Assembly: GCF_004340785.1 (NCBI RefSeq)
Contig: NZ_SLXS01000003.1
Location: 33,689-97,688 of the forward strand
From: Tumebacillus sp. BK434
GTDB taxonomy: Bacteria > Bacillota > Bacilli > Tumebacillales > Tumebacillaceae
Direction of reading: 5' to 3'
Length of the DNA stretch: 64,000 nucleotides
The notes beneath the pieces are model-generated. The model did no database searches. It was not told where the DNA came from and saw nothing but the letters and a program-made list of their open reading frames with translations. The translations under genes and the position numbers were made by a program. This document shows, piece after piece, positions 1-64,000 of this stretch (positions within the stretch are counted from its first letter, which is position 1; each line of letters begins with the position of its first letter).

Positions 1-45
1 CATCCTCTCCAGTTTCACAAATAAAAAAGTATGGGGGTGACATTC

Positions 46-87
46 ATGGAGCGCAACATCAAAATCACCGTAACTATCGAATTCTAG
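46..87 (+). CDS. MERN micropeptide, copy 1
   Basis: A 13-residue ORF, MERNIKITVTIEF, with an ATG six bases after a GGGGGTG ribosome site and a TAG stop. It is the first visible copy of a tandem array whose unit is 91 bp; bases 2-92 and 93-183 look identical. Hydrophobic residues alternate (I5, I7, V9, I11, F13), which is a beta-strand pattern. There is no signal peptide, Cys or obvious processing site. Function is unknown. That it is translated is inferred from the ribosome site and from how later copies keep the peptide while the DNA drifts. The array probably starts upstream of the window. Confidence 0.6.
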   Translation: MERNIKITVTIEF

Positions 88-136
88 AACTTATCCTCTC
101 CAGTTTCACAAATAAAAAAGTATGGGGGTGACATTC

Positions 137-178
137 ATGGAGCGCAACATCAAAATCACCGTAACTATCGAATTCTAG
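137..178 (+). CDS. MERN micropeptide, copy 2
   Basis: Second copy, encoding the same 13 residues as copy 1 from an apparently identical DNA unit, with the same GGGGGTG ribosome site and TAG stop. The identity of the two 91-bp units points to recent duplication or gene conversion. Function is unknown. Confidence 0.6.
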   Translation: MERNIKITVTIEF

Positions 179-226
179 AACTTATCCACTTCGGTTTACA
201 AATAAAAAAGTACGGGGGTGACATTC

Positions 227-268
227 ATGGAGCGCAACGTTAAAATCACCATCACCATCGAGTTCTAA
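227..268 (+). CDS. MERN micropeptide, copy 3
   Basis: Third copy, MERNVKITITIEF. The upstream DNA has diverged (one base shorter, several substitutions) but the GGGGGTG site and spacing are kept. Within the ORF the changes against copies 1-2 are I5V, V9I, two synonymous third-base changes (ACT to ACC, GAA to GAG) and TAG to TAA. Conservative or silent change in every position suggests selection on the peptide. Function is unknown. Confidence 0.6.
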   Translation: MERNVKITITIEF

Positions 269-317
269 TTTTCGAAGATCAAGCGTGCTAACATAACTCA
301 TCTGGAGGTGTTTACAC

Positions 318-365
318 ATGGAACGCAACTGGTCCATCGGCATCACCATCACGTTCGAGTTCTAA
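318..365 (+). CDS. MERN micropeptide, copy 4 (divergent)
   Basis: Fourth and most divergent copy, MERNWSIGITITFEF (15 residues). It has a different upstream sequence with a textbook GGAGGTG site seven bases before the ATG. The DNA flanks no longer match copies 1-3, yet the MERN start, the alternating I/T stretch and the EF end are kept; the second codon is GAA instead of GAG. A terminator follows directly, so this is the 3' end of the array. Function is unknown. Confidence 0.6.
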   Translation: MERNWSIGITITFEF

Positions 366-373
366 GCACCATT

Positions 374-405
374 AAAACGCCTTCTCCTTAGGAGAAGGCG
401 TTTTT
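374..405 (+). terminator. Terminator of the MERN array
   Basis: A 12-bp stem (AACGCCTTCTCC and its complement) with a three-base loop, followed by a T run. It lies nine bases after the stop of copy 4 and closes the array transcript. Confidence 0.85.
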
Positions 406-416
406 CGCATGAGCGC

Positions 417-725
417 TTACACGTTGGAATTGTCGTCGTAGTCAGCGCGAAATCCGTCTTTGGCGGCGAGCGGCTGACCGTTGCCGTCCTCATCGCGGCG
501 GCCGGTGTTCACGCCTTGCTGCAGCTGGCCTTCCAGCTCTTCCACCTTGTTTTGCATGCCCTCTTCCTGCGCAGCCTGGCGGGCTGCATCGAGCCCTTTT
601 TCGATCGCATTTTGATTCTCTTCCACTTTGTCGTCCCCCCATCGGTTTTTATAGGTAAAACTCTCATCGGTCGCCGCTTCAAACTCTGCCATCAGGGCAT
701 TTCGGATGCCGTCTCGTTCTGCCAT
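417..725 (-). CDS. Small hydrophilic protein of unknown function
   Basis: A 102-residue charged protein rich in Asp, Glu, Gln and Asn. It has a likely helical middle (about residues 35-75) and a disordered acidic tail. There is no signal peptide, membrane segment or Cys. An AGGAGG site lies eight bases before the ATG and overlaps the stop of splB, so the two genes are almost certainly cotranscribed and translationally coupled. I do not recognise the family. Position behind splB suggests a sporulation-linked protein, but that is guilt by association only. Confidence 0.75.
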   Translation of the reverse strand: MAERDGIRNALMAEFEAATDESFTYKNRWGDDKVEENQNAIEKGLDAARQAAQEEGMQNKVEELEGQLQQGVNTGRRDEDGNGQPLAAKDGFRADYDDNSNV

Positions 726-737
726 CGCTGCATCCTC

Positions 738-1763
738 CTAGGTAAAATACTCAATTTTGGCCTGTGGAAAGTATTCCTCAATCAGTCCGCGAAGATGCAG
801 ATTCAGCCGATCCGCATCACTCCCCTGATAGACCCACTTGCCACGTCCGTATTTCCCGTACTTGTATTTGCGCTGCTCTTCGTCCATCTCCAGCTTCGTC
901 GCCGGGTAATTTTGCAAAATGATCCGCTTCGCCGCCGCCGTGAAGCGGTGCTGGATCAGCTCGAACGTCAAGTTTTGCTTCGCTTCCGGGATCAACTCCC
1001 GACTCAGGCGCTCAAACAGCTCCGCATACCCGGCTTCCCAGCCTTCGTAGATGATCAACGGGGCGACGATAAAGCCCAGCGGATAGCCCGCTTGCGCCAC
1101 TTTGCCGGCCGCTGCGATCCGCGAATCAAAGGGGGCGACGCCCGGCTCAAAATTTTTGATCACATACCGCGAATTGATCGAAAAGCGGAAGCGCGTTTTG
1201 CCGTTGTGCTTGGCGTCGAGCAACTGCTCCACATCGTCGTATTTGGTGACAAAACGCAACTGGGCGAGCTCCTGCTCTCCCATGAATTCGATCATCCGCT
1301 TCAAATTGCCGGTCAGATGCTCCACCGCGATCGGATCGGACGTGCAGGCCGCTTCAAACGTCGTCGTCTCCGGCGCCCGCTCGTCGATATACGTTTGCGC
1401 GTTGTCGAGGATCTCGTCGATGTTCACATAGACCCGCACGTACGGCTTCTTGCCCATCGTCGTCTGCAGGTAGCAATAATGGCAATGTCCCGGACAGCCG
1501 GTCGACACCGGCAAGGCAAAGTCGGCCGACGGCTTTGAGGTGTCCAGCTTCATCGTGCGTTTGACGCCGACGACCAGCGTGCGTTTGGCGTTGGCATACG
1601 CTTGGGACGGCGTATCGCCCGGAATCCCGGTCACACGGTTGTGGGAAGAGGTGACTTTGATCGGGACGCCGCTGTCTTTCAAACGGCGGTACAGGCGGTC
1701 ACCGACCGGGTAGTCCAGCGCCTTCGGTTCAAAGAAGACCAGATCAGGCTCAAAACGCGTCAT
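738..1763 (-). CDS. splB: Spore photoproduct lyase
   Basis: Radical SAM enzyme that reverses the spore-specific thymine dimer (5-thyminyl-5,6-dihydrothymine) in DNA during germination. The 341-residue length fits the family. The cluster motif CPGHCHYC places the [4Fe-4S] cysteines at 90, 94 and 97, and Cys140, the hydrogen-donor Cys of the family, is present in FEAACTSDP. The ATG is chosen because AAAGGAG lies eight bases upstream; a TTG one codon earlier is possible. It lies between yuiD and a small hypothetical gene in a tight run. I see no splA homologue. Confidence 0.96.
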   Translation of the reverse strand: MTRFEPDLVFFEPKALDYPVGDRLYRRLKDSGVPIKVTSSHNRVTGIPGDTPSQAYANAKRTLVVGVKRTMKLDTSKPSADFALPVSTGCPGHCHYCYLQTTMGKKPYVRVYVNIDEILDNAQTYIDERAPETTTFEAACTSDPIAVEHLTGNLKRMIEFMGEQELAQLRFVTKYDDVEQLLDAKHNGKTRFRFSINSRYVIKNFEPGVAPFDSRIAAAGKVAQAGYPLGFIVAPLIIYEGWEAGYAELFERLSRELIPEAKQNLTFELIQHRFTAAAKRIILQNYPATKLEMDEEQRKYKYGKYGRGKWVYQGSDADRLNLHLRGLIEEYFPQAKIEYFT

Positions 1764-1781
1764 CAATAAAACTCCTTTGCT

Positions 1782-2261
1782 CTAAAAATACAGCCCGTGC
1801 ATGGCGATCCCGAGCGCGATGCCGTACGCCGCCCCGCCTGCCACTTCGATCGGATGGTGGCCGAGCAGCTCTTTGAGCTGCTTTTTCTTGCGCCGCAACT
1901 GCCGGCGGGAAAATTCCGGATCATCCGTTTCGATATGCTGGTCAAACGCCGTTTCCAGATCATTGATCGCGATCGCCTGCTCGCCGGCATGGCGGCGGAT
2001 GCCCATCGCGTCGTACATCACGATCAAGCCTAAGATGATCGCCAAGGCGAAAAACGCCGAATCCAGCCCCTCCTGATAGCCCACCGCAGAGGCCAGCGCC
2101 GTCACCCCTGCGGAGTGCGAACTCGGCATGCCACCCGTGCCGACGACACGTTTCCAGTCCCATTCCCGGTGAAAGAGAAAATGCAGGGGAATCTTGATCA
2201 ACTGAGCTGTCACGATCGCCGTGAGTGCCGCGAGGAGCGGATAATTGTTCAAAACGCCCAA
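1782..2261 (-). CDS. yuiD: YuiD/DUF212 family, divergent PAP2-like membrane protein
   Basis: Integral membrane protein of the divergent PAP2 (DUF212) family, with the diagnostic GGMPSSHSAGVTALA phosphatase-like motif, then two hydrophobic segments and MYDAMGIRRHAGEQA. The substrate in bacteria is unknown. A TTG start is preferred because AGGGGTG lies nine bases upstream and the resulting N terminus (MGVLNNYPLLAALTAIV) resembles other YuiD proteins; the frame stays open to a GTG at 2285, which lacks a ribosome site. The stop is 18 bases before splB, so it probably heads that operon. Confidence 0.88.
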   Translation of the reverse strand: MGVLNNYPLLAALTAIVTAQLIKIPLHFLFHREWDWKRVVGTGGMPSSHSAGVTALASAVGYQEGLDSAFFALAIILGLIVMYDAMGIRRHAGEQAIAINDLETAFDQHIETDDPEFSRRQLRRKKKQLKELLGHHPIEVAGGAAYGIALGIAMHGLYF

Positions 2262-2301
2262 CGAGAACGTCACCCCTTTCCCCACGTAGTATGAGCAAAA
2301 T

Positions 2302-2336
2302 AAAAAAAATCCCTCATCCGAACGGATCAGGGATTG
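2302..2336 (-). terminator. Terminator of the M42 peptidase gene
   Basis: On the minus strand a stem AATCCCTGATCC with its near-complement and a GTTC loop is followed by eight T. It sits 14 bases past the stop of the M42 gene and separates it from yuiD. Confidence 0.8.
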
Positions 2337-2349
2337 GTGAGTCGTAAAC

Positions 2350-3426
2350 TTACCAGTTATGAATCTCGTCGACCGTCTTGCGGTCGAGCTTCTTGATCAC
2401 GGCGACAAGCAGGTCTGCCGCCTGCTCCCAGTCTTTTTTGGACAGGAGTGCCGTGTGCGAGTGAATGTAGCGGGTCGCAAAGCCCAGCGCGATCGTCGGC
2501 ACGCCGTGGTTGGAGATGTGGAATTTGCCGCCGTCCTGGCCGCCGCCGGTCAGGGCATCGACTTGCAGGTTGATGCCGAGCTCTTTCGCCGTGTCGTGCA
2601 CGAGGTCGCGCAGCGGCACGTTCGGGATCATCGAGGTGTCGTAGATGAAGCTGAGCGGGCCGTCGCCGAGGTTGCAGGACTGCTGGTAGCCTTCGAAGCC
2701 CGGCGTGTCGTACGCGACGCCAACGTCAAGCGCGAAAGCGATGTCCGGCTGGACGAGGTTGGCGAGCACGCCTGCGCCGCGCAGTTGGATCTCTTCCTGC
2801 ACGGTCGCACCGCCAAACAGGATGTTCGGGTGGGACTCGTTCTGCAGACGGCGCAGCACTTCCACCGCCAAGCCGCAGCCTGCGCGGTTGTCGAGCGCTT
2901 TGCCGACCCAGACGTCGCCGCCCCGCATCGTGGTAAACTCGGAGATCGGCACGATCATGTCGCCCGGGCGGATGCCCATCTCTTCGACTTCCTCTTTGGA
3001 GGTCGCGCCGACGTCGATGAACATCTCCTTAAAGTCGAGCACGCGCTCGCGGTCTTTCGCAGCGAGGGTGTGCGGCGCTTTCGAGCCGACGATGCCGAGC
3101 ACTTCACCGGTGCGGGTCTTGATCTTCACGCGCTGCGCCAGTACGACGTGCGCCCACCAGCCGCCCATCGGCTGGAAGCGCAGGAAGCCCTTCGGCGTGA
3201 CATATGTAACCATCCAGCCGATTTCATCGAGGTGGCCGGCAAACATGATCTTCGGCCCGTTTGCATCCCCGGTCTTCTTGCCGACGATGCCGCCCAAGCG
3301 GTCGGTGATGATCTCATCGGAAACGGGAGTCAGCAGTTCGCGCATCTTGTTGCGCACTTCGCGCTCAAAGCCCGGAATGCCGTCCGCATCGCAGAGTTCT
3401 TTTATCATCTTGGTCTGTTCATCCAT
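2350..3426 (-). CDS. M42 family metallo-aminopeptidase (YsdC/YtoP/FrvX type)
   Basis: Cytosolic dinuclear-metal aminopeptidase of the M42 family, which forms tetrahedral dodecamers and trims peptides. The 358-residue length is normal. Visible metal and catalytic signatures in order are AGHLDEIG, ALDNRAGC, VQEEIQLRG, ALDVGVA and YIHSHTA. The ATG follows AAAGGGGG by about eleven bases. It is a single gene with its own terminator. The exact paralogue (YsdC, YtoP or FrvX) cannot be decided by eye. Confidence 0.93.
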   Translation of the reverse strand: MDEQTKMIKELCDADGIPGFEREVRNKMRELLTPVSDEIITDRLGGIVGKKTGDANGPKIMFAGHLDEIGWMVTYVTPKGFLRFQPMGGWWAHVVLAQRVKIKTRTGEVLGIVGSKAPHTLAAKDRERVLDFKEMFIDVGATSKEEVEEMGIRPGDMIVPISEFTTMRGGDVWVGKALDNRAGCGLAVEVLRRLQNESHPNILFGGATVQEEIQLRGAGVLANLVQPDIAFALDVGVAYDTPGFEGYQQSCNLGDGPLSFIYDTSMIPNVPLRDLVHDTAKELGINLQVDALTGGGQDGGKFHISNHGVPTIALGFATRYIHSHTALLSKKDWEQAADLLVAVIKKLDRKTVDEIHNW

Positions 3427-3582
3427 CTGAAAAAGCCCCCTTTTTCTTGTCTTTTCCCATGTAACGCACTACCTCATAGTATCATGTCCGAAATCGTTTC
3501 GGAAAGCAAAATTATAACCTGCGCGCCTTCTTTTTATGTTAAACTAGAAATCGTAGTTCTACTATTCTAAATTTGATAACAT

Positions 3583-3816
3583 TTACATATTGTGCGTTTC
3601 CCGCACTCTATCTTCCAAAAAAAGATCTTCCAGCTTGCCGTCAAGCACCCGGGCCAGTTCAAACGCCACGCGAAGCGAAGGTGCGTGTTTCCCGCGTTCG
3701 ATGTTGGCGAGGTAGGCACGTGTGATGCCAACCGCTTCTGCCAGTTGTTCCTGCGTCATCCGTTTTCCTTTCCGTGCATTGATCAGCCTCTGCCGTGCGC
3801 GCAATTCGGTCGTCAT
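3583..3816 (-). CDS. Small XRE-family transcriptional regulator
   Basis: A 77-residue protein that is almost only a Cro/C1 helix-turn-helix: RQRLINARKGKRMTQEQLAEAVGITRAYLANIERGKHAPSL is split by the turn, followed by a short LEDLFLED tail typical of the family. An ATG start is chosen because GGAGGTG lies nine bases upstream; the frame extends to a GTG at 3855 but that start has no ribosome site and would contain this one. It is divergent from a second XRE gene, so each may control the shared 170-bp gap. Confidence 0.85.
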   Translation of the reverse strand: MTTELRARQRLINARKGKRMTQEQLAEAVGITRAYLANIERGKHAPSLRVAFELARVLDGKLEDLFLEDRVRETHNM

Positions 3817-3988
3817 CGGAAAACACACCTCCAAAGTGTTGTGCTTATCTCGCACTTCTTACAAACTATCATACGTTTTCCGCTTAACTCCTGTCAATAA
3901 ATAAGTGCGCAAGGCGCACGGTTTTTATTCCGCACAACGAATGATAAGATGAAAGACAGCACTCGATCAAGAGAAGGTGAACAGAGCC

Positions 3989-4399
3989 ATGGGTTTTCCG
4001 CAGCGTTTGAAAGAGCTCCGCAAAAGCAGAAAGCTGTCCCAGGAAACGCTGGGCAGGGAGGTCGGCATCGACCGCACCTCGATCTCGCATTACGAAAACA
4101 GCGAAGAAAACGACGAGCGCATCCCGCGCCTTGACACCTTAAAGAAGATCGCCGATTTCTTCGACGTCACCTACGACTATCTCCTCGGCCGCACCGATGA
4201 GCCGCTGGTCAAAGAAGACCCCGCCCTGTACAAAGTCACACCGGCGGCGCAAGTCGAGTACCCGGAGGAGATCCGCCATTTCCTCCTCACCCTCCCGGAC
4301 ATGCTCCTGCAGGTCCCGAACGAGGAGCGCGAGGCTGTGATCCGCGAGCTCGAACAGACTGTACAACACCGCATCCCAAACAACAAGACGCGCTCCTGA
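3989..4399 (+). CDS. XRE-family transcriptional regulator with C-terminal extension
   Basis: A 136-residue DNA-binding protein with an N-terminal helix-turn-helix (about residues 4-62, including KLSQETLGREVGIDRTSISHYE and the usual FFDVTYDYLLGRTDEP end). The C-terminal half, residues 75-130, is acidic and likely helical, probably for dimerisation or a ligand. AAGGTG lies nine bases before the chosen ATG; a GTG four codons earlier is weaker. It is SinR/Xre-like but the target is unknown. It is divergently arranged with the small XRE gene at 3583-3816. Confidence 0.87.
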   Translation: MGFPQRLKELRKSRKLSQETLGREVGIDRTSISHYENSEENDERIPRLDTLKKIADFFDVTYDYLLGRTDEPLVKEDPALYKVTPAAQVEYPEEIRHFLLTLPDMLLQVPNEEREAVIRELEQTVQHRIPNNKTRS

Positions 4400-4413
4400 T
4401 GAGCGCGTCTTTG
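4386..4413 (+). terminator. Bidirectional terminator overlapping a stop codon
   Basis: A ten-bp perfect stem AGACGCGCTC/GAGCGCGTCT with the TGA of the XRE gene in its loop, followed by TTTGTT. It also faces the convergent DUF2306 gene. Confidence 0.75.
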
Positions 4414-4421
4414 TTCGTTTC

Positions 4422-5057
4422 TTATGCAGCTTGTCCGTTTTTGCGGAACTTTAAATAGCTTTCTGCGAGGAACAGATTGACCATCCAGCAGGACCAGACA
4501 GCGATGACGTAGGCGGTGACGTATTCGAAGCCGAAGCCTTTTTCCAAGACGAGGTTGATCACATACAGCGAGTTGTTGGCCAGGGTGATCGCGTAACTGC
4601 GGATCATCCAGCGGCGGTGCGCTGCGACCTGGCGCTTACGGATCGTGGTGTACGCCTTCAGCGTCGTGTACAGCCAGACGGCGCTCAGCACGAAGAAGCC
4701 GGCCGTTGCCACGATTCCGCCGGTCGCATGCAGCGCGACGTACAGCGCGGGCAGGATGTTCAGCAGAATCGACCCGATGTACACCTTGCCGATCAGCCGG
4801 TGCAGCCCCGGACGCTTCACGCGGATCTTTTTCACGAAGCCTAAGGGGCCGGCCAGAATCGCCGTCACCGCCAGAATGATGTGCACACGGATCAGCACCG
4901 TCCACACATCCCGGTTGAAATCTTCCCCGATCGTCTTGTTCAATAGAAACTTTGAAAATTCCGGATCGGTCATAAAGTTTTTCGTCAACGTATGCAGCGC
5001 CCACATCAGCGCGATAAAAAACAGCGGATAAATCAGCCAGGAACCTTTTGTACGCAT
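4422..5057 (-). CDS. DUF2306 family membrane protein
   Basis: A 211-residue polytopic membrane protein with about six hydrophobic segments. The family hallmarks are the conserved HIILAVTAILAGPLGF and RPGLHRLIGKVY stretches, and later AHRRWMIRSYAITLA, where paired His/Arg residues lie near the membrane. The role of DUF2306 proteins is not established; haem or quinone-linked functions have been suggested for relatives. The ATG is preceded by AAAGGGG at a rather long 13-base spacing. It is a single gene, convergent with the XRE gene. Confidence 0.82.
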   Translation of the reverse strand: MRTKGSWLIYPLFFIALMWALHTLTKNFMTDPEFSKFLLNKTIGEDFNRDVWTVLIRVHIILAVTAILAGPLGFVKKIRVKRPGLHRLIGKVYIGSILLNILPALYVALHATGGIVATAGFFVLSAVWLYTTLKAYTTIRKRQVAAHRRWMIRSYAITLANNSLYVINLVLEKGFGFEYVTAYVIAVWSCWMVNLFLAESYLKFRKNGQAA

Positions 5058-5146
5058 GCGGCGGGTCGTACCCCTTTCCCTAAAACTCCACCTTCATACA
5101 TACCACTTTACAATGCGTTCTGGCAAGGCTCATGACCGAATTCTCC

Positions 5147-6931
5147 TCATTTCGTCACAGGAGCGAGCGCCGCCTGGCGGAGCGCACAGGTGAAAAACTG
5201 CGGCTCCTGCTTCTGCCCCGGCTCGTAATAGGTGACCAGCAAATGCGCTTCTCCCGGCTCAAACGCCATCCCCTTTTCGTCGAGCAACTGGAACGGCACC
5301 GTCTCGAGCAGGCAATGCTTATGCATCTCCTGCTCCGTAAGCCCGAGTTTCACCCACGACTCCCCGAGCAGCTCCGGCGCGCTGATCAGTGCCTGAATGT
5401 ACTGCTGCGCATCCGCTTTTTCCAGCGTCCGCTCCCACCAGATGCCGCGCGGCTTGTTTTTGAAGCCGATCAGATAGTCGACCTTCATCAGGCCGAGCAC
5501 CACGTCTTCCCGCTTCAGCCCGCGCACCTGCAAAAAGGCCAGCAGGCGGCGGAACAGGTCTTCCACCTGATGCCCGATGCGGTTCCAGCCCTGCTCTTCC
5601 CAGTAGTCGCCAAAGTCCTGGAAGAAATCGAACGCCGACGGAAACTCCTCCGCCACCAGATAGCGCACCGTGCGGTTGGTGCGATGCGCATTCCAATACT
5701 TCTCCAGCACATCTTCCACCCGCTTGATCCGAATCACATCGTCAAACGGCAGCACCTCGTTGCTCAAGATCTCATACGGCGCTTTCTCCATGAACTTGTA
5801 GCCGTACTTGTCCGCATCCAGCCGCACTCCGACCCCGCGCAGCATCTTCAAGAAGCCGAGCTGCAGCTCCTCGACCTCCAGCGCGAACACATCGTTGAAC
5901 GTCTTCTTAAACGACGCATAGTCCTCCTGCGGGAGCCCTGCGATCAAGTCGAGATGCTGATCGATCTTGCCGGTCGCTTTCACGCCGAGCACCGTGCGGG
6001 TCAGTTTCTCCCAGTTTTGCTTGCGGTTGACGATCTCGTTGGTCACGTCGTTGGTCGACTGCACGCCGATTTCAAAACGGAACAGCCCCGGCGGCGCATG
6101 TTCAGCCAAAAATTCCACCACGCGCGGCTTCAAAATGTCGGCGGTGATCTCGAATTGGAACACCACGTCCGGGTGCGTCCGGTGCAGCTCGATCAGATAC
6201 TCGAAGATCTGCAACGCATAGCGCATGTGGATGTTAAACGTCCGGTCGACAAACTTCACCGTCTTCACGCCGCCTTCGACCAGCCGCTGCAAGTCGCGCT
6301 TGGTGCGCTCGATGTCAAAATAGCGCACGCCCGTCTCGATCGAAGACAAGCAATAGGAACAGGAGAACGGACAGCCCCGCGATGCTTCAAAATAGACCAC
6401 GCGATTGACCAGCGTCGGGATGTCTTCCTCCGAAAAAGGCGACGGGATTTCGTCCAGCTCCAATTTGTCACGGAAGAACGTACGCTTCGGTCTCCCTTCC
6501 CCGTCGCGGTAGACGATCCCCTGCACCGTCTCCAGATTGCCGTTGCTGCTGAACTCCTGCAGCAGGTGGTGGAACGTCTTCTCCCCTTCGCCGATGACGA
6601 TCGCATCGGCCGCTTCGATCCGCTTCATCCACGCTTCCGTGTCGTAGGAGACTTCCGGACCGCCGAGCACAATTTTCACGTCGGGCAGCACTTTGCGCAG
6701 CATTTCGATGATCGGAATCGTCTCTTCGATGTTCCAGATATAGCACGAGAAGCCGATCACATCCGGCTTGCGCTTGTAAATGTCGGCGACCACGTTCATC
6801 GGCTGGTCTTTGATCGTGTATTCACACAGATCGAGATCCGGAAAATCCGGCTCTGCGTACGCCCGCAAGTAGCGCAGCGCGAGCGATGCATGTATGTATT
6901 TGGCGTTCAATGTAGCGAGTACGATTTTCAT
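5147..6931 (-). CDS. B12-binding radical SAM protein with DUF4080 tail
   Basis: A 594-residue protein. The N-terminal half is a cobalamin-binding Rossmann domain (residues 1-140, starting KIVLATLNAKYIH, with IGFSCYIWN and VLGGPEVS). The radical SAM core follows with the cluster motif CPFSCSYC, then a C-terminal DUF4080 region. Members are presumed methyltransferases or related radical enzymes of unknown substrate. The start is set at the ATG with GGAGG seven bases upstream; the open frame runs on to 7381 only because no stop intervenes, and that part has no family likeness. No cobalamin riboswitch is visible upstream. Confidence 0.92.
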   Translation of the reverse strand: MKIVLATLNAKYIHASLALRYLRAYAEPDFPDLDLCEYTIKDQPMNVVADIYKRKPDVIGFSCYIWNIEETIPIIEMLRKVLPDVKIVLGGPEVSYDTEAWMKRIEAADAIVIGEGEKTFHHLLQEFSSNGNLETVQGIVYRDGEGRPKRTFFRDKLELDEIPSPFSEEDIPTLVNRVVYFEASRGCPFSCSYCLSSIETGVRYFDIERTKRDLQRLVEGGVKTVKFVDRTFNIHMRYALQIFEYLIELHRTHPDVVFQFEITADILKPRVVEFLAEHAPPGLFRFEIGVQSTNDVTNEIVNRKQNWEKLTRTVLGVKATGKIDQHLDLIAGLPQEDYASFKKTFNDVFALEVEELQLGFLKMLRGVGVRLDADKYGYKFMEKAPYEILSNEVLPFDDVIRIKRVEDVLEKYWNAHRTNRTVRYLVAEEFPSAFDFFQDFGDYWEEQGWNRIGHQVEDLFRRLLAFLQVRGLKREDVVLGLMKVDYLIGFKNKPRGIWWERTLEKADAQQYIQALISAPELLGESWVKLGLTEQEMHKHCLLETVPFQLLDEKGMAFEPGEAHLLVTYYEPGQKQEPQFFTCALRQAALAPVTK

Positions 6932-7012
6932 TTCTTGCCTCCGCGAACTCATAGTGTAACAACGCATATCATATCGTGATACAGAAATGCAGTTTTGACA
7001 AGGAGGAGTCTG

Positions 7013-7345
7013 ATGATCAACGTCATCCCGATCCAATTTGGTGAACGCATCGCGCTTGGGATCTCGGTCACGCTGCCCAAAACCAATCTCGTGATGGTCA
7101 CGACTGAAAAAGGGTATATCATGTGCGGCGCACTCGATGTCGGGCTGCTCAATGAAAAACTGGCCAGCCGCGGCATTATCGCCGGCCGTGCGGTCGGCGT
7201 GAAAACGCTCGACGAGCTGCTCGCAGCACCACTGGAATCGACCACGCTCAAAGCGCAGGAATTGGGCATCGTCCCCGGCACGGTCGGCCGGGATGCGATC
7301 ACCCTCCTGCTCGAACTCGACGAGACACAGCATCCGGCGCCGTAA
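7013..7345 (+). CDS. yunC: YunC/DUF1805 family protein
   Basis: A 110-residue cytosolic protein matching the YunC (DUF1805) family: GERIALGISVTLPKTNLVMVTT, then GYIMCGALDVGLLNEKL with the conserved Cys, then SRGIIAGRAVGVKTLDELL. The structure of the family is known but its activity is not. The ATG follows AGGAGG by six bases; a TTG six codons earlier would overlap the ribosome site. It is a single gene, divergent from the radical SAM gene. Confidence 0.9.
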   Translation: MINVIPIQFGERIALGISVTLPKTNLVMVTTEKGYIMCGALDVGLLNEKLASRGIIAGRAVGVKTLDELLAAPLESTTLKAQELGIVPGTVGRDAITLLLELDETQHPAP

Positions 7346-7372
7346 TATATACCTTTCCCCACAAAGGATACA

Positions 7373-7410
7373 CAGAAACACCCCCTGCTTTCGCGGGGGG
7401 TGTTGTTGTT
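7373..7410. terminator. Bidirectional terminator between yunC and the GT2 gene
   Basis: The arms ACACCCCC and GGGGGTGT enclose a nine-to-ten-base loop and are flanked by an A-rich side and a TTGTTG side. It serves two convergent genes. Confidence 0.7.
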
Positions 7411-8656
7411 AATTGCTCAGCTCATCCAGACGGATCGCCCGGTTATGCACCGTATGGCTCCACGTTTTGTTGTTTTTCGTAAAGAATGCAACAAGCGTGA
7501 TCGGGAACCAGGAGATCAGGAAGATCGGATAGATGATCAAGGCGGCGTAGGCTCGCCAATTCGCCTTCTCCAGCCACATCGAAAGCGGCAATTGAGCATA
7601 GAGCAACGCATTGATCAGCACCCAATATTCGGTCGGCAGCAGAACGCGCTGCACATCGGTGACCGCCCACCAGGACGGCATGACCAGCTGCAGGTACAGG
7701 ATGATCGAAGTGAGGAGAATGATCAACAGACGCATCGGCTGGAACAGGTAGAGCGCCGCATCGAGCATCGCCCAGTTGCGGTTCTTGATGCTCTTGCCAA
7801 GCAGCGGCCAGAAATAGCGGGATGCGCAGTCGAAGTGACCCTGCATCCAGCGCAGGCGCTGGTTCCATGATGCTTTCATCGTGTTCGGCTTCTCGTCGTA
7901 TACTTTGGCGTCGTGCGCCCAGGTCGGGTAGATCCCGCGCTGTACGCAGCGAGCGGTAAACTCCACGTCTTCCGTCAAGGAGTGAGCGCCCCAGCCCATT
8001 TCCTTGAGCAGGTCGGTGTCGATGCAGATCCCCGTGCCGCCCAGAGCGTTGGACAGGCCGAGGTTGTAGCGCGCGAGTTGCCACATGCGGTTGGTGAAGT
8101 AGTAAGAGATCGCCATGGAGACAGAAATCCAAGAGTCATTCGGGTTCTTGGTGTCGAGGTAGCCTTGGATGACCCGGTCGCCGCGCATCAGCTTCTCGTT
8201 CATGTGAATCAAGAAGTCTTTGGCTGCCAGGTTGTCAGCGTCAAACATGACAACAGCATCGTATTGTTTCTCCTGCTCCCACAGACGCTCCAGCATCCAC
8301 TCAATCGCAAAGCCTTTGCCGCGCTTCGTGTCGTCGAAGCGTTCAAAAGCGATGGCACCGGCATTTCGCACGATCTCCGCCGTGTTGTCGGTACAGTTGT
8401 CACAGATGACAAAGATATCGTAGAGCTCTTTCGGATAATCCAGACGCTGCAGGTTCTCGATCAGGGGTTCAATAACCTCTGCTTCGTTGTGCGCCGCGAC
8501 GAAGATCGCAAAGGACTTCGCCGGAGCATGGGTAATCGTATCTTTCGGCTTGCGAATGCCGAAAAGGGACACGCCAACCTGATAAGCACTTAAAGCACCC
8601 GTCAAACCTTGAAGTGCAATAAACGCACCGTCCGTCAGAGTTCCTAATATGCTCAT
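7409..8656 (-). CDS. Processive family 2 glycosyltransferase, membrane-bound
   Basis: A 415-residue inner-membrane glycosyltransferase of the cellulose/hyaluronan synthase-like group. It has an N-terminal membrane anchor, then the GT-A domain with AAHNEAEVIEPL, the metal-binding DADN motif, GGTGICIDT, the catalytic EDVEF and the processivity motif QRLRW. Three or four C-terminal transmembrane helices follow. The polymer is unknown. The ATG at MSILGT follows GAGGG by about ten bases; the frame runs further up to 8722 without a better start. It is convergent with yunC and stands alone, so no partner exporter is nearby. Confidence 0.9.
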   Translation of the reverse strand: MSILGTLTDGAFIALQGLTGALSAYQVGVSLFGIRKPKDTITHAPAKSFAIFVAAHNEAEVIEPLIENLQRLDYPKELYDIFVICDNCTDNTAEIVRNAGAIAFERFDDTKRGKGFAIEWMLERLWEQEKQYDAVVMFDADNLAAKDFLIHMNEKLMRGDRVIQGYLDTKNPNDSWISVSMAISYYFTNRMWQLARYNLGLSNALGGTGICIDTDLLKEMGWGAHSLTEDVEFTARCVQRGIYPTWAHDAKVYDEKPNTMKASWNQRLRWMQGHFDCASRYFWPLLGKSIKNRNWAMLDAALYLFQPMRLLIILLTSIILYLQLVMPSWWAVTDVQRVLLPTEYWVLINALLYAQLPLSMWLEKANWRAYAALIIYPIFLISWFPITLVAFFTKNNKTWSHTVHNRAIRLDELSN

Positions 8657-8857
8657 GTATGTTTCCCTCACTTTTTCTAGCTCTTGTACACAGACATGTA
8701 GCAAGCACATCTGAGTACACATGCTAACCTACTATAACAGATATGCCAGAGCAGGACAAGTATACGCAGATCATAATAATTTTCCTGTACAGTTCGCAAT
8801 AAAATATATAAATTCCTGCAAAATTCTTGCAAAAACGAAGGAGGAGGTGAGCATCAC

Positions 8858-9856
8858 TTGCTTCCTGTCAAACAACTGCTCGAAACCCACTGGCAGCTCG
8901 CCGTGGAAAAGGTGACGGCAGTCGGACCCGTCTGGCGCATCGAGACGGTGCAAGGCGATTTTTGCTTCAAGCGCGGCAAGCATGGGCTGGGCCGCCTGTT
9001 CTTCGATTATCATGCGATCGAATACCTCTGGAAGCAAGGTTTCACCGGCACGCCCCGGCTGATCCCCACCGTGTACGGCAACCCGATCATCGAGACCGAA
9101 CACGGCCACTTCTTCCTGACCGCGTGGGTCGGCCGCCCGCTCGATGCCTCGGCGCATTCCGAGTGGAAGACGGCAGCAGCCGCGCTGGGCGGATTTCATC
9201 ACGCTTCCAAAGGCGTCACCTTCCCGCCGGTCGCCAAACCCCAGTCCTTCTCTGGAAAATGGACCCGGCGCTTTGCAGAACGGACGGAGGAACTGCAGGC
9301 GTTTCTGGGCGGACTCTCGGCCTCCCGCAATGAATTCGAAGCAAGGATCAAGCAAGACAGCGCGCAGATTCTCGCTCAGGCGGCAGAAGCTGCCCAGCGG
9401 CTGCAAGCTTCCGCCTATGAGCGGCTGGTGCGCGAAGTGGAGGCCGTGCCGATGCTGGTGCACGGCAACATCAAGGCGGAAAACTTCTCCGTCGAGAACA
9501 GCGGCGCCGTCGCCCTCATAGATTTCGACAGCTTCCGGCTCGATGTGCCCGTGCAAGACCTCGCCAACCTGTTCCAAAGCGTCCTGCCTGCCTGCAGTTG
9601 GTCGCCCGATGCCGCGCTGGACGTGTTTCACGCGTATCAGACCGGGCGGCGTGTCGATCCGGCGGAGATCCCCGTGCTGCTCGCCTTCTTGTCGTTTCCG
9701 CACAGCGTGTACAAGGAAATCCACAAGTACACCACCCAGCCGGACCGGCCGCTCGCCAAATGCATGCGCAAATGGGAGCCCGCTGTACAGGAAATGTATC
9801 AGACTCGTGAATTTTTGCAAAAATGGGCAAATCCGCTTAAAAAGTGTGTACAATAG
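8858..9856 (+). CDS. CotS-type spore coat kinase-like protein
   Basis: A 332-residue protein of the aminoglycoside phosphotransferase-like CotS/CotI/YsxE family found in spore coats. An N-terminal lobe carries CFKRGKHG with the ATP-lysine; the C-terminal lobe has VHGNIKAENF and IDFDSFRLDVPVQDLA. The usual catalytic loop is HGD, but here the Asp is Asn, so kinase activity is doubtful while the metal-binding DFD stays. The start is TTG with GGAGGTG eight bases upstream. The dedA gene follows 36 bases later on the same strand and may be cotranscribed. Confidence 0.86.
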   Translation: MLPVKQLLETHWQLAVEKVTAVGPVWRIETVQGDFCFKRGKHGLGRLFFDYHAIEYLWKQGFTGTPRLIPTVYGNPIIETEHGHFFLTAWVGRPLDASAHSEWKTAAAALGGFHHASKGVTFPPVAKPQSFSGKWTRRFAERTEELQAFLGGLSASRNEFEARIKQDSAQILAQAAEAAQRLQASAYERLVREVEAVPMLVHGNIKAENFSVENSGAVALIDFDSFRLDVPVQDLANLFQSVLPACSWSPDAALDVFHAYQTGRRVDPAEIPVLLAFLSFPHSVYKEIHKYTTQPDRPLAKCMRKWEPAVQEMYQTREFLQKWANPLKKCVQ

Positions 9857-9892
9857 GGAGGAGACTGACAAGACAAGCGAGGTATTGTACAC

Positions 9893-10513
9893 ATGCTCCA
9901 TGCATTGATCGAATGGCTTTCTGCCATTGCGACCGGGCTGATCGAAACCTTCGGACACTGGGGAATCTTCTGGGGGATGCTGATTGAAAGCGCTTGTATC
10001 CCGCTCCCGAGTGAAGTCATCATGCTGTACGGCGGCTTTATGGCAGAAAAGGGCCTGCTGTCGTTCTGGCCGGTCTTCTGGGCCGGTGTGTTCGGCAACT
10101 TGGTTGGCTCCGTGCTCACCTATTGGATCGGAGCAAGCGGTGGCCGCACCTTCCTGATGAAATACGGGAAATACATTTTGATCAACGAAAAGCACATCCA
10201 CACCGCCGACCGCTGGTTTGCGAAGTATGGCGACTGGGCCGCGTTTTTCGGACGCAACCTGCCCGTCATCCGCACCTTCATCTCGCTGCCGGCCGGCATC
10301 GCGAAAATGAACTTCTGGAAATTTACCGTCTATACGTTCGTCGGCTGCCTGCCGTGGAACCTGGCTCTGACCTGGGCCGGCTTCAAGCTCGGCACGAACT
10401 GGCATGCGGTGGAACCGTACATCAAGCCGTTCTCCTACGGCATTTTGGGCCTGATCATCCTCGCTGTGCTCTGGTTCGTCTATAAGAATCTGCGCACCCG
10501 ATTCGCACACTGA
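9893..10513 (+). CDS. DedA family membrane protein
   Basis: A 206-residue DedA/SNARE-associated membrane protein. Family signatures include ESACIPLPSEVIMLYGGF, the re-entrant FGRNLPVIRTFISLPAGIA (split Arg-Pro-Arg core) and GCLPWNLALTWAGFKLG. DedA relatives act in undecaprenyl phosphate or phosphatidylethanolamine flipping and membrane homeostasis; which applies here is unknown. About four to five hydrophobic segments are visible. GAGGT lies about eleven bases before the ATG. A strong terminator follows directly. Confidence 0.92.
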   Translation: MLHALIEWLSAIATGLIETFGHWGIFWGMLIESACIPLPSEVIMLYGGFMAEKGLLSFWPVFWAGVFGNLVGSVLTYWIGASGGRTFLMKYGKYILINEKHIHTADRWFAKYGDWAAFFGRNLPVIRTFISLPAGIAKMNFWKFTVYTFVGCLPWNLALTWAGFKLGTNWHAVEPYIKPFSYGILGLIILAVLWFVYKNLRTRFAH

Positions 10514-10519
10514 TAGCAA

Positions 10520-10564
10520 CAAGAAAACCCGCGCTCTGCCAGATGCAGAGCGCGGGTTTTCTTG
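10520..10564. terminator. Strong bidirectional terminator
   Basis: An 18-bp perfect stem from AAGAAAACCCGCGCTCTG to its complement with a seven-base loop. The A-rich and T-rich ends serve dedA on the plus strand and the MFS gene on the minus strand. Confidence 0.9.
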
Positions 10565-10568
10565 TGAT

Positions 10569-11738
10569 TTAGGAGTTGGCCGCTTGCGCTTCGCCTGCAC
10601 GCGCCACATAGACGCGGTAGAGAATGAAGGCCAGCGCCGACAAGATGATGCCTGCGATGTACGGATAGCCGATCGACAGAGCGTAGACGGCGCCGCCGAT
10701 TGGCGGACCGCCGATGCGGCCGAGCGATTCGAACGAGGAGAGCAGCCCGGTTGCCTGCCCCTGCCCGACCGTCGTGCGCTTGGTGATCAGCGCCGACACC
10801 GCCGGACGGATCAGACCGTTGCCGATGCCGAAGATCGACAGGAACAGAGCGGCCGTCCAAAACGAGCTGGTGAGCAGGATCAAGCCAAAGCCGATCGCCG
10901 AGACCACAAGCCCAATCTGGATGACCGCGCCTTCGCCGCGCTGCTTGATCAGACGTCCGACCAGTCCGCCTTGCACAAACGCGCCGCATAGCCCCATGAT
11001 CATGAAGATGTAGCCGAGGTGCACCGTGTCCAGACCCGCTTTTTCCGCTGCGAAGTAGGCGAATGTGCCTTCCAGCGCCGCCAGCGAGAAGGAGACGACA
11101 AACATCAGCACATAGAGAATCGACAGCGAGCCGGAGAATGCGCTCCAGCGCGAGGCGGTCGCACTGCCCTTTTGCACGCGCTTCTCAGGCGGCAAGGACT
11201 CTTGGAGCACGAACATGACGAACAGGAACGTGATCGCCGAGACGATACCGGCGATGAGGAACGGCGTCGCATAGCTTTCGGCAGAGAAGATCCCGCCGAT
11301 CGCCGGACCGAAGATAAAACCGAGGCCGACCGCTGCACCGATCATGCCCATGCCTTTCCCCCGGTTCTCAGGCGACGTGATGTCGGCGACATAAGCCATG
11401 ACGGTCGGCATGTTGGCCGAGGACAGGAACCCGGCGAGAATCCGCGATGCGAACAGCATCCAGAGCTGGTCGGACATCGCAAAGAGGAAGAACGACAACG
11501 ACAGACCGGAGATGCCGATCAGGATGACCGGCTTGCGGCCGATCCGGTCGGAGACGCCGCCCCAAAACGGTGCGAACAGGAACTGCATCACCGAGTAGGA
11601 AGCCATCAACAGCCCCAGCTGAAACGGTGAAGCGCCCAGCTCTTCCGCAAAGAACGGCATGACCGGGATGATGATGCCAAATCCCAGCATGACCAGGAAC
11701 ATGACCGCAAACAAGATGCCCAATGCTTTTTTGTTCAC
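10569..11738 (-). CDS. MFS drug exporter (Bmr/NorA/TetA-like, DHA1)
   Basis: A 389-residue major facilitator with 12 hydrophobic segments. Typical DHA1 motifs are visible: motif A GGVSDRIGRKPVIL after helix 2, RILAGFLSSANMPTVMAYVADIT with the conserved Arg of helix 4, and the exporter motif C GAAVGLGFIFGPAIGG at helix 5. It likely exports drugs by proton antiport. The start is GTG with a modest ribosome site. Downstream on the same strand is nothing; upstream by 32 bases is a small membrane protein that may share its promoter. Confidence 0.9.
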   Translation of the reverse strand: MNKKALGILFAVMFLVMLGFGIIIPVMPFFAEELGASPFQLGLLMASYSVMQFLFAPFWGGVSDRIGRKPVILIGISGLSLSFFLFAMSDQLWMLFASRILAGFLSSANMPTVMAYVADITSPENRGKGMGMIGAAVGLGFIFGPAIGGIFSAESYATPFLIAGIVSAITFLFVMFVLQESLPPEKRVQKGSATASRWSAFSGSLSILYVLMFVVSFSLAALEGTFAYFAAEKAGLDTVHLGYIFMIMGLCGAFVQGGLVGRLIKQRGEGAVIQIGLVVSAIGFGLILLTSSFWTAALFLSIFGIGNGLIRPAVSALITKRTTVGQGQATGLLSSFESLGRIGGPPIGGAVYALSIGYPYIAGIILSALAFILYRVYVARAGEAQAANS

Positions 11739-11770
11739 CCTCTAAACACCCTTTCTAGCCTGCTTGCAGG

Positions 11771-12049
11771 TTAGCGTCCGCGGCGGAACGCCTTTGCGAG
11801 GAATGCGCCCAGGAATGCGCCGACCAGCGCGAGGACGATGTCGGTCACAACCGGAGTCGCCGTGCCGCCGATGTCGACGATCGGCCCAAAATACAGGTGC
11901 AGCATATGGCCGCCTACAAACATCAAACCTTGCGCCAAGATGGCGCCTAAGATAATCGAAAGCACACGCGGTGCTTTTAGTGAAAACGTGGCGATCAGCG
12001 CCGAGACGATCGCAACGCTCCAAGTAAACAGCATAAACGTACCGGACAC
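11771..12049 (-). CDS. Small integral membrane protein of unknown function
   Basis: A 92-residue protein with three hydrophobic segments: residues 5-22, about 30-50 and 66-86, ending in the positive tail KAFRRGR, which suggests a cytoplasmic C terminus. A GTG start follows AAGGGGG at about ten bases. I do not recognise the family. The gene stands 32 bases before the MFS exporter on the same strand, so cotranscription is likely. Confidence 0.7.
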   Translation of the reverse strand: MSGTFMLFTWSVAIVSALIATFSLKAPRVLSIILGAILAQGLMFVGGHMLHLYFGPIVDIGGTATPVVTDIVLALVGAFLGAFLAKAFRRGR

Positions 12050-12126
12050 AGCGAAAAGCCCCCTTTATCATATATACCATCTTATTGTAGACTACTTGTC
12101 CCGCTCTTGCCACTCTCCACGGATGT

Positions 12127-12163
12127 AAAAAGCCTGGCCCGCCAAGGACCAGGCTTTTCTTTT
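12127..12163 (-). terminator. Terminator of the phn operon
   Basis: On the minus strand the stem AAAAGCCTGG and its complement enclose a roughly eleven-base loop and are followed by a short T-rich stretch, just past the stop of the last phnE gene. Confidence 0.75.
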
Positions 12164-12169
12164 CACAAT

Positions 12170-12982
12170 TTAGACAAGACGTTTGCGGATCGAGCCGGAC
12201 AGGTAGTCGATGAGCATGACGACGACGATGATCCCGATCAGGATCGCGCCGACACGTGCCCAGTCATGTCCGATCAGCGCGAACAAAAGCGGTGTACCGA
12301 TACCGCCTGCGCCGACCATCCCGAGGACAGATGCGGCACGAACGTTGATCTCGAACTTGTACAACGCGTAGGACATGAACTCCGGCAATACTTGCGGCAG
12401 CACGGCGAACCACATGATCTGAATGCGGTTGGCGCCCGATGCGTTCATCGCTTCGATCGCGCCTTCGTCCATGTTTTCGATCGCTTCGGAGTACAGCTTC
12501 CCGATCATCCCGATCGAGTGGAAACCGATCGCCAAGACCCCGGCGAACGGGCCCGGGCCGACAGCCACGATGAAGATGATCGCGACGATCAGCTCCGGCA
12601 GCGTGCGGATGACGTTCAGGATGCGCTTGCCCACCGAAGAGACCCAGCGGTTCTTCTTGCTCATGTTCGTCGCGGCGAGGAAGCCGAACGGAATGGCGAG
12701 CGTCGCTGCGATCGTCGTGCCGAGCAGGGCGATCGCCAGCGTCATGAACATGTTGTCGATGACACCTTCATCTTCGGTGATGAACGGCCATTCGACATCA
12801 AAGATGCCGGAGATGATGTTGCCTGCTACCGGCAGGGATTCGCGAACTTTGGTAACATCGACTTCCATCCCGGAGAAGCACCAGGTGTAGAGCACGATGA
12901 AGAAGATGACATACAAAACGAGTTTGATTTTCTGACCGAGCGTCTTCGGCGGCGCTGCCAATGCTTTTTGTTGTTGGCTCAT
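12170..12982 (-). CDS. phnE: Phosphonate-type ABC transporter permease, second PhnE
   Basis: A 270-residue inner-membrane permease of the PhnE family. It has about six hydrophobic segments and the EAA coupling loop EAIEAMNASGANRIQIMWFAVLPQVLP, followed by YKFEINVRAASVLGMVGAGGIG, a hallmark of phosphonate/phosphite permeases. The gene overlaps the preceding phnE by four bases. The two permeases probably pair as a heterodimer over PhnC. The substrate could be phosphonate, phosphite or a related oxyanion. No phnD binding protein is in the operon. Confidence 0.92.
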   Translation of the reverse strand: MSQQQKALAAPPKTLGQKIKLVLYVIFFIVLYTWCFSGMEVDVTKVRESLPVAGNIISGIFDVEWPFITEDEGVIDNMFMTLAIALLGTTIAATLAIPFGFLAATNMSKKNRWVSSVGKRILNVIRTLPELIVAIIFIVAVGPGPFAGVLAIGFHSIGMIGKLYSEAIENMDEGAIEAMNASGANRIQIMWFAVLPQVLPEFMSYALYKFEINVRAASVLGMVGAGGIGTPLLFALIGHDWARVGAILIGIIVVVMLIDYLSGSIRKRLV

Positions 12983-13761
12983 AGCAGTTTCTCCCGGATT
13001 CTAGTACTGATCGTATCGATGAGGATGACGATGATAAGCGTGAACAAGATGATCGAAGCGACGTGTGTGTACTGGTACATCGCCAGCGCCGTGTTCAGCA
13101 CGTGACCGATCCCGCCAGCGCCGACGAGACCGAGGATTGCGGATGCGCGAACACAGACTTCAAACGTATAGAACAGGTAGGCCATGAATGCCGGCAATGC
13201 TTGCGGCACGACGGCAAAACCGATAAATTGCAGCTTGTTCGCGCCTACGGCGGTCATCGCTTCCAGCGGGCCCGGATCGATCGTTTCGACCGATTCATAA
13301 GCCAGCTTGGCGATGATGCCAAACGAGAACAGAGTCAAAGCGAGCACGCCCGCGAACGGACCCAGGCCGACGATCGCTACGAAAATACCCGCGAACAGCA
13401 GTTCCGGGATCGTACGCGCCACGTTCAGGAAGGTACGGGTGATCGTCGTCACGCGCTTGCCAAAGATGTTGTTCGAGGAGAGCAGGATGATTGGAATCGA
13501 CAGGATCGCACCAAATGTCGTCCCGAGCACCGCCATCTGCACCGTCTCAAGCATCGGATCGAGGATTTCAATGAAATATTTGAAGTCGGGCGGCCAGAGC
13601 TGCGCCATCATGTTCCCGATGTTCGGCAGGCCAGCAATCAGCTCGCCGATGTCGGCGTCAACGCCGCGCCAAGAGAACACATACAGCACGGCGAGGATCA
13701 GAAAGATGACCGTATATTTCAGTTTCGATGGTGCTTTGATCGATTTTTGCTGCTTGCTCAT
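12979..13761 (-). CDS. phnE: Phosphonate-type ABC transporter permease, first PhnE
   Basis: A 260-residue PhnE permease paralogous to its downstream neighbour. It carries [29 protein letters not shown] as coupling loop and [22 protein letters not shown] near the end, and starts with a short hydrophilic [12 protein letters not shown] tail before the first membrane helix. The start overlaps the end of phnC by four bases and its end overlaps the next phnE by four bases, so all three are translationally coupled. Confidence 0.92.
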
Positions 13762-14537
13762 ACGCCTTCCTCCACAGCGCCAAGCAATTCATCTTTCTTG
13801 ATCTTGCGGCCGTAGATGTCGGAGAACACCTCATCGGTCGCCTGTTCCACCGGGCCGTCAAATACGACTTTGCCGGCGCGCAGGCCGATGATGCGGGTGC
13901 CGTATTCGCGGGCGAGGTCGAGGAAGTGCAAGTTGACGATGGTGGTGATGCCGAGCTCGCGGTTGATGCGCTTCAGGTCGTCCATTACTTGACGGGTGGT
14001 CAGCGGGTCAAGGGATGCGACCGGCTCGTCCGCGAGAATGATCTTCGCTTCCTGCGCCAGGGCGCGGGCGATCGAGACGCGCTGCTGCTGGCCGCCGGAC
14101 AGTTCGTCGGCGCGCGCATACGCTTTTTCTTTGATGTTGACGCGATCGAGTGCATCGAGTGCCAGTTCCACGTCGCGCTTCGGCCAGAGGCCGAGCAGCG
14201 TGCGCATCGTGCCGTGGTAGCCGACGCGACCGGAGAGGACGTTGCGGATGACAGACACGCGCTTGACGAGGTTGAAGCTCTGGAAGATCATGCCGATGTC
14301 ACGGCGGAAGCGGCGCAGTTCCGCGCCTTTCGCTTTGGTGATCGACGCACCGTCGATCAAGATCTCGCCTTCGCTGATCTCGTGCAGACGGTTGATCGAG
14401 CGCAGCAGCGTCGATTTGCCCGCGCCGGAGAGCCCGACGATGATCACGAATTCACCCGGATGAATGGTCAAGTTGATATTATCCAGGCCGACAGTCCCAT
14501 TGGGATACACTTTTTTCACGTTCTTAAATTCGATCAT
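13758..14537 (-). CDS. phnC: Phosphonate-type ABC transporter ATPase
   Basis: A 259-residue ABC ATPase of the PhnC family: Walker [12 protein letters not shown]-loop [13 protein letters not shown], signature [15 protein letters not shown], Walker [14 protein letters not shown] and the switch His in NLHFLDLA. The start at [14 protein letters not shown] is preferred by family alignment; an ATG six codons earlier (14555) is also open and neither has a strong ribosome site. It heads the phnCEE operon and is divergent from a HAD gene. Confidence 0.93.
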
Positions 14538-14613
14538 TCTCTTCCCAACTTTCATTTCGGTCTAAGGTTTTCTCAAGTGATGGATACCACGTAGTATGAG
14601 CCTCGGAAAGGGT

Positions 14614-14647
14614 ATTGTATCCATGGAAAGGCAAGTACCATTGTATC
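14614..14647. promoter_or_regulatory. Direct repeat in the phnC/HAD divergent gap
   Basis: The octamer ATTGTATC occurs at 14614-14621 and again at 14640-14647, 26 bases apart, inside the 230-bp gap between phnC and the HAD gene. On the minus strand each contains TACAAT, which could act as a -10 for phnC. It may be an operator or chance. Confidence 0.25.
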
Positions 14648-14730
14648 TAAAAGCGCTTTCAAAAGAAAGACAAACTTTGTGGTTTTTCGACGTTTTTCTC
14701 AGCTGGCTGATTCTGATTCGACATTTGCGC

Positions 14731-14736
14731 TATAAT
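14731..14736 (+). promoter_or_regulatory. Likely -10 element of the HAD gene
   Basis: A perfect TATAAT lies 31 bases before the HAD start codon, with a poor -35 (TGATTC) 17 bases further up. The position suits a vegetative promoter. Confidence 0.45.
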
Positions 14737-14767
14737 AAGAGAACAGGAAAGGAAGGGATTTTGAAAA

Positions 14768-15610
14768 ATGGATCTTTCTCGCGTTAACCTGATCGTCTAT
14801 GATTTGGACGGCACTCTCTACGAAGATACTCACCATTTTGATTATTACGCAGGCGAGCTGAAGAAGCGGTTGCCGGAAGCGGTGCAGGCGCAGTTCCAAG
14901 CCGACTACGATGCGGCGCTGCAGGACAAGCATCCGCTGCGCATCGGACGTACATATGATGCCAACCGTGATCTGATTCTGGTGCAGCTGAAGGGCGATGT
15001 CTCCGAAGCATACCTGTGGGACGGCACGCCGCTTCCGAAAGAGGAAGTGGAGCGCCTGTATCCGGAGAAGGTCGCCGTCAACCTTGAAGACATGTTCTCG
15101 ATCGGCGATATGTGGTGGGTGCCGGGCTGTATGGCGCGCCATTACGGGCTGAACGATGCGGGCACCAGCGAAGCGTTCCTCGCAACGCGTGAGTTTATGA
15201 TGGGCCCGGATTTCCACATGAACCGCATCCCGGGGCTGATCGAAGCGATCACCGAGTCCCGCGCGGGCGGCGTGAAACAGGTGCTGGTCACCAACTCGCC
15301 GGAGGTGGATTCGACCAAGATTCTCGAGAAGCTGGGGCTGCTCGACTCATTCGATCTGAAAGTGTTCACCGCCCGCAAACCGTCCGGCACCAAAGGCGTT
15401 TTTGCGCGGATCAAAGAGCAGTTTGACCTGCCGTACGAAGGTTTCCTCTCCGTTGGCGACAACTGGGTCAACGAGATTCTGCCGGCGCACGAACTCGGCT
15501 GCCAGACCGTCTACATCGACCCGCACGGCATCGGCAAAGGCTGGGAGTGCGACGAGCGCGTTACTTCGATGCAAGAAGCGCTGGCGTTTATCACGAACGC
15601 GGGCAAATAA
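14768..15610 (+). CDS. HAD-superfamily hydrolase
   Basis: A 280-residue haloacid-dehalogenase-type phosphatase. Motif I is YDLDGTLYED (nucleophile Asp of DLD), motif II VTNSPE, motif III the Lys in ARKPSGTKG, and motif IV SVGDNWVNEI. A helical cap (about residues 25-150) lies between motifs I and II, so this is a C1-type cap. The substrate is unknown; some relatives act on pyrimidine nucleotides. The ATG is preceded by GGAAGGG. A terminator follows. Confidence 0.85.
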   Translation: MDLSRVNLIVYDLDGTLYEDTHHFDYYAGELKKRLPEAVQAQFQADYDAALQDKHPLRIGRTYDANRDLILVQLKGDVSEAYLWDGTPLPKEEVERLYPEKVAVNLEDMFSIGDMWWVPGCMARHYGLNDAGTSEAFLATREFMMGPDFHMNRIPGLIEAITESRAGGVKQVLVTNSPEVDSTKILEKLGLLDSFDLKVFTARKPSGTKGVFARIKEQFDLPYEGFLSVGDNWVNEILPAHELGCQTVYIDPHGIGKGWECDERVTSMQEALAFITNAGK

Positions 15611-15620
15611 CGTATAACGT

Positions 15621-15659
15621 CAAAAGACACAAGGGCATATCCGCCCTTGTGTCTTTTTG
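15621..15659 (+). terminator. Terminator of the HAD gene
   Basis: A 14-bp stem AAAGACACAAGGGC and its complement with a six-base loop, followed by TTTTT. Confidence 0.85.
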
Positions 15660-15717
15660 CATGCCCGCAGATGATCGTAGCCCGCAAGAGGCAGAGGAGA
15701 CCGTGCCTTTCGCTTGG

Positions 15718-17700
15718 CTACATCTTGAACTTGCCGGCGTCCTCTTGCAGCTCTTCAGCCAGGTTGGCGAGGCTGTTCGAGTTCTCGGCGATGGTGTGGA
15801 CCATGGCGACCATCTCTTCGGTGGCCGCGGTGGTCTCTTCGACGCTGGCGACCATCTCCGAGGCCATCTCTTTGACGCCGAACACCGCTTCCGCTCCCGT
15901 CTCGGTGATCGCTTCCTGCTTGCCCGCTTCCCGGCGGATCTGGGAGATCTGCCCTTCGACCGCGCCGATGTGGCGCAGGATCTCCACAAACGCCGAACCG
16001 GTCGCCTGCACCGCTTCCGCCCCGTCCTCCAGACGATGGCGCAGCAGTCCGGTCGTCTCGCAGACGTCCAGTACGCTGTGCTTGATCCGCTCGACCAGCA
16101 CTTCGATCTCCTCGGTCGTCAGGCGCGTCTGGTCGGACAGCTTGCCCACTTCGCTCGCCACGATGACGAACCCGCGACCGTGCTCCCCGGCCCGCGCCGC
16201 TTCGATCGAGGCGTTCAGCGCCAGCATTCCCGTCTGTTTGGAGATCGCTTTGATCTGGTCGACCATCGCGATGATCTCCTCGGCGACCGTCTGCAACGCC
16301 AGTACCTTCTGCTCGCTCTCCTGCGAAGACTGGGAGATCACCTGCATCGTCCCGATCGAACGGTCGACCTGCAACTGCCCGTCTCCCGCCGCCGCCTTCA
16401 TCTGGCCGGCCGCTTGCACCGCCGCTTCGGCATGGCCGGAGATCGTCTGCGCCTGCTCGGACAGCGTGTCGAGGTGCCCCGCCGCTTCGCCGACCCGCTC
16501 AAACGTGCGGTCGACCAGCGACCGGATGTCTTCGGCCGACGCGGCGATCATCTGCAATGACCCGCGCGCCTCTTCGGTCGACGCGGCAAATTCCCGCGAG
16601 TTTTCCGACAGATGATAGGAGCCTTCATGCACCCCTTTGGCCAGCGTGCGCAGCCCTTCGTTCATCGCCAGGAAAGCCTGCGTGATCTCGCCGATCTCAT
16701 CCTGGCGCTTGCTTCCGGCCAGCAGCTCCGTCCCTTTGCTGTCGGTCAGATCGCCGGACGCCACGCGCGCCATCTCGCCACCGAGGCGGCGCAACGGACG
16801 GGACAGCGAGTTGTAGAACAGCGCCGCGAGCAGTCCGCCGATCAAGAGCAGCAGCACTCCGGCCACCGCTGCTGTGAACAACAGCTTCTCCCGCAGCTGC
16901 GCCCCGGTCTGCGATACTGTCTCCGTCGCCAAAAATCCGATCGGCTGTCCATAGATGTCCACGAGCGTGTCGGCGCTTTCCGTCTGCTGGCCTGCATTCG
17001 ATGTGGTCGAGAGCACCTGCGGTTCGGCCGACGCTTTGACTTGCAGCCCCAGCGCAGCCGCTTTGCTCTGATCGTAGCTTTTGTTCGTCGAGACGACCTG
17101 CTCTCCGTCGTAGACGGTGACATCGGTCTTGTTGACCTCCTGCACCGTTTCAAGGAACTTCTCGTTCACATCGCGCGTGAAGATCAGCACCCCGTTCGGC
17201 TGAGCCGTCCCCTCCTCGTTGGTGACTTTGGACAGCGTCACCATCTGCAGGCCGCGCTCCGAGCGCACCAGCCCGGTCAGGCTCATCTCGTTGCCCATTT
17301 GATCGACCATCTGCGGCAGTTGGCCGTCCAGATTGAGCGGCTGATGCTCCCGCTTGGCCAGCACATCGCCGTCCAGATCGGCCACATAGACGGAAGACAA
17401 GGAAACGACCACATCGATCACCGACAGCACGCTGTCTTCGAGAAAATCGGTGTCCCCTTTGGCGATCGCTTCGTGATGCTCCGCCCAATAGGCATTCGTC
17501 TTCGCAGTGGAAGCCAGCTGCGTGCCGACGAAATCGAACATCTCATGGGCAGCTTTCAAGTTGCTGACCCCGCGCTCCGCTTCGATCGTCGTCAAACTTT
17601 TTTGCAAATCATAATAAAACCAGAACCCCGCAATTGACAGCGGGACGATGAGTGTCGATAAGATCGTAACTAAAATTTTGGCAGTGATTGATTGTCTCAT
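15718..17700 (-). CDS. Methyl-accepting chemotaxis protein with large periplasmic-type sensor
   Basis: A 660-residue chemoreceptor. Residues 8-30 form the first membrane helix. An extracellular sensor of about 240 residues follows; its YWAEHHEAIAKGDTDFLED part resembles CHASE4 domains. The second helix is about residues 274-296, then a HAMP domain (NSLSRPLRRLGGEMARVASGD is split across its start) and a long coiled signalling domain with the hairpin tip near FVIVASEVGKLSDQ. The ATG follows AAGGGGC; the frame extends 28 codons further without a better start. No che genes are nearby, so it is an orphan receptor. Confidence 0.92.
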   Translation of the reverse strand: MRQSITAKILVTILSTLIVPLSIAGFWFYYDLQKSLTTIEAERGVSNLKAAHEMFDFVGTQLASTAKTNAYWAEHHEAIAKGDTDFLEDSVLSVIDVVVSLSSVYVADLDGDVLAKREHQPLNLDGQLPQMVDQMGNEMSLTGLVRSERGLQMVTLSKVTNEEGTAQPNGVLIFTRDVNEKFLETVQEVNKTDVTVYDGEQVVSTNKSYDQSKAAALGLQVKASAEPQVLSTTSNAGQQTESADTLVDIYGQPIGFLATETVSQTGAQLREKLLFTAAVAGVLLLLIGGLLAALFYNSLSRPLRRLGGEMARVASGDLTDSKGTELLAGSKRQDEIGEITQAFLAMNEGLRTLAKGVHEGSYHLSENSREFAASTEEARGSLQMIAASAEDIRSLVDRTFERVGEAAGHLDTLSEQAQTISGHAEAAVQAAGQMKAAAGDGQLQVDRSIGTMQVISQSSQESEQKVLALQTVAEEIIAMVDQIKAISKQTGMLALNASIEAARAGEHGRGFVIVASEVGKLSDQTRLTTEEIEVLVERIKHSVLDVCETTGLLRHRLEDGAEAVQATGSAFVEILRHIGAVEGQISQIRREAGKQEAITETGAEAVFGVKEMASEMVASVEETTAATEEMVAMVHTIAENSNSLANLAEELQEDAGKFKM

Positions 17701-17792
17701 GATGGTACGCCCCTTTTGCACCACGACTTTAGTCCCATCAATTAATTCTACACATGCCAAACGTAACCTTCTTACCTCTCTCAAATTTTTAC

Positions 17793-18620
17793 TTATAACA
17801 GCCGTTCGCGGATCAGATAGGCGACACCGTCTTCATCGTTGCTTTTCGTCGTCCAGTCGGACGCCTGCTTCAGCTCGTCCACGCCTTGGCCCATCGCCAC
17901 GCCAAGCCCGGCATAGCGGATCATCTCCAGATCGTTCAGGTTGTCCCCGACGGCGGCTACTTCCGACTGCCCAATGCCAAACGCCTGAGCCAGATGGTCG
18001 ATGCCCGACGCTTTGCTCGACGCGTGATCGAACATTTCCAGGAACACATAGCCCGGAAAATCATAGGTCGAGACAAACATGTTGAACTTGTGGTCGTCGA
18101 TCTTGCGCAAGTCTTCGATCAGCGGATACACTTTTTCCGGCTTGTCGATCAACAGCACTTTCAGCGGGTCGACCCCGGTCACGGTGCGGAAATCGTCGAC
18201 CTGCTGCGAGATCTGCGGGTCGCGGTTGACGAACAGATAGGCCGCGTCAAAGCCGGGGTCGCGGTCATAATACGTGTCGATCCCCTCAAACGTGTGGACA
18301 AAAACGCTCGACCACAAGCCGTGTCCGCGGATCACGTCGATCAGCTTGTGCGCCGTCTCTTTCGGCAGCGGCCGGTGCAAGAGCGTCTCCCGCTTCAGCG
18401 GGTCGGCGATCACCGTGCCGTTGCCGAGGATGACCGGGACGCTGACGCCCAGCTCCTCGATCAGCGGCAGCACGCCGCGCAGGTTGCGCCCGGTGGCCAG
18501 CGTGACGATCACGCCATTCTCGTGCAGATCGCGCACCGCCTGTTTCACTCCATCGGTCAGGCGCCCCTGCGAGTTGAGCAGCGTTCCGTCGATATCCGAT
18601 ACCAGCATTTTGTAGGTCAT
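17793..18620 (-). CDS. Cof-type HAD-IIB phosphatase
   Basis: A 275-residue HAD phosphatase with a C2B cap between motifs II and III. Motif I is VSDIDGTLLNSQGRL, motif II LATGR, and motif IV VAAVGDNLNDLEMIRYAGLGVAMGQ, which is diagnostic of the Cof/YidA group acting on sugar phosphates or FMN/PLP. GAGGGG lies nine bases before the ATG. The gene ends about 90 bases before the chemoreceptor start, and its own start is 16 bases past the YwfO stop, so it probably follows ywfO in one operon. Confidence 0.92.
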   Translation of the reverse strand: MTYKMLVSDIDGTLLNSQGRLTDGVKQAVRDLHENGVIVTLATGRNLRGVLPLIEELGVSVPVILGNGTVIADPLKRETLLHRPLPKETAHKLIDVIRGHGLWSSVFVHTFEGIDTYYDRDPGFDAAYLFVNRDPQISQQVDDFRTVTGVDPLKVLLIDKPEKVYPLIEDLRKIDDHKFNMFVSTYDFPGYVFLEMFDHASSKASGIDHLAQAFGIGQSEVAAVGDNLNDLEMIRYAGLGVAMGQGVDELKQASDWTTKSNDEDGVAYLIRERLL

Positions 18621-18636
18621 GATGTCGTTCCCCTCT

Positions 18637-19905
18637 CTAGTCCCTCATCGCATCGAGCCAGCCGCGGATCGGCTTGTACGATCCTTCGCCGCGCAGCACT
18701 TCCTTCGGGCAGAAGATGCGAAATTTCGATTCCGGCTGCAAAGAGCGCACCAGCCCGGAGTACTTGGAGATGTCGTCCAGCAGGCGGCCGCTCTCATCGA
18801 CCAGCTTAATGCCTTGTTTGTACATGTGGTAACCGCCTGTCGTCGCCGTCTGGAACGACAGGTAATAGTCCGGATTCAAGCCGTGCGTGCGAAACATTTC
18901 GCGGATCGTCTCGCGTTCGACCTCTTTGAGCTCCCGCGTATCGACCCCGCCAAACAGGCGGCGGTTGACAAATCGGTCGGACAGGTCGCGCAGGATCGGG
19001 TCTTCGGCGCGGGTCCAGCGCTGCAAGGTGTAATTCATCACGCTTTCATCGAGCTCGAGGTATTCCGCCACCGAGATCTCGTCCGCCTTGCGCGACAGAA
19101 ACGGCTTTAGCTCGTCGACCAAAAACACGTCATCGCCGCGGTCCCACAGCTTTTTCACCCGGGACACCACATGGCGCAAGAGCACGTCGCTGCCGACGGT
19201 GACCGGGTGCAGGTAGACTTGGGAATACATAAAGTAGCGGGCGAGGATGTACTGTTCGACCGTTTTCATGCCCGACTTCTTGACCACGACGTCATCGCCG
19301 ACCGGGCGCATGACGCGGATCAGCCGCTCCAGTTCAAACGCGCCGTACGTGACGCCGGTGTTCAGCGCGTCGCGGAGCAGATAGTCCATCCGGTCGACGT
19401 CGAGCTGTGACGAGATCAGCTTGACGACCAGCGGAAACTTGTCCTTCTTGGCGATCACATCGGCCACATCCTGCGGGAACTCGTCGTCGATCCGCTTCAG
19501 AATCCGGCTGACCTCCGGGTCTTCGATCAGGATGCGCTGCGTCCACGTCTCGTGATGGAACTGAAACACCCTTTCCACCGTATGCGAAAACGGCCCGTGC
19601 CCGATGTCGTGCAGCAGCGCTGCGCACAAGGCGAGCATCCGCACGCGGTCATCGCCCGGCCAGCCGAAGTTGCGCTCAAAATGGGACAGCACCTTGCGCA
19701 TCGTCTCATAGGTGCCCAAGGAATGCGTAAAGCGGCTGTGCTCAGCACCGTGGTAGGTCAAAAACGACGTACCGAGCTGCTTGACGCGGCGCAGGCGCTG
19801 AAACGCGCGCGTGTTGATCAGATCCCAGATCAGGCTGTCTTTCACATAGATGTAGTCGTGCACCGGATCTTTAAACACTTTTTCTTTATCGACCCATTCG
19901 ATCAT
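18637..19905 (-). CDS. ywfO: YwfO-like HD-domain phosphohydrolase
   Basis: A 422-residue HD-superfamily protein related to dGTP triphosphohydrolases. The metal-binding pattern is visible as HSRFTHSLGTY, then ALLHDIGHGPFSHTVE, and a later Asp in SSQLDVDRMDYLLRDA. The length and C-terminal region fit YwfO-type proteins of Firmicutes, which hydrolyse nucleoside triphosphates. GGGAGG lies six bases before the ATG. It leads the two-gene run with the Cof-type phosphatase. Confidence 0.9.
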   Translation of the reverse strand: MIEWVDKEKVFKDPVHDYIYVKDSLIWDLINTRAFQRLRRVKQLGTSFLTYHGAEHSRFTHSLGTYETMRKVLSHFERNFGWPGDDRVRMLALCAALLHDIGHGPFSHTVERVFQFHHETWTQRILIEDPEVSRILKRIDDEFPQDVADVIAKKDKFPLVVKLISSQLDVDRMDYLLRDALNTGVTYGAFELERLIRVMRPVGDDVVVKKSGMKTVEQYILARYFMYSQVYLHPVTVGSDVLLRHVVSRVKKLWDRGDDVFLVDELKPFLSRKADEISVAEYLELDESVMNYTLQRWTRAEDPILRDLSDRFVNRRLFGGVDTRELKEVERETIREMFRTHGLNPDYYLSFQTATTGGYHMYKQGIKLVDESGRLLDDISKYSGLVRSLQPESKFRIFCPKEVLRGEGSYKPIRGWLDAMRD

Positions 19906-20035
19906 AAAATCCTCCCGTAGCAGAACTGCCGTATGTAGGAAAGAATATCATAAGTCTTTGGAAATCACATAATCTAAAGGTAGGCTTTTCCGATAGTCTT
20001 TTCCGAGAGGCATGGTTTTTTTCACTAAACTTTTC

Positions 20036-20041
20036 TATAAT
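20036..20041 (+). promoter_or_regulatory. Likely -10 element for the 20091 gene
   Basis: TATAAT about 50 bases before the start codon, with a T-rich, poorly conserved -35 area. It suits a promoter for the hypothetical gene and bcp. Confidence 0.4.
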
Positions 20042-20090
20042 GAAATTTGACTTGTCCAAACTACTTCCGTTCAAAGGGGTCCTAAGAACG

Positions 20091-20510
20091 ATGAATAAAC
20101 ACGACCGACTGATCTACCTGTATGATCGTCTGAATCAAGAACAACAGCAAGACCTGCTCAACCTGATGGAAACTTGGAACAGCATGCCCCGCCCGGCGGA
20201 AGGCACCGGCGAGACCACGCTCAACCCGGCGCTTGAAGAGACGCTCGGCCGCGAGTGGATGTGCCTGAACGCGCTGAAGAAAGTGGTGGCGACTCATTTC
20301 CTGCCCCGCCTCGAACTCGGCTATGTCGCGTTCCATCCGCACCTCGATTCTGTCTCCAACGCCAAGACGCGCCAGGCGGCAGAAAAAATGTACACGCTCG
20401 AAGCAGCTTATGAGCTGAAGCGCATCTTGGAAGCGGAGCCCGACTCCGACCTGCTCCAAGGCGAAGTGGCCGATCTGCTGCACGGGCTGCTGCATCATAA
20501 CGAACGTTAA
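20091..20510 (+). CDS. Hypothetical protein upstream of bcp
   Basis: A 139-residue soluble, largely helical acidic protein with no recognised domain. Notable parts are LYDRLNQEQQQDLLNLMETWN near the start (split across a helix) and a His-rich end, LLHGLLHHNER. The ATG is preceded by AAAGGGG at about eleven bases; an in-frame ATG at 20040 would overlap the -10 box and is less likely. The bcp gene starts 22 bases after its stop, so the two are probably one operon; a link to oxidative stress is inference only. Confidence 0.72.
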   Translation: MNKHDRLIYLYDRLNQEQQQDLLNLMETWNSMPRPAEGTGETTLNPALEETLGREWMCLNALKKVVATHFLPRLELGYVAFHPHLDSVSNAKTRQAAEKMYTLEAAYELKRILEAEPDSDLLQGEVADLLHGLLHHNER

Positions 20511-20532
20511 TTTTGCGACTGGAGGAGATATC

Positions 20533-21003
20533 ATGGCAGAGATCACACCCGGCACCCAAGCACCCGACTTCACGCTCCCGGCGAGCAACGGCGAACCTGT
20601 TGCCTTAAGCGACTTGCGCGGCAAAAACGTCGTGCTGTACTTTTACCCGAAGGATATGACTCCAGGGTGTACGACCCAGGCATGCGACTTCCGCGACGCC
20701 CATCAGCTGTTCGAAGCGGCCGACACGGTGATCGTCGGCGTTTCGCCCGACCCGGTCAAGCGCCACCTGAAATTTATCGAAAAAGAAAACCTGCCCTTCC
20801 TGCTGCTCGCCGACGAGAACCACGAAGCGAGCGAGCTGTATGGCGTCTGGAAAGAAAAAAGCATGTACGGCAAAAAGTTCTGGGGCATCGAGCGCACCAC
20901 GTTCCTGATCGACAAGGCAGGCAACATCGCCAAGGTCTACCCGAAAGTAAAAGTCAAAGGCCACATCGAAGCGGTGCTGGCCGACGCCAAAGCCCTGACA
21001 TAA
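20533..21003 (+). CDS. bcp: Thioredoxin-dependent thiol peroxidase Bcp (peroxiredoxin Q)
   Basis: A 156-residue cytosolic peroxiredoxin that reduces hydroperoxides with electrons from thioredoxin. The active site YFYPKDMTPGCTTQACDFRD holds the peroxidatic Cys46 and the probable resolving Cys51, the arrangement of two-Cys Bcp/PrxQ proteins. Further family signs are VIVGVSPD and the ERTTFLIDKAGNI strand. GGAGGAG precedes the ATG. A hairpin terminator follows the stop by a few bases. Confidence 0.95.
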   Translation: MAEITPGTQAPDFTLPASNGEPVALSDLRGKNVVLYFYPKDMTPGCTTQACDFRDAHQLFEAADTVIVGVSPDPVKRHLKFIEKENLPFLLLADENHEASELYGVWKEKSMYGKKFWGIERTTFLIDKAGNIAKVYPKVKVKGHIEAVLADAKALT

Positions 21004-21008
21004 CGAAT

Positions 21009-21032
21009 AAGGACCCCTCGCGGGGTCCTTTT
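21009..21032. terminator. Terminator shared by bcp and the FDLDV peptide gene
   Basis: A stem AGGACCCC/GGGGTCCT with a short CTCGC-type loop, followed on the plus strand by TTTTT. It lies between two convergent genes and can stop both. Confidence 0.8.
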
Positions 21033-21037
21033 TGCTA

Positions 21038-21151
21038 CTACTTGATGGTCATGCACGCAAATCCGACCGAAATCGGGATGCCCGTACCTTCACGGGTGGT
21101 CACTTCGTTCGACTCAACCTGCACATCCAGATCGAACAGATTCTTTTCCAT
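21038..21151 (-). CDS. Orphan small peptide with class I lanthipeptide-like FDLDV leader box
   Basis: A 37-residue ORF. Its N terminus MEKNLFDLDVQVES contains FDLDV at residues 6-10, the F-x-L-D box that class I lanthipeptide dehydratases bind in leaders such as subtilin and in the FxLD family. The C-terminal part, residues 22-37, is neutral to basic and holds Thr23, Ser28, Cys33 and Thr35, so one or more thioether rings are conceivable. AGGAGGGG lies seven bases before the ATG and a complete promoter precedes it. No LanB, LanC, transporter or immunity gene is nearby. Precursor status is inference; the open frame, ribosome site and promoter are seen directly. Confidence 0.6.
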   Translation of the reverse strand: MEKNLFDLDVQVESNEVTTREGTGIPISVGFACMTIK

Positions 21152-21195
21152 AACATTCCCCTCCTCTTCAGTTATTTAAATAATCTGACACTTAT

Positions 21196-21224
21196 ATTAT
21201 GCCATATGTATATCTTCAAATCAA
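21196..21224 (-). promoter_or_regulatory. SigA-type promoter of the FDLDV peptide gene
   Basis: On the minus strand TTGATT (21219-21224) and CATAAT (21196-21201) are exactly 17 bases apart, each five of six to consensus or close. Transcription would start about 35-40 bases before the peptide ATG. No other gene lies on that strand here. Confidence 0.6.
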
Positions 21225-21345
21225 TTTGTTAATAGAAAATTTTTCAATTCTTTTGCACAGCAGTTTTTGCGCTGCATAGCACGGGGCTTTGTTTTTTGGT
21301 ATCCTTTACTTAGTGAGATTTTTCGAACAGAAAAGGAGCGGATGT

Positions 21346-22440
21346 ATGCTTTCATTTGTAATGAAACACCGCTTTGCCCTGATCAACCTGGCTTTGTGGA
21401 TCGTGTTTGGCTGGCTGGTCTGGGTGGGGCTGCGCTTTGCATTGCCGTTTTTCCTGCCGCTGGTGTTCGGGCTGTTGATCGCCGTGCTGATCGAACCTGC
21501 GGTCAAACTGCTGATTCGCCTGAAACTGCCGCGCTGGATCGCCTCCTTCTCCACGCTGATCCTGCTCTTCGGCGGCGGCGCCGCCTTGTTGCTCCTGCTC
21601 GCCGCCAAGCTGATGATCGAGCTTGCCCAGTTTTCCGAACGGGTGCCCGGCATGGCGAAAGGCTTGGTCGGCAAAGGTGAAGAACTGCTGCACCAGGCGG
21701 TCGCCTTTTACACCACCCTGTCCCCTGAGATGAGCGAAAAAGTCCGCGACAATCTCGGCAAGCTTGGCACTGTGCTCGGCAACATCGGCAAGGGTATCTC
21801 CGAAAATGTCCTGCACTGGCTGGGACAAGTCCCCAGCGCCGTGACGATCTTCCTGCTGTCGCTATTGATCGCTTATTTTCTCTCCAAAGACTTCCCGCTC
21901 TGGCAGCGCCGCGTCTTCCGCCTCATCAACCCGAGCGTCCGCGAAAAAGGCGACGTCGTCCTCGACGACCTCGGCAAAGCGACGTTCGGCTATATCCGCG
22001 CCCAGGCGATCCTCATTTTGATCACATTCTGCCAAGTGCTGGTCGGGCTCCTGATCTTGGGCGTCGACTACGCGTTCTCCCTGTCGCTGTTAGCGGCGTT
22101 TCTCGACATCCTGCCCCTGCTTGGGACAGGCTCACTGTTCGTGCCATGGGCGATCTACATGTTCATCACCGGCAATGTGCAGCTCGGCATCGGTCTCCTG
22201 GTCGTCTATGGACTGATCGTCGCCGTCCGCCAACTGCTCGAACCGAAAGTCCTCGCCTCGTCGATCGGCCTCGACCCGCTGGTCACGCTCGTCGTGATGT
22301 ATGCCGGCTATCAGGCGATCGGATTTGTCGGCGTGCTGCTCGCCCCGTTCCTGATCATCGCCTTTACCTCGCTGTTGAAGGTGCGGGCGTTCGACTTCCT
22401 CGTCGAAGATGATTTTTCGGACAAGAACAAATCACAATAG
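21346..22440 (+). CDS. ytvI: YtvI-type AI-2E family membrane protein, first copy
   Basis: A 364-residue polytopic membrane protein of the AI-2E/YtvI family. It has paired N-terminal helices, a soluble helical stretch (about residues 75-140), then the conserved core with AILILITFCQVLVGLLILGVDYAF split across a helix, DILPLLGTGSLFVPWAIY, and RQLLEPKVLASSIGLDPL. Bacillus YtvI is a sporulation integral membrane protein of unclear transport role. AAAGGAG lies ten bases before the ATG. A paralogue follows 45 bases downstream, so the pair is an operon. Confidence 0.88.
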   Translation: MLSFVMKHRFALINLALWIVFGWLVWVGLRFALPFFLPLVFGLLIAVLIEPAVKLLIRLKLPRWIASFSTLILLFGGGAALLLLLAAKLMIELAQFSERVPGMAKGLVGKGEELLHQAVAFYTTLSPEMSEKVRDNLGKLGTVLGNIGKGISENVLHWLGQVPSAVTIFLLSLLIAYFLSKDFPLWQRRVFRLINPSVREKGDVVLDDLGKATFGYIRAQAILILITFCQVLVGLLILGVDYAFSLSLLAAFLDILPLLGTGSLFVPWAIYMFITGNVQLGIGLLVVYGLIVAVRQLLEPKVLASSIGLDPLVTLVVMYAGYQAIGFVGVLLAPFLIIAFTSLLKVRAFDFLVEDDFSDKNKSQ

Positions 22441-22485
22441 CCATATAGTGATAGAGAGACACGCACCTCAGAAAGGGAGACCGCG

Positions 22486-23520
22486 ATGAATCCTTACATG
22501 AAAGCTCTCTGGATCCTGCTGCTGATCGTCGCCGGGTACTTCATCCTGCCGCACAGCATGCCGATATTGCTCGCACTGGTCACCGCGATCATCTTGGAAC
22601 CGGTCGTGAAACTGCTGCAGCGCGGGCTGCGGATGAAGCGCATCTATGCGGTGATCCTGTCATTTACCAGCTTTCTGCTGGTCTTTGGCGGGCTGTTGTT
22701 CTTCATCACGACACGCATCGTGATCGAAGTGGTGGAACTGTCGCAGTGGCTGCCCCGCGTTGTCATCGACATGGCCGACCCGGTGCGGGAATGGGTGGCG
22801 CAGATGCAGGCGTATTTCGCTGCCCTGCCCCCCTCATCCGCCCAGAACTTGCAGGCCACGCTGAACAAAACGTTCGCTTCTTTGAACGACCTGACGATCA
22901 CCCTGCTCAACGGGCTGGTCGGGCTGATCTCTTCCCTGCCCAACCTGATGGTCGTCACCGTCGTCTACATCGTCGCCCTGTTCCTCTTTTCGCTCGACTT
23001 GCCGGCTCTGGCCAAAAAGTTTCTCGAACTGTTCACCGCCGAGACCCAGCCGAAGATCCGCATTGTGCTGGAGAATCTCAACCGGGCGATCATCGGCTTC
23101 TTGCAGGCGCAGATCCTGATCTCGTTCTTGACTTATGACCTCGTGCTGATCGGGCTGTGGGTGCTCGGGGTGAAATACGCGCTCGCCGTCGCCTTGTTCA
23201 TCATCATCGTCGACGTGCTGCCGGTGCTCGGCACCGGAGCGGTGATCGTGCCATGGGCCGGCTATGCCTTTGTGACCGGCAACAACTCGCTTGGCGTCGG
23301 CCTGTTGATCCTCTATGTCGTGATCATCGTCTTCCGCCGCATCATCGAGCCGAAGATCCTCGGCAACTCGCTTGGCATCTCGGCGCTGGCGACTTTGATC
23401 TCGATGTACTTGGGCTTCATGGTGCTCGGCTTCGTCGGTCTGATCGCGGGACCGGCGCTCGTCATCTTGTACCAGGCGTTTCGCGATGCCGGATTCTTTA
23501 AGATCCGGATCAAGCTGTAG
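22486..23520 (+). CDS. ytvI: YtvI-type AI-2E family membrane protein, second copy
   Basis: A 344-residue paralogue of the preceding gene with the same layout: N-terminal helix pair, helical soluble stretch (about residues 85-130), then VDVLPVLGTGAVIVPWAGYAF and RRIIEPKILGNSLGISALA. AAAGGGAG lies close to the ATG. Sequence divergence between the copies is large, so the duplication is old. The two may form a heteromeric complex or act at different sporulation stages; both are inference. Confidence 0.88.
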   Translation: MNPYMKALWILLLIVAGYFILPHSMPILLALVTAIILEPVVKLLQRGLRMKRIYAVILSFTSFLLVFGGLLFFITTRIVIEVVELSQWLPRVVIDMADPVREWVAQMQAYFAALPPSSAQNLQATLNKTFASLNDLTITLLNGLVGLISSLPNLMVVTVVYIVALFLFSLDLPALAKKFLELFTAETQPKIRIVLENLNRAIIGFLQAQILISFLTYDLVLIGLWVLGVKYALAVALFIIIVDVLPVLGTGAVIVPWAGYAFVTGNNSLGVGLLILYVVIIVFRRIIEPKILGNSLGISALATLISMYLGFMVLGFVGLIAGPALVILYQAFRDAGFFKIRIKL

Positions 23521-23608
23521 GCTCGCTCTAAGCGATCTCTAAGCGAGCGTTCGCTTGCTCTCCCCCCGTCTGATATGATAACTTGGACAAAGGGAAGGAG
23601 CAGATCAA

Positions 23609-24151
23609 ATGATGAAAAAAGCACTGTCTACACTTCTGATCACCGCCATGTGCGTCACTGCCCTGACTGGATGCGGTGACAAAAAAACCGAAGAAAACAA
23701 TGCACCGAACGATAAACCGCAAACGACGACGCCGGATCTGAACGGCAATCAAGGGAATCAAGGAAACCAAGGGAATGGAGGCGGCACCGGGACGACCGGC
23801 GAGGGAGTGCCGGAGTCGACCGAAGCGTCGCACAAAGAGATCAAGGAAGCGTTTGGCCTGACCGGCTTCAAAATGGTCTCGCCGCTGCACTTGAGCGCCA
23901 TCGCGCTCGGCAAGTTCGATCTGGGGATCGACGAGCCGCATCGCCTCGCGCTGGCAACGGCGATCTCGGCCGCGATGGCCGAGATCAACTGGCAGCAGGA
24001 CGACCTGCCGCCGGGTATCTTCCTGAGCGGCGACGCATCCGAATTCGCGATCGGCGCCAAGCACAAGAACGGTGAACTGCTGCTCAACCGCTACAAGCTG
24101 GAAGGCGAACAGTGGAAGAAGATCAGTTCCGAAACCAAACAAGGCAAGTAA
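23609..24151 (+). CDS. Lipoprotein of unknown function
   Basis: A 180-residue exported lipoprotein. The signal peptide ends in the lipobox LTGC with Cys at about residue 22. A low-complexity linker follows (residues 25-68) with repeated GNQGNQGNQGN and Thr/Gly, then a folded domain of about 110 residues with no family I recognise. AAGGAG lies eight bases before the first of two ATGs. A terminator follows. It is on the same strand as the ytvI pair with an 88-base gap, so it may have its own promoter. Confidence 0.82.
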   Translation: MMKKALSTLLITAMCVTALTGCGDKKTEENNAPNDKPQTTTPDLNGNQGNQGNQGNGGGTGTTGEGVPESTEASHKEIKEAFGLTGFKMVSPLHLSAIALGKFDLGIDEPHRLALATAISAAMAEINWQQDDLPPGIFLSGDASEFAIGAKHKNGELLLNRYKLEGEQWKKISSETKQGK

Positions 24152-24155
24152 CGCC

Positions 24156-24186
24156 AAACACCCTCTCTACAGAGAGGGTGTTTTTG
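24156..24186. terminator. Bidirectional terminator
   Basis: Stem AAACACCCTCTC with its complement and a TACA-type loop, followed by TTTTT. The 3' end of the convergent MFS gene overlaps it. Confidence 0.85.
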
Positions 24187-25393
24187 GTGTCGGGCTGACC
24201 AGCAGTTGCCCCGCCCGGCGCTGGCCCAGCCAGTAAAACAACGTGCCGATCTGCGCCACCAGCGCTGTGCCGAGAAACAAAGCCTCCGCTCCCGAACCGA
24301 CCAGCACCACGCCGCCGAGCCACGGGCCGATCGACGTGCCGAGGTATTTGAAGCTCTGCGTGCCAAAATACGTCCCGCGCATCCCGTCCGGCGCCAGACG
24401 GTCGAGCAGGACGCTCCCCGCCGGGAAGCAGAGCACCTCCCCGATCGTAAACACCGCCATCGAAAGAATCATGCCCGTCCAGCTGTCCGCATAGGCAAAG
24501 CCGGCAAAACCGGCCGCGTAAAACAGATTGCCGATCCAGATCGTCTGCAGCGGCGTCCGTTTTTCCGCCCACGAAGACAATGGCAGTTGCAGCAGCACGA
24601 CGACCGAAGCGTTGACCGTCAGCAGCACGCCGAACAAGGTAACGCCCCCAGCAAGCCCCCCGACGTGCTGCGACAAGTTGGTCGTGATCTGCGAGTAGCA
24701 CAGCGTGCCCATGATGCTCCCGAGGATGAACAGCAGCAACGCTTTGTCCCCCCAGACGGTCGCCGCCGCCTTGCGGAAGGTGACGACCTCCTTGCCCGCC
24801 CCCTGCAGCTTGGTGATCGCAAAGCGCGAGAACATCCCCTGCATGATCAGCGCAAAGACGAGATAAACGCCGCCGGTGATCAGAAAGGCTCCAGCGCCGG
24901 CCGACATGCCGAGCAGCGCGCCGATGATCGGCCCGATCGCCCAGCCGAGGTTGTTGAAGGTGTAGCGCAGCGTGAACACGCGGTACCGCTGCTCCGGCGT
25001 CGTCAGGTCGCTGAGCAGCGCCTGGCCGACCGGCTCATAAAACGCACGGCTCAAGCCCTGCAGGGCGGTGAGCAGCAGAAACATCCAGAGCTCGGTGGCA
25101 AACGCATAGCAGGTGAAGACCAGCGTCCACAGATAGAGCGCCGTCATCATGATCCGCTGGCGTCCGAAGCGGTCGGACAGCGTCCCGCCGATGAAGCCGC
25201 CGATCATTTCGCAAAACATGCCAAGCCCGATCGTCAGCCCGATCAGCGCCGGGCTCAGCTCCAGTTCCCGCGCCAGATACAAGGCCAGAAACGGCATGCT
25301 CATGCCGGATGCCAAACGTGCCATACAAGTGCCAAACAAGATCGAATGCACAATCGGATGATAAGCTTGAAAATAGGATCTGAGACGATGCAT
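24167..25393 (-). CDS. MFS transporter (MdtG/MdtH-like DHA1)
   Basis: A 408-residue major facilitator with 12 hydrophobic segments. Motif A is GGTLSDRFGRQRIMM; helix 4-5 holds ALQGLSRAFYEPVGQALLSDLTTPEQR and the exporter-type LGWAIGPIIGALLG. The substrate is unknown, probably drugs. The ATG at MHRLRSYF has GGGAGGG six bases upstream; the open frame runs on to 26374 opposite the LysR gene but only by lack of stops. It is divergent from that LysR gene, which is likely its regulator. Confidence 0.9.
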   Translation of the reverse strand: MHRLRSYFQAYHPIVHSILFGTCMARLASGMSMPFLALYLARELELSPALIGLTIGLGMFCEMIGGFIGGTLSDRFGRQRIMMTALYLWTLVFTCYAFATELWMFLLLTALQGLSRAFYEPVGQALLSDLTTPEQRYRVFTLRYTFNNLGWAIGPIIGALLGMSAGAGAFLITGGVYLVFALIMQGMFSRFAITKLQGAGKEVVTFRKAAATVWGDKALLLFILGSIMGTLCYSQITTNLSQHVGGLAGGVTLFGVLLTVNASVVVLLQLPLSSWAEKRTPLQTIWIGNLFYAAGFAGFAYADSWTGMILSMAVFTIGEVLCFPAGSVLLDRLAPDGMRGTYFGTQSFKYLGTSIGPWLGGVVLVGSGAEALFLGTALVAQIGTLFYWLGQRRAGQLLVSPTPKTPSL

Positions 25394-25455
25394 GTGATTC
25401 CCTCCCTGCTCGCTTGCCTTTGCTATGAATGGTACTCTACATTTTAGATGCCGTG

Positions 25456-25472
25456 TTATAGAATACTGATAA
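25456..25472. promoter_or_regulatory. Candidate LysR operator (TTAT-N9-ATAA)
   Basis: TTATAGAATACTGATAA, an inverted TTAT/ATAA pair containing the T-N11-A pattern typical of LysR boxes, sits in the middle of the 120-bp gap between the divergent MFS and LysR genes. Binding is inferred. Confidence 0.4.
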
Positions 25473-25513
25473 CGAGCCATGCAAAATTTCGATAACAAGA
25501 AGGAACTCCTGCC

Positions 25514-26380
25514 ATGAATCTTGAAAATCTTGAAATGTTTCTGATGATCGCCCGCTTCCGTTCGATCAACAAGGCGGCAGAAACGCTGTTTTTGGCGCAG
25601 TCGACCGTCACGCATCGCTTGAAACAGCTTGAAAAGCAGCTCAGTGTGACGCTGTTCGTCCGCACGGCCGGCGGTGTCACGCTGACTCCGGAAGGGCGGA
25701 GCTTCGTCCCTGTCGCCACCGGGATCGTCGAGCAGATCCGTGCTTTCACTCAGGATACCTCGACGCGCAAACCGCTGACGATCGCCGCCGGCAAAGCGTT
25801 CGCCTCCTATGAACTGCCCCGGCTGCTCGGGGAATACCGTAAAAATCATCCCGAACTGCGTTGCTACGTCAAATCGACGCTGTATGAAGAATCGATCACC
25901 GCACTGCTGACCGGGATGGCCGATCTGGCGATGCTCGGCAGCGAAGTCTATCATCCGCAGCTGTTGCAGCTCGACCTGCCCTCCGACCGGATCGTGCTGA
26001 TCGCCTCGCCCGAACACCGCTGGGGCAGGACGTTTGGCGGATTTGCCGACTGGGGTGCGCAGGAGATGATCATGTTCGGCGATTCCTCTGCGCCGTTTCG
26101 CCAGCGTGTCGACCGCTTTTTGCTGGAGCGCGGCGTGTTCCCGAACGTGATCATGGAACTCGACTCCTTCAGCGCCGTCAAACAGATGGTGATGCAAAAT
26201 CTCGGCGTCGCCATGCTTCCGGAACGGGTGATCCGCGAAGAAATGGCAGCCGGACAGCTCACCGCTCATGACATCGCGGAAGGTGCCCTGACGCGGCCGA
26301 CCTTGATCGCCTATCCGAAACACAAAGCAAACGACGCTGACTTCCAACAATTTTTGACTTGGATCGTCAGGCATTTTTAG
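25514..26380 (+). CDS. LysR-family transcriptional regulator
   Basis: A 288-residue regulator. The winged helix-turn-helix covers residues 1-60 (FRSINKAAETLFLAQSTVTH is its recognition part), followed by a periplasmic-binding-fold effector domain from about residue 90 to the end. The effector is unknown. The divergent MFS gene across a 120-bp gap with a LysR-like box is the likely target. A ribosome site AAGGAACTCC precedes the ATG at normal distance. A terminator follows. Confidence 0.93.
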   Translation: MNLENLEMFLMIARFRSINKAAETLFLAQSTVTHRLKQLEKQLSVTLFVRTAGGVTLTPEGRSFVPVATGIVEQIRAFTQDTSTRKPLTIAAGKAFASYELPRLLGEYRKNHPELRCYVKSTLYEESITALLTGMADLAMLGSEVYHPQLLQLDLPSDRIVLIASPEHRWGRTFGGFADWGAQEMIMFGDSSAPFRQRVDRFLLERGVFPNVIMELDSFSAVKQMVMQNLGVAMLPERVIREEMAAGQLTAHDIAEGALTRPTLIAYPKHKANDADFQQFLTWIVRHF

Positions 26381-26382
26381 AG

Positions 26383-26409
26383 GAAACCGCTCAGATGGGC
26401 GGTTTTTTT
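26383..26409 (+). terminator. Terminator of the LysR gene
   Basis: Stem AAACCGCTC with near-complement GGGCGGTTT and an AGAT loop, followed by a T run. Confidence 0.8.
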
Positions 26410-26510
26410 GTTGTTTTTACATAATTCCTAAAACAACTAAAAAAGTTATCCATTTTTATCCTGTTTACTTATTTCTTTTATGAAAATCCAGTAAAATATA
26501 ATCATATTCA

Positions 26511-26538
26511 TTGACATCAATCTAGCTTTCATGATACT
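26511..26538 (+). promoter_or_regulatory. Likely promoter of the secreted peptidase gene
   Basis: A perfect TTGACA at 26511 with TGATACT as an extended -10 about 16 bases later, in an AT-rich 200-bp gap before the gene. The remainder of the gap holds the LysR terminator and no ORF. Confidence 0.45.
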
Positions 26539-26586
26539 CTCTCATTAAGAGATAACTCTACTATATTACTTTTGTTTGGAGGTTAA

Positions 26587-27171
26587 ATGAAAATGTTCAA
26601 GAAAATGATCACTTCGATCGCACTGTCTGCTGCTGTAATGACAGCAACCGTTGTTACCCCGGCGCTGGTCGCTCCGCAAACTGCGGAAGCTTCTTTCTCC
26701 GCACCGCTGTTCAAGCAATATGATGCTGCATGGGGCACCGACCTGATGGGCGGCGGCGACACCATGACCAAATCCGGCTGCGCTGTTTCTTCCGTCGCGA
26801 TGGCGCTGCGCCACAAGAGCATCACCGTGTCCGGCTCTGCTGCTGACCCGGGCAAACTGAACACCTGGCTGAAATCGAACGCTGGCTACTCCGGCAACTC
26901 GATCGTATGGGGTTCCGTAACGAAGCTGTCTTCCCGCATCTCCTTCGATGGCCGTTACACCTCCGGCACTTCCCTTTCTGCTGCTACCCTGCGCACCTAC
27001 CTCGACGGCGGCAACAAGGCGATCATCGCAAACGTTCGCTCCGGCGGCCACTGGGTACTGCTGACCGACCACAACGGCGGCACCGTATTTAACGTCAACG
27101 ACCCGGGCTACTCGCAATCCACGTACAACTACTCCGACATCGTCGGCTACGCAGTTTACACCATCAACTAA
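26587..27171 (+). CDS. Secreted C39-like cysteine peptidase
   Basis: A 194-residue exported protein. A signal peptide of about 35 residues ends near TAEA. The mature part is a papain-like C39_2 fold with Cys65 in KSGCAVSSVAMAL, His155 in GGHWVLLTDHNG and Asp172 in VNDPGYS, forming a plausible triad. It has no extra wall-binding domain. A GGAGG site precedes the ATG by eight to nine bases. Codon use is strikingly biased (many GCT, ACC, TCC, GGC), as in strongly expressed genes, and the long AT-rich leader carries a good promoter. Target and timing are unknown. Confidence 0.85.
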   Translation: MKMFKKMITSIALSAAVMTATVVTPALVAPQTAEASFSAPLFKQYDAAWGTDLMGGGDTMTKSGCAVSSVAMALRHKSITVSGSAADPGKLNTWLKSNAGYSGNSIVWGSVTKLSSRISFDGRYTSGTSLSAATLRTYLDGGNKAIIANVRSGGHWVLLTDHNGGTVFNVNDPGYSQSTYNYSDIVGYAVYTIN

Positions 27172-27191
27172 TCGCAGCTTCTCATGCGAAC

Positions 27192-27222
27192 AGGCGAGCT
27201 CCCATTGTGAGCTCGCCTTTTT
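27192..27222 (+). terminator. Terminator of the secreted peptidase gene
   Basis: Stem AGGCGAGCTC and its complement with a seven-base loop, then TTTTTA. Confidence 0.85.
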
Positions 27223-27243
27223 ATTCATCAAACGATAGAGCAC

Positions 27244-27272
27244 AAAAAGACCACCGGATCGGTGGTCTTTTT
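27244..27272 (-). terminator. Terminator of the korAB operon
   Basis: A perfect stem AAAAAGACCACCG with its complement and a three-base loop; on the minus strand it ends in TTTTT directly after korB. Confidence 0.85.
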
Positions 27273-27278
27273 GTCTGC

Positions 27279-28139
27279 TTAGCGGCGGAACTGATTGAGC
27301 AGGGCAGACGTCTGCTCGTGTGACAGCTCCAGTTTTTCACGAACGGTGCCGTGCTCGGTGGCGCCGAGCACCACTTCGTGGAAGGCCGGGCGGTCTTCTT
27401 TGTAGATGATCCCGGTGCAGACGCCTTCCGCTTCATGCACGCGGCGCATCGCTTCGTACTTGTCGGAGCGGTCGTAGTCCATTTCATCAAAATTGACGAT
27501 GTGCTCTTTGAACCACTCGTAGGTGTTGACCCGGTTGAACGTCACGCACGGCGAGAAGATGTTGACCAGCGAGAAGCCCTTATGCTGCATCGCTGCGACC
27601 AAAATGCTGGTCATCTGCTTCAAGTCGCCGGAAAACGCCTGTGCCACAAACGAAGCGCCTGCCGTCATCGCCAGCTCCAGCGGCTTGACCGGCTCCTCGG
27701 CCACGCCGGCCGGGGTGGTTTTCGTCTTGAAGCCCTTTTTCGAGGTCGGTGAAGACTGACCGGTGGTCAGGCCGTAGATGTGGTTGTCCATCACCACATA
27801 GGTGATGTCAACATTGCGACGGCAGGCGTGGATAAAGTGCCCCATGCCGATCCCGTAACCATCCCCGTCGCCGCCCGCCGCGATGACGGTCAGTTCCTGG
27901 TTGGCCATCTTGATGCCTTGCGCCGTCGGGAGCGAACGCCCGTGCAGCGTGTGGAACCCGTAGGAGCCAAAATGCTGCGAGATCTTGCCCGAGCAGCCGA
28001 TGCCCGACACGCAGCAGACATCTTCCGGTTCCAGCTCCATTTTGACACATGCCTGCTGCAGGGATGCCAGCACGGTGAAGTCACCGCAGCCCGGGCACCA
28101 GGTCGCTTTTTCATACCTGAAATCTGCTAAAGTCGCCAT
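27279..28139 (-). CDS. korB: 2-oxoacid:ferredoxin oxidoreductase, beta subunit
   Basis: A 286-residue thiamine-pyrophosphate-binding subunit that, with KorA, oxidatively decarboxylates a 2-oxoacid (2-oxoglutarate or pyruvate) to the acyl-CoA and reduced ferredoxin. Cluster cysteines appear in ATWCPGCGDF (Cys15, Cys18) and SGIGCSGKI; the diphosphate-binding motif is GGDGDGYGIGMGH. The length fits the two-subunit aerobic type seen in Bacillus. It starts seven bases after korA ends, so the two are coupled. Confidence 0.93.
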   Translation of the reverse strand: MATLADFRYEKATWCPGCGDFTVLASLQQACVKMELEPEDVCCVSGIGCSGKISQHFGSYGFHTLHGRSLPTAQGIKMANQELTVIAAGGDGDGYGIGMGHFIHACRRNVDITYVVMDNHIYGLTTGQSSPTSKKGFKTKTTPAGVAEEPVKPLELAMTAGASFVAQAFSGDLKQMTSILVAAMQHKGFSLVNIFSPCVTFNRVNTYEWFKEHIVNFDEMDYDRSDKYEAMRRVHEAEGVCTGIIYKEDRPAFHEVVLGATEHGTVREKLELSHEQTSALLNQFRR

Positions 28140-28146
28140 TGTACGC

Positions 28147-29877
28147 TCACCCCTTCACATAGGAAACAATCTCGCCTACGGTAAACGGATTGCCGTCGTA
28201 TTTCTTCAAGGTTTCGATCTTGTCATGGAAGCCGATCTCGCGGTTGATCAGCCCGGTCAGCTGGCCGGTAAAGTTCTGGTCGATGACCACGACGCGTCGG
28301 GCCGCTTCGATGCGCGGTCTGACCGCATCGGCAGGGAACGGCATCATGCAGCGCAGTTGCAGGTGGCCGACCGACTGGCCTTCCAGCGTCTTGAGCGCTT
28401 CGGAGATCTGCGCTTTTGTCGAGCCAAAGCCGATGAGCAGCACATCAGGCGCGTCCGCGCCGGTATACTCCACGCCCCACTCGTTCACTTCGCGCTCCAA
28501 CGGCTCCATTTTGCGGAAGCGCTTGTTCATCTGCGCCTGACGCATCGGCACGTCTTCGATCTCAAGGCCGGTCTCTTCGTGCTCGTTGGTCAAAGCGCAA
28601 TAGCGGCCGTTTTTCATGCCCGGGAACGAGCGCGGGGAAATGCCGGAATCGGTGATCGCATAGCGCTTGAAGGCGCCTTTTTCCAACTGGTCGAGCGTCT
28701 CCTGTGTCACGATCTCGCCGCGGTCGACTTGGAAGCGGGTCAGGTCGATGTCGTCGAGCGTCATCTTGTTCATGCCGATGAACAGGTCGCTCAGCACGAT
28801 GACCACACACTGGAATTTCTCGGCGATGTTGAAAGCGTTAAAGGTCTGGTAGTAGCAGTCTTCGATCGACGTCGGCGCCAGCACGACGCGGGGAATCTCG
28901 CCGTGCGAGCCCCACAGGGCGCCGTTCAGGTCGGACTGCTCCGGCTTGGTCGGCAGGCCCGTCGAAGGACCGCCGCGCTGGACGTCGACGATGACGAGCG
29001 GCGTCTCGGAGATCCCCGCCATGCCGATCGCTTCCATCATCAGCGACAGGCCGGGGCCGGAGGTCGAGGTCATCGAGCGCACGCCGGCATAGTTCGCGCC
29101 GATCGCCATGATGCAGGCGGCGATCTCGTCTTCCGCCTGCAGCACTTTGCCGCCAAAATCTTTCATGTTGCCGAGCAGCCAATACATGATCTCCGTCGCC
29201 GGGGTGATCGGATAGGCGGCGAGGATGCGGCAGCCGGCAGCGAGTGCACCGACGCCGGTCGTCTCGTTGCCCGACATCAGCAGGCGCGGGGCGGACGGCT
29301 TGGTCGCCTGCGGCACCGGGCGGCGCACGTCCGGGTAGTTTTCTTTCACAAAGTCGAAGCCTTTGTTGAACGCAGTCTTGTTCAGCTCGACCAGCTCCGC
29401 ACCCTTTTTGCCAAACTGCGATTCGATCTGCTCATAAAAATTCGTCGGGTCGATGTCGAGCACATAGCAGGAAGCGCCGGCTGCGACCATGTTTTTGATG
29501 ATCACGTTGCCAAGGTCTTTCGCCATCTGGGACATCGGCACGGAGCAGACCTGCAGGCCGCCGCGCTTCGATTGGCCTTCGAACTTGGCGTCATGCAGGA
29601 TGATGCCGCCTTCGATCAGTTCATCTTCGTTTTCGTCGATCGTCGTTTGGTCGAACGCGATCAGAATATCGAGCGTGTCGCCTTGGTAATCGACTTGCTC
29701 CACGTTGTTCGCTCTGATTTTGTAGTTGGTGTGGCCGCCTTTGACCAGCGACATGAAGTGGCGGTAGGCGAATATGTAATACCCCATGCGTGTGAGGACC
29801 GTCGCCAGAATCTCGCCTGTTGAGTCGATCCCTTCGCCTTGGGCCCCGCCCACTTTCCAGGTGAATTCGTTCGTCAT
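28147..29877 (-). CDS. korA: 2-oxoacid:ferredoxin oxidoreductase, fused gamma-alpha subunit
   Basis: A 576-residue subunit in which the gamma domain (residues 1-190, GGAQGEGIDSTGEILATVL) is fused to the alpha pyrimidine-binding domain (from about 200, GNETTGVGALAAGCRILAAYPITPATE split at its turn, then STSGPGLSLMMEAIG). The ATG at MTNEFTW has GAGGTG six bases upstream; the frame starts seven codons earlier at a poorer site. It lies five bases after the phosphatase-fold membrane gene and may be cotranscribed with it, though a functional link is not obvious. Confidence 0.93.
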   Translation of the reverse strand: MTNEFTWKVGGAQGEGIDSTGEILATVLTRMGYYIFAYRHFMSLVKGGHTNYKIRANNVEQVDYQGDTLDILIAFDQTTIDENEDELIEGGIILHDAKFEGQSKRGGLQVCSVPMSQMAKDLGNVIIKNMVAAGASCYVLDIDPTNFYEQIESQFGKKGAELVELNKTAFNKGFDFVKENYPDVRRPVPQATKPSAPRLLMSGNETTGVGALAAGCRILAAYPITPATEIMYWLLGNMKDFGGKVLQAEDEIAACIMAIGANYAGVRSMTSTSGPGLSLMMEAIGMAGISETPLVIVDVQRGGPSTGLPTKPEQSDLNGALWGSHGEIPRVVLAPTSIEDCYYQTFNAFNIAEKFQCVVIVLSDLFIGMNKMTLDDIDLTRFQVDRGEIVTQETLDQLEKGAFKRYAITDSGISPRSFPGMKNGRYCALTNEHEETGLEIEDVPMRQAQMNKRFRKMEPLEREVNEWGVEYTGADAPDVLLIGFGSTKAQISEALKTLEGQSVGHLQLRCMMPFPADAVRPRIEAARRVVVIDQNFTGQLTGLINREIGFHDKIETLKKYDGNPFTVGEIVSYVKG

Positions 29878-29882
29878 GTATG

Positions 29883-32060
29883 TCACCTCGTAGTCCATTC
29901 TTGTGGAGCTTGTTCAGTCGGTAGTATGTCCAACTTCGGCTCCCTGATGCTCAGCAGCGGCACCACCGCAAACAGCAGGATGATCGCCGCCGCCACCACG
30001 CCGGAGTCGTTGACGAGGAACGCTGCCGCCGCTGTGACGAGCTGTGTCTTGAAATTGTGCAGCAAGAACGGCGACCCGGCGCGCTTCAGGCGCCAGACGA
30101 GCAGCGTGGCGATGAAGAGGAGCAGCAGTTTTCCCCACGCCGAGACGCGCAGCAGGTGCAGGTTGAGCTCGACCTTGCGCTGGAGGATCTGCCAGACCTC
30201 GGCGAAGTTGCCGCCGAGCAGCAGCGTCGCCGCCCGGCCGATGTGCGTCTGTTCGCCGCCGAGGTTTAGCGCAAACAAGAGTCCGAGCCCGACCGCCGCC
30301 CCGCCGCCGATCCACAGCCAGTTGCGCAGCGTCATCCTCACGTTGCAGACTTGCAGGAAAGCGTACGACCCGCCGATCGCCGCCGCCATCGCGCCGCCTG
30401 CGTTGGTGCCGAACGACGGGGCGGCGAACAGGAGGACGATGGCGAAAAAGAGCACCAGCGTGCCGAGCTTCCCTTTCCCCGGATACAAGGCGAGCAGCAC
30501 GTTCAAGAGCAATAAAGCCGCCCCGAGCAGCAGGCCCATGTATTCGTTGCCGATGCCGTAGTAGCGCGCGCCGACCACCGGGTCGTAGGAAAAGACCGAC
30601 TCTTTCATCAGCGGTGCGCCAAGCAGCATGTCGCCAAGCAGCGTGAGCACCGTCAGCCCGGCCAGCGCGCCGTAGCGCTGCAAGGGCTGGCGGATCAGTT
30701 GCAGCCCGCCCCAAGCGGCGAGGGCGAGCAGTATCGTGTACAAGGTGATGTCCTGCCCGGTCAATGGATGGAACAGCGGCACGTACAGCCAGACCAACGG
30801 GAAGATCAGCAGCAGCTCTGCCACCGGGGTGACGTAGCGCAGCCAGGCCTGGCGAAAGATCGTACCAAACAGAATCAGCGCCGCCGCCCCGATCCAGATG
30901 TTCAGCCACGGGCGGACGAGCAGGCGGCGCATGCCGCTCGGGAGCAGCATGTTTTCCACGATGCGGTCCAACTGGTCCGCCGCCGCGAGCGTCCCGGACA
31001 CCGGCTGTGCGCTGACCGGCTGCCCGAGGAACGGATAGTCCTGCGCGTCGCCGCCCAGCGCCTGCACGAATGTCGGTGCCAAGTCATAGTTGGCGATCAG
31101 GCCGTCCCGCTTCGTCGTCCCCGAGGTGAGCAGGCTGCCTGGCGAAATGGCGCCGCCGGCGAGGATGACCGGGGACAAGGTCGGCGCCTCAGGCAGCGGG
31201 TTGGCGGCCGGCGAGACCACGGCGAGCAGCAGCTGCGGGCCGACAGCTGGCAACAGCTTGCCGATCAGCCCGTCCGCCTCCCGGATCGCCTGCCGGTACG
31301 CGCGCTCCGCCTGCTCATCGGTCATCTGGTCGCGCATCGCACGCACCCGCCCGGCGTCCCCCGTCTCCAGCACGATCAGGGCAGCCTCCCTGCGAGCCTG
31401 CAGAAACTGCCGTTCCAGCGCCGCGTAATCGGTACGCACCCCAAACGGGCGCGTACCGTCTGGCAGCAAGCCGTCTGGCAGTGATCCCAGATCGACCGTG
31501 CCACCGCTGTCCATCGCGATCAGCGCAGCCGGACGGTGCGTCGCTGCGCCGTGGTCGGTGTTGCCAAACACGGCCGTCCGGCCTCCGAGATCATGCACCG
31601 CATCTCCGAGCTGGCCCGGCAGGAGCTTGTAGTTTGCGCTTTCGGCAGCCGCCCGGATCTGGGGAATCTGCGGCACGACGATCTCCCCTTGCGGTTCCCG
31701 GCCCAGATGGCGCAAATACAGGTCGCGCCCCGTCGCCGGTCGCTGTTCTTCCTTCACCGGCTCGGTGAGGCCGTACGCGCGCACATGTCCAATCGGCGCG
31801 CTCGCTTTCGAGCCCGCCCCGATCGTCAGGTACGTGTTCACATCATTTTGTTTGCTCAGCGTGTTGTGGTTCATCACGCCGACCGCGCCCATCTGCTGCA
31901 GGCGTATCAGGTTGGGCGTTTCCTCCTCCGAGATCGCGCCTTGCCACAGCCCGTCGATGACGACGATCACCACTTGCCTTGCAGGAGCGGCGTGAACCGT
32001 TCCCGGCAACCCGAGCAACGTACACAGCAACAGCAGCATCAAGATCAAGTTCCGTTTCAT
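29883..32060 (-). CDS. Membrane protein with alkaline-phosphatase-fold domain
   Basis: A 725-residue exported/membrane protein. After a signal sequence ending near HAA, residues 28-370 form an alkaline-phosphatase-superfamily domain (VVIVVIDGLWQGAISEEETPNL is split at the metal-binding Asp; NTYLTIGAGSKAS; GNTDHGAATH). About eleven hydrophobic segments follow from residue 395 on. It overlaps the GT4 gene by four bases and ends five bases before korA. The substrate is unknown; the GT4 partner suggests a glycan or lipid-linked phosphate. Some late metal ligands of the fold are not obvious by eye. Confidence 0.78.
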   Translation of the reverse strand: MKRNLILMLLLLCTLLGLPGTVHAAPARQVVIVVIDGLWQGAISEEETPNLIRLQQMGAVGVMNHNTLSKQNDVNTYLTIGAGSKASAPIGHVRAYGLTEPVKEEQRPATGRDLYLRHLGREPQGEIVVPQIPQIRAAAESANYKLLPGQLGDAVHDLGGRTAVFGNTDHGAATHRPAALIAMDSGGTVDLGSLPDGLLPDGTRPFGVRTDYAALERQFLQARREAALIVLETGDAGRVRAMRDQMTDEQAERAYRQAIREADGLIGKLLPAVGPQLLLAVVSPAANPLPEAPTLSPVILAGGAISPGSLLTSGTTKRDGLIANYDLAPTFVQALGGDAQDYPFLGQPVSAQPVSGTLAAADQLDRIVENMLLPSGMRRLLVRPWLNIWIGAAALILFGTIFRQAWLRYVTPVAELLLIFPLVWLYVPLFHPLTGQDITLYTILLALAAWGGLQLIRQPLQRYGALAGLTVLTLLGDMLLGAPLMKESVFSYDPVVGARYYGIGNEYMGLLLGAALLLLNVLLALYPGKGKLGTLVLFFAIVLLFAAPSFGTNAGGAMAAAIGGSYAFLQVCNVRMTLRNWLWIGGGAAVGLGLLFALNLGGEQTHIGRAATLLLGGNFAEVWQILQRKVELNLHLLRVSAWGKLLLLFIATLLVWRLKRAGSPFLLHNFKTQLVTAAAAFLVNDSGVVAAAIILLFAVVPLLSIREPKLDILPTEQAPQEWTTR

Positions 32061-33193
32061 AAAAAGACCCCTTGGCGCTTGGCGATCACCGCGCGGTATT
32101 CTCGCAGCGTCGCTTCGATCATCGCCCCTCTGGTGAAATGTTCCTCCGCCCGGCGCTGTCCGGCCCGTCCGAGCCGCAGCCGCCAGTCCTCTTTTTGCAG
32201 CAGCAGTTGCAGGGCATCGGCCAGCGCCACCGCTTCCTGCGGCGGGACGAGCAGACCGGTCTTGCCGTGCACCACCACTTCCGGGAGCCCGCCGACGTCG
32301 CTGGCGATCACCGGGCAGCCGGCGAGCATCGCCTCGATCGGCACGAGGCCGAGCCCTTCGGCGTGCGAAGGCTGGACGACGATGTCGAGCCCGGAGAGCA
32401 GCCGGCGCGCCTGCGGGACCTCGCCTAAGAAGCGCACCCGCGCCGGGCCGATCTTGCCGGCCTGATGCTGGTAGTCGGACAGGAGCGGGCCGTCGCCGAT
32501 CAGCACCAGCTCCGCATCGACGCCGCGGGCGAGCAGAATCGTAAACGCTTCGAGCAGCGTCGAGAACCCTTTTTCCGCCACCATGCGCCCGATCGAACCG
32601 ATGACAAGGCGGTCGCTGTCCTCACAGCCCAGCACCTGCCGGGCGTGCTCGCGCGGCAGCATCGCCGCCTGCTCGACCCCGTTGTGGATCGTCACCGCCC
32701 TCCAAGGCGGGATGCCATGGCGCGCCACCACATCCTGCTCCAGGCGGCGCGAGACGGTGATCACGCGGTCGGTCTCGGGAGCGAGCCTGCGCTCCAGCGT
32801 GTTCAGCACGCGCTTGACCAGCCCGCCGCGCGGCAAGACTTGATTATGTACGGTATAGACGCAGGGCGGCGGCGTCGGCAGGCTGCGCAGGGCGAGGCGG
32901 CCGACGAGACCTGCTTTCGCCCCGTGCAGGTGCACGAGATCGAACGGCTGCTCGCGAAGCAGTTTGCCCAGCTGGCGCACGGCGAGCATATCTTTCATCG
33001 GGGAGACGCTGTCGACGATCTCCACAGGCAAGCAAGGCACCGATTGCAGTACCTGTTCCCCGCACAGCTCCGACGGGCAGGCGACCGTCACGGCGAGCCC
33101 GACTTCCTGCAAACCATGGATCAGATCCAGCACATGCCGGCGCATGCCGCCCTGCATCGGGCGTACCACCTGCAGCACGCGAAACACATCCAC
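32057..33193 (-). CDS. Family 4 glycosyltransferase
   Basis: A 378-residue GT-B glycosyltransferase. The N-terminal acceptor domain opens with VVRPMQGGMRRHVLDL; the C-terminal donor domain holds IGSIGRMVAEKGFSTLLEA and the nucleotide-sugar E-x7-E motif in PSHAEGLGLVPIEAMLAG. It is cytosolic or membrane-associated. A GTG start follows AGAGGTG by seven bases. The stop overlaps the next gene by four bases, so the two form a coupled pair, probably in making or modifying a surface glycan. Sugar specificity cannot be read. Confidence 0.9.
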   Translation of the reverse strand: MDVFRVLQVVRPMQGGMRRHVLDLIHGLQEVGLAVTVACPSELCGEQVLQSVPCLPVEIVDSVSPMKDMLAVRQLGKLLREQPFDLVHLHGAKAGLVGRLALRSLPTPPPCVYTVHNQVLPRGGLVKRVLNTLERRLAPETDRVITVSRRLEQDVVARHGIPPWRAVTIHNGVEQAAMLPREHARQVLGCEDSDRLVIGSIGRMVAEKGFSTLLEAFTILLARGVDAELVLIGDGPLLSDYQHQAGKIGPARVRFLGEVPQARRLLSGLDIVVQPSHAEGLGLVPIEAMLAGCPVIASDVGGLPEVVVHGKTGLLVPPQEAVALADALQLLLQKEDWRLRLGRAGQRRAEEHFTRGAMIEATLREYRAVIAKRQGVFL

Positions 33194-33242
33194 ACACGTT
33201 CACCTCTTTTCTCTTCTTTCCAGCGTTTCCAATTTGAAATAC

Positions 33243-33279
33243 AAAAAAACCACCTGCCGATGAAAGGCAGATGGTTCTT
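33243..33279 (-). terminator. Terminator of the LysM-3D gene
   Basis: On the minus strand ACCATCTGCC and GGCAGGTGGT pair with one wobble around a seven-base loop, followed by seven T. Confidence 0.8.
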
Positions 33280-33296
33280 GGCACTGCTGCTTGGAT

Positions 33297-34214
33297 CTAC
33301 TTGAGGATATAGATTTTAACGTCTTGCTTGCCGAACTGGCGAAGCTGCGCCTGGGTACCGTCGATGTAGATGTCGATGCGGTTGCCCTTGATCGCGCCGC
33401 CGGTGTCCTCGGCAGTCGCCACGAAGCCGCCCGCCGGAAGCAGCGGGGAGTTGTAGCCGGTCACGTAGACTTTGGAGCCGAGCGGAACCACTTTCGGGTC
33501 CACTGCGATCACGCCTTCACGCACTTTGGTGCCGGTGAAAGTCTGGCCGCCCCATTGCCACATGATGTTGCCCGGGCCGTATGCGGTCGCGTCCATGTTC
33601 AGCGTCTTGGTGTACGCCATGCCGGCGACAGTCGGGACGGCCGGCTTCGGCGCCGGTGCCGGTTTTTCCACCGGAGCTGGTGCCGGAGTCGGCGCTACGC
33701 GGGTCGGTACGACCGGCTGTTTCACCGGTTGCAGCGCCTGGCGGTCGGCCGACTTTTCTTCGGTCTGCGGCGCTTTCGCTTGCGGAGCTTGCGCCGGAGC
33801 TGCTGTAGCCGGAGTTACCGCTTTGTAGAAGCCGTTGGTGCCGGACGGGATCAGGATGGTGTTGCCTGCGATCAGCCGATCCGAGTCCATGCCGTTGAGG
33901 TTTTTAATCTCTGCAGCGGTGGTGTCGTACTTGTTGGCGAGGTATGCCAACTGGTCGCCTGTGATCACTTTGTACGGGAAGACGATGTGCAGCTTTTGGC
34001 CCGCGTAGATCGTGTCGGACGCCAGATGGTTGGCCGTCTTCCACGCTTGTGCGGTCGTGCCGTAGCTGGCTGCCAGCTGGGACAAAGTCTGGCCCGGTTG
34101 CACGATGATCGCATCGGTGAGACCTGCTGCCTCGACGTTGACTTGCGATACGGTCAGAACGCTTGCTGCAACAATTGTTGCAAAAGCCCATTTTTTCAGG
34201 TTGAATTTTTTCAT
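33297..34214 (-). CDS. Secreted LysM and 3D domain cell-wall protein
   Basis: A 305-residue exported protein of the YocH/3D type. Signal peptide residues 1-29 (ends VEAA), two LysM peptidoglycan-binding repeats at about 34-78 and 80-125, a Pro/Ala/Lys-rich linker (130-200), and a C-terminal 3D domain with DATAYGPG, VIAVDPKVVPLGSKVYV and AEDTGGAIKGNRIDIY, which carries the catalytic Asp residues of a lytic-transglycosylase-like fold. It likely trims peptidoglycan. A c-di-AMP riboswitch precedes it, so wall turnover is tied to c-di-AMP level. The ribosome site AAGGAGAG lies about nine bases before the ATG. Confidence 0.93.
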   Translation of the reverse strand: MKKFNLKKWAFATIVAASVLTVSQVNVEAAGLTDAIIVQPGQTLSQLAASYGTTAQAWKTANHLASDTIYAGQKLHIVFPYKVITGDQLAYLANKYDTTAAEIKNLNGMDSDRLIAGNTILIPSGTNGFYKAVTPATAAPAQAPQAKAPQTEEKSADRQALQPVKQPVVPTRVAPTPAPAPVEKPAPAPKPAVPTVAGMAYTKTLNMDATAYGPGNIMWQWGGQTFTGTKVREGVIAVDPKVVPLGSKVYVTGYNSPLLPAGGFVATAEDTGGAIKGNRIDIYIDGTQAQLRQFGKQDVKIYILK

Positions 34215-34229
34215 TTTCTAGCACTCTCC

Positions 34230-34350
34230 TTCTAAAAGCCGCCGGAGTTAGCTGACGGGTTCGGGTGAAGGATACCCGCTCGCCTGCTGCGCGAGTTCAC
34301 CCCAGATATGGTTCCTCCGTTCCTCATCAGATTTGAGGATTAGGCTTGTC
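34230..34350 (-). promoter_or_regulatory. ydaO/yuaA-type cyclic di-AMP riboswitch
   Basis: On the minus strand the leader has the conserved blocks of the ydaO-yuaA class in order: TAATCCTC, GGAACGGAGGAACCA, TGGGGTGAA, then CCGAACCCGTCAGCTAAC followed by TCCGGCGGC, ending just before the ribosome site AAGGAG. This class binds c-di-AMP and switches genes off when it is bound; wall-lytic LysM/3D genes are frequent targets. The expression platform cannot be resolved by eye, but no long T run is obvious, so translation control or a short terminator is possible. Confidence 0.88.
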
Positions 34351-34490
34351 ATGTGGTCGAGTGCTAGAATAACGCAGATCAGGCCTCCGTTTCACTAGTC
34401 GATAACTGGAAATGGACTGGAAGAATCTCCGCGAGCCGCCCGCATCCGGCGCGGGTACAGGGATCGCGTCGTGCCGCAGTCGGCGAATGG

Positions 34491-34524
34491 AAAAAAGTCC
34501 CCTTCCGAAGAAGAGGACTTTTTG
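34491..34524 (-). terminator. Terminator of the decarboxylase gene
   Basis: On the minus strand AAAAAGTCC-type arms pair around CTTCTTCGG and end in TTTTTT. It lies 25 bases past the decarboxylase stop. Confidence 0.8.
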
Positions 34525-34549
34525 CTTGACTGCAAGGTCTGTCTGTGAT

Positions 34550-36004
34550 CTATTTCAACACTTTGATGAACTCGATGTTCGGGTCATCCGGGCCTTGCAC
34601 GGGGAGTCCCGCTTTGACGTTTTCCATGATGTACTCGATGTTGTCCTGCGTGATCACTTCGCCCGGCATGATGATCGGGATGCCCGGCGGGTAGACCATC
34701 ACCGACTCGGCCATGATCCGGCCGGCCGCTTCTGTCAGTGGCACGACTTCGGTCTGTTTATTATAGAAAGCGTCGCGCGGCGAAACGGCGAGCAGCGGCA
34801 TCGACGGGATGTGCACCTGCGGCAGGTCTTTTTTCTCCTGCACGCCGAATCGTTTCGAGATCTCGCGCAGCGCGTGGATCAGCGAGGCGATCGTTTCGTC
34901 GGTGTCGCCGAAGGTGACGATGCAGAGGATGTTGTACAGGTCGGACATTTCCACCTCGATGTTGAAATCGGTGCGGAGGATCTTCTCCACTTCCCAGCCG
35001 GTCAAGCCGAGCTCCTTGACGGAGATGTTCAGCTTCAGCGGGTCGTGGGCGAAGGTGGCCGACGTTTTCAGGATCTCGTCGCCGAAGCAGTACATGCCCG
35101 GGATCTCTTCATTGATCGTGCGGCGGGCATTTCGAGCGAGACGGAGCACTTTTTCGATCAGCTCGTGCCCGTAGACCGCAAGGTTCTTGCGAGCGACGTC
35201 AAGCGACGCCAGGAGCAGGTAGGACGTCGACGTGGTGTGCAGCATCGAGAGCACCGCCTGCACGTGCGCCGGAGAGACGAATCCTTCACGGACGTTGAGC
35301 ACCGAGCTTTGCGTCATCGAGCCGCCGAGCTTGTGCACGGAGGTCGCCGCCATGTCCGCGCCGGCCTGCATCGCGGAGAGCGGCAGGTCTTCGTGGAAGG
35401 AGAACAGGACGCCGTGCGCTTCGTCGACGATGACAGGCACGCCGCGCTCATGGCTCAGTTCGACGATCGATTTCAGGTCGCAGGAGACGCCGAAGTAGGT
35501 CGGGTTGATCAGCAGCACGCCTTTTGCATCCGGGTGTGCGTCAAGCGTGACACGGACCGTATCGACCGAGATGCCGTGCATGATGCCGATCTCAGCGTCC
35601 ACTTCCGGGTGCATGAACACCGGATGCGCGCCGGAGAGGATGATCGCCGCCATGATCGATTTATGCGCGTTGCGCGGCACGAGGATCTTCTCGCCAGGAC
35701 CTACGACCGACATGATCATCGTCATGATCGCGCCGGACGTGCCCTGCACCGAGAAGAACGTGTGGTCGGCGCCATACGCCTGCGCGGCCAACTCCTGGGC
35801 TTCTTTGATGATGCCTTTCGGTGAATGCAGATCGTCCAAGGGTGCGATGTTGATCAAATCTATGGACAAAGCGTTCGGGCCAATGAACTCGCTGAATTCG
35901 CTCGGCATACCAAAGCCTTTTTTGTGTGCGGGAATGTGGAACTGAATCGGGTTCCGGCTCGCGTGCTCGACGAGCTTCGTGAACAGAGGAGTAAGGTTTT
36001 GCAT
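34550..36004 (-). CDS. speA: Orn/Lys/Arg decarboxylase (SpeA-like)
   Basis: A 484-residue PLP-dependent decarboxylase of the short Bacillus SpeA type, converting arginine (or lysine) to the amine that starts polyamine synthesis. PLP-binding features are VQGTSGAIMTMI, IVDEAHGVLFSFH and the Schiff-base Lys in ATSVHKLGGSMTQSS. The C-terminal domain includes PPGIPIIMPGE. The chosen ATG has AAAGGA ten bases upstream; a TTG three codons earlier is the open limit. Arginine against lysine cannot be decided here. It has its own terminator. Confidence 0.92.
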   Translation of the reverse strand: MQNLTPLFTKLVEHASRNPIQFHIPAHKKGFGMPSEFSEFIGPNALSIDLINIAPLDDLHSPKGIIKEAQELAAQAYGADHTFFSVQGTSGAIMTMIMSVVGPGEKILVPRNAHKSIMAAIILSGAHPVFMHPEVDAEIGIMHGISVDTVRVTLDAHPDAKGVLLINPTYFGVSCDLKSIVELSHERGVPVIVDEAHGVLFSFHEDLPLSAMQAGADMAATSVHKLGGSMTQSSVLNVREGFVSPAHVQAVLSMLHTTSTSYLLLASLDVARKNLAVYGHELIEKVLRLARNARRTINEEIPGMYCFGDEILKTSATFAHDPLKLNISVKELGLTGWEVEKILRTDFNIEVEMSDLYNILCIVTFGDTDETIASLIHALREISKRFGVQEKKDLPQVHIPSMPLLAVSPRDAFYNKQTEVVPLTEAAGRIMAESVMVYPPGIPIIMPGEVITQDNIEYIMENVKAGLPVQGPDDPNIEFIKVLK

Positions 36005-36142
36005 CGCGTTCAATTCCTTTCATCAAGAGCATAACGAAAACATAACGAATGCAATTATAGCACTCTTCTTCTGTATGAGAAACAAATTTTTTGGATAAGT
36101 ATGCTGTTAGGTTTCACCGTGTAGTGTGGTCTTTTTCGCACG

Positions 36143-36170
36143 TAAAAAACCCACCAAAAAGGTGGGTTTT
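36143..36170 (-). terminator. Terminator of ywhD
   Basis: Stem AAAACCCACC with its complement and a five-base loop; on the minus strand it ends in six T. Confidence 0.85.
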
Positions 36171-36181
36171 GCAAGGTTGTT

Positions 36182-36643
36182 TTAGGCAAGTTCCGCCTTG
36201 ACTTCCTCCGGGGTGTTTTCCCAAAGGTCGGCTCGCAGCTGCTGCAGGAAAGCAGCCAGTTTCGCCTTCTGTTCGGCGGTCAGGTTCGACACGTCCACAC
36301 GGCCTTTCACCGCGCGGTCCATCTGGTTGACCAGTGGGCCCATCGCCTTGTAGCCGATGCCGTGTGCGAAGTCGATCACAAGTTCTGCCGACGCGATACC
36401 GCTGAAGCCGCGTCCCTTTTCGTACGTTTTCAAGGTCACCCAGACCACAGCGACCTTCTCCCCGTTCGGCACATCCTCCGCCGAGCGTGCCGCCCGGAAG
36501 TCGATGCCCCGCTCCAGGCGGCTCTTGCCGTGGATCGCCCCTTGGTCGACGAAGATCTCGTCGCCGTGAATCATCACAGCGGACAGGTTCTGCAGCTCAT
36601 CTGGCGTGCTGTGTTTATCGCGTCCGGTCAGGTTCAGTTCCAT
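36182..36643 (-). CDS. ywhD: YwhD family protein
   Basis: A 153-residue soluble protein resembling YwhD of Bacillus, with the conserved FVDQGAIHGKSRLERGIDF stretch and VAVVWVTLKTYEKG; the C terminus is helical. Its function is not known. GGAAGG lies about nine bases before the ATG. It stands alone between speA and an MFS gene, with a terminator. The family call rests on recall of the motif, not on a search. Confidence 0.75.
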   Translation of the reverse strand: MELNLTGRDKHSTPDELQNLSAVMIHGDEIFVDQGAIHGKSRLERGIDFRAARSAEDVPNGEKVAVVWVTLKTYEKGRGFSGIASAELVIDFAHGIGYKAMGPLVNQMDRAVKGRVDVSNLTAEQKAKLAAFLQQLRADLWENTPEEVKAELA

Positions 36644-36703
36644 TGGTGATCATCCTTCCTATGGTCATCTTTGGCTATATTGTAACCGCTGGCCAAGGAA
36701 AAG

Positions 36704-37918
36704 TCACCCTGCCCGCCCCTCCGGCTCGATCACTTTCATCCGCACCCAGATCATGTTCAGCAGGTAGAGCACACAAGTCAGCCCAAGCATCACCCGAATG
36801 CCGAAGTAGGCCGAGCCCAAGCCGCCCAAGAGCGGCCCTGCAAAGGAGCCTAAGAGCATCGCCGACGCGGAGAACCCGTAGACCTTCCCCCGGTGCTCTT
36901 TCGGCGCCAGACGCCCGACCAGCGCGTTTGCGGTCGGCATGATCCCACCGATGAAGAGCCCGAGGCCGAAGCGGGCGGCGATGAAGACCCAGACGTTCGG
37001 AGCGAGCGCTTGCGGAAGGTACATCAGGGCGGCCCCGGTCATGCAGATGGTCAGGACTTTGCGGTAGCCGATCTTGTCGCTGCGCTTGCCGAGGAACGGC
37101 GAGGCGATCAGATCGGCAAGTCCCGTTGCCGCCGTCGCGAACCCGGCGATGATGCCGAGGTATTCGAGCCCGGTGAGTTCCTTCATATAGACAGGCAGCA
37201 CCGGCAGCACACTCATCACCGAAAACTGGGCCAGGAACAGCACGACAAACATCGTGCGAACGCCTTTCATCTCCTTCACGGCGCGGAACTGCTCCAAGAT
37301 CGCCCCCTTCTTCATCTCATCCTTCGCGGGCGGCTCAAAGCGCTCCTTGACCAAACACAGCGTCACCAAAAAGGCGAGCAGCGAGAACCCGCCGGTCAGG
37401 AAAAATGCGACCCGGTAGCTGTGCAGCAAATCGACCATCAGCCCGCCCACCAGCGGCCCGATCAGCGTGCCGAACATCCCCGCCGAGGCCAGCCAGCCCA
37501 GCGCATAGCCAAGGCGCTCCTCCGGGATCACCGTCGCCACCAGCGCGTTCGCCGACGCCGTAAAACCGCTGAAGATGCCTTGAATCGTGCGGGTGATCAG
37601 CAGATGCCAGACGTTCTGCGCCAGTCCCATCAGGAACATGAAGAACGAGATCGCAAACGTCGTCCGCATCACCATCAGCTTGCGCCCTTTGCGATCGCCG
37701 AGCGAGCCCCACAAGGGCGACACGATCGCCGCCAGCAAAAAGTTGCACGACGAGATGATCCCCGCCCAGATCGCCACCTGACCCCAATCTTCCACTCCAA
37801 GTTCGTTTATGTATAACGCCAAAAAGGGCCCGCTCGACGTAAACGCCATCATCATGATGCACTGCACCGCCGCCATCACCCACAAGGTGCGCTGCCAAGA
37901 CGAACCTTCCTGTTTCAT
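36704..37918 (-). CDS. MFS multidrug transporter
   Basis: A 404-residue major facilitator of the DHA1 group with 12 hydrophobic segments. Motif A is PLWGSLGDRKGRKLMVMR, then RTIQGIFSGFTASANALVATVIPEER and the antiporter motif GWLASAGMFGTLIGPLVGG. It resembles MdtG/YfmO-type exporters. Substrate unknown. No dedicated regulator is next to it. The ATG (cat at 37916-37918) follows a weak ribosome site. Confidence 0.9.
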   Translation of the reverse strand: MKQEGSSWQRTLWVMAAVQCIMMMAFTSSGPFLALYINELGVEDWGQVAIWAGIISSCNFLLAAIVSPLWGSLGDRKGRKLMVMRTTFAISFFMFLMGLAQNVWHLLITRTIQGIFSGFTASANALVATVIPEERLGYALGWLASAGMFGTLIGPLVGGLMVDLLHSYRVAFFLTGGFSLLAFLVTLCLVKERFEPPAKDEMKKGAILEQFRAVKEMKGVRTMFVVLFLAQFSVMSVLPVLPVYMKELTGLEYLGIIAGFATAATGLADLIASPFLGKRSDKIGYRKVLTICMTGAALMYLPQALAPNVWVFIAARFGLGLFIGGIMPTANALVGRLAPKEHRGKVYGFSASAMLLGSFAGPLLGGLGSAYFGIRVMLGLTCVLYLLNMIWVRMKVIEPEGRAG

Positions 37919-38184
37919 CGGTTCTCACATCCCATCCACTTTTAGTAATTGATCCTGTTGTCGTAATTCTATCAAGAATATGGCATTTCGTTTCTCGAAT
38001 CTTTTTACTCGTACAGCTCAAACATCTTAAAAAGATATACAGTAACTGAAAATATAACTGGAGCACCGCCTATATTTTAACGAAAATATACGCTAAGCCC
38101 TGAATTGCGTCCGACTTGGCGTTTCTCCTTACTCTAAGCTCAAACGACACGATCCCCCGACAAACTGAATGAGACTGACTCTAA
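37919..38184. other. Gap of about 365 bases (37919-38283), lower GC, no gene
   Basis: The gap between the MFS gene and the dihydrofolate-reductase-like gene is clearly richer in A and T than its surroundings. It holds no ORF with a ribosome site. Its last 100 bases contain the terminator at 38185-38240 and a small palindrome at 38242-38260. It may mark the edge of an acquired segment. Confidence 0.5.
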
Positions 38185-38240
38185 AAAAAGCAGTGACGGA
38201 CTAGGAACTCGAAAGACCTAGACTGCCGCTGCTTTTATTG
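38185..38240 (-). terminator. Long imperfect hairpin terminator
   Basis: Arms of about 19 bases from AAAGCAGTGACGG to CTGCCGCTGCTTT with a few mismatches and a loop near AACTCGAAAGA; on the minus strand it ends in seven T. It lies 45 bases past the dihydrofolate-reductase-like gene. Confidence 0.65.
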
Positions 38241-38241
38241 T

Positions 38242-38260
38242 GCTAACGTAATTCGTTAGC
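38242..38260. repeat. Palindrome GCTAACG-TAATT-CGTTAGC
   Basis: Perfect seven-base arms around a five-base spacer, just downstream of the dihydrofolate-reductase-like gene. It could be part of the RNA end structure or a relic binding site. Confidence 0.4.
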
Positions 38261-38283
38261 GTAATCTACTTTAGGAGACAAGG

Positions 38284-38859
38284 TCACCTAACCGTCTGGT
38301 AAACGAGGCCTATGGCTCCAGAATCAAATGTCTTGTTTTCGATAAGTTTAAGATTGATCTTCTCCTTGATACCTTGGAATAACGGCAACCCGCTGCCGAT
38401 CAGGACGGGAGAAATCGTAATTTTATACTCATCTATTAAATCAAGCTGCATAAGGTAGTGTGCGAACCTAGGACTGCCGAGGATGACCATATCCTTGCCT
38501 GGCTGCTGTTTGAGGTTCTTGATCGCTTCCTCGACATCTTCTTTCACCAGTCTGGAATTGTTCCATTCGACTTTCTCCAGCGTCGTGGAAAAAACGATTT
38601 TGGCTGTCTTTTCGATCCACTCGGCATGATTCCGTTCATGCTGCGAAGCTGATGGGTTCGAAGGCACAGATGGCCAGTAACTGTGCATCATCTGATAAGT
38701 CCCACGTCCCCAAATGACAGTGTCCGCAGTACTCAGAATTTCTTTCGCGTGTTTCTCCAAATCAGCATCGTAGGAAACCCAGCCAATGTCCATTTCACCG
38801 TTCGGCCCTTCTACAAAACCGTCAAGCGATGCGTGCAGAAATAGAACAAGTTTTCTCAT
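38284..38859 (-). CDS. Dihydrofolate reductase family protein (RibD C-terminal fold)
   Basis: A 191-residue protein with the RibD-C/DHFR-like fold: LFLHASLDGFVEGPNGEMDIG at the start, WGRGTYQMMHSYWP, VILGSPRFAHYLMQLDLIDEY and ISPVLIGSGLPLF. Relatives (YyaP, YwjB) are NADPH-binding reductases of unknown substrate. AAAGGAG lies eight bases before the chosen ATG; an ATG seven codons earlier contains that site. Its codon use is more A/T-rich than the neighbours and the flanks are AT-rich, which hints at horizontal acquisition. Confidence 0.88.
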   Translation of the reverse strand: MRKLVLFLHASLDGFVEGPNGEMDIGWVSYDADLEKHAKEILSTADTVIWGRGTYQMMHSYWPSVPSNPSASQHERNHAEWIEKTAKIVFSTTLEKVEWNNSRLVKEDVEEAIKNLKQQPGKDMVILGSPRFAHYLMQLDLIDEYKITISPVLIGSGLPLFQGIKEKINLKLIENKTFDSGAIGLVYQTVR

Positions 38860-39027
38860 TTTCAATTCTCCTTTGTTCATGTGGGGTATTTACATTATAC
38901 ATTTTCACGGATGATCATAATCCTCGGCTATAAATCAGGCGAGCTCCTGGCAAAAAATGATTGACCAAACTCCTGAATTCATTTATTATTTAAGTGTATA
39001 ATAAAATATATAAGGGGGGTCAATCAA

Positions 39028-39453
39028 ATGAAACTGCGCAACAAAGCACTGCTCATCCTCGCAACGGCCGCCATCCTCGCCACCGGCGCACAGACGGCAA
39101 GCGCTGCCAGCCCCGAAAACGAACCGAGCAACGGCTCGGGCGCCAACGACATCTATGCAACGGCGGAGGCGTACGCCATCGGCAACGCTGTGTCCGGCTA
39201 CATTGGCACTTATCAGGATGTGGACGTCTTCGCTTTTACCGCACAGAATTCCTTATATGCAGAGCTGTCCCTGCTAACAACAGGCAACTACAGCTTCACC
39301 GTCACCAACCCAATCACCGGCGAGCATTACAGCGACGACGGCACCGGCCTGATCGACATGCCGCTCACCTATGGCCAGACTTACTATGTGAGCGTTTTCG
39401 GCCTCGGCGACATGGGCAAACCTTACCGCCTCTCCTCCTTCCATTACTTTTAA
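39028..39453 (+). CDS. Secreted PPC-domain protein
   Basis: A 141-residue exported protein: signal peptide residues 1-27 ending TASA-A, then a single bacterial pre-peptidase C-terminal (PPC) like beta domain, recognisable from GANDIYATAEAYAIGNAVSG, YIGTYQDVDVFAFTA, and the closing QTYYVSVFGLGD. PPC domains usually hang on secreted peptidases; here there is no catalytic part. GGGGGG precedes the ATG by nine to ten bases and TATAAT lies about 27 bases upstream. The role is unknown, perhaps binding or adhesion. Confidence 0.8.
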   Translation: MKLRNKALLILATAAILATGAQTASAASPENEPSNGSGANDIYATAEAYAIGNAVSGYIGTYQDVDVFAFTAQNSLYAELSLLTTGNYSFTVTNPITGEHYSDDGTGLIDMPLTYGQTYYVSVFGLGDMGKPYRLSSFHYF

Positions 39454-39461
39454 ACAACACC

Positions 39462-39494
39462 AAGACGACCGCCCTGCGCGGTCGTCTTTATTTT
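39462..39494 (+). terminator. Terminator of the PPC-domain gene
   Basis: Stem AAGACGACCGC with its complement GCGGTCGTCTT and a CCTGC-type loop, then TTATTTT. Confidence 0.85.
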
Positions 39495-39548
39495 CGGCAT
39501 CACGCCAATCCCTTGCCCACTGCCGCCCTGCTCCTCCGTCTCGCGCGG

Positions 39549-40298
39549 TCATCCTGATGCGTTCAGCTCCAGCCGCTCTCCGCCTGCATACAGCCGCACA
39601 GCTCCCCCGTCTCTCAGATCGGCCACGACCAACCGGTTCGCTCCCAGCACCGTTCCCTGCCCCTCCTGAACGACCAGCGCGGTATCCTCATCGATCCCGT
39701 ACACCCGCTGCCACCCCGTCGCTTCTGCCAGGTGCAACATTCGCGCCAAGCGCCTGCGCTCGCTGAAATGCGAATCGAGCAGCCCATACGGAAACAGCCC
39801 CAGCCCGCCGCGGGGATTCCACGTCACATCGTCCGACCCTGCGCCGCCCGTCACCATCGGACCAACCGACTGGACGACCGCTCCCGCCGAGGTGCCGGCG
39901 ACCAAGGCGCCTTTTGCAAAACGGGCGCGGATCACCGCCATCGCCCGGCTGTCCGTGTGATCCTCATGCAGAAGACAGGCCACGATCTTCGACTGGTCGC
40001 CTCCGCCGAAAAAATATCCCGTACGTGTCTGCACCAATTCCAGCAGCGCCGCATCGTCCCGCCTCCCAATCTGCCCCGCATGCAGCGGAATCCATTCTGC
40101 CTCCCGCACGCCGTAGCGCGCACAGAACAGCTCTTGGTAATACGCCCCGTTGGCTTCTGCTTCCTCAGGCTCTGACGCAGCCGTTACGATACCGATCTTC
40201 GCCCGTCCGACGCCCCCGGCCAGCTCGACGATCTTGCCGTACACCTCCGCGTTGTCCTCGCGCAAGGCGCCGCCTGCCAGCACCAGTTTTCCGTTCAT
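39549..40298 (-). CDS. Cyanophycinase-like S51 family peptidase
   Basis: A 249-residue serine peptidase of the S51/cyanophycinase group. Ser137 is the nucleophile in GTSAGA, preceded by FFGGGDQSK and followed by DSHFSERRRL with His177. Cyanophycinases release beta-Asp-Arg dipeptides; other S51 members cut isopeptide or Asp-peptide bonds. No cyanophycin synthetase is in the window. The ATG is directly preceded by a T run and a GGGGGTG site seven bases away. It follows the amino-acid ABC transporter on the same strand. Confidence 0.85.
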   Translation of the reverse strand: MNGKLVLAGGALREDNAEVYGKIVELAGGVGRAKIGIVTAASEPEEAEANGAYYQELFCARYGVREAEWIPLHAGQIGRRDDAALLELVQTRTGYFFGGGDQSKIVACLLHEDHTDSRAMAVIRARFAKGALVAGTSAGAVVQSVGPMVTGGAGSDDVTWNPRGGLGLFPYGLLDSHFSERRRLARMLHLAEATGWQRVYGIDEDTALVVQEGQGTVLGANRLVVADLRDGGAVRLYAGGERLELNASG

Positions 40299-40345
40299 AA
40301 AAAAACACCCCCATACCCGTCTTTTATGAGCGGGTGCTGAGGGTG
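40299..40345 (-). terminator. Hairpin with T run abutting the cyanophycinase start
   Basis: On the minus strand an outer pair CACCC/GGGTG and inner pair ACCCG/CGGGT are followed by seven T that touch the ATG. The 3' arm includes the GGGGGTG ribosome site. It could stop the ABC operon and also mask the ribosome site. Confidence 0.5.
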
Positions 40346-40350
40346 AGAAC

Positions 40351-41076
40351 TTACAGCATCTTTTGCAAAAACTGTTTCGCGCGTTCGCTTTGCGGATTGG
40401 CGAAAAATTCGTCCGGCGTGCGGTCTTCCACCAGGCGGCCTTCGTCGAGGAACAGGATGCGGTTGGCCACTTCGCGGGCGAACCCCATCTCGTGCGTGAC
40501 GATCGCCATCGTGATCCCGGTGTGGGCGAGCGCCTTCATCACGTCGAGCACCTCTTTGACCATCTCCGGGTCGAGCGCCGAAGTCGGCTCGTCGAACAGC
40601 AGAGCTTCCGGCTCCATCGCCAGCGACCGGGCGATCGCCACGCGCTGCTTCTGCCCGCCGGACAGCTTGGTCGGGTAGACGTCCGCTTTGTCGACAAGTC
40701 CCACGCGCATGAGCAGCTCGCGCGCCTTTTCCCGCGCCTTGTCTTTGGACATGCCTTTGACTTTGATCGGCGCGTAGGTCATGTTGTCGAGCACCGTCAT
40801 GTGCGGGAAGAGGTGAAAATGCTGAAACACCATCCCGACATTCTGCCTGACTTTCATGATCTCGTTTTTGCCGGCGGTGGTGATGTCCTGGCCGTCGATG
40901 TAGATCTTGCCTGACGACGGCATCTCCAGCAGGTTGAGGCAGCGCAGGAAAGTCGATTTCCCCGACCCGGACGGACCGATGACGGCGACGACCTCCCCCT
41001 TCTTGATCTCTGTGGAGATGTCTTTTAACACGTCCAGTTTGCCAAACGATTTGTAGAGCTGCTCCACCTTAATCAC
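40351..41076 (-). CDS. Amino-acid ABC transporter ATPase
   Basis: A 241-residue polar-amino-acid ABC ATPase (GlnQ/ArtR type). Walker A is GPSGSGKSTF, Q-loop VFQHFHLFPHMTV, signature LSGGQKQRVAIARSL, Walker B LLFDEPTSALDP and switch His in VTHEMGFA. The GTG start (VIKVEQLYKSFG) is favoured: AGGAGG lies ten bases upstream and it overlaps the permease stop by eight bases. The operon order is binding protein, permease, ATPase. Confidence 0.93.
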   Translation of the reverse strand: MIKVEQLYKSFGKLDVLKDISTEIKKGEVVAVIGPSGSGKSTFLRCLNLLEMPSSGKIYIDGQDITTAGKNEIMKVRQNVGMVFQHFHLFPHMTVLDNMTYAPIKVKGMSKDKAREKARELLMRVGLVDKADVYPTKLSGGQKQRVAIARSLAMEPEALLFDEPTSALDPEMVKEVLDVMKALAHTGITMAIVTHEMGFAREVANRILFLDEGRLVEDRTPDEFFANPQSERAKQFLQKML

Positions 41077-41728
41077 TGCGCCGCAACCTCCTCTCCAAGA
41101 GCCTTGCGCCAAACGTCAGCGCCATCACCATCACGTAGTAGATGATCCCGGCCACGATCAGCGGTTCGAAATAGATGTACTTCTCCGCCCCGACGATCGT
41201 CGCCCGGCGCAGCACGTCGGCCGCCCCGATCGTCGAGACCAGCGCCGACTCCTTGAGCAACGCGATGCTCTCGTTGACCAGCGCCGGCAAGATGTTCTTC
41301 AACGCTTGCGGCAAGATGATGTCGAGCATCATCCGCCGGTAGGGCACGCCCAGCGCCAGCGCCGCTTCGCGCTGCCCCTTGTCCACCGCCAAGATCCCGG
41401 CGCGGATCGTCTCCGAAATGTACGCCGCCGAGTTCAGCGAGAAGGCCAAGACCCCCGCTTCCAGCGCGGTGATCTGATAGCCGGTCAACTGCGGTGTCGC
41501 AAAATAGACGAGCGTCAGTTGCAGGATCAACGGCGTGCCGCGAAAGACGGACGTGTAGGCGATGCCGAACCAGCGCAGCACTTTGATGTTCGAAATCTTG
41601 AATAAGGACAGCACCGTCCCCCACAAAAAACCGAAAAACGCGGAGAGAAGGGTAAATTGCAGCGTGACCTTGATCCCTTCCAGCATGTAAGGGATCGAGG
41701 GCACGATGCGGTCAAAATTGAGATCCAT
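41069..41728 (-). CDS. Amino-acid ABC transporter permease
   Basis: A 219-residue HisM/ArtQ-type permease with five hydrophobic segments. The coupling loop is REAALALGVPYRRMMLDIILPQALKNILPAL, preceded by YISETIRAGI. The conserved VFRGTPLILQL follows the second helix. It ends eight bases into the ATPase gene and begins 20 bases after the binding-protein gene. Confidence 0.93.
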   Translation of the reverse strand: MDLNFDRIVPSIPYMLEGIKVTLQFTLLSAFFGFLWGTVLSLFKISNIKVLRWFGIAYTSVFRGTPLILQLTLVYFATPQLTGYQITALEAGVLAFSLNSAAYISETIRAGILAVDKGQREAALALGVPYRRMMLDIILPQALKNILPALVNESIALLKESALVSTIGAADVLRRATIVGAEKYIYFEPLIVAGIIYYVMVMALTFGARLLERRLRRSD

Positions 41729-41748
41729 GCCCGGCCACCGCCCTCCGA

Positions 41749-42528
41749 TTATTCTGCTGCATCAAACCAATTTTTCGCAAAGGTATCGATCTGGCCACTG
41801 TCTTTCATGCCTTGCAGCGCTTTGTTGAAATCGGCGGTGATCTTCGAGTTTTTCGGGAAGGCGATCGCCGAGCCTGCTTCGTCGGTGTTCGGGATCGTGT
41901 TGAATTCCAGATCCGGATTGGCTTTGACAAAACCTTTCGCCACCGTGTCTTCGATGATCGCAGCATCCACGCGGCCCGCTTTGATCTCCTGAATGATCTC
42001 GCCCGTCTTGTTCAGCGGCACGATGTTCAGGCCTTTCATGTCTTTGGCTGCCGTCTCTTGGATCGAGCCGAGCTGCACGGCGACTTTTTTGCCGGAGAGG
42101 GTGTCGGCCGTCTTCAGGTTGGCGCCTTTCTTCGCGACGATCGTGTTTTTCGCTTCATAGTAGATGTCGGAGAAGTCGACGCTCTGCTTGCGCTCTGCGG
42201 TCGGGGTCATGCCCGCCATGACAAAATCGACGGTGCCTGCCTGCAGCGCAGGAATCAGGCCGTTGAAGTCCATGTCTTTGATCTCCAGTTGGTAGCCGAG
42301 CTGATCGGCGATGCTTTTCGCGATGTCGACGTCAAATCCGGCAACTTCGCCGCCCTTGGCAGTATCGTGGAATTCGTACGGCTTGTAGTCGGCCGAGGTG
42401 CCCATCACAATTTTCTTCTTCCCGGTGTCACCGCCGGTGTTGGTGTTGTCATCGGTGCCGCAGGCGACGGTGCCCAGGGCAAGCACTGCGGTCAGTGCGA
42501 TCGTGCAGAGTGTTTTGAACCGTTTCAT
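41749..42528 (-). CDS. Amino-acid ABC transporter substrate-binding lipoprotein
   Basis: A 259-residue lipoprotein of the family 3 solute-binding group. The lipobox is LGTVAC with Cys at about 23. The fold opens with KKKIVMGTSADYKPYEFHD, then GFDVDIAKSIADQLG and VDFVMAGMTPTAERKQSVDFS. It is most like ArtP/FliY-type binders of arginine or other polar amino acids. GGAGGTAAC lies just before the ATG. It leads the three-gene operon, which ends before the cyanophycinase-like gene. Confidence 0.92.
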   Translation of the reverse strand: MKRFKTLCTIALTAVLALGTVACGTDDNTNTGGDTGKKKIVMGTSADYKPYEFHDTAKGGEVAGFDVDIAKSIADQLGYQLEIKDMDFNGLIPALQAGTVDFVMAGMTPTAERKQSVDFSDIYYEAKNTIVAKKGANLKTADTLSGKKVAVQLGSIQETAAKDMKGLNIVPLNKTGEIIQEIKAGRVDAAIIEDTVAKGFVKANPDLEFNTIPNTDEAGSAIAFPKNSKITADFNKALQGMKDSGQIDTFAKNWFDAAE

Positions 42529-42720
42529 CGTATGTTACCTCCTGGTATCAGTGCTGTATTTTAATATGCGATACGAATGGGCATTTCATGAATAACGTTT
42601 TGTATCATACACCCATTTTGCATATTCATGCAATAGGTTCGATTTATATAAAACTTTTCTGATAGTTTGGCACAGGGTATGATAAAGGTATCCAGAACGA
42701 GGAAAGAAGGTCGCGACAAC

Positions 42721-43851
42721 ATGGAACAGAAGTGGACGCAGTATTTTTCCGGGCAGCTCGAAGCGGTGCTGGCCGAGTTGAAAACCTACGTGGAGCTGGA
42801 GACGCCGTCCGACGACAAGGCGCGGATCGACGAGTTGGGGGAGTTGATCGCCGCGCGGTTCGCTGCGCTTGGCTGCACGGTGGAGAAGATTCCACAGGCG
42901 GTGCAGGGCGATCAACTGCGCGTGACCTACGGCGAAGGTGAAGAGCAGATTCTCGTGCTCGGCCATTTTGACACGGTCAAAGAAGTCGGGACGCTCGCGG
43001 CAGAACCGTGGCGCATCGAAGACGGCAAAGCGTACGGCCCCGGCACGTATGACATGAAGTCGGGCATCGTGTTTTCCTATTTTGCCTTGAAGGCGATGAT
43101 CGAGCAGGGGATCAAGCCGCAGAAAAAGCTCGTCTTCTTCTGGAACACCGACGAAGAGATCGGCTCCCCGTCCGGCACGGCGCCGATCGTGGAAGAGGCG
43201 AACAAAAGCGCCTTGGCGCTGGTCATCGAGCCTTGCTACGGGGACGGCTACCTGAAGACTTCGCGCAAGGGCGGCGGCGTGTTTACCGTCCGCGCCAAAG
43301 GCCGGGCCGCGCATGCCGGCAATGAGCACAAGATCGGCATCAATGCGATCGCCGAACTGGCCCATCAGATCGTGACGATCCAAGGCTGGACCGACTATGA
43401 AGCGGGCACGACGCTGTCGGTCGGCAAGATCATCGGCGGCACGACGTTCAACGTCGTACCGGAACATGCGGAGATGGTCGTCGATGTGCGCGTGCAGACG
43501 GCCGCCGAGTCGGAGCGGGTGACAAAGTTGTTCGCCGACCTGCAGCCGGTGCTGCCGGGCGCAGAGCTGCACGTCAGCGGCGAGGTCGACAAGTTCCCGA
43601 TGGAGCGCACGGCGGGCACGGAGCGGCTGTATCTGCATGCGCAGGAGCAGGCGAAGCTGGAAGGCTTCGAGCTGAAGGAGATCGGCGTCGGCGGGGTCAG
43701 CGACGGCAACGTGGCCGCTCTGGCCGGCATCCCGATCCTCGACGGGCTCGGCCCGGTCGGCGACGGTGCGCACGCCTCGCATGAACATATCGTCGTCGAC
43801 GAAATCCCGCGCCGCATCGCGCTCCTGTTGCGGCTGTTGGCGACGCTGTAA
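42721..43851 (+). CDS. M20 family carboxypeptidase (CPG2-like)
   Basis: A 376-residue dinuclear-zinc peptidase of the M20 family, closest to carboxypeptidase G2-like enzymes. Metal and catalytic residues are visible in VLGHFDTVKE, GPGTYDMKSG, NTDEEIGSPSG, VIEPCYGDG and HASHEHIVVDE. A dimerisation lid lies between about residues 180 and 290. The start is the ATG at MEQKWTQYF; the frame continues 18 codons further up without a better site. The next gene begins one base after its stop, so they are coupled. Confidence 0.9.
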   Translation: MEQKWTQYFSGQLEAVLAELKTYVELETPSDDKARIDELGELIAARFAALGCTVEKIPQAVQGDQLRVTYGEGEEQILVLGHFDTVKEVGTLAAEPWRIEDGKAYGPGTYDMKSGIVFSYFALKAMIEQGIKPQKKLVFFWNTDEEIGSPSGTAPIVEEANKSALALVIEPCYGDGYLKTSRKGGGVFTVRAKGRAAHAGNEHKIGINAIAELAHQIVTIQGWTDYEAGTTLSVGKIIGGTTFNVVPEHAEMVVDVRVQTAAESERVTKLFADLQPVLPGAELHVSGEVDKFPMERTAGTERLYLHAQEQAKLEGFELKEIGVGGVSDGNVAALAGIPILDGLGPVGDGAHASHEHIVVDEIPRRIALLLRLLATL

Positions 43852-43852
43852 G

Positions 43853-44389
43853 ATGCGCAAACTGCCGACACAGGAACTCTTGGCGATCTTGAGCGTCTAT
43901 GACTTCTACAGCTGGGACGAGCGGGAGGCGCCCCGCCAGTTTTGGTTTGTGCAAGACTTGGGCCAGCCCGATTTTTACAAAGGCTGGGGTCTGGACGCCG
44001 TGGAAAATCCGCAGGCTGAGCGGCCGCTGACGGTCGAGGAATGGCTGGAGTATGAAGAGCGCTTCTTCAGTTGGCTGAAGAGCCGGGAACAGCTGCTGCT
44101 CCCGGCGATCGTCACGCCGGAGCTGACCAACTGGTGGGAGCCGAACCTGCTCCGCGACTGGATGCTGCCCGACGCCGAGCGCTGCCGGGACCTGCTCGCC
44201 GAAACAGGCGTGATTCACCTCTCGCCGAGCCTCGACCCCGACCTGCGCGGGGCGCTGGTTGAGACGTGGGAAGAGCTGGTCATTTTAGGCAAGATGGCGG
44301 TGCGCGGTCTGCCGCTCCTGTTCTTCAGCGGCGGGAAGCGCGTGTACCGGCTGACCGAATACCTGACCGTGCTGTTGGAAGAGAAATAA
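43853..44389 (+). CDS. Hypothetical protein coupled to the M20 gene
   Basis: A 178-residue soluble protein rich in Trp, Glu and Leu (for example YSWDEREAPRQFWFVQD, SWLKSREQLLLPAIVTPELTNWWEPN is its second region, cut at a turn). No signal peptide or membrane helix is present. The ATG lies one base past the M20 stop, so its translation depends on that gene; the frame runs upstream only as overlap. I do not recognise a family. A strong terminator closes the pair. Confidence 0.75.
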   Translation: MRKLPTQELLAILSVYDFYSWDEREAPRQFWFVQDLGQPDFYKGWGLDAVENPQAERPLTVEEWLEYEERFFSWLKSREQLLLPAIVTPELTNWWEPNLLRDWMLPDAERCRDLLAETGVIHLSPSLDPDLRGALVETWEELVILGKMAVRGLPLLFFSGGKRVYRLTEYLTVLLEEK

Positions 44390-44416
44390 AAAGAGCAGCC
44401 TCTGTGGCTGCTCTTT
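44389..44416. terminator. Bidirectional terminator
   Basis: Stem AAAGAGCAGCC and its complement around TCTGT, then TTTT. It serves the hypothetical gene and the convergent LTA-synthase-like gene. Confidence 0.85.
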
Positions 44417-44421
44417 TGTGT

Positions 44422-46233
44422 TTAGTTCTGACGCTCCGGCAGAGAGCGCATGTATCCGTCGCTCAGCCTCAAGAGCTCCAGCGCCCGCGTAAACTGCGCC
44501 TCGTAGTCGGACACTTTCTCCGTCTCCTCCTGCGTGGCCAGCGAAACCGCTTTTCCGTCATAGTAGTTGAGGCCCGGCACAAACAAAATCTCGTTGTTCA
44601 AAAACGACCCGGACGGCAAATAAAACCGCTCCGGCAGCACGTTTTTGCTGTAGTTGAACAAGTCTTGCCCGAAGTGAATCTGATCGTCCAGCTTCACGCC
44701 GAGCAGGTTGGCGATCGTCGGCATCATGTCGACCTGCCCGCCGGTGGTGGGCACTTCCTGCGCTTTCAGACCCGGCGCTTTGATGAACAGCGGCACGTTA
44801 AACGACTCCAGCGAGGTGTAGTCGGTCTGCAGCCAGTCGGCCATGAACGCCGCTTCCGTCTCGTTCAGCGCGCTGCCGCCCATGCCAAAATGGTCGCCGT
44901 ACAGCATGAGCACCGTGTCATCATACAGTCCGTTCGCTTTCAACAGGGAGATGAAGTGGCCGATCTGCGCATCGACGTACGCCGCCGATTCGATGTAACC
45001 GCCAAGCGGCGTGCCTTCCAGTTCCGGCGGAATGGTGAACACGTTCAATTCCTTCGGCAGTTTGAACGGATGGTGGCTCGACATCGCGATCAGGTTGGCG
45101 TAGATATGCTTGCCGCTCGCCTTCATCTTCTTCAGCTCCGGCACCGTTTTCTCGTACAGAATGCGGTCGGACGCGCCAAACGCGACTTTCTCCTCTTCGC
45201 CAAAGAACTGTTTGTCGAACGTCTTGTCAAAGCCCAGCGCTTCGTACAACTGGTCGCGGTTCCAGAACTCGATGTCGTTCGTGTGGAACGTTGCGCTTTC
45301 GTAGTTGTACGGCTTGAGCAGTTTGGCCATGCTCGGGATGTCCTTGTTGCCAAAGCGCTGTGACATCGCATAATCGCCGACCGGATAGATCGACGTGTTC
45401 AGCATAAACTCGGCGTCCGAAGTGTTGCCCTTGCCGACCTGCTGATAGAAGTTCGGGAAATAGGCGCTTTCCTTGCGCAGCTTGTTCAGGTTCGGCGTGA
45501 CTTCCTTCCCGTCGATCTCAAGGCCGATCAGGAAGTTCTGGAACGATTCGAGCTGCACGACGACCACGTCTTTGTTCTTGGCGACGCCGAAATACTGCGG
45601 CTTTGCCACCGGATCGAGGCCTTTCAGTTCGAAGATGCGCTCCTGCGTAATCTCGCCGATCTGCTCTTCCTCCTGCACCACGCCGCCGACGGCGAGCGCG
45701 AACTGGTAGTTGAAGACGCCCATCTGCTCCGCCTTTTTCATCTCGTTGACGATCTCCTTCTGATCAACCTGCCAGATCGACACGATGACCGCCACCAGCG
45801 ACAACAGCGAGACAGCCGCGTAGTTCAGGCGGCCGATCTTCTTGTTTTTCGGCTGGAATTTCTTGTAGAGGAACAAGAAGGCCAGATCGGTGAAGAACAG
45901 CAGGTACCACGGATTGAAGATCTCTTTGATGCTTTCCGCAACTTCCCCGACCTGTCCTGCCTGCCCCAGCGCCTGGTAGGTCAGGAGCGTGCCGTAAAAA
46001 TCATGGTAGATCGCGATGCTTAAAAACGCGAACGAGAAGATCCCGCTCGCCAAAAAGTACACGGGCAGCCTGCGCTTCCCGGCGATCAGTTCGATCAAAA
46101 AATGGACGAGCAACACAAACGGCAGCTCGCGCAAGAGCAGAATCTTGACGTTGATCTCGCCAAACACCAAGTTCTGAAACACGGCGATCTTGGCCAAAAA
46201 TGCAACAGTAAAGATCATAAACGGATTCATCAT
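44422..46233 (-). CDS. LTA synthase family sulfatase-fold protein
   Basis: A membrane-anchored phosphoglycerol transferase-like enzyme of about 603 residues. Five hydrophobic segments cover roughly the first 160 residues, then an extracellular sulfatase-fold domain. The nucleophile Thr is in GKGNTSDAEFMLNTS; metal-binding features include QLESFQNF, NDIEFWNRD and LYGDHFGMGG. LtaS enzymes polymerise glycerol-phosphate; a role in teichoic acid or other phosphoglycerol transfer is inferred. The start is uncertain: MMNPFMIF has GGGAGG at a long 14-base distance, and the frame extends 16 codons to a TTG. Confidence 0.88.
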   Translation of the reverse strand: MMNPFMIFTVAFLAKIAVFQNLVFGEINVKILLLRELPFVLLVHFLIELIAGKRRLPVYFLASGIFSFAFLSIAIYHDFYGTLLTYQALGQAGQVGEVAESIKEIFNPWYLLFFTDLAFLFLYKKFQPKNKKIGRLNYAAVSLLSLVAVIVSIWQVDQKEIVNEMKKAEQMGVFNYQFALAVGGVVQEEEQIGEITQERIFELKGLDPVAKPQYFGVAKNKDVVVVQLESFQNFLIGLEIDGKEVTPNLNKLRKESAYFPNFYQQVGKGNTSDAEFMLNTSIYPVGDYAMSQRFGNKDIPSMAKLLKPYNYESATFHTNDIEFWNRDQLYEALGFDKTFDKQFFGEEEKVAFGASDRILYEKTVPELKKMKASGKHIYANLIAMSSHHPFKLPKELNVFTIPPELEGTPLGGYIESAAYVDAQIGHFISLLKANGLYDDTVLMLYGDHFGMGGSALNETEAAFMADWLQTDYTSLESFNVPLFIKAPGLKAQEVPTTGGQVDMMPTIANLLGVKLDDQIHFGQDLFNYSKNVLPERFYLPSGSFLNNEILFVPGLNYYDGKAVSLATQEETEKVSDYEAQFTRALELLRLSDGYMRSLPERQN

Positions 46234-46290
46234 CAGCAGCCCGTCTGCCTCCCCTCTTGAAAAGCGGCAACCAACCGGCAAAAGAGCAAC

Positions 46291-47232
46291 CTATGCCGGC
46301 TGCCCTTTTGCGATTTCCCCTTGTTGTCGTTTCATGTTGACTTTCCCTTGTGATGTCCCAAGGTAGATCGCAAAAAATGCCATCAGAAAACCAATGCCAT
46401 GCACCCAGGTAATCGACTCGCCGAGCAGCAGGACGGAGAACAGCAGGCTCATGATCGGCATCCCGTTCAAAAACATCGCCGTCCGCCCCGCTCCGATCAG
46501 GCGAATCCCGGAGTTCCACCAGATCGCACCCAATGCTGTCGCGACCCAGCCGGAGAAGATCAGCACGCCCCAGACGAACCAATCGGCCGGCAGTGCGGCA
46601 ACTTCCCCCGTGATGAAGCTCTTTCCCCCGGTGAAGCACAGCAACAGCACCGTCGCCAGCACGTGGCTGTAGCCGGTCACGACCATCACCGGAACGGTCT
46701 GGGTTGCTTTTTTGATGATCAGCCCGGAGATCACGTAGACCAGCATCGACAGGAAGATCAGCAGCTCGCCCGTTCCGAACGCCAGCGACGCCGTCTGTTC
46801 CCAGGAATCGCCGAAGATGACGAGCGCCACCCCGAGCAGCCCGAGCACGAGTCCGCTGATCTTGCGCCACGTCAACGCTTCACGGAAAATTGCAAACGCA
46901 AGCAGCGAGGTCATCAGCGGATTGAGGCCGAGGATCAGCGACGATGTGGACGCATCGGTCGTCTGGATCCCCGCGCCAAGCAGGATCTGATGCAAGAAGA
47001 TCCCGCTGACCGCGATACCTGCGATGTACAGCCATTCTTTTAACGAAAGCTTTACAAAACCGTACATCTTCCATACTACCACACCGAGCAGCACTGCGGC
47101 TGCTCCAATTCGATACGTGGCAAGCTCCAGCGGCGGAAAGAAGCCGGACAGGTATTTCACCATCACGACATTCAGGCCCCAGATGATGACAACAAATAAT
47201 AGCAGTGACTTGGCCTTTTTTTCCTCGTGCAC
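46291..47232 (-). CDS. EamA/DMT family transporter
   Basis: A 313-residue drug/metabolite transporter with ten hydrophobic segments in two EamA repeats (AKSLLLFVVIIWGLNVV opens the first; PADWFVWGVLIFSGWVATALGAI is in the second). These export amino acids or other metabolites. The GTG start at VHEEKKAKS has GGGAGAG ten bases upstream; the open frame runs further to 47448 without family likeness. A motif resembling the T-box antiterminator lies 150 bases upstream on the same strand (see findings). Confidence 0.88.
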   Translation of the reverse strand: MHEEKKAKSLLLFVVIIWGLNVVMVKYLSGFFPPLELATYRIGAAAVLLGVVVWKMYGFVKLSLKEWLYIAGIAVSGIFLHQILLGAGIQTTDASTSSLILGLNPLMTSLLAFAIFREALTWRKISGLVLGLLGVALVIFGDSWEQTASLAFGTGELLIFLSMLVYVISGLIIKKATQTVPVMVVTGYSHVLATVLLLCFTGGKSFITGEVAALPADWFVWGVLIFSGWVATALGAIWWNSGIRLIGAGRTAMFLNGMPIMSLLFSVLLLGESITWVHGIGFLMAFFAIYLGTSQGKVNMKRQQGEIAKGQPA

Positions 47233-47379
47233 CTTGTGTCCACTCTCCCAGCAAACGTTCCTTCGCAATCCGAAACATTTTCTAATAGAGCATATTATAC
47301 ACGTCGCCAGAGCGAACGCAACAGCATTTTCTTGGCAAGTCGTGTTCGCATGGCAATCACAAAAAAAGGGGGAATTTTC

Positions 47380-47427
47380 ATGCAACGGTTGGTGCAACAG
47401 ACGATGATCGCGGTGCCGCCCGAGTAG
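47380..47427 (+). CDS. Possible 15-residue micropeptide
   Basis: MQRLVQQTMIAVPPE, with a GGGGG site about eight bases upstream and a TAG stop. It is unlike the MERN peptides. Its 3' half lies opposite the T-box-like motif, so sequence constraint could come from the other strand. I keep it as a weak candidate. Confidence 0.25.
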   Translation: MQRLVQQTMIAVPPE

Positions 47428-47589
47428 CTCTGGCGGGCGTGGACGCAAGAGTCGAGCCTGAAATCGGCTCTGGAAGCAGGCGAAGGCATGCTCTGCTGCG
47501 CGCCGGAGAGATCATAGAGCGCCGCGCTGCCAGCTATCAGGCGTCAAAAGCGCATCTCCCGCTGACAGCTTGTCTTGGTTACTACGAAG

Positions 47590-47630
47590 AAGAACCCTCG
47601 CCAGCGATGACCGGAGAGGGTTCTTTCGAT
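47590..47630 (-). terminator. Terminator of the M16 peptidase gene
   Basis: On the minus strand AAGAACCCTC pairs with GAGGGTTCTT around a 16-base loop and is followed by CTTC; the T run is poor. Confidence 0.6.
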
Positions 47631-47642
47631 AGATAGATCGAA

Positions 47643-48863
47643 TCAGTTCGAAGGTTGGTGCGGCCCGACGGTGACTTGAGTCATCTTGTCTGTGTCGAGC
47701 ACTTCGTGGGCGAGGCGCAGCGCTTCTTCCACCGTCACCGCGTCGAGCTCGGCGATGTCCTGCTCGTACTGGCGGTAGGTGCCGAACAGCAGTTCATCGT
47801 CGATCAGCTTGTGGACTTTGTTGCCGAGCTGGTCGCTGCTCATCAGCAGGCTCGATTTGAGCATCGCTTTCGAGCGGAGCAGTTCGTCGGCGGTAATGTC
47901 CGCTTTTAATTTGAACAGTTCGGACTGGATCTCGGCGAGCACGCGGTCCGTCTCGGACGGCTGGCAGCCGGCGTAGATCATGTAGCTGCCGACGTGCGGC
48001 CAGCCGGAGTAGGAGCCGTCGACCTGATAGACCAGTCCCAGCTCGTTGCGCAGGCGCTGGAACAGGCGCGACCAGGAGTCGCCGCCGAGGATCGTCATCG
48101 CCACGTCAAACGCGGGCAAGTCTTTGCGCGTCACTTCCGGCGCCCGGAAGCCGAGGAAGACCTGCTCTTGTTCACAGTCCTCTTCCTCATGGCGGACCTT
48201 GATCTGCGTGAGCGGGACTTCGTGCGGTGCCTTGCGGGTGCGGGTCTCGCTGCCAAAATGCTTGCCGATCACTTCGACCACCTGCTCGTGCTCGACATTG
48301 CCGACGACGCCGACGATCAGGTTGTCAGGCGTATAATGCTCTTTGGCGAATTCCAGCACGGTGCTGCGCGTCAAGCCGTCGAGCGAATCGGGCGTGCCGA
48401 TCGTCGGATGGGCGAAGTCGCCGAGCAGCGCATGATAGGCGAGGTCTTCCCCCCACGCGGACGGGTCGTCCTGGATCATCTTGTATTCTTCTTGGATCAC
48501 GTCTTTTTCTTTGTCGAACTCCTCGGGCGGGACATGGAAATTGGCGATGACGCCGGCAAACACATCCAGTCCCTGCAGCACCGTCTCCGCCGGTCCGTCC
48601 AGCTCATAGGTGGTCGACTCGAAGCCGGTCGACGCGTTGGTCGAGCAGCCGAGCCGGGCAATCTCGTTGCCAAATGCCACCTGATCGAGCTCCGGCGTCC
48701 CTTTGAACACCATGTGTTCGAGGACGTGCGCCACCCCTTGGATCTTCGTCGGCTCCTGGCCGGAGCCGATCCCAAAGCGCAGATGCGCCACGGCGCCGCG
48801 CAGGTAGGGTGTGCGCTCCGTCACGATCTTCAGCCCGTTCGGTAACACTGTCTTGCGAATCAA
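47643..48863 (-). CDS. M16 family zinc peptidase (YmxG-like)
   Basis: A 406-residue mitochondrial-processing-peptidase-like protein. The inverted zinc motif HVLEH is in GVAHVLEHMVFKGTPE, and the third ligand Glu follows in DVIQEEYKMIQDD. The second half has RLFQRLRNELGLVYQVDG, the substrate-binding repeat. The length fits the single-chain Bacillus YmxG (MlpA) group. The start is TTG, with AGGAG about 12 bases upstream. The ArsC-like gene ends 15 bases before it, so the two are in one operon. Confidence 0.92.
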   Translation of the reverse strand: MIRKTVLPNGLKIVTERTPYLRGAVAHLRFGIGSGQEPTKIQGVAHVLEHMVFKGTPELDQVAFGNEIARLGCSTNASTGFESTTYELDGPAETVLQGLDVFAGVIANFHVPPEEFDKEKDVIQEEYKMIQDDPSAWGEDLAYHALLGDFAHPTIGTPDSLDGLTRSTVLEFAKEHYTPDNLIVGVVGNVEHEQVVEVIGKHFGSETRTRKAPHEVPLTQIKVRHEEEDCEQEQVFLGFRAPEVTRKDLPAFDVAMTILGGDSWSRLFQRLRNELGLVYQVDGSYSGWPHVGSYMIYAGCQPSETDRVLAEIQSELFKLKADITADELLRSKAMLKSSLLMSSDQLGNKVHKLIDDELLFGTYRQYEQDIAELDAVTVEEALRLAHEVLDTDKMTQVTVGPHQPSN

Positions 48864-48878
48864 AGGGAGATCACGCTC

Positions 48879-49238
48879 CTAACTGAGCACTTTTGTAAAT
48901 TCTTCTTCTTTAAAACCGACCGTCGCCTTCCCGCCGTGCACGAAGATCGGGCGCTTGACCAGCATGCCATCCGTTGCCAGCAAGTCGAGCATCTCCTCTT
49001 CGCTCATCGTCTTCAGCTTGTCCTTCAAGCCGAGTTCACGGTACTTCTGCCCGCTCGTGTTAAACAGCTTCTTGATGTCGAGACCGCTCTTGGCGAGCAC
49101 TTCGCGCAGCTCTTCCTTGCTCGGAGGCTGTTCTACGATATGACGGTCCGCAAAGGATACGCCGCGCGCTTCCAGCCATTTTTTCGCATTGCGGCAGGTG
49201 CTGCATTTGGGATATTGAAGAAAAAGGGACTCTGCCAT
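48879..49238 (-). CDS. ArsC/Spx-fold protein (YusI-like)
   Basis: A 119-residue thioredoxin-fold protein of the ArsC/Spx/MgsR group. The N-terminal CSTC motif (Cys12, Cys15) sits in QYPKCSTCRNAKKWLE, and RPIFVHGGKATVGF is the usual C-terminal RP loop. Whether it reduces arsenate, acts on RNA polymerase as Spx does, or neither, cannot be told from sequence; the small YusI-like class is uncharacterised. AGGAGG lies nine bases before the ATG. It leads the operon with the M16 peptidase. Confidence 0.88.
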   Translation of the reverse strand: MAESLFLQYPKCSTCRNAKKWLEARGVSFADRHIVEQPPSKEELREVLAKSGLDIKKLFNTSGQKYRELGLKDKLKTMSEEEMLDLLATDGMLVKRPIFVHGGKATVGFKEEEFTKVLS

Positions 49239-49406
49239 TTTTCGTCGCCTCCTTATGTATATGACTGACAATGCCCCCAATGTATCATGTTTGTCCCGGT
49301 TTGTCTAAATGTACGTCCTGTGAACGTGACGGGGGCAACAGTTTTTTCGCAGATTTCAGGGTATGCTGGAAGCATACACCATACTACGGCAAAGGATGAT
49401 GAAACG

Positions 49407-49829
49407 ATGTACCAAGAACCGACTCATGACGAGCTGCGCAACTGGCTGACCGAGACGAAGATCATTGCTGTCGTCGGCCTGTCCGACAAGCCGGAGCGCA
49501 CTTCTTACCTGATCGCCGAAACGATGCAGCAGCGCGGCTACCGCATCATTCCGGTCAACCCGATGGTGGAAGAGGTATTAGGTGAGACTTCTTATCCCAC
49601 ACTGGAAGATGTGCCGGAAGGAATCGACCTCGTCAACGTCTTCCGCAGAAGCGAGGAGCTGTACAGTGTGGTGGAAGCGGCGATCAAGGCAGGGGCAAAA
49701 CGCATCTGGGCGCAATCGGGCGTCTATGATGAGCAGGCGGCCGAGCTCGCCAAGCAAAACGGCGTGGAGATCGTGATGGACCAATGCATCGCCGTCGCGC
49801 ACACACAACTGGTAGGAGGAAAATTCTGA
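49407..49829 (+). CDS. CoA-binding domain protein (YccU-like)
   Basis: A 140-residue Rossmann-fold protein of the CoA-binding family: IIAVVGLSDKPERTSYLIAETM, then YRIIPVNPMVEEVLGETSYPTLEDVP and IWAQSGVYDEQA, ending in the conserved MDQCIAVAH. Members bind CoA; a regulatory or carrier role is presumed. AAAGGA lies ten bases before the ATG. Its TGA overlaps the ATG of the DsbA-like gene. Confidence 0.92.
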   Translation: MYQEPTHDELRNWLTETKIIAVVGLSDKPERTSYLIAETMQQRGYRIIPVNPMVEEVLGETSYPTLEDVPEGIDLVNVFRRSEELYSVVEAAIKAGAKRIWAQSGVYDEQAAELAKQNGVEIVMDQCIAVAHTQLVGGKF

Positions 49830-50407
49830 TGGCCAAACTCGATTTTTACTTCGACTATAACTGCCCGTGGTGCTACCTCGCAGCGTTCACCGTGCGCGAG
49901 CTGGCAGCAGAGGGCGTTGCGATCGACTACCATGTCTGGAAGATGCCCGAAGACGCCACCCCGCCGCCGAAGCCGGAAGGGTATATGGAAGCGGCCGGTC
50001 TGAAGCTGCGCGAACTGCGTGAACAGCTAAACGTCAAGCTGTCCTCCCCGATCCAAAAAGAGACGATCCCGGCACTGACCGCCACCAAGGTCGCCTCCGC
50101 GATGGGCAAGGCGGAAGCGTTCGTCGAAGCGGCGTTCCGCGCGCACTGGGGCGACAAGCAGGACATCTCCGAGGAGTCCCTGCTCGTGCAAATCGCTGCC
50201 GAGATCGGCCTCGACGCTGACAAGTTCCAGAGCGCTCTGCGCGACGGCAGCGGCCGCGCGGCAATGGAAGCAGATCTGCAAAAGGCGAGAGAGCTGAACA
50301 TCGACACGATTCCGTCCTATTTGAACGGCGGCATGCGCCTGTTGATCCACCATTTTGAAGACATGCCGACCCTCGAACAGCTCCGCCAATTGGCACAAAC
50401 CGAATAA
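49829..50407 (+). CDS. DsbA family thiol oxidoreductase (FrnE-like)
   Basis: A 192-residue cytosolic thioredoxin-fold protein with an inserted helical domain. The active site CPWC (Cys12, Cys15) is in YFDYNCPWCYLAAF and the cis-Pro loop in NIDTIPSYLNG. It resembles FrnE/2-hydroxychromene isomerase-like DsbA proteins. No signal peptide. The ATG overlaps the stop of the CoA-binding gene (ATGA type) with GGAGGAAA upstream, so the two are translationally coupled, suggesting a shared thiol/CoA role by inference. Confidence 0.9.
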   Translation: MAKLDFYFDYNCPWCYLAAFTVRELAAEGVAIDYHVWKMPEDATPPPKPEGYMEAAGLKLRELREQLNVKLSSPIQKETIPALTATKVASAMGKAEAFVEAAFRAHWGDKQDISEESLLVQIAAEIGLDADKFQSALRDGSGRAAMEADLQKARELNIDTIPSYLNGGMRLLIHHFEDMPTLEQLRQLAQTE

Positions 50408-50416
50408 ACTGCACAT

Positions 50417-50446
50417 GAAGAGACGTTTTCCGAAAAACGTCTCTTT
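50417..50446 (+). terminator. Terminator of the DsbA-like gene
   Basis: A ten-base stem GAGACGTTTT with its complement and a CCGA-type loop, then TTTG. Confidence 0.8.
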
Positions 50447-50486
50447 GTTGTAAAATGTTAGAAATTCCTTAATGCTTTTGAAAGCT

Positions 50487-50514
50487 TGACATTATTCTGG
50501 CAAGTTGTAAACTT
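50487..50514 (+). promoter_or_regulatory. Promoter of the S1-domain gene
   Basis: A perfect TTGACA and a TAAACT -10, 16 bases apart, in an AT-rich gap. Transcription would start about 100 bases before the S1-domain ATG. Confidence 0.5.
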
Positions 50515-50524
50515 GAAATATGAA

Positions 50525-50557
50525 ACCGATTGGAAAATCTAAATTTTTCCAGTCGGT
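50525..50557 (+). promoter_or_regulatory. Leader hairpin of the S1-domain gene
   Basis: ACCGATTGGAAAA pairs with TTTTCCAGTCGGT (13 pairs, one G-T) around an eight-base loop. It is in the untranslated leader, not followed by a T run, and may regulate translation of an RNA-binding protein. Confidence 0.5.
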
Positions 50558-50618
50558 AATTGGGCTTTGATTCAGGCTTCGCATACGCTTCGTAGAGGGG
50601 AAGGTAACACACAACTAT

Positions 50619-51353
50619 ATGGATACTTTGCGTTATGTTCAACAGTTTGGACGTTCGAAAAAAGACAATTTGAAACCCAGCTTGCTCAGCAAGTATCATG
50701 TGGGTTCCATTATTGAAGTTTATCCCTTTCGCATCATGGATTTCGGTTGCTTTGCGTCCACTTCAGACGGGCTGAGCGGTTTGATTCATAACAGTGAGAT
50801 GTCGTCGGTGATGCAAAACAACTTGCAAGAGATGATCGACAAGCAAGTGCCGATCACCGTCCGCATTAATAAATTCGACCGCCGCACCGGAGAGATCGCC
50901 TTCTCGCTGGAGAATAAAGAAAAGACTTCCGTTCATATTGAATCCGCCCTGCAGCATGAGACGTCCGCGATCGAAGAGCGCCCGGCAACAAGCGACGCTC
51001 CGGAGACTGTCGTCGCTTCTGCCGAGCCGGAAACGGAAGTGGAAGGCGAACTGCAGCCGCACCAGTTCAAGATCAACCAGCCGGTGCATCCGGAACCTGC
51101 TCCGCAAAAGTCGATCGCCTCCGACCTGTCCGCCCGCCTCGATCAGGAGACGGCCGACATTCAGAAGTTTTTGGAAGGCGTGCTCAAGCAAGAGCTCTCC
51201 CCGGTGGCCCGCAAGATGCTGCGCGACTTGCTGCAAAACACGTCCACCTTCCGCTTCACCTATGCAATGCAGACCGCCGTCGATGCGTTTGAGCCTGATG
51301 TCGGCGTTCAACTGATGACTTCGATCGAGCGCACACTGCGCGAGAAAGCATAA
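50619..51353 (+). CDS. S1 RNA-binding domain protein
   Basis: A 244-residue protein. An S1 domain covers about residues 25-100 (HVGSIIEVYPFRIMDFGCFAS, then LSGLIHNSEMS and VRINKFDRRTGEIAFSLEN), followed by a Glu/Pro-rich linker (105-160) and a helical C-terminal domain of about 85 residues with no family I recognise. It probably binds RNA or ribosomes. The ATG is preceded by a weak, distant GGGGAAGG, so translation initiation may need help or be regulated through the leader hairpin. It has its own promoter and terminator. Confidence 0.82.
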   Translation: MDTLRYVQQFGRSKKDNLKPSLLSKYHVGSIIEVYPFRIMDFGCFASTSDGLSGLIHNSEMSSVMQNNLQEMIDKQVPITVRINKFDRRTGEIAFSLENKEKTSVHIESALQHETSAIEERPATSDAPETVVASAEPETEVEGELQPHQFKINQPVHPEPAPQKSIASDLSARLDQETADIQKFLEGVLKQELSPVARKMLRDLLQNTSTFRFTYAMQTAVDAFEPDVGVQLMTSIERTLREKA

Positions 51354-51376
51354 AAGAGACCTTGCGGTCTCTTTTT
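51351..51376. terminator. Bidirectional terminator
   Basis: Stem AAAGAGACC and complement around TTGC, then six T; it also closes the convergent alarmone synthetase gene. Confidence 0.8.
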
Positions 51377-52212
51377 TATTTCATCATTTTCAAGCGCGAG
51401 CCGAGCAGGTCGTCGATCATCTTCAGCTTCGGGTCGTGAGTAAAATCGTGCCCGTCACCAAAATAGTGGCGGTAGAGTTCTTGGGCGCGCTTGTAGTCTT
51501 TTTTCACATAGAGCGAGAAGATCTCTTCGAGCTTCACTTCGTTCGACATCGCGTATTGGACGTTTAACTCGTGCGCGTCGCGAATTTCACGGCGGAACTC
51601 GCCCATCTGCATGTCGAGCTCATGCGCGGTATCGGCGGCGCGGCGCAGGGCGGCCCGCATGTCCACCGGAATCTTCTCGTCGTATTTGTAGCGCAGTTCG
51701 TGCTCGTTCGTCGCCCAGAAGTTCATCGCCAGCGTGCGCAACTGGATCTCGCAGAACGCTTCCTTTTTCAAGGGTCCGTGATAGGTCGGGTAGCGCACGA
51801 TGATGTGGATCGAGCGGTAACCTGAATCTTTCGGATGCGCGATATAGTCCTTCACTTCTTCGACGACAAAGTCTTCGCGCTGGTTGAGGATCTCCTGCAC
51901 TTCCCGGATATCTTCGATATAGCGGGAGACGAGGCGCAGGCCGGCAATGTCTTTCACGTTTTGCTCCACTTCGTCGATCCAGTTGCCGACGCCGATCTGC
52001 ACGCCTTTCTTCTCCGCCTTTTTCAGCATCGACTCGGTCGATTTGACGCGGCCGACGACGTATTCGATCGGCGAGTAACCGTTTTCCTGCAGACAGCCGT
52101 ATTTGATGCCTTTGAGTTTGACTTTCAGTTCATCTATCGTTTGCTGGTACGGTGCTTTCATCCGGGCCAGTTTTTCTAAATCGCCTTTACTCGGCATGTA
52201 ATTCTTGATCAT
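51376..52212 (-). CDS. Small alarmone synthetase (RelA/SpoT domain)
   Basis: A 278-residue (p)ppGpp synthetase of the RelP/RelQ group, with no hydrolase or regulatory domains. Synthetase motifs are DIAGLRLVSRYIEDI, HPKDSGYRSIHIIVRYPTY and CEIQLRTLAMNFWATNEHELRYK. A helical C terminus (residues 205-278) likely mediates tetramers. It is longer than typical RelQ (about 210 residues). The ATG at MIKNYMP has GTGGGGG just upstream; the frame also opens at a GTG four codons before. Whether it is YwaC or YjbM type is not settled. Confidence 0.92.
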   Translation of the reverse strand: MIKNYMPSKGDLEKLARMKAPYQQTIDELKVKLKGIKYGCLQENGYSPIEYVVGRVKSTESMLKKAEKKGVQIGVGNWIDEVEQNVKDIAGLRLVSRYIEDIREVQEILNQREDFVVEEVKDYIAHPKDSGYRSIHIIVRYPTYHGPLKKEAFCEIQLRTLAMNFWATNEHELRYKYDEKIPVDMRAALRRAADTAHELDMQMGEFRREIRDAHELNVQYAMSNEVKLEEIFSLYVKKDYKRAQELYRHYFGDGHDFTHDPKLKMIDDLLGSRLKMMK

Positions 52213-52367
52213 TGTTTCCCCCACCGATATTGAAAATCTTTGACACTATAGAAATTCAATCCCTTGTACCATTTTCCTCCCTGCCCGGCACCTTTTGTCA
52301 CGAAATGTTTGGTATTGTCACCCCGCGTTGTATGCTACGCTTTAAGTACCTTTTTAGGGAGGTACAA

Positions 52368-52394
52368 ATGACGAATGAACCATTACGTAAGTGA
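52368..52394 (+). CDS. Eight-codon leader ORF before the hydrolase
   Basis: MTNEPLRK, starting at an ATG that has the better position behind GGGAGG (five bases) than the hydrolase ATG at 52375, which lies in another frame. The stop overlaps the hydrolase reading frame. It may couple or dampen translation; it could also be chance. Confidence 0.35.
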   Translation: MTNEPLRK

Positions 52395-53166
52395 ACACGG
52401 GACGGGCGTTCCGGTCATTTTTATACACGGATTTGCCGGCAACTCACGGACGTGGCTGCCGCAGGTGCGGATGTTTCAAAAGAAGTTTCGCGTCTTGCTG
52501 TATGATCTGCGCGGACACGGCAAGACGGGTGGTTCCAAGGTTGAATCGTATGACGCAGAGCTCTACGCGGACGACCTTGCCGCGATGATGAAATCGAAAG
52601 GCATCACGTCGGCGCACATCTGCTCGCTGTCGATGGGTGCCTTGGTGGCGCAGGCGTTTGCCGGCAAATATCCGCAGATGGTGCGGACGCTGACGCTCGC
52701 CGGGGGCTTTTACCGGCTGCCGTGGTACTTCCGCGCCGTGATCGCGCCGCTCAATCGGACGCTGACCCGCATTCTGCCGCCGAGCATGATCGTGCGGATC
52801 GGCTCGAAAGTGTTGATGCCGCGCCGCCGCGAGCAGGTCGGGCGCCAGGCGTTCATCAAAGCGTCCCGCGACTTGTGTCCAAGGGAGTTCGAGAAGATCA
52901 TCTCCTTCTTGACCAGCGCTGACGGGGGCAGTTTGTGCCGCAAGCTGAAAGTGCCGACACACCTGATCTCCGGCGAGGCCGACTACTGGTTCATCAGCCA
53001 GGTCAAGAAGATGAAAGAATGGATCCACGGCGCCAAGATCCACCTGCTGAAAGGCTGTGCGCACGTGGTGACGATCGAGCGCTTTGCCGAGTTCAACACG
53101 CTGTATCTGGAGATCTTGGAGCGCTTCGAACAGCAGCACCAGCAACCGAAAGCATTGACTACGTAA
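52375..53166 (+). CDS. Alpha/beta-hydrolase
   Basis: A 263-residue alpha/beta-hydrolase fold enzyme. The oxyanion motif is IHGFAGNS, nucleophile Ser86 lies in CSLSMGALVA (a Ser replaces the first Gly of GxSxG), an acid lies near GEADYWF and the His in GCAHVV. Closest groups are the MhpC/BioH-like esterases. AAATG at 52375 sits 12 bases after GGAGG, which also serves an out-of-frame eight-codon ORF. A terminator follows. It is divergent from the alarmone synthetase. Confidence 0.87.
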   Translation: MNHYVSEHGTGVPVIFIHGFAGNSRTWLPQVRMFQKKFRVLLYDLRGHGKTGGSKVESYDAELYADDLAAMMKSKGITSAHICSLSMGALVAQAFAGKYPQMVRTLTLAGGFYRLPWYFRAVIAPLNRTLTRILPPSMIVRIGSKVLMPRRREQVGRQAFIKASRDLCPREFEKIISFLTSADGGSLCRKLKVPTHLISGEADYWFISQVKKMKEWIHGAKIHLLKGCAHVVTIERFAEFNTLYLEILERFEQQHQQPKALTT

Positions 53167-53203
53167 GAAAAGCCATCCTGTTCCACAGCAGGATGGCTTT
53201 TTG
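53167..53203 (+). terminator. Terminator of the hydrolase gene
   Basis: Stem AAAGCCATCCTG and its complement with an eight-to-ten-base loop, then TTTTT. Confidence 0.85.
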
Positions 53204-53245
53204 TGTGCAGAGAGTTGCGAAATCGCTTCAGCAGGTATACCGGTG

Positions 53246-54346
53246 TTAGACCGGAATGATCTGCAGGTCTTTCGGATAGGAGGTGAGGATTTCCACACCG
53301 TCTTCCGTCACGATCACATCGTCCTCGATGCGCACGCCGCCCACGCCTGGGACGTAGATGCCAGGCTCGATGGTGAACGCCATGCCGGGCACCATCTCCT
53401 GTTCGTTGTTGCCGTGCATCGACGGAAACTCGTGGATCTCGATGCCGAGGCCGTGCCCGACGCGGTGCGTGAAGAATTCACCGTATCCGGCCGCTTCGAT
53501 CACCTGGCGCGCCGCCTGGTCGACCTCTTTTGCCGGACGGCCCGCTTGGGTCGCGGCGATGCCGGCGAGGTTAGCTGCAAGCACCGTCTCGTAGATCTTG
53601 CGCTGCTCATCGCTCACAACACCCACGACCACCGTGCGGGTGATGTCGGAGCAGTAGCCTTCGTAGAGCGCCCCGAGGTCGAACAGCACGAAGTCGCCTT
53701 TTTGAATCGTGCGTCCGCCCGGCGACCCGTGCGGCAGAGCGCTTTTCTCACCGGCCAGCACGATCGTCGTAAACGACGGGCCCGAGGCGCCCAGCGCCAT
53801 CATCGTCGATTCGACGACGGCGACCAGCTCCTGCTCCGTCTTGCCGATTGCGATCGCCGCAATGCCCGCTTCGACCGCCTTGTCGGCGATCTCCGCCGCC
53901 TTTCTCATGATCGCAGCTTCGGCGCGGTCTTTGCGCAGGCGCATGCCGAGCAGCAGGTCTTCCGCCGCTGCCGCCTTGCCGTCGCCAAACAGGGTCTGCA
54001 ACTGCTCATAGCGCGCCACCGTCATATGTTGCTTCTCCACCGCCAGCGTCCCGTACGGCCCGTCGCCGAGCGTTTCGCGCAGCTTCTGCATCGGGTCGTC
54101 CGTATCGGAGACGGTCACGATGTTCGCAAAGCCCGTTTTCTGCGCTTCCTCTTTCTCCAGCTTCGGCACGAACAGCGCCTGTTCCCCTTTATCGGTCAAG
54201 CACAGCGCCATAAAGCGCTCGTGCGGATGGCAGTCAAAGCCGGTCAGATAATAGACGTTCGGCGGCGATGTCACCAACAGCACACCTACGTTCTCCACCT
54301 GCATCCATTCGCGAATCCGCGCCAATCGCGCTTCATAAATCGACAT
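53246..54346 (-). CDS. M24 family Xaa-Pro dipeptidase (YqhT/PepQ-like)
   Basis: A 366-residue dinuclear-metal peptidase that cleaves X-Pro bonds. The creatinase N-terminal domain covers residues 1-130 and the pita-bread domain follows, with metal ligands in FDLGALYEGYCSDITRT, VGHGLGIEIHE, FTIEPGIYV and RIEDDVIV. The ATG at MSIYEARL has GGGAGG about eight bases upstream; the open frame up to 54613 is not used. It is a single gene, divergent from the phosphoesterase. Confidence 0.93.
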   Translation of the reverse strand: MSIYEARLARIREWMQVENVGVLLVTSPPNVYYLTGFDCHPHERFMALCLTDKGEQALFVPKLEKEEAQKTGFANIVTVSDTDDPMQKLRETLGDGPYGTLAVEKQHMTVARYEQLQTLFGDGKAAAAEDLLLGMRLRKDRAEAAIMRKAAEIADKAVEAGIAAIAIGKTEQELVAVVESTMMALGASGPSFTTIVLAGEKSALPHGSPGGRTIQKGDFVLFDLGALYEGYCSDITRTVVVGVVSDEQRKIYETVLAANLAGIAATQAGRPAKEVDQAARQVIEAAGYGEFFTHRVGHGLGIEIHEFPSMHGNNEQEMVPGMAFTIEPGIYVPGVGGVRIEDDVIVTEDGVEILTSYPKDLQIIPV

Positions 54347-54461
54347 CCCGCATACCTCCCAGTTCGGTAGACTCTTCTCCTCTGAGTGTAACATACTCCC
54401 TGTCAGATCGTGGCATACTAGCGGAAACTTTTTTTGCCGCGATCGAGGAGGGAACGGGAGG

Positions 54462-55403
54462 ATGAGACAGTATTTCGCTTTTGCGCTCTGCATGCTGCTG
54501 ATGGCTGTGCTCCTGATTCCGGGCACAGGCTTTGCCGGCCCCAGGCAGTTGGAGGAGCCGCTGCTGCAATTTGCAGTGTTCTCCGACGTGCATGTGATGG
54601 CCGAATGGAGCATCGACCACTACAAAAGCACCTTCAAGTTCACGCACGCCTTGCGAGACATTGCGCCGCTGAAGCCCGATTTTCTCGTCATCAACGGCGA
54701 TCTGAGCAACGGCCGGCCGAAAGACCTCGAACTGGTGCGAAAGCTCCTCAAGGCAAACGGCAACTTCAAGCTCTACCCCACCATGGGCAATCACGAATAC
54801 TACTACCAATGGGAGATGCCGGACTGGAATGATGACCGGGCCAAAGCGGTGTTCCGGAAAACGTTCGGGCTCGGCAAGCTCTACTATGACCATGTTGAGC
54901 AAGGAGCGCACTTCATACACCTGTCGCCGGAGCAATACATGGCCAAGCAAAAGGAGATCGGCGAAGCGGCCTGGCTGTCCGATGAGCAGCTCCGCTGGTT
55001 TGAAAAAACGCTCCTCGGTTCCAAAGCTCCCACTTTCGTCTTCCTCCATCAGCCGCTCGACAGGACGGTGGGCAAAACGGATCGCGGCATCTCCGCCGTC
55101 CAGACCCGGCAACTGCTCGCCATCGCCCAAAAACACCCGCAGGTGGTCTGGTTCTCCGGCCACTCCCACGTTTCCATCACAGCACCCACCGAGTTTCTCC
55201 GGCAGGACAACATCACGTTCGTCGGCCTCGGCTCCGTCTACCAGCCGATCGTCGGCATGAGCGCCGACCATTTCAAAAGCGAATCCCGCTTCGTCGAACT
55301 CTACCGCGACCGCATCGTCATCCGCGACCGCTTACACCACAAAAACAGTTTTGGCGCCGCGTACACGATCCCGATCAGCGACAAAAGCCTCCTCACACCT
55401 TGA
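54462..55403 (+). CDS. Exported calcineurin-like phosphoesterase
   Basis: A 313-residue metallophosphoesterase with a signal peptide (residues 1-25, ends GFAG). Metal motifs in order: FSDVHVMA (D-x-H), LVINGDLSNG, TMGNHEYY, FLHQPLDR and FSGHSHVS. The substrate is unknown; exported relatives act on cyclic nucleotides or phospholipids. GGGAGGATGAG gives the start. A hairpin follows that works chiefly for the opposite strand. Confidence 0.88.
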   Translation: MRQYFAFALCMLLMAVLLIPGTGFAGPRQLEEPLLQFAVFSDVHVMAEWSIDHYKSTFKFTHALRDIAPLKPDFLVINGDLSNGRPKDLELVRKLLKANGNFKLYPTMGNHEYYYQWEMPDWNDDRAKAVFRKTFGLGKLYYDHVEQGAHFIHLSPEQYMAKQKEIGEAAWLSDEQLRWFEKTLLGSKAPTFVFLHQPLDRTVGKTDRGISAVQTRQLLAIAQKHPQVVWFSGHSHVSITAPTEFLRQDNITFVGLGSVYQPIVGMSADHFKSESRFVELYRDRIVIRDRLHHKNSFGAAYTIPISDKSLLTP

Positions 55404-55410
55404 GGAGGCT
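55386..55410. terminator. Terminator between convergent genes
   Basis: Stem AGCCTCCTCA with its complement and a five-base loop; the T run (TTTTG) is on the minus strand and serves the metallo-hydrolase gene. Confidence 0.7.
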
Positions 55411-55430
55411 ATCTGCTGTTCATGCCGTTG

Positions 55431-56387
55431 TTAGCGAAATACCCATACGCCCTGCTCGTTCAGTTCCCGCGTGATCTTGCCTTCTGCCGTCATCCAGTCG
55501 AGCTGACCGAGCGTCTCCGACATCACAAGCGGCAGAAGATTCATCGATTTCGGGAACAGAGTCTGGCAGATCTCGATCCCGGTGCGCTTGCCCGCCTTCA
55601 CCGCTTCGACCGCGCGTGCGGCCCGCTTTTCCTGTGCGGCGAAACGCTTGTCGATCAGTTCCCTGTATTCGCGGATCTCCTCAAAATGGCCTGGCAAACC
55701 GACCTTCCACTCCATGTCATACACTTTGCGCAGCGCGTCGCGGTAGATCATCAGCGTCTTCGGACGCTCCTCCCCTTCGACGGCCGGCGGCTCGATAAAA
55801 GCGTTCGACGAGATGTTCTGCAACAGATGGTCGCCAAGCACCAGCACGCCGTCTTCCTCCCGATACAAGGACAGATGGTCCTGTGAGTGGCCCGGCGTGT
55901 AGATCACGCGCCATTTTTCATGCCCCGGCAGCAGATCGCCTTCCTGCAGCACCACATCGACACCGGCGCGGCCCATGTCGTCCTGATAGCCTTTGACCTC
56001 GGCGACGATCTGGCTGCGCGGCCCGGCATCGACCAGCCCCATGCGCAGATAGATCTCGTCAAAAAACGCCGCCCGCTTCTGCAACCCTGCCTCCGTCGGC
56101 AAGATCAGGTCGTGGGTCAGCGGATGCGCATACACCTTCGCGCCACTGCGCGCGACCAGCCGCTCCAAGAGCCCGGCGTGATCGGCGTGAAAATGGGTCA
56201 GCACGATCTGCGACAAGTCTTCCACCCGTACGCCGACCTCCGCCAGTCCCAGCTCCAGCGCCCGCTCTCCCACCCGGCTCTTCGTGCCGGTATCGACGAG
56301 CGTCAAACGATCGCCGTCGCCCAGCAAGTACACATTGACATCCCCGATCGCAAACGGTGTCGGGAGGGCGATCTTATATATGTTCAT
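55431..56387 (-). CDS. MBL-fold metallo-hydrolase
   Basis: A 318-residue metallo-beta-lactamase-fold hydrolase. Zinc motif THFHADHAG (residues about 63-71), then TPGHSQDHLSLY and the bridging Asp in LVLGDHLLQ, followed by a helical C-terminal domain with LPGHFEEIREY. Substrate is unknown; the family includes thioesterases and glyoxalases. The ATG follows GGAAGTG at normal spacing. The gene is divergent from the haemoglobin gene across a 167-bp gap. Confidence 0.9.
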   Translation of the reverse strand: MNIYKIALPTPFAIGDVNVYLLGDGDRLTLVDTGTKSRVGERALELGLAEVGVRVEDLSQIVLTHFHADHAGLLERLVARSGAKVYAHPLTHDLILPTEAGLQKRAAFFDEIYLRMGLVDAGPRSQIVAEVKGYQDDMGRAGVDVVLQEGDLLPGHEKWRVIYTPGHSQDHLSLYREEDGVLVLGDHLLQNISSNAFIEPPAVEGEERPKTLMIYRDALRKVYDMEWKVGLPGHFEEIREYRELIDKRFAAQEKRAARAVEAVKAGKRTGIEICQTLFPKSMNLLPLVMSETLGQLDWMTAEGKITRELNEQGVWVFR

Positions 56388-56474
56388 GTCTTCACTTCCT
56401 TTAGCACTTTTCCATGTTGCACTTCAACGCTTTGCACTCACGAGTCAGTTTCTTCTGACAAAATCGTATCACAG

Positions 56475-56490
56475 TGTGATATTTATCACA
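56475..56490. promoter_or_regulatory. Fnr/CRP-type palindrome TGTGA-N6-TCACA
   Basis: TGTGATATTTATCACA is a perfect 7-2-7 palindrome and matches the Fnr/CRP half-sites. TATCCT at 56512 would be a -10 placing the site centre at about -41.5, the usual activator position, for the haemoglobin gene. Rex boxes have a similar core but normally start TTGTGA, which this lacks. Confidence 0.6.
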
Positions 56491-56554
56491 ATATAAATCC
56501 GCAACATCGGGTATCCTGTTCCTGTACACAACATTTGGAGAGGATGATTATTCG

Positions 56555-56920
56555 ATGCAACAAACCCAATCCCTTTACGAAAAGCTCGGCGGCCAAGACG
56601 CGATCGCTGCCGTTGTCGATAACTTCTATGACCGCATGATGAAAGACGACACCGTCAACGACTTCTTCAAGAACACCGACATGGAGAAACAGCGCCGCCA
56701 CCAAGCCCAGTTCATCTCCTTCGCGCTTGGCGGTCCGAACCAATACTCCGGCAAAAGCATGGAGAAAGCGCACGAAGGCATGAACCTGCAGATGGAGCAC
56801 TTCATGGCCGTCGCCAACCATCTGTCGGCCGCCCTGCGCGACTTTAACGTCTCCGAAGAGGACATCGACGCGGTGGTCAACCACCTGCTGACGCTGAAAG
56901 ATGCCGTTCTTGGGAAGTAA
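56555..56920 (+). CDS. Group I truncated haemoglobin
   Basis: A 121-residue 2-on-2 haemoglobin of group I (TrHbN). The proximal His is His73 in EKAHEGMNLQM, Tyr25 in DNFYDR is the B10 ligand-stabilising residue, and Gln50/Gln52 lie at E7/E11. LGGPNQYSGKSM is typical of the group. It likely binds O2 or NO and detoxifies NO. GGAGAGG gives the ribosome site. The Fnr/CRP-like box upstream suggests low-oxygen induction. Confidence 0.93.
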   Translation: MQQTQSLYEKLGGQDAIAAVVDNFYDRMMKDDTVNDFFKNTDMEKQRRHQAQFISFALGGPNQYSGKSMEKAHEGMNLQMEHFMAVANHLSAALRDFNVSEEDIDAVVNHLLTLKDAVLGK

Positions 56921-56940
56921 TAACCGAAATTGGACACAGT

Positions 56941-56974
56941 AAAACCTAGACCCCTGTCTGCGGGTCTGGGTTTT
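56941..56974 (+). terminator. Terminator of the haemoglobin gene
   Basis: A 13-base stem AAAACCTAGACCC with its near-complement (one wobble) and an eight-base loop, then TTATTTAT. Confidence 0.8.
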
Positions 56975-56995
56975 ATTTATTGGGAGGTGGAAGGA

Positions 56996-57178
56996 ATGAG
57001 TGTCGACGTGGAAGAGTTGAACAGCATGGGTGTCAAAGAGGTTCAGGCGCTCGCCAAACGGCTGCGAATTCATCCGTCCTACAAAGTCGGCGGGCTGCGC
57101 GTCCGCAAAAACAAAGCCGAACTGCTGCGCGACATCAGACGCCAAGTGGCAGGCACGGACAACGAAGTCGCGCAGTAA
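56996..57178 (+). CDS. Small basic protein with a Rho-N/SAP-like fold
   Basis: A 60-residue protein starting MSVDVEELNSMGVKEVQALAKRL, with the pattern LNSMGVKEVQALAKRLRI and KAELLRDIRRQV that resembles Rho N-terminal/SAP-like helical nucleic-acid-binding folds. Function unknown. GGGAGGTGG precedes the ATG. It lies between two terminators and therefore has its own transcript or read-through from the haemoglobin gene. Confidence 0.7.
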   Translation: MSVDVEELNSMGVKEVQALAKRLRIHPSYKVGGLRVRKNKAELLRDIRRQVAGTDNEVAQ

Positions 57179-57192
57179 CCCTTCCTTTTAAA

Positions 57193-57229
57193 GAGGAAAG
57201 ACGGCGATGTGCGATCGCCGTCTTTCCTC
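57193..57229. terminator. Strong bidirectional terminator
   Basis: A 16-base perfect stem GAGGAAAGACGGCGAT with its complement and a five-base loop, between two convergent small genes. Confidence 0.85.
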
Positions 57230-57242
57230 CCCCACTCTGCTC

Positions 57243-57452
57243 CTACACGTTCAAATGGACCTGATACACGCCCGCTTCCGTCTCCTCCAGCCGCCGCGTC
57301 TGAATCAGCGCCCGCTGCTCGGGCTCGGACAGGCCCGCCTGGGACAGCTCCTCGGCCGTCACCACCTTGCCTTTCGCTCCGTGCAGCCGGACCAGCGTCC
57401 GCAAGACGTGCGGCGTGATGATCTCCAGCAATTCCGCTCGTGAAAAACGCAT
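57243..57452 (-). CDS. Small hypothetical protein
   Basis: A 69-residue protein (MRFSRAELLEIITPHVLRTL) that looks like a short helical regulator; TAEELSQAGLSEPEQRALIQTRRLEE suggests a small helix-turn-helix, but I do not recognise a family. GGAGGACG lies ten bases before the ATG. It is convergent with the Rho-N-like gene and divergent from the acyl-CoA synthetase. Confidence 0.65.
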   Translation of the reverse strand: MRFSRAELLEIITPHVLRTLVRLHGAKGKVVTAEELSQAGLSEPEQRALIQTRRLEETEAGVYQVHLNV

Positions 57453-57553
57453 GTGCTCCGTCCTCCTTTTCCACTATCTATCATACGTACAAACCCTCGC
57501 GGCGTAAACATGAATCACCACACCTGCACCTCGGAAAAGGAGGACGTGAATTC

Positions 57554-59359
57554 ATGCGCAATCTGCCCGCCATGCTTCATGAAACGGTATCCTCATACCA
57601 CAACCGCGACGCTTTGCTCTGGAAAGAAGACGGCATCTGGCACCGCATGACGTACAGCGTGTTTTGGCAGCGCATCCAGTCGCTCGCATACGGCCTGCAA
57701 AAGCTCGGCATCCAAGCGCAAAGCAAAGTCGCCATCCTCTCCAACAACCGCCCGGACTGGACGATCGCCGACTACGCGATCCTGACGCTTGGCGCGATCT
57801 CGGTCCCGATCTACCCGACGCTGACCGAAGCGCAGATCGGCTACATCCTCGACAACGGCGACGTCGAGATCGTCTTCGCCGAAACGCCTGAGCTCGCCGA
57901 AAAAGTCCGCTCCGCCGCCACCGACAAACTGCGCTACATCATCCTCTTCCAGCCCGGTCCGCTCGCGAACAACACCAGCGTCCTCGCCTACCGCGACGTG
58001 CTGGAGACCGGCTATCAACTGCTGGAAGCCCAGGGACAGCTGGACACGTGGCAGGAAGTCGAGGAACAGGACATCGCCACGATCTGCTACACGTCAGGCA
58101 CGACCGGCAACCCCAAAGGGGTGATGCTCACCCACGGCAATCTGATCACCAACATCGTGGAGACCGGCAAATACATCCCCATCACCACCGGCGACACCAA
58201 GCTTTCGCATCTGCCCCTGTCCCACATCTTCGAACGCACCTGCGGCCAGTTCACCGCCACGCTATCCGGCGCGACCATCGCCTACGCGGAAGACATCTCC
58301 ACCGTTGCCGCGAACATCGTGGAAGTCAAACCGACCCTGCTCATGTCCGTCCCGCGCTTTTACGAAAAAGTCTATGCCGGCGTGATGAAAACTGTTCAGG
58401 ACTCCTCCGGCTTCAAGCGCTGGCTGTTCCGCACCGCCATCCGGTCGGGCGTCAAGCATTCGCAAAAGCCAACGCTCGGCACCCGGCTGTTTCGCCCGCT
58501 GTTCGACAAGCTCGTCTACTCGAAAGTCCGCGCGAAGATGGGCGGCAACCTGCGCCTGCTCGTCTCCGGCGGTGCTGCCCTGTCCCCGTACATCGCCGAG
58601 TTCTTCCACGCGATCGGCCTGTCCGTCTCCGAAGGCTACGGACTGACCGAAACGTCGCCCGTCATCTCGACCAACCCGCTCGACGCGATCCGCATCGGCA
58701 CCGTCGGACGGCCGATCCCCGGGCTTGAGATCAAGACGGAGGAAGACGGCGAAATTCTCGTCAAAGGGCCGAGCATCATGACCGGCTACTACAAGGACCC
58801 GCAGGCGACCGCAGAAGCGTTTGACGAAGCGGGCTGGTTCCGCACCGGGGACATCGGCGCGCTCCAAGACGGCTACCTGCGCATCGTTGAGCGCAAGAAA
58901 AACATCCTCGTCCTCACCACCGGCAAAAACGTCGCCCCGTTCCCGATCGAATCGGCGCTGTCCAGAAGCCCCTACATCTCGCAGGCGATCCTGTTCGGCG
59001 ACCGCCGCAAATACGTGACGGCGCTGATCGTGCCCGATTTTCCCGCCTTGAGCGAGTGGGCCGACCGGCAGAGCCTGCCGCCCGGCAGACACAAGATGCT
59101 GCAGCAGCAGGCGGTGACCGAACTGTACAGCCGCGAGATCGAGCGAACGCTGCAAGACTTCGCCCCTTTTGAGATCCCGAAAAAATTCAGCTTGCTCGCC
59201 CGCGACCTGACCCTTGAAGACGGCGAGCTGACCCCTTCCATGAAAGTCCGCACCCACGTCCTGCAGAACAACTACCGCGCCGAGATCGACTCGATGTACG
59301 AAGAGAGCGAAAACAGCGAAGAGATCGAAAAAAAGGCTGACAACCTCGCCTCCATGTAG
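57554..59359 (+). CDS. Long-chain acyl-CoA synthetase
   Basis: A 601-residue adenylate-forming enzyme that activates fatty acids to acyl-CoA. Core motifs: the P-loop YTSGTTGNPKGVMLTHGN, GYGLTETSPV, GWFRTGDIGALQDG and the C-terminal catalytic Lys in LTPSMKVR. The length fits long-chain FadD/Faa types rather than acetyl-CoA synthetase. The ATG at MRNLPAM has GGAGG ten bases upstream; the open frame continues 38 codons further up. The MFS gene follows 54 bases later on the same strand. Confidence 0.93.
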   Translation: MRNLPAMLHETVSSYHNRDALLWKEDGIWHRMTYSVFWQRIQSLAYGLQKLGIQAQSKVAILSNNRPDWTIADYAILTLGAISVPIYPTLTEAQIGYILDNGDVEIVFAETPELAEKVRSAATDKLRYIILFQPGPLANNTSVLAYRDVLETGYQLLEAQGQLDTWQEVEEQDIATICYTSGTTGNPKGVMLTHGNLITNIVETGKYIPITTGDTKLSHLPLSHIFERTCGQFTATLSGATIAYAEDISTVAANIVEVKPTLLMSVPRFYEKVYAGVMKTVQDSSGFKRWLFRTAIRSGVKHSQKPTLGTRLFRPLFDKLVYSKVRAKMGGNLRLLVSGGAALSPYIAEFFHAIGLSVSEGYGLTETSPVISTNPLDAIRIGTVGRPIPGLEIKTEEDGEILVKGPSIMTGYYKDPQATAEAFDEAGWFRTGDIGALQDGYLRIVERKKNILVLTTGKNVAPFPIESALSRSPYISQAILFGDRRKYVTALIVPDFPALSEWADRQSLPPGRHKMLQQQAVTELYSREIERTLQDFAPFEIPKKFSLLARDLTLEDGELTPSMKVRTHVLQNNYRAEIDSMYEESENSEEIEKKADNLASM

Positions 59360-59413
59360 TACACTACCTAGAACATTTGAAATTCCTGTCAGTGATTTGG
59401 AGGTATACCGATC

Positions 59414-60634
59414 ATGCTCGGCTATTTGCGCTCGATCTTCGCTCTGCCGCCTGCCGTCCTTCTCTATCTGCTGTCCGAAATGCTGTTCGGCGTCGGAATC
59501 GGCATGGCGGTCATCTTAAACTTTCACTATCTCGAACTCGGATTCACCACCGCGACGATCGGCCTCTCGGTCGCCTGCTACACGCTGACCGTCGCTGCCG
59601 TCTCCTACCCGGCCGGGATGATCACCGACCGTTTTGGCTCCAAATTTACCATGCTGTTCGGCTCTGCGTTCGTCGTGTTCGGCTATGTGCTGATCGGCTA
59701 TGTCGACACGCCGTTCGAGCTGTTTTTGGCGCAGATCGTATCCGGCTTCGGCTTCTCGTTCGTCATCGCCTGCGAGTTCCCCTACATCATGTCCTTGTGT
59801 GAGAAAAAAGAAGACGAGACGACTGCGTACAGCCTGCTCGTCTCCGCCTTCACGCTGGCGCTGGCGCTTGGCAACATCCTCGGCACCAAGCTGCCCGCCC
59901 TGCTCCCGTCAGGCACCACGATGTATCAGAGCACCGTCTTCTTGATCGCGGTCGCTTTTGCCATCATGCTCATCATGCGCTGCTTCCTGCCCGCGAAAAG
60001 CAAGCGGGTCGCCGAAGAAGAGTCGAAGCGAACGAAAAAAGTCAGCTGGAAAGTGATCCCGAGCAAGCAAGTGATGATCTATGTGCTGTTTGCCACCACC
60101 AACGGCTTCATCTTCCAATTGCTCGGACCGTTTGAAAACATCATTCTGCGCGAACGTTACGTCTTGAGCGATGACACGATCGGCTACATGCTGGCCGTCA
60201 ACTCGTTCCTCCTGTTCCTCGCCTCGCTGTTCACGCCGTACCTGATGAAGACATCGTGGCGGCGCATCGGCTTGTACAGCGCCTACGCCCTGATGCTGAT
60301 CTGCATGCTGCTGATGGGCTTCAACGTGATCGTCTACGCGTTCTACCTGTTCCTGCTCGGCAAAGGGTTCAGCGGCACGCTGTTCAACTCGTTTATCGAC
60401 TCCTCGATGATGAAAGCGACAGCAGACGACGAGCGCGGCCTGCATTCCGGGCTGCGCAACCTGTTCCGCTCGGCGGCAGGCGCTTTGTCCTCGACGTTCG
60501 CCGGCTACCTGCTGCTCGGCGGTGACTACAACTCGATCTATTTCGTCACCTTCCTCATCCTGGTGGTGCAGGCGATGCTGTATTTCTTCCTCGTGCGCCA
60601 TCAGTTGCAGAAAGACCTGAACGAAGCGTTTTAA
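59414..60634 (+). CDS. MFS transporter
   Basis: A 406-residue major facilitator with 12 hydrophobic segments. Motif A appears as YPAGMITDRFGSKFTML. The family is unclear; a central hydrophilic loop (residues 195-215, SKRVAEEESKRTKKVSWK) separates the halves. Position behind the acyl-CoA synthetase suggests uptake or export of a fatty-acid-related compound, by inference only. GGAGG precedes the ATG. A terminator follows. Confidence 0.87.
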   Translation: MLGYLRSIFALPPAVLLYLLSEMLFGVGIGMAVILNFHYLELGFTTATIGLSVACYTLTVAAVSYPAGMITDRFGSKFTMLFGSAFVVFGYVLIGYVDTPFELFLAQIVSGFGFSFVIACEFPYIMSLCEKKEDETTAYSLLVSAFTLALALGNILGTKLPALLPSGTTMYQSTVFLIAVAFAIMLIMRCFLPAKSKRVAEEESKRTKKVSWKVIPSKQVMIYVLFATTNGFIFQLLGPFENIILRERYVLSDDTIGYMLAVNSFLLFLASLFTPYLMKTSWRRIGLYSAYALMLICMLLMGFNVIVYAFYLFLLGKGFSGTLFNSFIDSSMMKATADDERGLHSGLRNLFRSAAGALSSTFAGYLLLGGDYNSIYFVTFLILVVQAMLYFFLVRHQLQKDLNEAF

Positions 60635-60644
60635 AAAAGGAGTC

Positions 60645-60676
60645 AAAAAAGGAGTCCCGTCAGCGGGACTCCTTTT
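60645..60676. terminator. Bidirectional terminator
   Basis: Stem AAAAAGGAGTCCC with its complement and a short GTCAGC-type loop, then TTTTT. The 5' arm is preceded by a direct repeat AAAAAAGGAGTC. Confidence 0.85.
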
Positions 60677-60686
60677 TGTGTGAGGC

Positions 60687-62495
60687 TTATTGTTCGTTGA
60701 TCAGCTTTTCCAGTTCGTCCAGACGCTCGACAAACACTTTGAACGAGTCGTGGATCGGCTGCGGGGAGGACATGTCGACGCCTGCGCCTTTGAGCAGGTC
60801 GAGCGGATCTTCCGACGAGCCTTTCGTGAGGAAGTTCAGATAGCGTTCCACCGCCGGAGCGCCTTCCTCTTGGATCTGACGAGCCAGTGCGGCTGCGGCT
60901 GCGAAGCCGGTCGCGTACTTGTAGACGTAGAACGCATCGTAGAAGTGCGGGATGCGCGCCCATTCGTTTTTCAACTCGTCGTCAACCTTCAAGACCGGAC
61001 CGTAGTACTTGATGTTCAGGTCGAGGTAGATTTGCGACAGCAGGTCGGCGTTGAGCGGCTGCCCTTCTTCGACGAGGCCGTGCACGATCTTCTCGAACTC
61101 GGCGAACATCGTTTGACGGAACATCGTCGAACGGTATTGGTCGAGCGAATGCGTCAGCAGGTACATGCGCTTCTTCTTGTCGGTCTCCTCGCGCAGCATC
61201 TTGGAGAGCAGCAGGTTCTCGTTCAACGTCGAAGCGACTTCGGCGACGAAGATCGTGTAGTTGCCGTAGACGAACGGCTGAGACTTCATCGTGTAGTAGG
61301 AGTGCAGGGAGTGGCCCAGTTCGTGCACGGTGGTGAACACGTCATCGAGCGTATCGGTGTAGTTCAGGAACAGATACGGATCGGACGTGTAGGTGCCCCA
61401 GGAGTAAGCGCCGGTGCGCTTGCCAACGTTCGGGAAGACGTCGACCCAGCGCTCATCAAATGCGCGCTGGACGGTGGTGACATACTCTTCGCCCAGCGGC
61501 TGCAGCGCGTCGAGGGACATCGCCTTGCCTTGTTCCCACGGGATCGTCATGTCGACCGACTCGACCATCGGCACGAAGAAGTCGTAGTAGTGGAGCTCGT
61601 CGAGGCCGAGCACCTTCTTGCGCAGTTCGAGGTAGCGGTGCAGGTGCGGCAGGTTGTCGTGGTTGGCTTGGATCAAGTTGTTGTACACGTCCACCGACAC
61701 GTTGTCGCCCGACAACGCCGCTTCCAGTGTGGTGTTATAATGGCGCGTCTTCGCGTAGAAGACGTTTTTCTTGACATTGTTGTTGTAAGTCGCGCCGAGC
61801 ATGTTGCGGAACTGGCCGTATGCGCCAAACAGCGACTTGAACGCACGCTCGCGCAGCACGCGGTCTTTCGATTCGAGCAGATTGCGGTAGCGGCCTTCGT
61901 TGACTTCATGCTCATTGCCTTCCGAGTCCTGCACGGACGGCATTTTCAGGTCCGCGTTGGAGAACATCGAGAAGATCGAGCCCGGCGCTTCGGCGATCTC
62001 GGCGACTTTGGCCAGCACTTCTTCCACTTCCGGAGTCAGCACGTGCTCTTTTTCGCGAAGCAGGCGAGTGAAGACCATCTTGTACAGGCGCAGGTCTTCG
62101 TTTTCTTCCATGAAGCGCTCAAGGGTGCCGTCCGGCAAGCCGAGCAGCTCCGGGTTGACGAAAGACAGCTCGCTCGACACTTCGGCGGCCAGCATCGACG
62201 CGCGATCGGAGAGCCCTTGGTAGAAGGAGTCGCCGGTGTTTTGATGGTAGCGCATGTGCGCATAGACGAAGACGTTGTCGAAGGTCAGTCCGATCTTTTC
62301 ATTCAAGCGCATCCATTCGAGCAAGGTGGATGCCCCTTCGCCCAGACGGCCGCGGAAATTCGCCACTTCCGGCAGCAGTTCCTGCACTTTTTTGAAATCA
62401 GCTTCCCACGCATCGTTGGTCGCGTACATCGCTTCCAGGTTCCATTTTTCATGTTCCGCAACTTGATCGCGGGTCAACAGTTTGTTGGTCGACAA
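60687..62495 (-). CDS. pepF: Oligoendopeptidase F
   Basis: A 602-residue M3B zinc metallopeptidase that cuts oligopeptides in the cytosol. The active site HELGHSLHSYY is followed by the third ligand Glu in FVAEVASTLNENLL; the N-terminal PepF domain covers residues 1-200 and VKKNVFYAKTRHYNTTLEAAL leads into the catalytic part. A TTG start follows AAGGGGG at about nine bases. It is a single gene, with the DUF3906 gene 27 bases upstream on the same strand. Confidence 0.95.
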   Translation of the reverse strand: MSTNKLLTRDQVAEHEKWNLEAMYATNDAWEADFKKVQELLPEVANFRGRLGEGASTLLEWMRLNEKIGLTFDNVFVYAHMRYHQNTGDSFYQGLSDRASMLAAEVSSELSFVNPELLGLPDGTLERFMEENEDLRLYKMVFTRLLREKEHVLTPEVEEVLAKVAEIAEAPGSIFSMFSNADLKMPSVQDSEGNEHEVNEGRYRNLLESKDRVLRERAFKSLFGAYGQFRNMLGATYNNNVKKNVFYAKTRHYNTTLEAALSGDNVSVDVYNNLIQANHDNLPHLHRYLELRKKVLGLDELHYYDFFVPMVESVDMTIPWEQGKAMSLDALQPLGEEYVTTVQRAFDERWVDVFPNVGKRTGAYSWGTYTSDPYLFLNYTDTLDDVFTTVHELGHSLHSYYTMKSQPFVYGNYTIFVAEVASTLNENLLLSKMLREETDKKKRMYLLTHSLDQYRSTMFRQTMFAEFEKIVHGLVEEGQPLNADLLSQIYLDLNIKYYGPVLKVDDELKNEWARIPHFYDAFYVYKYATGFAAAAALARQIQEEGAPAVERYLNFLTKGSSEDPLDLLKGAGVDMSSPQPIHDSFKVFVERLDELEKLINEQ

Positions 62496-62522
62496 GGTAT
62501 GGTTCCCCCTTTGGTTATGTAA

Positions 62523-62729
62523 TCAGTTCGCTTCCACCACATAGCCGGAGCCTTTTTCCGGCCGCTTTTTCTCCATGATGGCAAACTCGTCGATCGTGAT
62601 CAGGCCCAAGGCGTTCTTCTCGAGCAGAGCTTCTCCCGCGGCAAACGCTTTCTCCTCATCTTCGGCGAATACAATCACTTGTGAATCAGGGAATCCTTTC
62701 CCTTTGGCTTCGAGACGGTACAAGAACAT
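62523..62729 (-). CDS. DUF3906 family small protein
   Basis: A 68-residue protein with FLYRLEAKGKGFPDSQVIVFAED (turn at residue 11), EEKAFAAGEALLEKNALG and the ending EFAIMEKKRPEKGSGYVVE, which is the pattern of DUF3906 proteins of Bacilli. Function unknown. GGGGGAG lies five bases before the ATG; the open frame extends much further up without likeness. It probably shares a promoter with pepF. Confidence 0.75.
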   Translation of the reverse strand: MFLYRLEAKGKGFPDSQVIVFAEDEEKAFAAGEALLEKNALGLITIDEFAIMEKKRPEKGSGYVVEAN

Positions 62730-62876
62730 CCAGACTCCCCCTTTATCTGCAATTATACCTGATTCTTTATTTTTCTGTAAAATTCTAGTTCTGGGGGCAG
62801 GTTTTATTGCGTACATCCTTGAACAAGTACCAAGATTTAAAAAATTCATTCTCATCCCCGCTAAAGGAGGATTCGC

Positions 62877-64000
62877 ATGGAACCGCAGATTCAACGCGGC
62901 ACCGCCCGCAACGCCGGTCTGTTTTTCTCCTTGCCGATTCTGGCTTGGGCCATGTACGACCTCGCCAACACGATCTTCTCGATGAACATCGTCTCCCGCT
63001 ATTTCCCGCTGTTTGTAACCGAAACGCTGGGCCAGGAAGACATCATGTTCTCGGCGGCGGTGTCGATCTCGATGATCTTCATCGCGCTGCTCTCGCCTTT
63101 GTTCGGCGTGCTGATCGATGTGCGGCAAAAAAAGCGTCCCTATCTGATCACCTTTACCTTGCTGTCCATTCTGGCCACAGGTGCCATCGGAGTAGTCGGG
63201 CAGATGCTTGGCACTCATCCTTCCATCTTATATGTAGGATTGGGACTTTTTATCCTCGCGAACTTCGCGTATAACGCTTCGCTGATCTTCTACAACGCGC
63301 AGATCACCGACCTCGGCTCCCGGGCGGAGATGGGGCGCATCTCCGGCTTTGGCGTGGCGCTTGGCTATGTCGGGACGATCATCGGGCTGCTCGCGATCAC
63401 CCCGTTCGTCACCGGCGGCGTGCCGGACTGGGTGTCAACGCTGCTCTATCTGGCGCCGGTCGAACCGGGGATGGAAGGCGGCGTGAACCTGAACGCCTTT
63501 GTGCCGACCGCCTTGATGTTCCTCGTGTTCTCGCTGCCCTTGTTCTTCCTCGTCAAAGACCGCCGCACTGCTGCGGTGGACGGGCAGGCGTTTCAGGGTT
63601 CAATTATCAAGGAAGGCTACAGCCGCGTCTGGCGGACGTTCAAGTCGGCGCGAGAGTACAAAGGGCTGTTCCGCTTTTTGATCGCCTACTTCTTCTTCAC
63701 CGATGCGATCAACACGGTGATCGCCTTCATGTCGGTCTATGCGCAAGGCGTGATGGGCTTGTCGGCATCGCAGTTGACCCTGTTTTTGCTGGTCGCGACG
63801 GCGTTTGCGGTGGTCGGGTCGTTCATCATGGGCTTTGTGACCGACAAGATCGGCTCGAAGCGCTCGATCTACGTCGTGCTCTGGCTGTGGGTGGTGGCGC
63901 TGATCATCGCCTCGGTGGCGAACACGATGCCGCTGTTCTGGGTGACCGGCATCCTGATCGGGATCGGCATGGGTTCAACGTGGGTCTCGACGCGCACCTT
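62877..64000 (+). CDS. UMF1-type MFS transporter, cut by the window end
   Basis: The first 374 codons of a major facilitator of the UMF1/Atg22-like group: WAMYDLANTIFSMNIVSRYFPLF is the conserved first helix, then PLFGVLIDVRQKKRPYL (motif A), YNAQITDLGSRAEMGRISGFGVALGY and, in the second half, GFVTDKIGSKRS. Export or uptake of amino acids or osmolytes has been proposed for relatives. AGGAGG lies six bases before the ATG. The stop is beyond 64000, so only the 5' part is seen. Confidence 0.88.
   Translation, partial: MEPQIQRGTARNAGLFFSLPILAWAMYDLANTIFSMNIVSRYFPLFVTETLGQEDIMFSAAVSISMIFIALLSPLFGVLIDVRQKKRPYLITFTLLSILATGAIGVVGQMLGTHPSILYVGLGLFILANFAYNASLIFYNAQITDLGSRAEMGRISGFGVALGYVGTIIGLLAITPFVTGGVPDWVSTLLYLAPVEPGMEGGVNLNAFVPTALMFLVFSLPLFFLVKDRRTAAVDGQAFQGSIIKEGYSRVWRTFKSAREYKGLFRFLIAYFFFTDAINTVIAFMSVYAQGVMGLSASQLTLFLLVATAFAVVGSFIMGFVTDKIGSKRSIYVVLWLWVVALIIASVANTMPLFWVTGILIGIGMGSTWVSTRT

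Follow-up and report, generated by a model that had tools for sequence, protein, structure and literature searches.

Micropeptide ORFs at the end of the BK434 array

Four short ORFs were found in a row at 46–365 on the + strand of the window (the whole 64,000-nt stretch of Tumebacillus sp. BK434 DNA that was analysed), as the original prediction had claimed. They were the rightmost members of an array comprising nine or more units, and the four units of the window are numbered here as units 6–9 of the whole array. Units 6 (46–87) and 7 (137–178) both encoded MERNIKITVTIEF with stop TAG, unit 8 (227–268) encoded MERNVKITITIEF with stop TAA, and unit 9 (318–365), which was of the W type, encoded MERNWSIGITITFEF with stop TAA. 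The ORFs of units 6 and 7 were identical and 91 bp apart, and unit 8 carried exactly the changes listed for it beforehand (I to V, V to I, ACT to ACC, GAA to GAG and TAG to TAA). The strong ribosome sites that had been claimed were present on the + strand 6–7 nt upstream of each ATG, as GGGGGTG at 33–39 (the first in the window, 6 nt before its ATG), 124–130 and 214–220, and as GGAGGTG at 304–310.

Behind unit 9, a perfect 10-bp stem (378–387/391–400) with a 3-base loop was followed by T5 (378–405, + strand; seen in the sequence and by folding). A terminator had been proposed at this place; the hairpin is probably a shared one closing the array, and with the next gene running towards it may serve both directions, although a scan for consensus terminators reported no site at 378–405.

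The array had been thought to start left of the window. On leftward extension of the contig, five further units were found, then 98 N (L006 5592–5689, directly left of window base 1) and then the units of the window. Since these 98 unread bases sit inside the array, the copy number in BK434 is a lower bound. Start-to-start spacing was 90–101 bp, and 191 bp across the N run. With the usual 91 bp not divisible by 3 and a stop at the end of each ORF, the array was not a repeat protein read piecewise. The genome used here comprised 4,645,837 bases in 32 contigs. BK434, from cottonwood root, has been described with 4,646,936 bp in 34 contigs in 33 scaffolds (PMC7256259), and the N run would match the single scaffold join implied by that description.

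Arrays and neighbouring genes in related genomes

Among seven genomes of the family, the array was present in all three of Tumebacillus and in none of the four of a neighbouring genus. Besides the copies (at least 9) of BK434, the search of related genomes that had been recommended found 6 in T. avium AR23208 (NZ_CP021434.1) and 19 in a third congener (G005). The three arrays held 34 intact ORFs (31 A-type and 3 W-type units) encoding 10 distinct peptides, namely MERNGVKITVTIEF (10 units), MERNIKITITIEF (8), MERNIKITVTIEF (4), MERNGVKISITVEF (3), MRNKVTITVTIEF (3), MERNVKITITIEF (2) and four singletons, and each array closed with a hairpin visible in the sequence. Tandem repeats with a period of 91–98 were detected in BK434 and G005, and these, together with intact ORFs in three species, excluded chance.

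The original prediction had named stops or frameshifts within the ORFs in relatives as a result that would refute it; none was seen. The ORF listing required a start, a G-rich ribosome site and the alternating motif, and broken units could not appear in it. Successive units were separated by spacers of 44–59 nt with two exceptions, the N run of BK434 and a stretch of 143 nt in G005, and these two gaps are therefore the only places with room for a hidden broken unit. The G005 stretch held an unrelated tiny ORF, MISIQILNYSDFY (L024 4807–4848, between units 17 and 18), behind a seven-G run; by eye it did not align with the units, and it may be a decayed or foreign copy.

A C-terminal search pattern (I-[TS]-[IV]-T-[IV]-E-F-stop) matched in 3 of 14 genomes of the order, 3 of 398 of the class and 1 of 398 of the phylum. 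The last was the window's own genome, G005 and T. avium being absent from that draw; the class and phylum draws had 16 genomes in common. The reversed control pattern matched in none of the 398 class genomes and in 3 of the 398 phylum genomes. T. avium was the sole match in a pattern scan of genome contigs (84,980 species by description), which may omit the window's own genome and is uninformative on the GVK type of G005 because its gap was one codon too short. No match was obtained in the viral contigs searched with the pattern. All search patterns were tied to this sequence, so analogous arrays with other peptides would escape them.

All three arrays adjoined the same 102-aa gene, which lay at 417–725 on the minus strand of the window, convergent with the array. 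Its product was acidic (24 D/E, 12 K/R), had no Pfam match and had matches in 9 of 14 genomes of the order. A divergent MFS transporter gene (Pfam MFS_1, MFS_3) lay beside the array in BK434 and T. avium, and the second gene downstream in BK434 encoded a radical-SAM enzyme, a spore photoproduct lyase (Pfam SPL, 1.2e-171). Nine BK434 neighbours were typed by Pfam, one of them without a match, and some further L006 ORFs were left out. Both the MFS and the lyase gene were full-length in BK434 and broken in G005, where the array is largest: the MFS gene had become pieces of 31–108 residues with internal stops (L024 2229–2799), and only the last 42 residues of the lyase were left (L024 5411–5536). 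The T. avium lyase gene (L023 3016–4040) looks frameshifted at its end, as residues 1–338 and 327–342 overlapped in different frames. Elsewhere in the window, a c-di-AMP riboswitch was detected at 34222–34356 on the minus strand (Rfam RF00379, 88.5 bits).

All four sister-genus genomes had the 102-aa gene together with the spore photoproduct lyase gene (77.7–79.5% identity) but without the array, and no such micropeptide ORFs were present on the array side of the 102-aa gene; PAP2-like and M42 genes were each found in three of the four (in the stretch read). The array was thus either gained in Tumebacillus or lost in the sister genus. Two other genomes (G012 and G013) gave weak matches to the 102-aa protein (E 2.4e-7 and 7.8e-9), with no such ORFs in the ~4 kb read alongside. 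The MFS gene, on account of its broken copy in G005, and the downstream genes, on account of their presence without the array in the sister genus, were rejected as partners of the array.

These neighbours bear on two explanations. The peptides might be released and act on other cells as pheromone or antimicrobial, the array setting the dose; their small size and leaderless formyl-Met start, which recall leaderless bacteriocins and phenol-soluble modulins, would suit this, as would the MFS transporter adjoining two of the arrays. However, this gene is only a remnant in the owner of the largest array, and a second transporter was missing from the nine typed BK434 neighbours, as was any peptide-binding (TPR) regulator of the Rgg/PlcR type as linked to pheromones (two nearby HTH_3 proteins had no TPR match, E 0.001). 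Quorum signals, moreover, are usually single-copy, and a net charge of −1 to +1 is unlike that of most membrane-active peptides. We consider release of this kind unlikely. The peptides might instead be precursors modified by an enzyme encoded elsewhere, as ribosomal natural products (RiPPs), in whose pathways multiple near-identical cores are common, and a radical-SAM enzyme is indeed encoded nearby in BK434. Against this, the enzyme is a spore photoproduct lyase that is kept in the four array-less genomes and survives beside the G005 array only as a 42-residue remnant, no precursor-specific linked maturation enzyme was found among the nine typed BK434 neighbours, and four residues are too few for the head to be a usual leader; a precursor role is accordingly given little credence.

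Selection on the peptides and signs of high output

The original prediction had argued that selection acts on a translated peptide in which hydrophobic residues alternate, and had called for a comparison of synonymous and non-synonymous change across copies. Changes were counted in sense codons along a minimum spanning tree of the unique A-type ORFs, the three W-type units being omitted (31 of 34 units used). The three species together gave 25.8 silent changes at 8.2 silent sites and 12.2 replacement changes at 29.1 replacement sites, a ratio of 0.13 (P 1.2e-9); with the stop codon included, the counts were 30.8 and 12.2 and the ratio 0.11. For single species, silent and replacement changes numbered 6 and 3 in BK434 (P 0.004), 4 and 0 in T. 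avium (P 0.002) and 16.8 and 7.2 in G005 (P 1e-6), the significance of these being nominal only. The binomial test assumes independent changes and equal rates, and since the copies share a history of duplication and probably of gene conversion, the substitution and codon counts are not fully independent. The replacements seen were I/V, one T/S and a swap between GVK and KVT.

ORF lengths varied in steps of three only (42, 45 and 48), in contrast to the 44–59 nt of the spacers. Between species, ORF identity was 0.73–0.93 (all A-type pairs), and spacer identity was 0.48–0.54 versus 0.48 (sd 0.06) for shuffled spacers (last 20 nt excluded); W-type units, and spacers with N or longer than 70, were omitted from these all-pairs values. 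When the first three spacers were compared at matched positions (whole spacer, ribosome site included), identity between species was 0.51–0.90, from which it is inferred that the first units are old and that the other spacers were turned over by expansion from different units. The MERN head was conserved in 31 of 34 units despite silent variation in its codons, which points to the peptide, and the final Phe and one Ile were invariant in all 31 A-type units. The substitution pattern, the lengths of ORFs and spacers, and the codon use described below thus bore out the proposed selection, and we are highly confident that the products are selected, translated micropeptides.

Codon adaptation of the arrays was 0.87 in BK434, 0.92 in T. 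avium and 0.76 in G005, compared with a mean of 0.48 (maximum 0.68) for 28 window genes and with 0.73 for 23 ribosomal/EF genes; unique ORFs ranged over 0.82–0.98, 0.83–0.99 and 0.64–0.85, respectively. The reference for all three arrays was the ribosomal genes of BK434, and the gene sets were picked by script. The BK434 peptides re-encoded with window codon use scored 0.56 (sd 0.05, maximum 0.70, n = 500). In the arrays, the ribosomal/EF genes and the window genes, the share of ACG was 3, 11 and 46%, that of CGG 0, 1 and 21%, and that of TTC 97, 82 and 61%. Departures from the ribosomal genes were seen for GTA (85% vs 24%) and AAA (100% vs 46%), an excess that could be explained by duplication of single units. 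Because codon use resembled that of ribosomal proteins, bulk production of the peptides is likely, as inferred without expression data; the high dosage suggested originally is supported by this and by the 19 copies in one species.

A G-rich ribosome site stood 6–8 nt before the ATG in all 34 units. It contained GGGG in 32 of them and belonged to the GGGGTG, GGGGGTG or GGGGGGTG type in 32, and GGAGGTG was used only by the final W-type unit of BK434 and that of G005; among the 63 window genes with a site, 18 had GGAGG and 8 GGGGG. The region upstream of the array was conserved across the three species. There, a promoter-like pair (TTACCA/TTGACC-18-TATTAT, + strand) occupied the same aligned place in BK434 (L006 5024–5053) and G005 (L024 3015–3044), and the stretch from this pair to the first unit was well conserved although the divergent MFS gene of G005 is broken. 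The pair is a consensus match only, without evidence of function. An earlier promoter guess, TTGCRT after an AT-rich block, scored under the scan threshold. In each of six BK434 units, the ribosome site and the start of the ORF together made up a + strand promoter-like match (GTGACA-17-TAAAAT or CAAAAT), which would speak against a single promoter, and the BK434 region had 12 promoter-like sites versus 2.8 in shuffles. G005 had 4 versus 4.7 in shuffles, with none of the per-unit type inside its array, and the promoter-like matches within the BK434 units were therefore treated as a by-product of the repeat. We infer that all units lie on one transcript, on which ribosomes would initiate independently at each site, and the copies would in this way multiply output.

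The G-rich sites and the conserved upstream region could also reflect a role of the RNA itself (a regulatory RNA, a ribosome or anti-Shine-Dalgarno sink, or an attenuation leader), the peptide being a by-product, and in two of three species the leader folded a little more stably than shuffles (z −1.40, −1.03 and 0.33). Selection, however, acted at the amino-acid level, and six A-type stretches folded no better than shuffles (z −0.98 to 1.33). Two W-type stretches reached z −5.0 and −5.8, but the terminator hairpin was included in them. The ribosome site could pair with the ORF over 5 bp in 15 of 34 units, and no Rfam match at the gathering score was found in the three array loci (L006, L023 and L024). 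A regulatory leader is defined by a same-strand gene directly downstream, and here the hairpin with its T tract is followed by the convergent gene at 417–725, so there is nothing to attenuate. An RNA-level role appears very unlikely.

β-strand pattern and possible self-assembly

In all 10 distinct peptides the last nine residues alternated perfectly between hydrophobic and polar (hphphphph). The β moment was 0.51–0.93 and the helical moment 0.05–0.20, a difference of ~4- to 9.5-fold, and shuffles of the same residues reached the β moment with P 0.0003–0.008. Net charge (K+R−D−E) was −1 to +1, with +1 in MRNKVTITVTIEF only. No signal peptide or membrane helix was recognized by inspection (no predictor was run). 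Two W-type peptides opened the tail with hhh, and one W-type peptide, MERNWYIGITVTIPF, had Pro where Glu stands otherwise. By their hydrophobic-polar alternation, the peptides are predicted to be amphipathic β-strands.

In the proposed product, MERN would form a charged head, followed by a tail of 9–11 residues in which I, V or F alternates with polar residues. Such single strands may stack mutually into cross-β sheets or fibrils, with the hydrophobic face inside and the Thr/Lys/Glu face outside, and would supply a bulk material with a structural or scaffold role, located within the cell or the spore or, once lysis has occurred, outside; the W-type peptides at the array end may, speculatively, nucleate or cap the assembly. 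Self-assembly was the reading that fitted the sequence best, signal or antimicrobial, partner-acting and RNA-level roles being less supported. That the array mass-produces a monomer self-assembling into β-sheets, in the manner of a functional amyloid, is nevertheless put forward only tentatively, at somewhat less than an even chance: assembly is inferred, no transcript, peptide or fibril has been seen, and the array is absent from the four sister-genus genomes.

The β-strand pattern also suits partner binding. A peptide could add a β-strand to a partner protein in trans, as an inhibitor, a chaperone-like filler or a donor strand, and the constancy of MERN and of the strand pattern would agree with this; the invariant final Phe and Ile perhaps exceed what aggregation needs. 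Yet no partner gene was linked by co-occurrence, as the sister genus has the downstream genes but no array and the array persists in G005 beside two broken neighbours, and I/V and K/T exchanges are tolerated. Action on a partner is therefore also judged improbable. The sheet might further present Thr-x-Thr ladders outward, as ice-binding proteins do, or protect against stress. Thr-x-Thr stood on the polar face of 8 of the 10 distinct peptides, in keeping with the known TxT rule, and was missing from the other two; Thr is, besides, simply a good β-former. One member of the genus came from permafrost, but BK434 was grown at 28–30°C and T. avium came from vulture gut (PMC7256259). An ice-binding or protective role is scarcely to be expected.

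Several known systems share single traits with the array. Like phenol-soluble modulins α1–4 of Staphylococcus, which are amyloid-forming and produced at high output, it lines up several short ORFs that lack a leader (34 in the three arrays, with one transcript inferred). Those modulins, however, are amphipathic helices of 20-odd residues, four diverged peptides with a dedicated exporter, whereas the arrays encode up to 19 near-copies of 13–15-residue predicted β-strands, and the low helical moments do not meet the amphipathic α-helix feature. Ldr/Ibs type I toxins of E. coli also form direct repeats with one small ORF each, but they are longer membrane helices with their own promoters and an antisense RNA per copy; the strict alternation of the last nine residues in all 10 peptides does not allow a continuous hydrophobic membrane helix. 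Minus-strand promoter-like matches inside the arrays numbered 4 in BK434 and 1 in G005 (consensus matches only). The microcin C7 precursor MccA is likewise among the shortest natural translated genes, but is single-copy, encodes 7 residues and is modified by MccB.

Designed alternating β-sheet peptides of the KFE8 type are similarly short with strict hydrophobic-polar alternation but are synthetic and not genes (PMC13063417). Leaderless bacteriocins, e.g. enterocin DD14 (PMC10376788), share the lack of a leader and neighbouring homologous ORFs. Such bacteriocins are longer and cationic and have transporter and immunity genes, unlike the array: its peptides are not cationic, and no linked transporter with immunity gene was found among the nine typed BK434 neighbours, the one MFS gene being broken in G005. 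The array thus failed at least one tested defining feature of every known family against which it was tested, and no paper on such micropeptide arrays was among the literature matches listed. On these two grounds the architecture was rated new, its function being untested; a strict reader could see in it a variant of tandem small-peptide genes.

If self-assembly is correct, the array may encode a β-sheet material whose monomer is a bare strand of 13–15 residues, in which whole genes are repeated instead of the modules of a repeat protein, and in which expansion and shrinkage of the array would tune the amount or blend; this wider proposal is possible but weaker than that of assembly alone. Genes of 13 codons lie below the usual annotation limits, and a class of bulk peptides could thus be overlooked. 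Assembly, if it occurs, would place the peptides among the smallest building blocks found in nature and make the array a case of dosage achieved by repetition of whole ORFs.
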